From a virus: 23,845 nt of DNA. The stretch spans positions 1-23,845 of IMG/VR virus record IMGVR_UViG_3300042453_001256; one strand, 5' to 3'. The translations under genes and the position numbers were made by a program. Below are positions 1 through 23,845 of the stretch, piece after piece. Under the pieces are notes generated by a model, which was not told the DNA's origin, did not search any database, and saw nothing but the letters and a program-made list of their open reading frames with translations. How positions within the stretch are numbered: the first letter of the stretch is position 1; every line of letters starts with the position of its first letter.

Positions 1-139
1 GCAGTTCGTTCACTGGCTCGGGCTGTGACTCACCGGGAGTATAGCGCGACCAGCCGTTTTGTTCATCATACTCCGCTTCTAGGTCAGAGATGGCAACCTT
101 CTCGCCGTGGCGCGGGTGACGCAGATAGATGATGGGCAT
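1..139 (-). CDS. Hypothetical phage protein, N-terminal part only
   Basis: An open frame starts with ATG at 139 and runs off the left edge of the window, giving 46 codons that begin MPIIYLRHPRHGEKVAIS. The frame has no stop and reads as coherent protein (later GWSRYTPGESQPEPVNEL). It follows the decoration-type genes in the same direction and lies just after a UUCG hairpin, so it is the next late gene. Short proteins with this YLRHPRHG opening occur in late operons of podovirus-like phages as far as I recall; no function is known to me. There is no strong Shine-Dalgarno sequence because the hairpin sits right upstream. Confidence 0.7.
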   Translation of the reverse strand, partial: MPIIYLRHPRHGEKVAISDLEAEYDEQNGWSRYTPGESQPEPVNEL

Positions 140-145
140 AAAAGT

Positions 146-163
146 CGGGGGCCGAAGCCCCCG
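146..163 (-). terminator. UUCG-capped intergenic hairpin, copy 1
   Basis: Read on the minus strand this is a 7-bp G/C stem closed by a C(UUCG)G tetraloop (core GGGGGCTTCGGCCCCC). A four-T run follows just before the ATG at 139. It sits between the stop of the 152-aa gene and the start of the next gene. It may be a leaky terminator, an attenuator or an mRNA-protecting stem; the T tract is short, so full termination is doubtful. Confidence 0.6.
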
Positions 164-168
164 CCAGG

Positions 169-627
169 TTAGTTGCCGGCCATCACAACCCAATTCGTGC
201 CGTCTTCGCAAACCAAGATCGCCCATGCACCAGCAGTTGCCGCCAGAATGGCGGTAGCAGCCGTATTAGACGTACGCGGTTTGACGTTCGACGACGCCGA
301 GATCAGGGTGTAAGTGCCCGACAGATTTTTGACAAACAGAACACGGCCAATCTGATCAGTGCCTGACGGCAGCGTCACAGTAACATTTGCCGCAGAGCCG
401 TTGGCAATGACAAAGTTTTCAGTTTCACCTAACGTGAAGCTAGCAGTCTTAGTCACAGGCGCGTTCAGATCCAGTTGCGTGCCGCTCAGTTTGCCGGTCA
501 CCACCACGCTTGCGCCGGTGATGGCTCCGGTAACGGCAACCGAAGCGCTAGTAACAGCGCCGGTAACGGTAACGCTTTCAAACTCGGGATCGCTGTAAGC
601 GACACCGACAGCCTTGGTATTCGGCAT
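169..627 (-). CDS. Putative capsid decoration or head-fibre protein with 11-residue repeats
   Basis: A 152-aa protein. The start at 627 is chosen because GAAAGG lies 8 nt upstream; a TTG further upstream would place the ribosome site inside the gene. Residues 19-51 are three consecutive 11-residue repeats of the form V-x-V-T-G-x-(V/I/L)-(T/S)-(S/G)-x-x, typical of beta-rich fibre shafts. The C-terminal half (VTVTLPSGTDQIGRVLFVKN onward) is beta-rich and ends in a tryptophan-containing segment, like small head fibres or tail-fibre tips. It lies two genes downstream of the coat gene and shares the same ribosome-site pattern, which favours a virion surface protein. Function is inferred from position and composition only. 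Confidence 0.6.
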   Translation of the reverse strand: MPNTKAVGVAYSDPEFESVTVTGAVTSASVAVTGAITGASVVVTGKLSGTQLDLNAPVTKTASFTLGETENFVIANGSAANVTVTLPSGTDQIGRVLFVKNLSGTYTLISASSNVKPRTSNTAATAILAATAGAWAILVCEDGTNWVVMAGN

Positions 628-646
628 GATCGATCCTTTCAATTAA

Positions 647-662
647 GGGGGCCGAAGCCCCC
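647..662 (-). terminator. UUCG-capped intergenic hairpin, copy 2
   Basis: An exact copy of the 16-base core GGGGGCTTCGGCCCCC (minus strand), between the stop of the 142-aa gene and the ribosome site of the 152-aa gene. It is followed by TTAATT, not a real U tract. It probably acts as an RNA stem that insulates or stabilises the gene transcripts. Confidence 0.6.
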
Positions 663-669
663 TCAGTGC

Positions 670-1098
670 TTAGGCAATACGAAAGATCGTGTACGCTGCG
701 ACACCCGTTTTGCGGAAACGAAAAATACCGGACGTATTGTTCGTCTTGGTCAGCGCGTCTTGAATGACGTCGTTGCCAACAAGGGTGTTGCCCGCGCCTG
801 CCGTGAACGTCACGTCGTTGCCTGCGTCGTCACCAATGTTGATGAACGCGCAGTCAAACGTCGAGCCGATCTTCAAGCTGGGATACGCCGCGTCCAGCAG
901 CGCGCCAGTCGGGAACACATAAGTGCCCGCACTGGTGCTGCCCGGATCCATCGTACACACGCCGTTAGCCAGATCGGCTGCGGTGATAGTGACAGACGCA
1001 CCGGTCAAAGCAACCGGAGTGCCTGTGTTGCCAAAGATAATTTCGTCAAGATTACCGTCGCCGACTTGGTAACCACCAGCGCCATTAGGGAGAGACAT
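670..1098 (-). CDS. Putative capsid decoration/stabilisation protein
   Basis: A 142-aa protein directly downstream of the coat gene, a usual place for head decoration proteins. ATG at 1098 has GAAAGG spaced 8 nt upstream, the same signal as the coat gene and the next gene, which suggests high matched expression. The sequence is rich in Gly, Thr, Ala and Val, has almost no charged clusters or predicted coiled coil, and ends in a beta-type segment (GIFRFRKTGVAAYTIFRIA). I do not recognise a named family. UUCG hairpins lie on both sides of the gene. An alternative is a small tail or neck protein. Confidence 0.6.
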   Translation of the reverse strand: MSLPNGAGGYQVGDGNLDEIIFGNTGTPVALTGASVTITAADLANGVCTMDPGSTSAGTYVFPTGALLDAAYPSLKIGSTFDCAFINIGDDAGNDVTFTAGAGNTLVGNDVIQDALTKTNNTSGIFRFRKTGVAAYTIFRIA

Positions 1099-1123
1099 GA
1101 TTCAATCCTTTCAAAATTTGGTG

Positions 1124-1143
1124 AAAGGGGCCGAAGCCCCTTT
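1124..1143 (-). terminator. UUCG-capped intergenic hairpin, copy 3
   Basis: On the minus strand an 8-bp stem, AAAGGGGC paired with GCCCCTTT, is capped by TTCG. It lies directly after the coat stop codon at 1146. The stem ends in TTT followed by CACC, so it resembles a weak terminator. It could reduce read-through from coat into the decoration genes or protect the coat mRNA 3' end. Confidence 0.6.
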
Positions 1144-1145
1144 GT

Positions 1146-2348
1146 TTAGCCCCACATCCGCACAGCCATCTGCGGACGGATAACTCCGAAGCCGTACAGC
1201 ACGTCAATCCGGCAAGGCATACGGTCGTTGTTGATATCGTACTGACGCACGATACGCATCGAAATGCCGTTGTGGACCTGCCTGCTTGCCATGTCAACAC
1301 CTTGCGGCATGACGAGGTCGGCGGTGGCGAACGTGATGGCGTCCTTGTGGTAGATCAGGTTCTGCGGGTACTGGGTGCTGGCGCTGCCCAAGAAGGTTAC
1401 TACGGCAGAGGCTTGCGGGAACGAATCCACAGTTGCCAGAGCTTGCGTGGCAGTAAAGATCGCTGGGCTTACGCTGACGGTGTACGCGCCACCGGTCGCC
1501 GTTGCGTCAGCGGTCGCCACAAACTGCTGGAGCGAGCCGGTCGACTCACGGGTCTGCGGGTTGACCGCGAACACGCTGGCGATGGTGAACACATCACCCT
1601 TCTTGATGATCTGCGTGCCCGTGCCGGTGATCGCGATGGTGGTCGCGCCTTGGGTCGACACGGTCGTGGTGACAGTGTGCGCGCCCGTGCGGGTGCCGGT
1701 CGTGTGCTGCTTGATCGACTGGCTCATGTTGAGTTCTTCGTACCCAAGAATGCCTTCGCCCATCAGGCCAGACTTGAACTGCTTGCTGATGGTCGACACG
1801 GGATTGAAGAGACCCTTCATGCCTTCGACCAACGCGGCGTTGGCGGCCGGGTTGACGGTGGCATAGCGAGGCGACATGACCGCTGCCGCTTCGTTCAGCT
1901 TCTGTTGCGCCTGCAACAGCACAAGACTGGTGCCGGGAGTCGTGCCAGGCGTGCCGACCGATTGGAAGATGCTCTGAAAGGAATTTGCCACGTCTGCATC
2001 AATGCTGGCGGCCAACTGGCTGATACGAGGCTTAAGAACCCTCTCAGCGAAGTCGTCCAACTGCATGGTCAGTTCAGCAGTGGTGAAGTTAATGCCGATG
2101 TGCTTCTGGCTCGACACGGTGAGCGAGGTGTTTTGCTCAACGTCGTCTTGCACTTGCAGCGCAGCACCATCGGTCACCAGCGCGCGATCCGGAAGACGAA
2201 TACGCAGGGTAGAACCGATTTTGGCGCCGGACTTGGCAAAGCTGTCGTCGTACTGACGGTTAACGGTACGGGTGATCACAAGGTTGTTCTCGAGAATTTC
2301 GAGACTCTTCCTCGTGATCATGTCAATCGTAAGAAGTGAATTACTCAC
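1146..2348 (-). CDS. Major capsid (coat) protein, P22 gp5 type
   Basis: A 400-aa protein that forms the icosahedral shell. The opening (SLLTIDMITRKSLEILENN, then NRQYDDSFAKSGAKIGSTLRIRLP) is the pattern I know from phage proteins assigned to the P22 coat family, and about 400-430 residues is the usual size. A central Thr/Val-rich region (about residues 215-330) with HTVTTTVSTQGATTIAITGTG would fit the inserted beta domain of that family. The start is GTG at 2348, with GAAAGGATC 6-9 nt upstream; the next in-frame Met lies inside the conserved opening. The scaffold-like gene lies 14 nt upstream and decoration-type genes follow, as in other P22-like head modules. Confidence 0.88.
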   Translation of the reverse strand: MSNSLLTIDMITRKSLEILENNLVITRTVNRQYDDSFAKSGAKIGSTLRIRLPDRALVTDGAALQVQDDVEQNTSLTVSSQKHIGINFTTAELTMQLDDFAERVLKPRISQLAASIDADVANSFQSIFQSVGTPGTTPGTSLVLLQAQQKLNEAAAVMSPRYATVNPAANAALVEGMKGLFNPVSTISKQFKSGLMGEGILGYEELNMSQSIKQHTTGTRTGAHTVTTTVSTQGATTIAITGTGTQIIKKGDVFTIASVFAVNPQTRESTGSLQQFVATADATATGGAYTVSVSPAIFTATQALATVDSFPQASAVVTFLGSASTQYPQNLIYHKDAITFATADLVMPQGVDMASRQVHNGISMRIVRQYDINNDRMPCRIDVLYGFGVIRPQMAVRMWG

Positions 2349-2362
2349 AGTAGATCCTTTCG

Positions 2363-3145
2363 TTACGCATTCATGCGTGATTGCATTTTCCTGATCTGAC
2401 GCTGCCGTTCAGCTTCAATCCAGTCACCCGTCGACATCTCTTTGATTGACCGAGGATCGGTCGTATCAAATTTCGGTGCTGAAGAGCGGTTTGAAGCAAC
2501 AGGCGCGATAGGATCAGGCGCTTTGGTTTGTTTACGAACAATGGGAGGGTTGTCAGCCAGTTTGGCTTCCAGTTTCCCGATCTCTTTGGCCTGCAACAGC
2601 GGCGGCAGTTGGGCGATACGGTTGGCTTCTTTCGGATTGGACCCGAGGTGATACGCGATGTCGGGGCCAATGTCAGATGCCTGAATCGTCTGCGCCATCA
2701 AAGTGGTGATTCGCAGGTTCGGGTTGTAAACGACGGACTCGAAGTCCTCGTACTTGTCCCGAGCTGTTTCCTCACGCTCTGCGTAGCCCTCCAGCAGCTC
2801 AGACTGTTGACGCTCCATGTCCCGTCGCTGGATCATCTCTTGAGCTTTCTTCTCGGCCAGCGCTTGCGCGTAGGCGTCGACGGACTCAAACTGATCAGCA
2901 GGCGGAAGCTCTTGGGGCGCTGCCGGTATCTGCGGCTGCTGGCGCGCTTGGCGCTCCCATTTCCGTTGCTCTTTTGCAAGCCTCTTGCGAAGAATGTCGT
3001 CCAACTCATCTTGAGTGAACGTCTTGGCCGGCGCTTCTTGTTCGGCAGCCTCTTGCGTAGGTGGCTGCTCTGGCAATTGCTCCGAGGCCGTCTCGGGGGC
3101 TGCCGTCGCGGGATCAAACTCCGCTGGTTGAGTATTATCAGTCAT
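2363..3145 (-). CDS. Putative capsid scaffolding protein
   Basis: A 260-aa, highly charged, helical protein directly upstream of coat, the place of the scaffold in P22-type heads. The N-terminal third (residues 1-45) is acidic and Pro/Gln/Glu-rich. The sequence TFTQDELDDILRKRLAKEQR, about residues 42-61, is a motif common to phage scaffold-like proteins. A long Gln/Glu/Arg-rich coiled-coil stretch follows, and the C-terminus (EAERQRQIRKMQSRMNA) is basic, as expected for the coat-binding helix-loop-helix of P22 scaffold. The ribosome site before ATG 3145 is weak (GAGTG). It would act transiently in procapsid assembly. Assignment rests on position and composition. Confidence 0.75.
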   Translation of the reverse strand: MTDNTQPAEFDPATAAPETASEQLPEQPPTQEAAEQEAPAKTFTQDELDDILRKRLAKEQRKWERQARQQPQIPAAPQELPPADQFESVDAYAQALAEKKAQEMIQRRDMERQQSELLEGYAEREETARDKYEDFESVVYNPNLRITTLMAQTIQASDIGPDIAYHLGSNPKEANRIAQLPPLLQAKEIGKLEAKLADNPPIVRKQTKAPDPIAPVASNRSSAPKFDTTDPRSIKEMSTGDWIEAERQRQIRKMQSRMNA

Positions 3146-3198
3146 TTTTCACTCTGTCGAGTGCCTGGTGTGCCGCGCCAGTACGGGGCTATTGTACG

Positions 3199-3699
3199 TC
3201 AAACAGCCAAAGACGCAACCTTATCTTGAAACGCTTTGATTCGCGCGTCAAGTGCTGCACGGTCAGCGGCAAGTTTGGCATCCAATACATTCAGACGCGT
3301 CTGCTTGTCGGCAAGTTCTTTTTCCAGAATAGCAGTGTTGGTTTCTCGCCGCGTAATGTCTGCAACTCGAACCGTGTAGCTGTCGTCAAACGCTTTTTCA
3401 CGGGCGTTAAGCTCTTTAAGCGTGTTGTCTAACTTGGACTGAGCGGCTTTAATTTTCGTCATTGCCGAGTCGTACTCAGTTTTGGCTTTGGCAGTCAGAT
3501 CCGCATACTGCGCTTTTGCGTCGGCCAAAATGGCAGCCGCCTCAGTACGAAGCTTGTTGGCGTCGTCGACCGCAGTCATGGCACCTTGTCGCCTTGCCAG
3601 TTCGTCGCGCAACTGCGCCATTGCCGCCAAGTTTTTTGGTAGCTGGTTGGTGAAGTAGTCGACATAGTCGATTTGCGGGCTATCGTTGAATACGTTCAT
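3199..3699 (-). CDS. Coiled-coil protein of unknown function
   Basis: A 166-aa protein; start ATG 3699 (MNVFNDSPQIDYVDYFTNQL) with GAGG 5 nt upstream, overlapping nothing and beginning 8 nt after the stop of the preceding gene. From about residue 20 to the end it is almost pure alpha-helix with heptad spacing and many Ala, Lys, Glu and Asp residues, and no Cys. It has no signal peptide or membrane segment. Its position just before the scaffold gene suggests a head-assembly or ejection-related structural role, but composition alone cannot decide. A second scaffold-like or internal protein is possible. Confidence 0.65.
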   Translation of the reverse strand: MNVFNDSPQIDYVDYFTNQLPKNLAAMAQLRDELARRQGAMTAVDDANKLRTEAAAILADAKAQYADLTAKAKTEYDSAMTKIKAAQSKLDNTLKELNAREKAFDDSYTVRVADITRRETNTAILEKELADKQTRLNVLDAKLAADRAALDARIKAFQDKVASLAV

Positions 3700-3706
3700 G
3701 GCAACC

Positions 3707-4012
3707 TCAAGCGTAATAGCTGACGTTAAGTTTAGCGGTGCCGCCGTACTCAATAAAGCGAATCTTGGTCAGATCGCCATCGTACTGAAGCGTGACACCC
3801 GCCGCAAGAGGCATTCCTACAGTGCTGCTCGGGTCAGTGTCGTCATCGCGCCAGCGCACAGACGCGCCTTCTGGCACGATGATGGCGATTGCAGGCTTGC
3901 AAGACAGACCGTTCAAATCTACAGACGGCACGGTCAAAGACGCGGCAGCCGTCAAGCTTGTGATCTGCTGATAGCCCAACCGTGTGGTGATTGCTTTTAA
4001 GTTCATTGACAT
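3707..4012 (-). CDS. Hypothetical small virion-associated protein
   Basis: A 101-aa protein starting MSMNLKAITTRLGYQQITSL; GGAG lies 7 nt before ATG 4012 and the stop of the 45-aa gene directly abuts the start. The later part (AIAIIVPEGASVRWRDDDTD, then PSSTVGMPLAAGVTLQYDGD) reads like a compact beta-sandwich and ends in a beta strand (KIRFIEYGGTAKLNVSYYA). This is the kind of small beta protein often found beside phage fibre or head genes. I do not recognise a characterised family. Its order (tail-fibre cassette, then this gene, then scaffold) gives no firm function. Confidence 0.65.
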   Translation of the reverse strand: MSMNLKAITTRLGYQQITSLTAAASLTVPSVDLNGLSCKPAIAIIVPEGASVRWRDDDTDPSSTVGMPLAAGVTLQYDGDLTKIRFIEYGGTAKLNVSYYA

Positions 4013-4150
4013 TCAAAATCTCCAGCGTTCTGTGAACGTGCGAAGTTTAATGTAATAGTTGGCGTATGTGGGCAACGGCACTGGAGGCACCGGGCCAAAA
4101 TCCGGCAGCGCACAAAACGGCAACTCCGAAAAGGATCCGAATCCAAACAT
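4013..4150 (-). CDS. Small aromatic/proline-rich phage peptide
   Basis: A 45-aa peptide not usually called because of its size. ATG 4150 shares one base with the TGA of the upstream gene (TGATG), and AAGGAG lies about 10 nt before the start, so translational coupling is likely. Its own TGA directly abuts the next ATG at 4012. The sequence opens MFGFGSFSELPFCALPDF and is rich in Phe, Pro and Leu; the C-terminus is basic (RTFTERWRF). Short phage peptides with an FGFG...PF..LP pattern are familiar to me near fibre genes. The function is unknown. Confidence 0.6.
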   Translation of the reverse strand: MFGFGSFSELPFCALPDFGPVPPVPLPTYANYYIKLRTFTERWRF

Positions 4151-4440
4151 CAGACCAACACTCCTTGCAGCAAAGCAACCAGCGCAGCCTTCTGCTCATC
4201 GGTCAGCGCAGCCAGCGGATCGACCGGGGCAATCTCAGGCTCTGGCGCAGGCTGAAGCACCCACACCTGCCGCCAGACTTCATGCTCGTCCTGCTGCGGT
4301 TCTTGCTCGACAGCAATCATGCCGGATTGCCTTGGCATCTCTGTCGGCAACACCAGCGGTATTCCCTCTGCTTGAAGCAGTTCGACATTCGCGTTTGCGG
4401 GAACGCTACCATCGGGATTGAGGAGGAATTGCTTTGGCAT
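4150..4440 (-). CDS. Hypothetical tail-fibre-adjacent protein (possible assembly factor)
   Basis: A 96-aa acidic protein; ATG 4440 has GAGG 5 nt upstream. It opens MPKQFLLNPDGSVPANANVE and has a tryptophan pair (EVWRQVWVLQPAPEPE, about residues 53-68) followed by an Ala/Leu-rich helix (DPLAALTDEQKAALVALLQG). Tail-fibre assembly chaperones often have a small beta N-terminus and a helical C-terminus and lie just downstream of the fibre gene, as here. That role is my inference; no family signature is firm. Its stop overlaps the 45-aa gene start. Confidence 0.6.
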   Translation of the reverse strand: MPKQFLLNPDGSVPANANVELLQAEGIPLVLPTEMPRQSGMIAVEQEPQQDEHEVWRQVWVLQPAPEPEIAPVDPLAALTDEQKAALVALLQGVLV

Positions 4441-4450
4441 TTTGTCCTCG

Positions 4451-5974
4451 TCAGAAGAAGGTCACAACACGGACATAACCGTTGCCACCATTGCCGCCAG
4501 CACCGGAGTTGACTGTGTACCCTGCGCCACCGCCACCACCACCACCTGCCGGGTAGCCACCTGCGCCGCCGTTGCCAGCAGTAGTTCCGCTGCTTGCGCC
4601 ACCGCCACCACCAGAACCACCAACAAAGTAGGAAGAGGCTGCTGCTCCAGGACCACCGTTTGGTGCGCCACTTGTGTTTCCAGCAGTTCCACCTCCAGTA
4701 GTTGAAGTTGTTGAAGTGTCAAACAAAGAGCCTCCTAACCCACCAGTTCCTCCAGACCTTTCTGTTGTGCTGCTTGCTGTAAACCCTCCGCCGCCTGCTC
4801 CACCTCCTGATTTATACCCACCGCGACTACCGTTTGAGCCAATGATCGTAGAACCGCTACCACCATCCGATGTATATAAAGAACTGCTCGATGTTGTTTC
4901 GGCAAGACCGCCGCCGGAACTCGCACCAGATCCAGTTGATGTGGAACCACCAGAACCAGAAGAACCGGCTCTTGCTAACGCAAAAGACCCAAAGCTGGAG
5001 TTGGTTTGCCCACTACCAGCAATCCCGTTTGTGTCATTTGTAGTATTAGCAGCGCCGCCAGTACCACCCGCACCAACAGTTACTGTTACAGTAGACCCAA
5101 GTGCAGATGCGGGTATCCACAGTTCTGTCCTGCCTCCCGCTCCACCTGCGCCGCCACCAGCAGCAGCAGTAGCAAGACCACTGCTAGACCGTTTTCTACC
5201 AGACCCGCCACCCCCGCCGCCACCGTACAGCAGCACATAGACCATCTTCGCCCCAGCAGGCTTGGTCCATGTCGATGTGCCAGAACTCGTGAACTCTTGG
5301 ATGTCTGCGCTCGATATACCACCACCACCAGCAGCCCACTTAACTCCTGTTGCCTCGGCACTATCAGCAGTCAGAACATAAGTATTAGTCCCAACGGGAA
5401 GACGCACATTGCTCGTGCCATCGTTGACAAGCAGATCGCCCTTTGTCGTCAGCGGAGCGATCTGATTAGCCTGCGACAACACCTTGACCGTCCCGCCGCT
5501 GTCCAAGAAGTACAGTTTCCCGTCAGCGGTGTTGACCACCAACTCACCAGCAGACAGGCTAAGAGCAGTCGGAACCGATCCGGGTGTGCTGCTGTTTCTA
5601 AGCTGAATCGTGGTGGTGTTGCCAACCAGACTTGCTGATGTCGCAGGAACAATTTCGGAATTGTTGTCCACCAACACGGCTCGTTCTGCCGGATAGGTCA
5701 GGAATACATCTTTGCTACCTACACCCCAATTGACTGCTGATCCGCCGTTGCTACTCTCAAGGATAGTGTCTCGACTAAGCAACGTACCAGATGACGTATA
5801 AGTTCCGACACCAACTTCCCAGTTCGTACCGTCAGTGACCGTGTAATAGGTGGAGTTTCCGTTACCTACAACGGAAAACGATTGATACCCAACCTGCGCC
5901 CCGCCAAGCGTGTAGGTGCCTGTACTGGTAGTGGTCGTGGTTTCTTTTACACGGTCTTTTAAGACAAGTGCCAT
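4451..5974 (-). CDS. Tail fibre/adhesin-like protein with glycine-rich C-terminal domain
   Basis: A 507-aa protein likely to sit on the virion and contact the host. Residues 1-25 (ALVLKDRVKETTTTTSTGTY) are a common fibre opening. Residues 134-167 (PTALSLSAGELVVNTADGKL, then YFLDSGGTVKVLS) match the short repeat found in many fibre proteins, and 176-215 (TTKGDLLVNDGTSNVRLPVG) is another fibre-type repeat. At 234-250 TSTWTKPAGAKMVYVLLYG begins a glycine-rich domain that runs to the end, with many GG, GGG and up to GGGGGGG runs broken by Ser/Thr segments, ending GGNGGNGYVRVVTFF. Such tips can fold as packed polyglycine II helices. The gene lies between portal-side and scaffold genes, which is unusual. 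The ribosome site is weak. Confidence 0.8.
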   Translation of the reverse strand: MALVLKDRVKETTTTTSTGTYTLGGAQVGYQSFSVVGNGNSTYYTVTDGTNWEVGVGTYTSSGTLLSRDTILESSNGGSAVNWGVGSKDVFLTYPAERAVLVDNNSEIVPATSASLVGNTTTIQLRNSSTPGSVPTALSLSAGELVVNTADGKLYFLDSGGTVKVLSQANQIAPLTTKGDLLVNDGTSNVRLPVGTNTYVLTADSAEATGVKWAAGGGGISSADIQEFTSSGTSTWTKPAGAKMVYVLLYGGGGGGGSGRKRSSSGLATAAAGGGAGGAGGRTELWIPASALGSTVTVTVGAGGTGGAANTTNDTNGIAGSGQTNSSFGSFALARAGSSGSGGSTSTGSGASSGGGLAETTSSSSLYTSDGGSGSTIIGSNGSRGGYKSGGGAGGGGFTASSTTERSGGTGGLGGSLFDTSTTSTTGGGTAGNTSGAPNGGPGAAASSYFVGGSGGGGGASSGTTAGNGGAGGYPAGGGGGGGAGYTVNSGAGGNGGNGYVRVVTFF

Positions 5975-5977
5975 GCT

Positions 5978-6340
5978 TTACGCCAAGAATTTAAGTTTGT
6001 AGAGCGTGGAGTAGTACAGCGCCAATATTTCATCGATGATGTTCTGCAACGGCGTGCATTCCTTGTCGACGACCTTGTACCGGGTGTTTTCGATCTCTTT
6101 GACCTGATCTTCCAAAAACTCGACCACGTTGTTGGTCTTCTTGGCCGACTGCAACGCAATCGGCCCGATCAGGCCGTACTTGCCTTGATAGGCTTCAGCA
6201 AAATCGTCTGCCAAGTCAATGACGCCCGTGTAGAACTTGTTCAGCGCTTTGTGCTTGGCGTATGACCTAGTGTTGAGGTGTACCGAATGGGTGACATCCC
6301 GCGCCAGAAAAAGCTGCCCGATAAAGACTTCGCAGGTCAT
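5978..6340 (-). CDS. Dps/ferritin-like small protein (DUF5856-like)
   Basis: A 120-aa all-helical protein whose ATG at 6340 overlaps the portal TGA (ATGA). Residues 15-60 (DVTHSVHLNTRSYAKHKALN, then KFYTGVIDLADDFAEAYQGK) resemble DUF5856-type phage proteins as I recall them. The spacing His18-x11-His30-x14-Asp45-x3-Glu49 equals the ferroxidase-ligand spacing of Dps (E. coli His51, His63, Asp78, Glu82), and HLNTRS resembles HWNMRG of Dps. The protein is shorter than Dps (about 167 aa). Metal binding or oxidative protection is thus possible, but not shown; a structural role that reuses the fold is the main alternative. Confidence 0.7.
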   Translation of the reverse strand: MTCEVFIGQLFLARDVTHSVHLNTRSYAKHKALNKFYTGVIDLADDFAEAYQGKYGLIGPIALQSAKKTNNVVEFLEDQVKEIENTRYKVVDKECTPLQNIIDEILALYYSTLYKLKFLA

Positions 6341-8442
6341 TGCGGCATTCCTTGTTCAGGCGGCATCATCATCGGCTGCTCGGGCATGAAGTTCTGCGGC
6401 ATAGGAGCTAGATTGCCTAGATCCATCACGTCGCGCAAGGTCTGGATGACGACCTCTTGGACCTGCTCCGGCGACATGGCCGCTGACATCGCCTGAATCC
6501 GTCGCGTCTCGGCCTCATACGCCTTGATGTCGTTAGCCTGCGACTTGATCGCAATATCCTGCGCTTCCATCGACTGATTGACGTTCTGCAACAGCCCCAT
6601 CATCTGCTGGAGCTGCCCGTTCAGCGCCTCGATCTGCTGGTTGGCCGCCTGGATCGCCGGGTCGTCATCGTCTTGCAGCAGTTTGGGGTCGATCATCTTC
6701 TTCAGACGCGCTGCAAGCTCCTGCGCACCAGGCCAGTCCATGTTCTTGACGAACAGGTCGCCAGCAGCCATCCACAACTGCGGGTTGCCTTGCAGGATCT
6801 GACCCATCGCTTCCATCGACTCCTGACGCTTGGTCATGTAGCTAGGACCGGTCGTGACCTTGACGTCGTACTTGCCGACGCTGGGGTTGTAGATCTTCTG
6901 GATGACGATGCCCTGCTCGTCGGTAAGCTTTGTGACCGCTTGCTGTTGGCTGGGGTCAATGATGGCTTGGTCAACTTCACCGTCAATGCCGATAATCCGC
7001 GCAATCCGACGGGTGTCGTAGATTTTGGGAATCAGGTCAATGATCTGGCGCGTGATGTAGCGGATAGCACGAGCCAGGTTGTCAACGTAATGGAACGTGC
7101 CGGTGTTGCTCTGCTGCTGCCGGGCAAGAATGGCGCGGCCTGAGCGTTCGTTCGATGACGCGCCCAGACTGGGGTCGTACTGACCCGTGGTAGACTTCAG
7201 GTCGTCAGAAGCCCCCATTTTGGCCTGTATGAGGCCCGTTTGAGCCATCGGAGGAGTAGACCTCTGCGGCAGCGGCAGAGGCGCTCCTGCGCCGTCTGTA
7301 GCGTCTGGATTGACCTCCAGATACGGCCAGTTGTTGACGTTGGCCGTCTTCCACTGGTGCTCGTAGCCTTCAAACTGCCCGCCGTAGCCAATAAACGGTG
7401 CTTTGGGGGCGAGCGCAAGCATTTCAGCCTCTTGGCTGACCCAGTAGTTGTAGAGCCGTTGGGCGTCCTTGGCGTTACGCACCAAGCCTGAAATTTGAAC
7501 GTCGCCGTCGACTTCGTACTCGTTTCCGACCACTCGGACGACCGGAATGTATTTGCCTGGCCAATCGCGCTCTTGCAGGATCTCAAAACCGTTGGTTTTG
7601 ACCCATTTCACCTGCTTTCGGTCGACTTTTCGCGTCCGAATGGGGCGCAGGCCCATCTGTTTCATCTGTTTATCTTGCGGGTCGTCGGCAAAAAACGTTT
7701 GACCGTTCGGATACAGATTCAAATCGACCTGTTTGTGCTCGTAGTAAAAGTATTCAGCGATGCGGATGGTCATTTCTGCCACCCACTGCGTCAAATCTTG
7801 GTCGCCCACGCCTTGCGCCATGATAGACGTCACAGGAGAGGCGTTCGGGTACTCGCGGTGGAACTCTTCTTTGGTGATTTCTTCAGTGATAAAGCAATAC
7901 TGGGCGTCAGCACCGCAAGGGTCTTGGATCATTGGATCCATGTAAACCGAAAACGGGTTCCGGACTCGGCCGATCTTGATGTCTTGGTCAAAACTGTCGT
8001 CGTCGCAGTATTCCGTCAGCAGCCGAATGTAGCCTTCGCCGTGGACGACTTGGTTTTCGCACGCGGTGTCGTAGGCGACGTCAGCGTCAGACAGATACTC
8101 GATGTGGCGGACGATGCCGTCCAGCACTTCAGCCATCTCGACGTCGGCGTTGTCGTCAACCGGAATGACTTTGCCGCTAGGACGGTTTTGGCGTTGGTCG
8201 TTGGTGACTTGTTTAACGTGCTGTGGAAGCTTGTTGATGGTCAGGCAGGGTCTGGCATTGATTGTCTGCCCTTGAGCGTTCCCACGCGTTTTTAAGACGT
8301 CTGCGGGCCATTGCCAGTTGTTGTCTGGCGAGCCTGCCATGAACCGAAGATCGTCAAGCTGATCCTGACGGCTGTCTGAATGCGCCGACATCGCCACCCG
8401 CAGCCGCGTTCGCATCGTTTCAAGGACGTCTTTTTCTTTCAT
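6337..8442 (-). CDS. Portal protein, P22 gp1 type
   Basis: A 701-aa protein forming the dodecameric ring at one capsid vertex, through which DNA is packaged and ejected. The length and the N-terminal pattern (DDLRFMAGSPDNNWQWP, then RPCLTINKLPQHVKQVTNDQ) are characteristic of the P22 portal family. RNPFSVYMDPMIQDPCGADA, about residues 180-199, is another typical block. The C-terminal about 110 residues are helical and Gln/Met-rich, matching the long barrel helices of P22-like portals, and end in a low-complexity Pro/Met tail. ATG 8442 overlaps the stop of a 48-aa gene, and its TGA overlaps the next ATG, so translation is coupled on both sides. Confidence 0.92.
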   Translation of the reverse strand: MKEKDVLETMRTRLRVAMSAHSDSRQDQLDDLRFMAGSPDNNWQWPADVLKTRGNAQGQTINARPCLTINKLPQHVKQVTNDQRQNRPSGKVIPVDDNADVEMAEVLDGIVRHIEYLSDADVAYDTACENQVVHGEGYIRLLTEYCDDDSFDQDIKIGRVRNPFSVYMDPMIQDPCGADAQYCFITEEITKEEFHREYPNASPVTSIMAQGVGDQDLTQWVAEMTIRIAEYFYYEHKQVDLNLYPNGQTFFADDPQDKQMKQMGLRPIRTRKVDRKQVKWVKTNGFEILQERDWPGKYIPVVRVVGNEYEVDGDVQISGLVRNAKDAQRLYNYWVSQEAEMLALAPKAPFIGYGGQFEGYEHQWKTANVNNWPYLEVNPDATDGAGAPLPLPQRSTPPMAQTGLIQAKMGASDDLKSTTGQYDPSLGASSNERSGRAILARQQQSNTGTFHYVDNLARAIRYITRQIIDLIPKIYDTRRIARIIGIDGEVDQAIIDPSQQQAVTKLTDEQGIVIQKIYNPSVGKYDVKVTTGPSYMTKRQESMEAMGQILQGNPQLWMAAGDLFVKNMDWPGAQELAARLKKMIDPKLLQDDDDPAIQAANQQIEALNGQLQQMMGLLQNVNQSMEAQDIAIKSQANDIKAYEAETRRIQAMSAAMSPEQVQEVVIQTLRDVMDLGNLAPMPQNFMPEQPMMMPPEQGMPQ

Positions 8443-8585
8443 TTCTTGCCTTTGGCGGGCTTGGCTGCTTCACGCTTGACCGAATACGCGATTGCAACCG
8501 CTTGTTTTTGCGGTTTGCCTGCGGCCATCTCAGCCTTCACGTTTTTTCGGAAGGCAGCGGGCGATGCTGATTTGACGAGCGGCAT
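8439..8585 (-). CDS. Small lysine-rich phage protein (48 aa)
   Basis: Forty-eight codons starting MPLVKSASPAAFRKNVKAEM and ending in a Lys/Ala tail (KREAAKPAKGKK). ATG 8585 lies two bases after the previous stop, and TGA overlaps the portal start as ATGA. The part GKPQKQAVAIAYSVKREAA is a pattern I recall from many small phage proteins near terminase and portal genes. It is strongly basic, so nucleic-acid or capsid-interior binding is plausible. No function is established. Confidence 0.72.
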   Translation of the reverse strand: MPLVKSASPAAFRKNVKAEMAAGKPQKQAVAIAYSVKREAAKPAKGKK

Positions 8586-8587
8586 AA

Positions 8588-8740
8588 TTATTTCTTTTTA
8601 GCAGTTTTGGCAGATTCTTTAAAGTCCTTAGCCGTCGGCGCGCCTTTGGCGCCCGGCTTTCGCATCTTTTCGCCGCTGCCAGCAGCTATGCGCTCGCGTT
8701 TTGCGTTGATATTAGCGTAAAGACCAGGTTTCGTTGCCAT
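8588..8740 (-). CDS. Small basic phage protein (50 aa)
   Basis: A 50-aa protein starting at ATG 8740, one base after the previous TGA, and ending just before the 48-aa gene. The sequence MATKPGLYANINAKRERIAA, then GSGEKMRKPGAKGAPTAKDF, is a conserved-looking basic pattern found in small phage proteins. Six of its final eleven residues are lysine. I would not start at the longer upstream frame, because that would run through the neighbouring gene. Its function is unknown; its position between terL and portal suggests a packaging-associated role. Confidence 0.72.
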   Translation of the reverse strand: MATKPGLYANINAKRERIAAGSGEKMRKPGAKGAPTAKDFKESAKTAKKK

Positions 8741-8741
8741 G

Positions 8742-8999
8742 TCAGCACTTCCATCGTTTGAGCGCCGCTTTGGCGCGTTCGCCATCTTTGGCCTTGGCTG
8801 CTACCCCACCCATACGAGCGCAGAAGCTGGCTTTGCGGCCCTTGTCTGCTTCCGTCTTGGGGCTGGGCGCAGGCGCTTTCAAGTTGCTGCCTGTCTCGCG
8901 GTTGTACTTCTCCCGCCCTTTGGCGGTCAGCCCGGCACCTTCCTTGGTCGGCAGCTTTTCACCGCGCCCCACCGACAGACTGACGGACTTTTTGCTCAT
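8742..8999 (-). CDS. Basic phage protein, DUF6321-like
   Basis: An 85-aa protein with ATG 8999 overlapping the terL TGA (ATGA), which fixes the start; a farther upstream Met would lie inside terL. It begins MSKKSVSLSVGRGEKLPTKE and contains GLTAKGREKYNRETGSNLKA and KGRKASFCARMGGV, and ends ALKRWKC. This combination matches the phage family I know as DUF6321. It has two cysteines (the SFCARM Cys and the last residue) and a strong positive charge. A DNA- or RNA-binding role in packaging is an inference. Confidence 0.75.
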   Translation of the reverse strand: MSKKSVSLSVGRGEKLPTKEGAGLTAKGREKYNRETGSNLKAPAPSPKTEADKGRKASFCARMGGVAAKAKDGERAKAALKRWKC

Positions 9000-10525
9000 G
9001 CGCCCATCCATCCGGCGGCTTGGCTGTTGCGGTCAGAGTAGGCGACAACGCGGTCAGGCTTGTAGGACGACTGACGCGAGGCGACCGGGAACGCGAACGT
9101 ACACGCTAGCGCGTCTGCTGCGTCCGGTGAGGCTAGCCCTCTTGATTTCATGTCCTTCTTGCTCTCCAAGAAGATCGTCCCGGCCGAATCCGGTTTGGTC
9201 TTGGGGCCGGTAAAGTCTGACTTCAACTGCCGATCGTGGGGGATGCTGCCTGACTTAAGCCACTCGCGCATTGCGCCCCACAGCTCAGCCCGCTTGTTGC
9301 CCCACATAATCGGGTTCTTTGACTTCCAACCGAAGTTTACCCCACGCACCTTATACCGTTGTTCCGTCAGCCGGTCAAGTATGCCGTAGCCCAGCCCACC
9401 CTCGTCGATCACTGTCAGCGTCGGCCTGTACTCCTCGATGGCGTCGATGACGTGGCCCACTGTGGTCATGGTGTCGTCGCCCCGGTACCGCTTGATGTGC
9501 AGCAGGTCGCGCCCTTGGCGCACCACGATCACGGTGCTGTCGGCGCCTGAGCGCGCCGGGTCGATCCCAATCACAATCGGCGCGTCCGCGTCCTTGTACC
9601 GGGGTCGTTGGGCGGCCTCGTCCACCAGTTGCGGCGGGATGAACTGGTCGTCGCCCGCGCTCGGAAACTCCCCGTACACCTCAATGCGGGCCTGCGGGCT
9701 GTCGCTGCCGTACTCCGCAATGATCTGCTCGTAGATCGCCTTGTCCGTGTCCTCGACGTCGCGAGCGTCAATGTGCTCCGAATGCCAGAATTCCCGCTTG
9801 GAATGGAAACACTCGAAGAAATAGCCTTGGTTGCGCCGAGGGTTGCTAAAGGCCATCCAGAAGCGGTTCGGCGTGTTTTCTGTGAAGAAGCCTTGGGCGA
9901 CGTCCCAAATTGGGTCAGGAATGCCTGACGCCTCGTCGAACACCAGAAACACCCCGTCCACGTTGTGCAGACCGGCGTAAGCGTCCGGGTTTTCTTCCGA
10001 CCAGAGGCGCCCCTCGATCGACCAAAACCGCGTGCCTTTCTTTAGGTCGCGCTCCACGATCTCAGCCAACCACTTGGCCGGGCTGACCCGCGTTGCGCTG
10101 ATTTCGAACCAATGGCTGTTGATGAGGAGTGCCAGCCACTTGGTGATCTCCGACCAGGTGATCGAGCGGAGCTGCGCCTCGCTGTTGGCCGACACGATAG
10201 TGGTGGCACCGATGCGCGTGGACAACATCCACAGCACGAGCCAACTGACCAAGGCCGACTTGCCAATCCCGCGACCGGAGGCGACCGCGCTGCGAAACAC
10301 CTTGTAGGCGGCGGCGTTGTCGTTGTTGCGGATGTGCTCTGCGATCTTGCGCAGCAGGCGGCGCTGCCACTGACGCGGGCCTTTGTGGTGCGCAAGCGGC
10401 GTGTTGGGCTGGCCCCAAGGAAACGCGAACAGAACAAACGCTTCAGGATCGTTCTTGAGCTTGGGGGACCAGAAGCGCGTCATAAGCGCCTGCTCGTCTG
10501 TCGCTGAGTAGATTGGTTGCTGCAT
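8996..10525 (-). CDS. terL: Terminase large subunit (packaging ATPase and nuclease)
   Basis: A 509-aa motor that drives DNA into the procapsid and cuts concatemers. Walker A is SGRGIGKS at residues 83-90, Walker B is VFLVFDE at 192-198, and a C-motif-like segment follows (FSNPRRNQGYF, from 226). The C-terminal RNase H-fold nuclease has acidic residues in VIGIDPARSGADST (Asp322), TLTVIDEGGLGYG (Asp374) and SPDAADALACTF (Asp468, Asp471). ATG 10525 overlaps the preceding stop as TGATG, and its own stop overlaps the next start. The length is normal for the family. Confidence 0.95.
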   Translation of the reverse strand: MQQPIYSATDEQALMTRFWSPKLKNDPEAFVLFAFPWGQPNTPLAHHKGPRQWQRRLLRKIAEHIRNNDNAAAYKVFRSAVASGRGIGKSALVSWLVLWMLSTRIGATTIVSANSEAQLRSITWSEITKWLALLINSHWFEISATRVSPAKWLAEIVERDLKKGTRFWSIEGRLWSEENPDAYAGLHNVDGVFLVFDEASGIPDPIWDVAQGFFTENTPNRFWMAFSNPRRNQGYFFECFHSKREFWHSEHIDARDVEDTDKAIYEQIIAEYGSDSPQARIEVYGEFPSAGDDQFIPPQLVDEAAQRPRYKDADAPIVIGIDPARSGADSTVIVVRQGRDLLHIKRYRGDDTMTTVGHVIDAIEEYRPTLTVIDEGGLGYGILDRLTEQRYKVRGVNFGWKSKNPIMWGNKRAELWGAMREWLKSGSIPHDRQLKSDFTGPKTKPDSAGTIFLESKKDMKSRGLASPDAADALACTFAFPVASRQSSYKPDRVVAYSDRNSQAAGWMGA

Positions 10526-10866
10526 CAGAACTGCCGACGGTACTGCAACATGGCGCGGTACTGATCTGACAAAACATCTTGCGGATTATAGTGCGGACTA
10601 TAGTGCAGCCCAAAGTCTACATCGCCACCCAGCATACGGCGCGCGATGCCAAGGTCATACATCGTTGGCGAGCGCATAATACTGCCGTCAGGCAACTGCA
10701 CAAACGAGGTGCTTGCGCCGCCGCGCAGCCGGTAAGGCGTCTCAAATCCCAGACGCCCGGCCAACATTGACGGTTGATCCGCCATGATCGGCGACAGTTC
10801 GTTGGTCGGCCGGTAGCCGCCTGACTCCCCCATCATCCGAAAGCGCAGCATATTCATCAGGTCCAT
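10525..10866 (-). CDS. Hypothetical 113-aa protein between terS and terL
   Basis: Starts MDLMNMLRFRMMGESGGYRP at ATG 10866 with a very good GGAGG site 6 nt upstream, and ends in an overlap with terL. It is Met-, Arg- and Tyr-rich and contains LPDGSIMRSPTMYDLGIARR and GLHYSPHYNPQDVLSDQYRA. Its first 125 bases overlap the 3' end of terS in a different frame. I do not recognise a family. Good ribosome site, tight coupling to terL and sensible composition make it likely to be real. It may be an adaptor for packaging. Confidence 0.68.
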   Translation of the reverse strand: MDLMNMLRFRMMGESGGYRPTNELSPIMADQPSMLAGRLGFETPYRLRGGASTSFVQLPDGSIMRSPTMYDLGIARRMLGGDVDFGLHYSPHYNPQDVLSDQYRAMLQYRRQF

Positions 10867-11257
10867 TTGCAACCTCCATGTCGATGACGCGGCGCTCGGC
10901 CGCCTCAAGCGCGGATATTACGCTGATCTGCTGACTGACGTCGATCTGCACCTGCTGCTTGGCGACCCAGTCGTGCTTGTGCTTCAGGATGTCCAAGGCG
11001 ACCTTGGCGTCGCCAGCGGCAGCCGCTGCGTACAAGGTCGTGCTTAGTTCGCGCTCGGCGTCGGCGCGCCCCTTCTGCTCGGCCAACTGCGCCAACGGGT
11101 CCATCTCGCACAACCGCCGATACTCAACCGGCAATAGACCCGCAGCAAGTGCCAAGTTGTCTCCACGCAAGCCAAGCTTGGCCGCATCGTAAATTGATTG
11201 CAGGCGCGCCTCGGTCGCTTGCAGTTGACGTGCAGTAAGGGGCAAAGTTTGGAACAT
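10742..11257 (-). CDS. terS: Terminase small subunit
   Basis: A 171-aa helical protein first in the late operon. Residues 5-55 (LTARQLQATEARLQSIYDAA, then KLGLRGDNLALAAGL) look like the DNA-recognition helix-turn-helix part, and ERELSTTLYAAAAAGDAKVA, then LDILKHKHDWVAKQQVQIDV, about residues 68-107, is the typical oligomerisation core. TerS would recognise the packaging site and stimulate TerL. ATG 11257 has no Shine-Dalgarno but lies 6 nt from a promoter -10 box, so its mRNA seems leaderless. The C-terminal 41 codons overlap the next gene and look overprinted. Confidence 0.8.
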   Translation of the reverse strand: MFQTLPLTARQLQATEARLQSIYDAAKLGLRGDNLALAAGLLPVEYRRLCEMDPLAQLAEQKGRADAERELSTTLYAAAAAGDAKVALDILKHKHDWVAKQQVQIDVSQQISVISALEAAERRVIDMEVANGPDEYAALSDDGGVRRLPADQRTVADHGGSTVNVGRASGI

Positions 11258-11263
11258 GGCGCG

Positions 11264-11291
11264 AGTGTAGCAGAGTTGGCGCGGGGGTCAA
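11264..11291 (-). promoter_or_regulatory. Sigma70-type late promoter giving a leaderless terS transcript
   Basis: On the minus strand a -35 box TTGACC (11286-11291) is separated by 16 bp from a -10 box TACACT (11264-11269). Only CGCGCC lies between the -10 box and ATG 11257, so transcription should begin at or next to the start codon. This would drive the whole late operon. The boxes are close to the bacterial consensus; the start site itself is inferred. Confidence 0.55.
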
Positions 11292-11295
11292 TAGT

Positions 11296-11334
11296 GCTGT
11301 TAGCTGTGTAGCCGTTTGCTGTTAGCTGTGTAGC
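11296..11334. repeat. Two direct repeats upstream of the late promoter
   Basis: The 17-base GCTGTTAGCTGTGTAGC occurs at 11296-11312 and 11318-11334, spaced 22 bp start to start (two helical turns). Both copies are just upstream of the late -35 box. Such placement fits a binding site for an activator or repressor. The core GCTGTTA recurs at the other end of the control region. Confidence 0.6.
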
Positions 11335-11594
11335 GTTTGCAATAAAAAATAAAAATTGTTCGCGAAGCCTCCGTTTTTGACCTGTCGGCGCGTCGGCCCT
11401 ACCCGGGGGGCGTCGCGGCCGTCTGCCCGCTTGCCTCGAGCTGGTGGGCATCGCACCTATCGGCTTGGCCGAATCAATAGGCACAGGCTATCGACTATCG
11501 GATCGTCGCGCTAGATAGCGAACACCTATCGCTACCAGGGCGCGCGGCCATGGGTCAAATACCCTTGCCCCGACTAGTCGCTGTCATGTGTATG

Positions 11595-11616
11595 CACGCG
11601 GCCGCGCGGCCGTGTG
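11595..11616. repeat. G/C-rich palindrome
   Basis: CGGCCGCGCGGCCG at 11599-11612 is a perfect 14-bp palindrome; with one mismatch it extends to 11595-11616. It is one of several dyads in the control region. It could be a protein-binding site or simply a hairpin. Confidence 0.5.
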
Positions 11617-11810
11617 GCCATGGGTCATATGGGCAGGCGAGCAGGATTGCCCATACTGCCCATGGTGGCCATGGGCAGGATGGGTCATGCCCCTTAGGGG
11701 TCGAGGGCATGCGGTGAAGGCGAGGGGCGCGCGGCACGGGGCATGGGGCGCCGGGGTCATATGGGCCAAATATCCAGCCGGAAAAAATCGCTGCTATACA
11801 TACACATGTT

Positions 11811-11840
11811 ATGTTATAACATCACATTTAGAAGTCTAAA
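11811..11840. repeat. Two adjacent palindromes in an AT-rich island
   Basis: ATGTTATAACAT (11811-11822) is a perfect palindrome; TTTAGAAGTCTAAA (11827-11840) is a perfect 6-2-6 inverted repeat, only 4 bp away. They sit in the most AT-rich stretch of the window. A -10-like TATAAC with an upstream TTTAGA on the minus strand overlaps them, so they could be operators over a weak promoter, or origin elements. Confidence 0.55.
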
Positions 11841-11992
11841 GATTAGATGATAGAAGATACCCATTTAACCCTATAGCAGGGCGACGCGCGTGCATCGGGC
11901 CGCCCCATACCCGTGCCCGCCGACTATCCCATGACGATGGGCAGGATGGGCATGCCTATCGGCAGAGCATGCGGATGGGCGTTATGGGCACG

Positions 11993-12012
11993 CTGTTACA
12001 AACTGTTACAAA
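11993..12012. repeat. Tandem 10-bp repeat before the early promoter
   Basis: CTGTTACAAA occurs twice back to back. A 10-bp period places both copies on the same face of the helix. They end about 40 bp before the inferred start of the early transcript, a typical position for an activator site. Confidence 0.55.
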
Positions 12013-12037
12013 TCTTATCGCACAGGATTGCGCGTTG

Positions 12038-12046
12038 TGCTATCGT
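12038..12046 (+). promoter_or_regulatory. Possible extended -10 promoter for the early plus-strand genes
   Basis: TGCTATCGT has the TGn extension followed by TATCGT (four of six consensus bases). I see no good -35 box at the normal distance. A short inverted repeat, GCACA (12020-12024) with TGTGC (12036-12040), overlaps it and may be an operator. The inferred start lies near 12053, about 28 bp before the first gene. Confidence 0.35.
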
Positions 12047-12080
12047 TCGTTTCGTCGTAACACACTTTGGAGCACACAAA

Positions 12081-12347
12081 ATAAACTCAATTATTGACAA
12101 TGCAATCGACGCCGCCGTCGCGGTGATTCAAGACGCCATCGGGCAGACTGACGGGGGCTTTGCAGCTCATTATCTGACCGGCGAGCGCCTCGATGCACTG
12201 CGCGCCATTTTGACCGACTATGCGCGCGCAGAACTCGACGCACGTATTGCGCACTTGGAAACCCATGAACCTCAATCAGAGGCAGAGAAATGGGCGCAAT
12301 GCGATGAATATGCGCAAGCCATCGCACTGCGTGAAATCGCTAACTAA
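12081..12347 (+). CDS. Early phage protein of unknown function with a non-standard start
   Basis: The reading frame gives a coherent protein of about 88 aa (SIIDNAIDAAVAVIQDAIGQ, TDGGFAAHYLTGERLDALRA, ending ALREIAN), mostly helical, of a type I recall from first early genes of podovirus-like phages. There is no ATG, GTG or TTG in frame between the inferred promoter and the conserved part. GGAG at 12069-12072 puts the ideal start at ATA 12081, 8 nt downstream; ATT codons at 12090 and 12093 are alternatives, GTG 12130 would cut the conserved part. Stop TAA 12345-12347. No domain with a known role is visible. Confidence 0.6.
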   Translation: MNSIIDNAIDAAVAVIQDAIGQTDGGFAAHYLTGERLDALRAILTDYARAELDARIAHLETHEPQSEAEKWAQCDEYAQAIALREIAN

Positions 12348-12360
12348 TCGGAGAGACATC

Positions 12361-12834
12361 ATGACCCACGATAACGCCCGTTTGATTGCCGACGCCATTC
12401 GCACTACTTTGTTCACCGAGCGCCGCAACCATCCCATTGACAACGCCCAAGAAAATCTCATGGGCCGGACGCACTACGTAGACCCCGGCTCGCTGCGCTT
12501 CCACAAGTCCCGCATTCTGTCAGCTCGCCCGATCATGTCCGGCGCGTTTTTCCTCATCATCGAAAGCTGCGCGCTCGACTACGACAACACCCGGCGCGGG
12601 GTGCGCGCGGTTCTGTTCGATCTCATGGGGGAGACGGTTTACAGGCCCAGCCTCGAGGAGTGCCGCCGAACACGCGATCAAGCCTCCCGAGACTTTGAAA
12701 CGTGGCTCGGGCATTTTGACCCGATCGCACACTACCGCGCCGCGATGCTGGAACGCGCCGAGCGCCTTTTTCGGGAAGGGATCGCCCTTCGCACCGCAGC
12801 CGCTAACCTCGAACCGCAAAAGGTGGCAGCATGA
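12361..12834 (+). CDS. Hypothetical early protein (157 aa)
   Basis: ATG 12361 has GGAG 7 nt upstream, and the TGA overlaps the next ATG as ATGA. The protein begins MTHDNARLIADAIRTTLFTE and contains RGVRAVLFDLMGETVYRPSL and a helical, charged C-terminal half (DQASRDFETWLGHFDPIAHY, then RAAMLERAERLFREG). It has no membrane segment, and only two cysteines, so no zinc site. I do not recognise a family. The early operon context suggests host modulation or replication support. Confidence 0.68.
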   Translation: MTHDNARLIADAIRTTLFTERRNHPIDNAQENLMGRTHYVDPGSLRFHKSRILSARPIMSGAFFLIIESCALDYDNTRRGVRAVLFDLMGETVYRPSLEECRRTRDQASRDFETWLGHFDPIAHYRAAMLERAERLFREGIALRTAAANLEPQKVAA

Positions 12835-12905
12835 CCTTTGACGAATGGCTCAACCGTCCGGTGTATCGGGTACCAGCAACAAGTGGAGGGATTGAACGTG
12901 AATAA
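12831..12905 (+). CDS. Possible 24-aa leader peptide or gene remnant
   Basis: ATG 12831 overlaps the previous TGA, and 24 codons (MTFDEWLNRPVYRVPATSGG...) run to TAA at 12905, overlapping the next gene start. The peptide is acidic-aromatic at its N-terminus like the beginnings of larger phage proteins, so it may be a remnant. Equally, its translation could open the ribosome site of the next gene, which lies inside it. Evidence is weak. Confidence 0.35.
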   Translation: MTFDEWLNRPVYRVPATSGGIERE

Positions 12906-13113
12906 ATATTGGAATATGTACCGTCGCACGACTACGGTCATCACCGGCGGTAAGCGTCTACGGGCGTATGCAGAGAAGGGTGTTGACGGCTCGGTAGTCG
13001 TGCGAGTGTACGACGACGTCGCTGGTCATTTCAGCGTCGTGCACTCGCTGACACCGGGTCAGGTCCGGCACGTTATCGGGCGCACTATCCGCCTTCAGGG
13101 AGCCGCACAATGA
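12898..13113 (+). CDS. Small basic early protein (71 aa)
   Basis: The GTG start at 12898 has GGAGG 8 nt upstream; earlier in-frame starts would run through the previous gene and lack such a site. The protein begins (M)NKYWNMYRRTTTVITGGKRL and contains GVDGSVVVRVYDDVAGHFSV, so it is a small beta-rich, basic protein (net positive from Arg/Lys). Its stop overlaps the next ATG. No family is recognised. Confidence 0.62.
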   Translation: MNKYWNMYRRTTTVITGGKRLRAYAEKGVDGSVVVRVYDDVAGHFSVVHSLTPGQVRHVIGRTIRLQGAAQ

Positions 13114-13256
13114 TCCGCTTCTGTCTCGGCACCTTACTCGCCATGGGCGCCGTCGAGGCGCCCCATGACGCGCCACTGACCCTCGTCATCGCGCAGGCCA
13201 CTGTCGGCCTCATCATCGCCGCCTTTGGCGCCCGCAAGCTTACAAAGGAGAATTGA
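13110..13256 (+). CDS. Small membrane protein (48 aa)
   Basis: ATG 13110 overlaps the preceding TGA (ATGA). MIRFCLGTLLAMGAVEAPHD is followed by a clear hydrophobic segment (LTLVIAQATVGLIIAAFGA, about residues 23-41) and a short basic tail RKLTKEN. The N-terminal 14 residues are also hydrophobic, so it may span the membrane once or twice. Such small membrane proteins are usual in early phage operons; function unknown. It is not at a lysis cassette, so I would not call it a holin. Confidence 0.62.
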   Translation: MIRFCLGTLLAMGAVEAPHDAPLTLVIAQATVGLIIAAFGARKLTKEN

Positions 13257-13258
13257 CT

Positions 13259-13432
13259 ATGACATCAATCGACGCCCGCACGCTCGCCACGGCCCTCGCC
13301 ATACTTGAATGGACGAAGACTATCCCGCCCAGCGCCCAGCACCAGCCGCCGCTCGACTATTCCGTCATCCTTGACGCGCGCATCGCGCTTAGGCTTGCCC
13401 TCGAATCCCTGAAATTCGAGGTCAAGAAATGA
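13259..13432 (+). CDS. Hypothetical early protein (57 aa)
   Basis: ATG 13259 follows AAGGAG at a perfect spacing of 8 nt; the site lies in the last codons of the preceding gene. The protein begins MTSIDARTLATALAILEWTK and is mostly helical with a Pro-rich hinge (TIPPSAQHQPPLDY), ending in FEVKK. TGA overlaps the next ATG. No cysteine, no membrane segment. Function not recognised. Confidence 0.62.
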   Translation: MTSIDARTLATALAILEWTKTIPPSAQHQPPLDYSVILDARIALRLALESLKFEVKK

Positions 13433-13800
13433 AGACAATCGAACTGAAAGGTGCTGCGCTTGATTGGGCGGTAATGAAGGCCGAAGGCCCGGATTCATTT
13501 GCCGCAACCGTGTATTACGATGGCGATACGCCGTTATGTATCGACGATCAATGCGATGTTCCTGAAATCTGGAGTCCGTCAACCGACTGGTCCCAAGGTG
13601 GACCGATAATTGAGAGGGAGGGGATCAATCTGGACAACTACGCTAAGAGTCCGCAATGGAGTGCGTGGACACCGGCGCCCGAACGGAAGTCGGGAGAGGC
13701 GCAAGCATACGGACCCACGCCCCTGATCGCAGCGATGCGCTGCTACGTCGCGTCAAAACTCGGTGATGAGATTAATTTTTTATCTGAGGCCAAGAAATGA
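13429..13800 (+). CDS. NinX-like protein (DUF2591)
   Basis: A 123-aa protein whose pattern I recognise: KTIELKGAALDWAVMKAEG, residues 2-20; TDWSQGGPIIEREGINL, about 58-74; and the end TPLIAAMRCYVASKLGDEIN, about 96-115. These are the blocks of DUF2591, the family of phage P22 NinX. NinX lies in the nin region of lambdoid phages and its biochemical role is unknown to me. ATG 13429 overlaps the previous stop. The length is normal for the family. Confidence 0.85.
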   Translation: MKTIELKGAALDWAVMKAEGPDSFAATVYYDGDTPLCIDDQCDVPEIWSPSTDWSQGGPIIEREGINLDNYAKSPQWSAWTPAPERKSGEAQAYGPTPLIAAMRCYVASKLGDEINFLSEAKK

Positions 13801-13859
13801 TAACGGCCGCCCTGCTTGCTTTGCTCGCGGCCGTGATTGCTGTTATCCTGCGCCTGTAG
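13797..13859 (+). CDS. Tiny hydrophobic peptide (20 aa)
   Basis: ATG 13797 overlaps the NinX stop; 20 codons, MITAALLALLAAVIAVILRL, end at TAG 13859, just before the operon terminator. Nearly every residue is hydrophobic, so it would make one membrane helix with a final Arg. Its clean overlap suggests real, coupled translation. It resembles small membrane-acting or type I toxin-like peptides only in size and composition; nothing confirms that. Confidence 0.45.
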   Translation: MITAALLALLAAVIAVILRL

Positions 13860-13897
13860 TCTCTGGTCTCTCCTCCTCCGGCGCCTCATGCGCCGTT

Positions 13898-13926
13898 CAC
13901 CCGCCACTAGGCGGGTGTTTTCTTTT
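13898..13926 (+). terminator. Strong intrinsic terminator of the early operon
   Basis: A perfect 8-bp stem CACCCGCC / GGCGGGTG with loop ACTA is followed by TTTTCTTTT. A second hairpin, GGCGC-CTCAT-GCGCC at 13880-13894, lies just before it. The T tract overlaps the stop of the converging primase-helicase gene. On the minus strand there is no T tract, so termination is mostly one-way. Confidence 0.88.
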
Positions 13927-16192
13927 ACACCGCCCGAAGCCCCGGCCCTGACTTCGCCCGCTCGCACAGGCGCCGGACCTCGGATCGATTCTCGCCCAGC
14001 CGCTCCCAGACATCAGGCGCGCACATGACATGCGTTTTAGTGCCGTGCTCGACCGTCTTGACCCGCCCGAGGTCCAGCCAACCCGCGTCCCTGAACGCTC
14101 TAAACAGCGCCCAGACGGAACAGCGCGCGCCTACGGGCATGTGACCCGCTAGTCGGTCACACAATTGTGGCCACGGCCCCTGAGCGGCCCCTAGCGCGAA
14201 CTCGCCCCTACGCTCAGTCATCATCTCAATCAGGGTCGCCTCGACGGGCGACAAGGCCGCTTGCGTCATGATCGCCTTCGCTTCCGTCGTCATCGGCGCC
14301 GCGCCAGGGCTAAACCGCGAGACGTCACGCGCGCGCAGGTAACCCGCGATCACGTCAAACCCGTTACGGTCCTTGTACCAGTCCCAAAGCCGCGTTGCGT
14401 CACGGTCGGCCATACGCTCCGCGTCAGACCATATGACAAACCAGCGCCGGTCGTCGCCGGTCAGTACGATCGGCACGCGCTCATTCGAAAACGCGATCAC
14501 GGCCAAGCGGTTCAAAATGTCAACCGGGTGCAGTCCCTTGCGGTTCACCGATAAGGTCTCCGGGGGCGCCGCCAGCATGGGCTTGAGCCGGTTCTCGAGC
14601 GCGCGACGGTCAGCCGCCTCGACCTGCCGCAGTTCGTTAATGACCATGACTTCCGACATCAGCGCATAGCCCCACTGACTGGTCAATTCCTCGTTCTTGA
14701 CGATTGCGACGTTCGCCTTGCCCAAACCTCCAATCGCGTACAGGAACGGCGCCCAGAGCGTATCCTTGCCGCTGCCAGGTATGCCGCCATGCAGCACGCC
14801 GTGATTGATCTTGACGGCTGGGTGTTGGACCTTGAAGGCCATCCAGTCCAGCACGTGCTCGCGCTCGACCGCGTCCGGGATCATCCGCTCGGCATGCGCA
14901 AGCCAAGCCGACACGTCGCCGCTCGACCCGACCGGCCGCCCGTCCCGCCAGAGATTCGCGAAGACGTCGCCCGCCCGTGACACCAGCACGCCGTCGCCCG
15001 CAGCGTAGGTGACGCCCTGCAACACCCGCGCGCCCATGGCCTGTCTGTTCTCGTCAAACGATACGCTCGCCTCAATCCGGCGCGGCTTGCCGCCGGTCGC
15101 GTGAATCGACCGGCAGTCGACGTGCCGGAATATCGCGTTGAAGTTGGCCCGCGAGTACTCCTTCCGTTCTACCAGGTCAAAATAACCGTCATCCGCGTGA
15201 AGGTACGCGAACCGCTCGAACCAGCCCGCCTTCTCGACCCGCCCGGCCTCGCGCCGGTCGGCCTCGGCGACCACCGCCGCCGCGTCGTCAGGGTAAGCCT
15301 CGGTCGGCGCCACCCGCGCGAGCGCACCCGCCATCTGCGCCTGCACAAGCTCATCGCGCAGTCCGTAGCCGACTTTCGGCCCGCCCTGCTCGGCGACCCA
15401 GTCCAAAAACCGCACACTGTCCCAACCGGCGCAGTGCCCGTGCAGACACTTGAACGCACGCGACGCTGGAAAATACCGGCCCTCGGGGTCATCGTTCGAG
15501 TGTTCGTCCGCATTCGGGCAGACCACGCCCGCCCAGCCGGCACTGTTCGGCCGCTCGAGCAGCCAGCCCTTCGCAGCCAGCCAGCCCAGCACCTCGTCGT
15601 CGGCGCCGTCGTCGACGATCACGCTCGACACGTCAGCAGACGGGGCGCCCGGCGTGACGCCCAGCGCCGCGCAGACCTCAGCGAGCGAGTATTCACGCGA
15701 AGGGTCGAACTCGACCAGGCGAGACTCAAACCCATCGCGGCCCGGCTTCAGGTTGACGCTGCCCGGCAGCCGGAAATTGCGCACCGCGTTAGTCGCGCCC
15801 TCGTCGGTCCACCCGGCCGCCGCCATAGCCAGCATGGCCGCTGTGAACTCAACCTTGGTCGGCTGGTCGTCGAACCGGAAAGCGTAGCCCCATTGTTCAT
15901 TACCGGGCGAGGTTTCCATCCGCCAGGTCGGCGCAAGCGGCGGCTGCTTCAGCACCTTCGTGCCGATGTCGTCCAGCATCAAGACGAGAACGTGCTCGAT
16001 GTTGTCGCGGGTGAAGCTGAAGCGGTCCTTTAGCCGCTCCTCGATGAAGCTGCCGGTGTTGCCGTACCAGGCGCCGCCCGGTCGGTAGTCACGCGGCAGC
16101 GTCGCGATGTAGCCGCGCCCACGCTGGCGTACCAGCAGCGCCGTCTCGCCCTCGGCCGCAAGGCCGGTCAGCCATTGAATGAAGTCAGTCAT
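13925..16192 (-). CDS. Primase-helicase fusion (DUF5906/D5-type ATPase)
   Basis: A 755-aa protein likely to prime and unwind phage DNA. Residues 40-160 look like an archaeo-eukaryotic or RepB-type primase core (VLVLMLDDIGTK at 68-79). A Cys/His set follows at Cys225, His231, Cys249, His251 and Cys254 (FKCLHGHC), a probable zinc site. The C-terminal SF3-type ATPase has Walker A HGGIPGSGKDT at 468-478 and a Walker B-like VMVINE at 515-520; LAVIAFSNERVPIVL at 563-577 matches the sensor-type block with its Asn. ATG 16192 overlaps the polymerase TGA, so the two are coupled. This design is common in phages that also carry a family A polymerase. Confidence 0.88.
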   Translation of the reverse strand: MTDFIQWLTGLAAEGETALLVRQRGRGYIATLPRDYRPGGAWYGNTGSFIEERLKDRFSFTRDNIEHVLVLMLDDIGTKVLKQPPLAPTWRMETSPGNEQWGYAFRFDDQPTKVEFTAAMLAMAAAGWTDEGATNAVRNFRLPGSVNLKPGRDGFESRLVEFDPSREYSLAEVCAALGVTPGAPSADVSSVIVDDGADDEVLGWLAAKGWLLERPNSAGWAGVVCPNADEHSNDDPEGRYFPASRAFKCLHGHCAGWDSVRFLDWVAEQGGPKVGYGLRDELVQAQMAGALARVAPTEAYPDDAAAVVAEADRREAGRVEKAGWFERFAYLHADDGYFDLVERKEYSRANFNAIFRHVDCRSIHATGGKPRRIEASVSFDENRQAMGARVLQGVTYAAGDGVLVSRAGDVFANLWRDGRPVGSSGDVSAWLAHAERMIPDAVEREHVLDWMAFKVQHPAVKINHGVLHGGIPGSGKDTLWAPFLYAIGGLGKANVAIVKNEELTSQWGYALMSEVMVINELRQVEAADRRALENRLKPMLAAPPETLSVNRKGLHPVDILNRLAVIAFSNERVPIVLTGDDRRWFVIWSDAERMADRDATRLWDWYKDRNGFDVIAGYLRARDVSRFSPGAAPMTTEAKAIMTQAALSPVEATLIEMMTERRGEFALGAAQGPWPQLCDRLAGHMPVGARCSVWALFRAFRDAGWLDLGRVKTVEHGTKTHVMCAPDVWERLGENRSEVRRLCERAKSGPGLRAV

Positions 16193-18135
16193 TTGCCATA
16201 CCTCGCCATTACTTTAGCCTCCACTGCCAACGGCAGTCCCTGCGCCCACTCGGGCGGTGTCGTCATCACTCGTTCCAGCATCGTCTTGACCTCCTCTGGT
16301 CTGTCTGTCTCGATCACGATCTCGTCATGGACGTGCAGCACCACGTCGTCCAACTGTCGCAGCGCCCCGCGCAGGATGTCGTGCGCGGCCGCCTGCGTCA
16401 GATTCTCGTCGGCCAGGCCGCGCCACAGGCGCGCCCTCGGCCATTCGCGCGCGTCAGCCGCCGGCTTCCAAGACGCCTTCGCGTACGTTATCTCGTCACC
16501 CTCGATCCGGGCATACGGGTAGCACAGGATCCGACCGGACGGCAGCGCGTACCAGAGGTGCGTCCCGTCGTACATATAGGTCGCGCGGCCAGCCTCGTAA
16601 GCGGTCCCCTTGTGCCGCATCGCGGACCAGTAAGCCCGCTCGATGTCGGACCAGAACGCGCTCGCCCACGGGTTCGCGCGACGCCAAGCGTCGACGATCC
16701 GCTGCGCCTGCGCCTCCTCGATCCGCACGCCGTAACCGCGACCCATCGCCGCGAACGCCCCGACGCCGCCCCCGAACCCGAGCGCGAGTTCTTGCACCTT
16801 GCCGACCTGTCTCTGGTCGTCGGTGACGTCCTCATAGGCCACGCCGTAGGTGGCGGCCGCGTTGACCTTGTAGGGGTCAAGCTTGCGCCTGAACACGTCC
16901 AGCTTCGCCTCGCCCGCGACCGACTTCGCGAGCCAAGGATTGACCCGGCCCTCGATCGCCGACCAGTCTGCCACCACGAACGACTTGCCGGGGTCGGGCA
17001 GCAACGTTGGCCGGAGCATAAGCTTCAGCACGTCGGTCACCCGCGTGCCGTGCGTCGGCGCAAGCGGCGCCCGCGCCATCATGCTGGTCCGGACCTCTAA
17101 TGGAGCTTTTGCGGCTTTTCGAGGGATGTTGTGGACCTGCGCTCCGTAGCTGCTTGCGCGTCCTGTAGCTGCTCCACCAGCGAAGACAAATGCGCCTCTA
17201 ACTCGCGCGTCCTCCGGATCAGCCAAGGCAGCGAGCTTTGCATACTTCGCGACCGCAGAAGCCCAGAGGTCGTCCGTACACTGGATGACCTCGGCAACAA
17301 TGGGCGATACCTCATCATCATCTCCAAACGCGAGCAGGTTCGCCCGCACTGATTTGTCAAGCGAGTCCTTGGCCTCACCACCCTTGAAACTGACGGCCAT
17401 GCGGCGCGCCCTCGGCCCCAGCCGCTCCAGCACCCACTGGCGCAGCACGGGCGAGCGCACCGTGCGCACCGCGCCGTCGGTCAGTTCGCGCACCCGCGCC
17501 GTGATGTCGACCTGCTCTTGCGCCGCATAGGCGAGCGCCGCATGGCAGAGCGCCACGTCCACCCGCACGCCGCGATCGTTGATCCGCTCGTTCACATGGT
17601 AGTCCGCAAGCTCGGTCGGCGACAACGGCCGCAAGCCCTTACTAATCGCCCGCATCGCCCGCACGTCCTGAGCGCAGTATTCGAACAAGTCTTGCATGTC
17701 CTGCTCAGTGTGCTTGAAGGGCGGCACGCAGCACTTCCGCACGAGCGCCGCGCCGCGATGGTCTTTCTTCATCGACGCGCCCGCGAACCGGCCGACGTCC
17801 TCAAGCGAGCCAGGCGCACAGTTGGCGCGCGCCTGCGCGGCGGTGCAGTAGAACTGCTCCAGACGCGGCTCGGGCACCTCAAAGTCCGGGCAGAGCACAT
17901 ACCAGAAGATCAGCCGCTCGAAGGCGGCGTTGTGCGCGGCGATGGTGTCCAGATTCTGGATGCCATCCCGCACAGCCTGCGGGAACGGCTGGTCGGGCGT
18001 CCAGACCTGCACGTCCTCGTCGTCGACCGCCCAGGCCATGCAGAGCACCCGCGTGCTCGGGTCTTGAGCGTAGGTGTACGACCCGCGCGCGATCAGGTCG
18101 CACTCGGAGCGCGTCTCGAAGTCGATCCAGATCAT
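16189..18135 (-). CDS. DNA polymerase, family A, with 3'-5' exonuclease domain
   Basis: A 648-aa replicative polymerase. The exonuclease has IDFETRS (Asp5, Glu7), AHNAAFER (Asn69, with Glu73 at the usual Asp position) and YCAQD (Tyr153, Asp157). The polymerase has the TGRASSYGAQVHNIPR block at 324-339, motif A VADWSAIEGR with Asp390, motif B RQVGKVQELALGFGGG at 442-457, and motif C HVHDE with Asp604. No 5'-nuclease domain is present. ATG 18135 is chosen because GGAGG lies 4 nt upstream; the longer frame would start inside that site. It follows a UUCG hairpin and overlaps the primase gene. Confidence 0.95.
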   Translation of the reverse strand: MIWIDFETRSECDLIARGSYTYAQDPSTRVLCMAWAVDDEDVQVWTPDQPFPQAVRDGIQNLDTIAAHNAAFERLIFWYVLCPDFEVPEPRLEQFYCTAAQARANCAPGSLEDVGRFAGASMKKDHRGAALVRKCCVPPFKHTEQDMQDLFEYCAQDVRAMRAISKGLRPLSPTELADYHVNERINDRGVRVDVALCHAALAYAAQEQVDITARVRELTDGAVRTVRSPVLRQWVLERLGPRARRMAVSFKGGEAKDSLDKSVRANLLAFGDDDEVSPIVAEVIQCTDDLWASAVAKYAKLAALADPEDARVRGAFVFAGGAATGRASSYGAQVHNIPRKAAKAPLEVRTSMMARAPLAPTHGTRVTDVLKLMLRPTLLPDPGKSFVVADWSAIEGRVNPWLAKSVAGEAKLDVFRRKLDPYKVNAAATYGVAYEDVTDDQRQVGKVQELALGFGGGVGAFAAMGRGYGVRIEEAQAQRIVDAWRRANPWASAFWSDIERAYWSAMRHKGTAYEAGRATYMYDGTHLWYALPSGRILCYPYARIEGDEITYAKASWKPAADAREWPRARLWRGLADENLTQAAAHDILRGALRQLDDVVLHVHDEIVIETDRPEEVKTMLERVMTTPPEWAQGLPLAVEAKVMARYGK

Positions 18136-18152
18136 TGATCCTCCAGATGGCA

Positions 18153-18172
18153 ACGGGGGCCGAAGCCCCCGT
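18153..18172 (-). terminator. UUCG-capped intergenic hairpin, copy 4
   Basis: The same GGGGGCTTCGGCCCCC core as near the left end, here extended to an 8-bp stem (ACGGGGGC/GCCCCCGT) on the minus strand. It lies between the 212-aa gene and the polymerase ribosome site. TTGCC follows, so no terminator tail is present. An attenuating or RNA-stabilising role is likely. Confidence 0.6.
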
Positions 18173-18190
18173 CACCTTACTGCTTAACGA

Positions 18191-18829
18191 TCAGGCCGTG
18201 CGACGCTGACGCCGACGCGGCTCTTCGCCACCAGCCTCGGGGGCGTCCGAGGTTTGGACACCCTCACCTTCCATCGTCAGCCAGTCGACGATCTCGAACA
18301 CGGGCGTGAAGACCCGGCCGTAGCTCTTGTGCTGGTAGTGGTCGTTTTTCAGTTCCACTACAGCCACCGGCCGCGACTGGTCCTTCATCACCTGATTGGC
18401 GATAGCCGTGCCGAGCGTCTGCACCGACCGCTTACCGCCGACTGAGATCGCGCTGAACCGCGCCTCCATCCCGGCGTCATCGCCATCGAGCGCCTTCAGG
18501 CTGAAGCCGAACTGCTGCTCCCAGCCCCGCTCCGCGCCTGCGGGCGGCACGCCGACCTCAGGCAGCGGCTCGGTGAGCGGCGCCATGTGCTCGGCAAGCA
18601 CCTCACCCTTGCCCCACGCGATGAAGCCGTGGACGAACGAGAACGGATTGACCGCCCAGCGCGTGCCCTTCTCGACCTCGGTCTGGTCAGCGCCGAACAC
18701 CCAGTGCCCGGTCTTGTCCATCTTGAGGATCACCATCGTTGACGGCGTCGCCTGCTCAAGCTTCTTAAGCGACTCGGCCACAGCGGTGACGGGAAGGTTG
18801 GCGCCAGAGAAAATTGCAAGATTTGACAT
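18191..18829 (-). CDS. Replication-associated protein, possibly ssDNA-binding
   Basis: A 212-aa protein between the Fe-S nuclease and the polymerase genes. ATG 18829 has GAAAGG 8 nt upstream, the late-type site pattern; the upstream Met would lie in that site. It begins MSNLAIFSGANLPVTAVAES and has beta-rich segments (VILKMDKTGHWVFG; WAVNPFSFVHGFIAWGKGEV; RPVAVVELKNDHYQHKSYGR). The C-terminal 25 residues are disordered and end RRRQRRTA. In many phages the slot next to DUF2800 and PolA holds an ssDNA-binding protein, hence the suggestion, but I see no diagnostic OB-fold motif, and the basic tail differs from bacterial SSB's acidic tip. Confidence 0.55.
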   Translation of the reverse strand: MSNLAIFSGANLPVTAVAESLKKLEQATPSTMVILKMDKTGHWVFGADQTEVEKGTRWAVNPFSFVHGFIAWGKGEVLAEHMAPLTEPLPEVGVPPAGAERGWEQQFGFSLKALDGDDAGMEARFSAISVGGKRSVQTLGTAIANQVMKDQSRPVAVVELKNDHYQHKSYGRVFTPVFEIVDWLTMEGEGVQTSDAPEAGGEEPRRRQRRTA

Positions 18830-18840
18830 GACAGTACCTT

Positions 18841-19932
18841 TCAAACGATTTTAGAGAGGGCAGCGGTCATCTGCTGCCCGAGTAGCACCTTCGCGGGCCG
18901 GGGATCGCTCTCCGGTGCGATGGTGTCGCCAGAACTGATAGAAGTCACGACATCGGCCGGCAGAGCGATCTTGTGCTTCTTGAGCACCTTCTCGATCTGC
19001 GCGACAGAGCGCACTTCCATTAGTTCAGACTCAGGGGCGCCGGCGGCGACAAGCGCAGCCAGCGCGTCGGCATCACTGGTCCATTTGCGGCGCGCGATCT
19101 TAGGCACAAGCTTCCAGCCCGGCACCGGCAGACCGGCCTCAAGCTTCTGCTGCACCAGCCCGCGCGCAGCGGTCGCGAACGACTCCAGCATATCAGCAAG
19201 CTCAAGCGCCCGCCCGAGGTCAGCGTCCGACAGGTCTTGAAGCTTCTGCCGCACCAGCCGGTCGACGGCGCCGGTCTGCTGGGGGCAGATCACTTTAGCA
19301 GGGCAGAACCGGCAGTGCGAGCCGACCGCAAGCGGCGGGCTGTCGTGCTCGGCCAGACGGAGCGCGTGACGCAGGTCGGCCTCGAAGTCCAACAGTCGGC
19401 TGATGTCGGTGCGCCAGCGGCGCACCTGTGGCGGCTGAACGATAATCAGTTCGACCGTCGCGGCGTCACGCAGCGCCCAGTGGTTCGAGCGCAGCGCCGC
19501 CAAGGCGTAGAACATCAACTGCGGGTTGTTCTCGGCCTCGACGATGACGCCGTCGCCGAACTTCCAATCGACGACGTAAGCGTGATTGCGCGACTTTGCG
19601 ATGAAGTCAACCGTGCCGAAGGCGCCCGGCACCTCGTCCCATCGGACGATCGTCTCGCAGTCGTAGTCCAGCGTACCGGGCCGCTCGGCCTCAAGCTCGT
19701 CCACAAACTCCAACGCGAAGCGGATCTTGTCCTCCTCCTCGTTGGTGTAGTCGGACCACTTCAGGTCGCCCTCAAGGATCTGACGCTCGATGGCGTCATG
19801 CAGACGCGTGCCCTGCGCCATATAGGCGTTCTCCAGTTGCGGCGGCGCCTTCTGGACGAGCTGCACGCTGCCAGGGCAGGCAATGACGCGACCGGCGGAC
19901 GAGCCGCCGACGATGGTGGAGTGGGCGCTCAT
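18841..19932 (-). CDS. PD-(D/E)XK Fe-S exonuclease, DUF2800 type
   Basis: A 363-aa nuclease of the RecB/Cas4-like fold. Visible motifs are His45 (GTRLHDAIER), Asp109 (GTVDFIAKS), Asp122 and Lys124 (YVVDWKFGDG) and Gln138 to Tyr142 (NPQLMFYALA). Four cysteines (Cys19 in VIACPGSV; Cys207, Cys210 and Cys216 in CRFCPAKVIC) match the split iron-sulphur ligand pattern of Cas4/AddB-type enzymes. ATG 19932 overlaps the preceding stop and defines the start. DUF2800 genes are regular neighbours of phage polA genes; a role in recombination or end processing is inferred. Confidence 0.88.
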   Translation of the reverse strand: MSAHSTIVGGSSAGRVIACPGSVQLVQKAPPQLENAYMAQGTRLHDAIERQILEGDLKWSDYTNEEEDKIRFALEFVDELEAERPGTLDYDCETIVRWDEVPGAFGTVDFIAKSRNHAYVVDWKFGDGVIVEAENNPQLMFYALAALRSNHWALRDAATVELIIVQPPQVRRWRTDISRLLDFEADLRHALRLAEHDSPPLAVGSHCRFCPAKVICPQQTGAVDRLVRQKLQDLSDADLGRALELADMLESFATAARGLVQQKLEAGLPVPGWKLVPKIARRKWTSDADALAALVAAGAPESELMEVRSVAQIEKVLKKHKIALPADVVTSISSGDTIAPESDPRPAKVLLGQQMTAALSKIV

Positions 19933-20171
19933 GGCGTCACCTCGTTGACGACACCGTCGACGCCGCGCTTCCAAAGGAGTTTAGGCTGGTACCGCGCGCC
20001 CTTCAGCAACAACTGCTGCGCGCTGTAGCGGTCGAAGTTGTGCTTGCCGTAACCGGGACCAACGTAGATGTCGACATTCCGGTAGTGGGGCAGGTAGGGC
20101 ACGCCGTTCAGGACGAGCGCGTACATGGCGAACCGTTCTTTGGGGAGGTTGGAGCCTAGAAGATTGGACAT
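19929..20171 (-). CDS. Hypothetical replication-operon protein (80 aa)
   Basis: Starts MSNLLGSNLPKERFAMYALV at ATG 20171, with AAGGA 6 nt upstream. Another ATG at 20204, one base after the previous stop and with a GGAG 9 nt away, would add 11 residues and is the alternative. The protein has several Tyr and Asn residues (YLPHYRNVDIYVGPGYGKHN) and a basic core. Its first codons resemble those of the 212-aa neighbour. The stop overlaps the Fe-S nuclease start. No family recognised. Confidence 0.6.
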   Translation of the reverse strand: MSNLLGSNLPKERFAMYALVLNGVPYLPHYRNVDIYVGPGYGKHNFDRYSAQQLLLKGARYQPKLLWKRGVDGVVNEVTP

Positions 20172-20205
20172 TACTGTTCCTTGGCTGACGTTAGCAGATG
20201 GCATT

Positions 20206-20529
20206 TCAGTTGACTCCAGTAGATTGACGGGACTTCTTTGCTTCTTTGTGCACCATCGCAGCAAGCCATTGAGCAAACTTAAGCTCTGTCGATAGATTGC
20301 TTTTGTTGTGCGCCTGTGAGACGCCCCAACTGCACCGATGACGCAGGCACAGATAGGGCGGGTCAGCGTCGTGCATGAAAGCGTGCGCGAAATCTACGCC
20401 TTCATGGCTGCCGCACAGGTCGCACCCTGCGTCGTTCATGTGCCCGCGTTCTTCGTCAAACACTTGACGAATGGCCGCGTACAGGGCGCGCACTTTAGCT
20501 TGCGCTTCAGGGTTTGTCAGGAGCGCCAA
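20206..20529 (-). CDS. Putative zinc-binding protein, possibly HNH-like
   Basis: A 107-aa protein if translation begins at TTG 20529, which has a perfect AAGGAG 6 nt upstream; a TTG 21 bases earlier lacks a site. Cys36-x2-Cys39 (GCDLCGSHEG) and Cys61-x2-His64-x-Cys66 (YLCLRHRC) look like a zinc ligand set, with DFAHAFMHDAD between them and SQAHNKS after. The pattern fits treble-clef or HNH-type folds, including recombination-associated phage proteins, but the nuclease residues are not certain. Its position at the head of the replication operon supports a DNA role. Confidence 0.55.
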   Translation of the reverse strand: MALLTNPEAQAKVRALYAAIRQVFDEERGHMNDAGCDLCGSHEGVDFAHAFMHDADPPYLCLRHRCSWGVSQAHNKSNLSTELKFAQWLAAMVHKEAKKSRQSTGVN

Positions 20530-20749
20530 TTTGAACTCCTTCTGCTGCAAGCGTCAAAGGCTCAAACCGCAAGCCGCTTTTGTAGAACTGCCCCGCGTCG
20601 ATCTCAAGCCGCTTGGTGTTGATGATCTGCACCGCCAGCTTGGCGACCGCAGACGCGCGGTGATGGTCGATCTTGCCTGCGCGCAGCAGGTCAAACTCCT
20701 GGAACAGCGCCTCACACAAACCTTGGCTCGTTCGTTTTGTGGACTCCAT
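20507..20749 (-). CDS. Hypothetical first gene of the replication operon (80 aa)
   Basis: ATG 20749 has AGGAG 6 nt upstream and lies about 26 bp from the inferred start of the leftward transcript, so it is the operon's first gene. MESTKRTSQGLCEALFQEFD, then LLRAGKIDHHRASAVAKLAV, is a two-helix pattern with conserved-looking charged residues. A small DNA- or RNA-binding regulator is possible, but no HTH is clear. Its end overlaps the next gene by 23 bp. Confidence 0.6.
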   Translation of the reverse strand: MESTKRTSQGLCEALFQEFDLLRAGKIDHHRASAVAKLAVQIINTKRLEIDAGQFYKSGLRFEPLTLAAEGVQIGAPDKP

Positions 20750-20764
20750 TGAACTCTCCTGTAG

Positions 20765-20793
20765 TTGACTGTGGAGACGCGATCCTATACGAT
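20765..20793 (+). promoter_or_regulatory. Rightward promoter for the nuclease/helicase operon
   Basis: TTGACT (20765-20770), 17-bp spacer and TACGAT (20788-20793) on the plus strand make a good sigma70-type promoter. The expected start near 20800 leaves a leader of about 45 bases with a GGAG before the first gene. Confidence 0.6.
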
Positions 20794-20810
20794 AGTTTCA
20801 AAGTTTGCAA
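20782..20810 (-). promoter_or_regulatory. Leftward promoter for the replication operon
   Basis: On the minus strand TTGCAA (20805-20810), 17-bp spacer and TAGGAT (20782-20787). The two -10 boxes of this and the rightward promoter abut exactly, so both cannot be open at once. Matches are four of six for each box, so the strength is modest. Confidence 0.45.
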
Positions 20811-20846
20811 GTCCTAAACTTTAAAACTTCTTGGAGATCAAAAATT

Positions 20847-21113
20847 TTGGAGAAGGACATTGAGGCATATCTTGTGAAGCGGGTGAAGGCGCTGGGCGGG
20901 TACGCCTACAAGTTCGTCTCGCCGAGCAACAGGGGGGTGGCTGACCGACTGGTCGTGCTGCCGGGGGTCGTGTGGTTCGTAGAGGTCAAGGCCGAAGGCG
21001 GGCGCCTGTCGCCGCTCCAGACGCTCTTCATCGAGCAGATGAAACGGCTGGGCCAGAACGTGATCGTAGTATGGAACAAAGAGGATGTCGACAGATGGAT
21101 AGCAAGTCTATGA
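20847..21113 (+). CDS. VRR-NUC domain nuclease
   Basis: An 88-aa stand-alone VRR-NUC protein of the PD-(D/E)XK superfamily, acting on branched or damaged DNA. Key motifs: Glu2/Glu6 in MEKDIEAYLVKRVKALGG, GVADRLVVLPG with Asp33, FVEVKAEGG with Glu46 and Lys48, and Gln58. The chosen start, TTG 20847, is supported by the family opening and GGAG (spacing 10); ATT 20844 is a less likely alternative, and an earlier TTG at 20805 would lie before the ribosome site. Stop overlaps the next ATG. Length is normal for phage versions. Confidence 0.9.
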   Translation: MEKDIEAYLVKRVKALGGYAYKFVSPSNRGVADRLVVLPGVVWFVEVKAEGGRLSPLQTLFIEQMKRLGQNVIVVWNKEDVDRWIASL

Positions 21114-21706
21114 GAGTGCTGGTCGCGTGCGAGTACAGCGGGACGGTCCGCGATGCGTTTCGGCGCGCCGGGCACGACGCGATGTCCTGCGACCTGCTGC
21201 CGACTGAGGCGCCCGGCCCGCACTACCAAGGCGACGTCCGCGACGTGCTGGACGACGGCTGGGATCTGATGGTGGCGCACCCGCCCTGCACCTACCTGTC
21301 GGTCAGCGGGATGCACTGGACGACGCGCGGGCTGCGCGACCCGCAACTGACTGAGGACGCACTGACGTTCGTGCGTCTGTTGTTGGAGGCGCCCGTGCCG
21401 CGCATCGCGCTAGAGAACCCGGTTAGCATCATCAGCAGCCGCATCCGCAAGCCTGACCAGATCGTGCAGCCGTGGATGTTTGGACATGACGCCAGCAAGA
21501 AGACCTGTTTGTGGCTGAAGGGGCTCCCAGTGTTGACGCCGACGGCGATCGTTGCGCCTAGGATCGTCAACGGCCGAAAAATATGGGGCAACCAGACACC
21601 AAGCGGCCAGAACAAACTTGGCCCAAGCGCGGACAGGTGGAAGATCCGCAGCGCCACCTATCAAGGCATCGCCGACGCGATGGCTGATCAGTGGGGGCGC
21701 CCATGA
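21110..21706 (+). CDS. Cytosine-methyltransferase-like phage protein
   Basis: A 198-aa protein. MRVLVACEYSGTVRDAFRRA, then GHDAMSCDLLPTEAPG (residues 1-36), has the Rossmann-type opening and acidic turn of an AdoMet-binding fold. HPPCTYLSVSG (58-68) resembles motif IV PCxxxS of C5 methyltransferases with Cys60 in the catalytic place, and IALENPVS (99-106) resembles motif VI ENV. No target-recognition domain is present and the enzyme is half the usual size, so it may be a modification enzyme of different specificity or inactive. ATG 21110 overlaps the previous stop; an ATG at 21095 is an alternative. Confidence 0.65.
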   Translation: MRVLVACEYSGTVRDAFRRAGHDAMSCDLLPTEAPGPHYQGDVRDVLDDGWDLMVAHPPCTYLSVSGMHWTTRGLRDPQLTEDALTFVRLLLEAPVPRIALENPVSIISSRIRKPDQIVQPWMFGHDASKKTCLWLKGLPVLTPTAIVAPRIVNGRKIWGNQTPSGQNKLGPSADRWKIRSATYQGIADAMADQWGRP

Positions 21707-22992
21707 AGCTGCGACCGTATCAAGAGGAAGCTGCTGACTTCCTATACGCCAACGACCGCGCCATGATGCTGGCGCCGGTCGGGGCCGGCAAGACCGCGAC
21801 CACGCTCACCGCGATGGTCGGCATGCTGGAGATCCAGCACGCCCGTCGGTTCCTCGTGCTCGCGCCCAAGCGGGTCGCAGAGCACGTCTGGCCGGTCGAG
21901 GCGCGGAAGTGGGCGCCGGGGCTGGATGTCTCGGTCTGCATTGGATCACCCGCGCAGCGGGCACGGGCGCTCGCCTCCAGCGCGCCTGTGGTCGTGACCA
22001 ACTACGACAACCTCCAGTGGCTGTCCGAGCAGCAGCTCGACTTCGACGCGGTCGTCTTCGACGAATTGACCCGGCTCAAGAACCCGTCCGGCAAACGCTT
22101 CAAGGCGTTCGCGAAAGTCATCAACCCCATCAAGATCCGCTGGGGGCTGACCGGCTCGTTTACCTCCAACGGCCTTGAGGACGTCTTCGGCCAGTGCAAG
22201 ATTGTCGACCAGCAGATGCTTGGCCGCAGCAAGGGCGCGTTCCTCCAGCAATACTTCCACTGCATCAGCCGCGAGTACGGCCAGTGGACGCCGCTGCCTG
22301 GCTCGCTGGAGCGCGTCATGGCGCGCATCAAACCGTGGACCTACGTCTTGGAGCCGGTCGAGTACAAGGACACGCTCCCGCCGCTCCACACGGTCCAAGT
22401 GCCGCTCGTCATGCCGATGCAGGTCTATCTCGACATGAAGCGCAAGTGCGTGATCGAGATGCGCGACACGGTCGTCAGCGCCGCCACCGCCGCTGCGGTG
22501 ACGACCAAGCTCCAGCAGATCGCGGCCGGATTCGCGTACTCCAACTATGGCGACGTCCTGCCGATCTCGGATCACAAGCTCGACGCGCTTGAAAGCATCT
22601 TCACCGAGAACCACAAGGCGCCGACGCTCGTCTGGTACCAGTTTAAGGCGCAGTTGGCGGCGCTCAAGGCGCGCTTCCCACGCTGCGAGGAGCTTGTCAA
22701 CAGCGACACCATCGACCGCTGGAACGCTGGCCTCATCCCGATGCTGGCCGTCCACCCGCAGTCGGCCGGGCACGGCCTCAACCTGCAAGGCCAGTCCCGC
22801 ATGGTGTGGCTGTCGCTGCCGTGGTCGCTTGAGCTGTACGAACAGGCGGTCGGGCGACTGCACCGCAGCGGCCAGCGGCACGACGTCTGGAACTATGTCC
22901 TGTTGACAGAAAAAACTGTAGATGAAACAATCTTTACTGCGCTACAAAATAAACGCAGCGTGTCTGACATTGCAATGGAGTGTTTGAAATGA
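21703..22992 (+). CDS. SNF2-type DNA helicase/translocase
   Basis: A 429-aa SF2 ATPase of the compact SNF2 type. Motif Q-like KLRPYQEEAADFL (2-14), Walker A APVGAGKT at 24-31, motif Ia LAPKRVAEHVWPVE (53-66), motif II VVFDELTRLKN at 117-127 (DE at 120-121), motif III LTGSFTSNG, and motif VI QAVGRLHRSGQ near 381-391 are all readable. It probably remodels or translocates on DNA during replication. ATG 21703 overlaps the stop of the upstream gene. Length and motif order are as expected for phage versions that sit next to VRR-NUC genes. Confidence 0.95.
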   Translation: MKLRPYQEEAADFLYANDRAMMLAPVGAGKTATTLTAMVGMLEIQHARRFLVLAPKRVAEHVWPVEARKWAPGLDVSVCIGSPAQRARALASSAPVVVTNYDNLQWLSEQQLDFDAVVFDELTRLKNPSGKRFKAFAKVINPIKIRWGLTGSFTSNGLEDVFGQCKIVDQQMLGRSKGAFLQQYFHCISREYGQWTPLPGSLERVMARIKPWTYVLEPVEYKDTLPPLHTVQVPLVMPMQVYLDMKRKCVIEMRDTVVSAATAAAVTTKLQQIAAGFAYSNYGDVLPISDHKLDALESIFTENHKAPTLVWYQFKAQLAALKARFPRCEELVNSDTIDRWNAGLIPMLAVHPQSAGHGLNLQGQSRMVWLSLPWSLELYEQAVGRLHRSGQRHDVWNYVLLTEKTVDETIFTALQNKRSVSDIAMECLK

Positions 22993-23162
22993 CGTTGATG
23001 GAGCAGTTGAAGTTGGCGCAATCGGAGTTGACCATTCGGCAGCGGGAGTTCAACACCGCGCAGCGTAATCTCAATCGGGTTCTGGCCCAAATCACCTACT
23101 TGGAGAAACGAATTGAACTGGCGAGAAATGCAAAAGCGACTGACCACACTGACGGAGAGTGA
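22989..23162 (+). CDS. Small coiled-coil protein (57 aa)
   Basis: ATG 22989 overlaps the helicase TGA. MTLMEQLKLAQSELTIRQRE is followed by a continuous heptad helix with Leu, Ile and Arg residues (FNTAQRNLNRVLAQITYLEK). The protein may dimerise; no catalytic residue is visible. The next gene begins within its 3' end in another frame. The context suggests a small helper of the replication genes. Confidence 0.65.
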   Translation: MTLMEQLKLAQSELTIRQREFNTAQRNLNRVLAQITYLEKRIELARNAKATDHTDGE

Positions 23163-23304
23163 ACTATGCGATCTGATCGACCAAGAACTGGCGTCGTCGG
23201 CGCCGCGCCCTACGATCGCACTGCGGCTGCATCAGCGGCTCTGTACGGTCCGCTCGACCCGCGAGCGGCTGGATCTGATCCGGAGACTGACCCGTACCGT
23301 CTAG
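23113..23304 (+). CDS. Hypothetical helical protein (63 aa)
   Basis: The TTG start at 23113 has GGAG 7 nt upstream, a perfect spacing; an ATG at 23128 has no such site. The gene overlaps the previous one by 50 bases. The protein (MNWREMQKRLTTLTESELCD, then LIDQELASSAPRPTIALRLH) is helical and basic at its C-terminus (RERLDLIRRLTRTV), like small phage proteins with the MQKRL...LTE opening that I recall from other podovirus-like phages. No named function. Confidence 0.65.
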   Translation: MNWREMQKRLTTLTESELCDLIDQELASSAPRPTIALRLHQRLCTVRSTRERLDLIRRLTRTV

Positions 23305-23306
23305 CG

Positions 23307-23432
23307 GTGCAGACGGACGTCCAACGCACCTGGCGCAAGTACGGCTGGGTGCCCCCTTCAGAACTGACGGAGTATCAAGAGAAATGGACAAGCTTCAAGT
23401 TGTCGACTATAGCGGGCCTTATCTCGAACTGA
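23307..23432 (+). CDS. Hypothetical small protein (41 aa)
   Basis: The conserved-looking part is (M)QTDVQRTWRKYGWVPPSEL, with a Tyr/Trp pair and the GWVPPSEL element seen in other small phage proteins. I place the start at GTG 23307, two bases after the previous stop. An ATG at 23166 with GGAG 8 nt upstream would give 88 aa, but its first 47 residues look like a shadow of the overlapping gene. Its end overlaps the next gene by 49 bases. Confidence 0.5.
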   Translation: MQTDVQRTWRKYGWVPPSELTEYQEKWTSFKLSTIAGLISN

Positions 23433-23572
23433 AGCGCTTGGTGGACGCCGTCTGGCAGGCCGTACTGGAGCAGCGGTTCGACGACGCCCGCGCCATCTGC
23501 GACCAAGCGGTGGTCGAGGCGCGGATCCTGAAGGCGCAGATTGGAGCGCAGCATGGACCGCGCGAAGGTTGA
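23384..23572 (+). CDS. Hypothetical helical protein (62 aa)
   Basis: ATG 23384 with GGAG 11 nt upstream (weak spacing). MDKLQVVDYSGPYLELKRLV, then DAVWQAVLEQRFDDARAICD, is a helical pattern with a single Cys and two Trp/Tyr residues. It overlaps the next gene by 20 bases. I see no motif that identifies a function. Confidence 0.6.
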   Translation: MDKLQVVDYSGPYLELKRLVDAVWQAVLEQRFDDARAICDQAVVEARILKAQIGAQHGPREG

Positions 23573-23714
23573 CCCGAACTACTTTTGGCAGTTGATCGAG
23601 ACCTGCCCCACGGGCGAGCGGGTGCAACTGCTCAACCGTGCGGGATGGGACCAACTCGATGCGACGTTTACACGAGCAAGAGCGGCACTCAAGAAAGCAA
23701 GGGGGCAAGCATGA
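23553..23714 (+). CDS. Hypothetical small protein (53 aa)
   Basis: ATG 23553 has GGAG 6 nt upstream. MDRAKVDPNYFWQLIETCPT, then GERVQLLNRAGWDQLDATFT, is followed by a Lys/Ala/Arg-rich helix (RARAALKKARGQA). TGA overlaps the next ATG as ATGA. The TCPTGERVQLLNRAG portion looks like a compact helical domain. No family recognised. Confidence 0.62.
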   Translation: MDRAKVDPNYFWQLIETCPTGERVQLLNRAGWDQLDATFTRARAALKKARGQA

Positions 23715-23845
23715 GTTACATCGTCGCAAGCCTACCACCCCTAAAGTGCTTTGTGCGCCGAGAGTACTTGTACAACTTCACCAAGGGGCACGGTGAGCTA
23801 GAACCTGCCATCTGGACCAGCATCAAGGCGCTGCGCGGTCAGGTG
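23711..23845 (+). CDS. Phage protein of unknown function, N-terminal part only
   Basis: ATG 23711 overlaps the previous stop. Forty-five codons reach the window edge: MSYIVASLPPLKCFVRREYL, then YNFTKGHGELEPAIWTSIKA, ending LRGQV. This opening (LPPLKCFVRREYLY) recurs in larger phage proteins from related phages as I recall, with unknown function. The remaining part lies beyond the window, so domain content cannot be judged. Confidence 0.72.
   Translation, partial: MSYIVASLPPLKCFVRREYLYNFTKGHGELEPAIWTSIKALRGQV

Follow-up and report, generated by a model that had tools for sequence, protein, structure and literature searches.

Gene organization at the locus

The window, by which we mean the whole stretch of DNA analyzed here, is an IMG/VR virus record of 23,845 bases. 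Its minus strand carries a P22-like head module composed of the terminase, two small basic proteins, the portal and a gene of the DUF5856 family (Table 1), followed beyond the DUF5856 gene by a glycine-rich tail-fibre-like protein, small genes, a scaffold protein and a P22-like coat protein. A replication module (primase, DNA polymerase and exonuclease) is located farther along the window. Between the terminase and the portal, the minus strand encodes two small proteins rich in Lys and Arg (8588-8785 and 8742-9011), which match phrog_16028 and phrog_10346, both PHROGs without an assigned function.

Table 1. Coordinates of the DUF5856 gene, its partner gene and the codons discussed in the text
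Feature	Position	Strand	Basis
CDS, Dps-like mini-ferritin (predicted; DUF5856 / PHROG 858), 120 aa	5978..6340	-	ORF, Pfam/PHROG matches, AlphaFold2
P22-like portal protein, upstream partner gene	6337..8442	-	PF16510 E 5e-171; phrog_156
ATGA overlap: portal stop TGA 6339-6337 and start ATG 6340-6338	6337..6340	-	Sequence; similar overlap in most relatives
His21 codon, counterpart of Dps His51 (HP-NAP His25)	6278..6280	-	Conservation and two profile alignments
His30 codon, counterpart of Dps His63	6251..6253	-	Conservation and two profile alignments
Asp45 codon, counterpart of Dps Asp78	6206..6208	-	Conservation and two profile alignments
Glu49 codon, counterpart of Dps Glu82	6194..6196	-	Conservation and two profile alignments
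His18 codon, aligned with the additional His in HNFHW motifs of the HP-NAP type; variable	6287..6289	-	Conservation, PDB profile alignment
Asn34 codon, site of the acid in most Dps (E. coli Asp67); fifth ligand not retained	6239..6241	-	Alignments

The start codon of the DUF5856 gene overlaps the portal stop codon, and this ATGA arrangement is consistent with translational coupling of the putative mini-ferritin gene to the portal, as a preliminary description of the locus had claimed. Such overlaps are widespread among relatives. The first 80 loci of close relatives were inspected, 76 of which had enough upstream sequence. In 75 of these, a long ORF lies upstream and its stop codon touches or overlaps the start of the gene, through ATGA in 50 cases, by one base in 20 and by a slightly longer stretch in 5. 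On viral contigs, a portal match ends less than 200 bp from the gene in 72 of the 76 loci that have a portal match within 3 kb. Among genome contigs, close relatives were observed on only two MAG contigs, where they adjoin a similar portal, suggesting that both contigs are phage or prophage sequence. The portal-like connector that the gene overlaps in L176, a distant lineage, is of another type (phrog_332); in lineage L109, a small gene separates a connector of the phrog_332 type from the DUF5856 gene. Other neighbors were recorded at individual loci. A GroES-like co-chaperonin gene lies directly 5' of the DUF5856 gene in L120 (L120:2432-2980) and directly 5' of the portal in DSL-LC05 (L082:3561-3809), and in L178 the gene for a radical SAM domain protein, a type of iron-sulphur enzyme, lies upstream of the DUF5856 gene (L178:1244-2656).

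Family membership and distribution

The window protein matches DUF5856 (PF19174 in Pfam) over positions 1-94 of 94 with 86.9 bits, against a cut-off of 34.6 (E 2e-24), and PHROG 858, named "starvation-inducible transcriptional regulator", over positions 15-128 of 129 (E 1.8e-27). All 56 members of our family alignment (A2) match DUF5856 as well. The family includes T4 rI.-1 (also MobD.6), and in the Straboviridae, T4 among them, the gene is positioned directly behind rI. The genomic context is therefore not uniform across DUF5856/PHROG 858: the gene is portal-adjacent in the window, follows rI in T4-like phages and lies in a small cluster of virion-protein genes in Vi01-like phages. We found no support for the reading as a transcriptional regulator, a name that derives from PHROG and RefSeq.

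Of 50,697 phage records searched by tblastn, 1,398 contain a relative, T4-like and jumbo phages among them, and depositors have already named some of these proteins ferritin-like protein (Munch) or starvation-inducible DNA-binding protein (121Q, BF). Together with the proposal of a virion ferritin in 2024 (PMC10892097), this spread contradicts the initial expectation that a virus-borne protein of this kind would be unusual. That related phage proteins carry such annotations, and that one relative has been called a virion ferritin (PMC10892097), is thus already known.

Conservation of the putative ligand residues

The preliminary description had pointed to His18, His30, Asp45 and Glu49, whose distances of 12, 15 and 4 residues equal those of the ferroxidase ligands of E. 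coli Dps. All four residues are present in the window protein, and when all ORFs of 60 codons or more in the six frames of the window are considered, the exact 12-15-4 pattern matches nowhere else. The pattern arose by chance in 26 of 200,000 shuffles of the same protein (1.3e-4), or at a frequency of 6e-4 when the first spacing was widened to 9-12. As the motif was chosen after the fact, its rarity alone is weak evidence and the decision falls to conservation, which ruled out a chance pattern.

His21, His30, Asp45 and Glu49 are invariant in all 144 homologues (29 of 29 after an 80% identity filter), whereas His18 is kept in 134 (24 of 29 after the same filter). No column other than these four is invariant in the 56-member alignment. 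Some of the patterns used for retrieval included ligand residues, and the comparison was therefore repeated on 15 sequences obtained mostly by tblastn, without motif selection, from T4-like, Ackermannviridae, Caulobacter, jumbo and megaphage records. Here too these four residues were invariant, together with Leu116.

The spacings also identify the first ligand. Those of 15 and 4 between His30, Asp45 and Glu49 occur in 56 of 56 members, and the distance from His21 to His30 is 9 in 54 of them, 12 in L141, the exact Dps value, and 13 in L112. The two longer spacings indicate that the gap falls in the AB loop and that His21, not His18, is the counterpart of Dps His51. His18 was rejected as the first ligand, because some relatives carry Arg, Lys or Gln in its place and none departs from His21. 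As judged from the alignments, the first putative ligand is His21, the spacing is 9-15-4 and the exact 12-residue distance is coincidental. Of the pattern originally described, the residues and spacings are thus present and His30, Asp45 and Glu49 stand as conserved positions, but His18, which is variable in 10 of 144 homologues, gives way to His21. The same description had offered His21 as an alternative, aligned with a gap, and this version agrees with the data, the AB loop being three residues shorter than in Dps.

At the position of Dps Asp67 the window protein has Asn34, and nearly all members of A2 carry Gly, Asn or Gln. An acid (Asp or Glu) is kept there in T4-like and jumbo members, whereas Gly or Asn occurs in podophage, Caulobacter-phage and Vi01-like members, so that the family may comprise two biochemical subtypes distinguished by the residue at position 34.

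Predicted fold and relationship to Dps

AlphaFold2 predicted a confident four-helix bundle for the window protein (pLDDT 95.1, pTM 0.89), with helices at residues 3-23, 27-55, 72-90 and 96-119. Residues 56-71 are coil in the model, so the short BC helix of Dps is predicted to be absent. Helix A begins at residue 3 and the pI is 6.3, leaving no basic tail, and the model is one bundle to which neither a tail nor a receptor module is attached. Foldseek ranked Dps first with a probability of 1.00, though with E-values of only 0.04 and above. VIA-align gave Z scores of about 12 to 14.0 against Dps (2.2-2.7 A over 117-120 residues) and of about 12 against bacterioferritins, and Z scores of 12-14 can be attained by helical bundles through their common arrangement and are not proof of relationship. 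A model of T4 rI.-1 (NC_000866 58819-59205; L084:8820-9206) has the same fold (pLDDT 91.6), and this protein possesses all four ligands, as His33, His42, Asp57 and Glu61, plus an acid at the Dps Asp67 position. The window protein, a direct member of the same family, thus shares with it both the predicted fold and the four invariant residues, and the name "starvation-inducible transcriptional regulator" given to T4 rI.-1 looks like a Dps-derived misnomer.

Sequence comparisons provided a further link to Dps. With the window protein as a single query, HP-NAP was the first match among PDB sequences (E 0.04). With the A2 profile, the top 13 PDB matches were all of the Dps type, HP-NAP again being the best (9.9e-6), and the alignment placed His21, His30, Asp45 and Glu49 on the HP-NAP ferroxidase ligands; this result was reproduced with another subset of sequences. 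No bacterioferritin or 24-mer ferritin was evident among the significant profile matches. In hhalign, the family scored 39.1 against 25 cellular Dps (E 4.5e-6), whereas ten column shuffles did not exceed 14.4 and the reversed profile reached 15.8. Masking the four ligand columns lowered the score to 21.1 with the register unchanged, and masking His18 in addition lowered it to 14.7. This decrease indicates that the sequence link rests largely on the site, for which reason the predicted fold is needed as second evidence; the ligands are nevertheless not the sole link, since the match with the four columns masked keeps its register and exceeds the shuffled and reversed controls.

Other helical matches (Med21, syntaxin and ISL3 transposase) were discarded as weak, lacking the ligand register or below the cut-off. 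The window protein gave no match to PF00210 at E 1 and none to the NCBIfam Dps models, to which one family member had a weak match (Dps, E 0.033), and a scan of the viral contigs with E. coli Dps returned no matches.

On the whole, fold, topology, ligand register and profile agree on a relation to Dps, as far as sequence and model can indicate. Two outcomes that would have spoken against the original proposal, another fold or ligand positions lacking conservation, were not what we found: the predicted fold is a four-helix bundle with Dps as the closest fold, and the His/Asp/Glu ligands are conserved with His21 in place of His18.

Comparison with known ferritins

In common with E. coli Dps, HP-NAP and B. 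subtilis MrgA, the window protein has a predicted four-helix ferritin-like bundle and His-His-Asp-Glu ligands in the same order and at the same helix positions. It differs from them in its length (120 aa versus 144-167 aa), its shorter AB loop, the lack of a predicted BC helix and of a basic tail, and the presence of Asn34 in place of the acid four residues after the second His. A DNA-binding basic tail is found in many, but not all, Dps. Bacterioferritins and mini-bacterioferritins, which have an intrasubunit diiron site, possess a similar bundle, and the mini-bacterioferritins are also short; unlike them, DUF5856 has no conserved ExxH pair. An intrasubunit ferritin-type diiron site was accordingly rejected, as His21, His30, Asp45 and Glu49 are the only invariant residues. 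Phage-encoded Dps-like enzymes with a proposed role in iron or peroxide handling have been described in Lactobacillus phages and Gratiaviridae (PMC6669764, PMC8008677); they were called DPS family or Lactococcus-like DNA-binding ferritin and are set apart from DUF5856 by description.

Taken together, sequence and predicted structure identify the window protein as a Dps-like, apparently ligand-complete mini-ferritin of DUF5856 and not a canonical Dps. We use "Dps-like" rather than "Dps" because of Asn34, the lack of a BC helix and a basic tail in the model, and the lack of PF00210 and NCBIfam Dps matches.

Relatives in virions

Homologues with all four ligands have been detected in purified virions of three lineages. 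Mass spectrometry of CBB virions detected CBB_169 with 3 peptides (26.3%; PMC5259590). LIMEstone1 ORF78 was found in virions with 3 peptides (28.2%) as a protein of 13.15 kDa, in agreement with our computed mass of 13,149; a putative late promoter precedes the gene, and a counterpart was stated to occur in ViI virions (PMC3296691). Sajous1 gp217, which we identified by sequence as a DUF5856 member, was represented by 10 spectra in virions and was predicted to be a ferritin by Phyre2, and its authors proposed a Ferrojan-horse role in entry (PMC10892097). These detections rest on few peptides and leave room for contamination. Unlike the window phage, the three are large myoviruses, and their proteins share only about 24-38% identity with that of the window.

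Possible functions

The reading that we favor, with a probability of roughly 60%, is that of a Dps-like mini-ferritin with inter-subunit Fe(II)-oxidising sites. His30, Asp45 and Glu49 are all on helix B, and the 15 residues between His30 and Asp45 correspond to about 22 A, a distance at which a single subunit cannot supply a joint site, so that two subunits would be needed, as in Dps. We infer that the invariance of both ends of helix B reflects an antiparallel dimer, again as in Dps. Two subunits would pair antiparallel along helix B, and the interface would hold two metal sites, each formed by His21 and His30 of one subunit and Asp45 and Glu49 of the other. The metal would be iron: the sites would bind Fe(II) and oxidise it, consuming peroxide or oxygen, and Fenton chemistry in the vicinity of the phage DNA, both replicating and packaged, would thereby be damped. 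The protein would be translated with the portal and hence produced alongside the head proteins, and in the window phage a few copies would probably enter or attach to the particle. A wider proposal, which we regard as tentative and on balance doubtful, is that many tailed phages, including T4, make a reduced ferritin with Dps-type inter-subunit sites, and that the version found in the portal-coupled clade becomes part of the head and accompanies the DNA into the host, protecting the genome from iron and peroxide.

Among the alternatives, the one to be taken most seriously, although we consider it unlikely, assumes a Dps-derived fold with a non-ferroxidase metal site, in which a structural or regulatory Zn, Mn or single Fe holds the dimer together and the protein acts through contacts with other proteins, its target in T4-like phages being lysis inhibition beside RI. 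The absence of the fifth acid in the window clade would agree with this, as would the position of the gene behind rI in the Straboviridae and the slight prolongation of lysis inhibition on plasmid overexpression of T4 rI.-1 (Golec 2010, as reviewed in PMC6832632), a mild effect and the only published phenotype of rI.-1 that we found. However, exactly the Dps ligand set is strictly retained, and relatives are found in phages without rI, the T holin and rIII, such as RaK2 (PMC3622015), as well as next to the portal and in virions, which makes lysis control unlikely as the common function. A role of the bundle in head morphogenesis or packaging without metal chemistry, with the portal coupling serving stoichiometry, would account for the conserved portal overlap in the podophage clade and for the gene behind a phrog_332 connector in another lineage. 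It leaves unexplained why only residues of the metal-ligand type are invariant, and many relatives are distant from head genes (in T4, Caulobacter phages and jumbo phages), so we judge it improbable. Least probable by our estimate, and very much so, is a Ferrojan-horse mechanism in which iron is displayed or handed over at the host surface by a virion ferritin, allowing the particle to exploit iron uptake systems. It was proposed for a virion member of DUF5856, Sajous1 gp217, but Salmonella deficient in tonB and feoB were infected about equally well (PMC10892097); in addition, the window gene is coupled to the portal and not to tail fibres, and the predicted protein is a lone bundle lacking a tail or receptor module.

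For a family labelled as a transcriptional regulator in databases and as unknown in Pfam, the favored mini-ferritin reading offers a biochemical hypothesis that is concrete and names four residues. It covers T4 rI.-1, which has a mild lysis-inhibition phenotype and no mechanism, as well as virion proteins of three phage lineages. If these proteins are ferroxidases, the handling of iron and peroxide would be widespread, either during lytic infection or in the particle; the ferroxidase hypothesis is directly testable in T4.

Matches outside the family

PF23965 (DUF7293) matches four DUF5856 members of A2, with E-values down to 1.3e-4, and may be a related unknown family. Structural matches in BFVD were also observed in giant viruses of eukaryotes (Pithovirus LCPAC404, A0A481ZC29; Fadolivirus, A0A7D3V608), which suggests, at the level of predicted structures, that Dps-like proteins similar to DUF5856 exist outside phages too.
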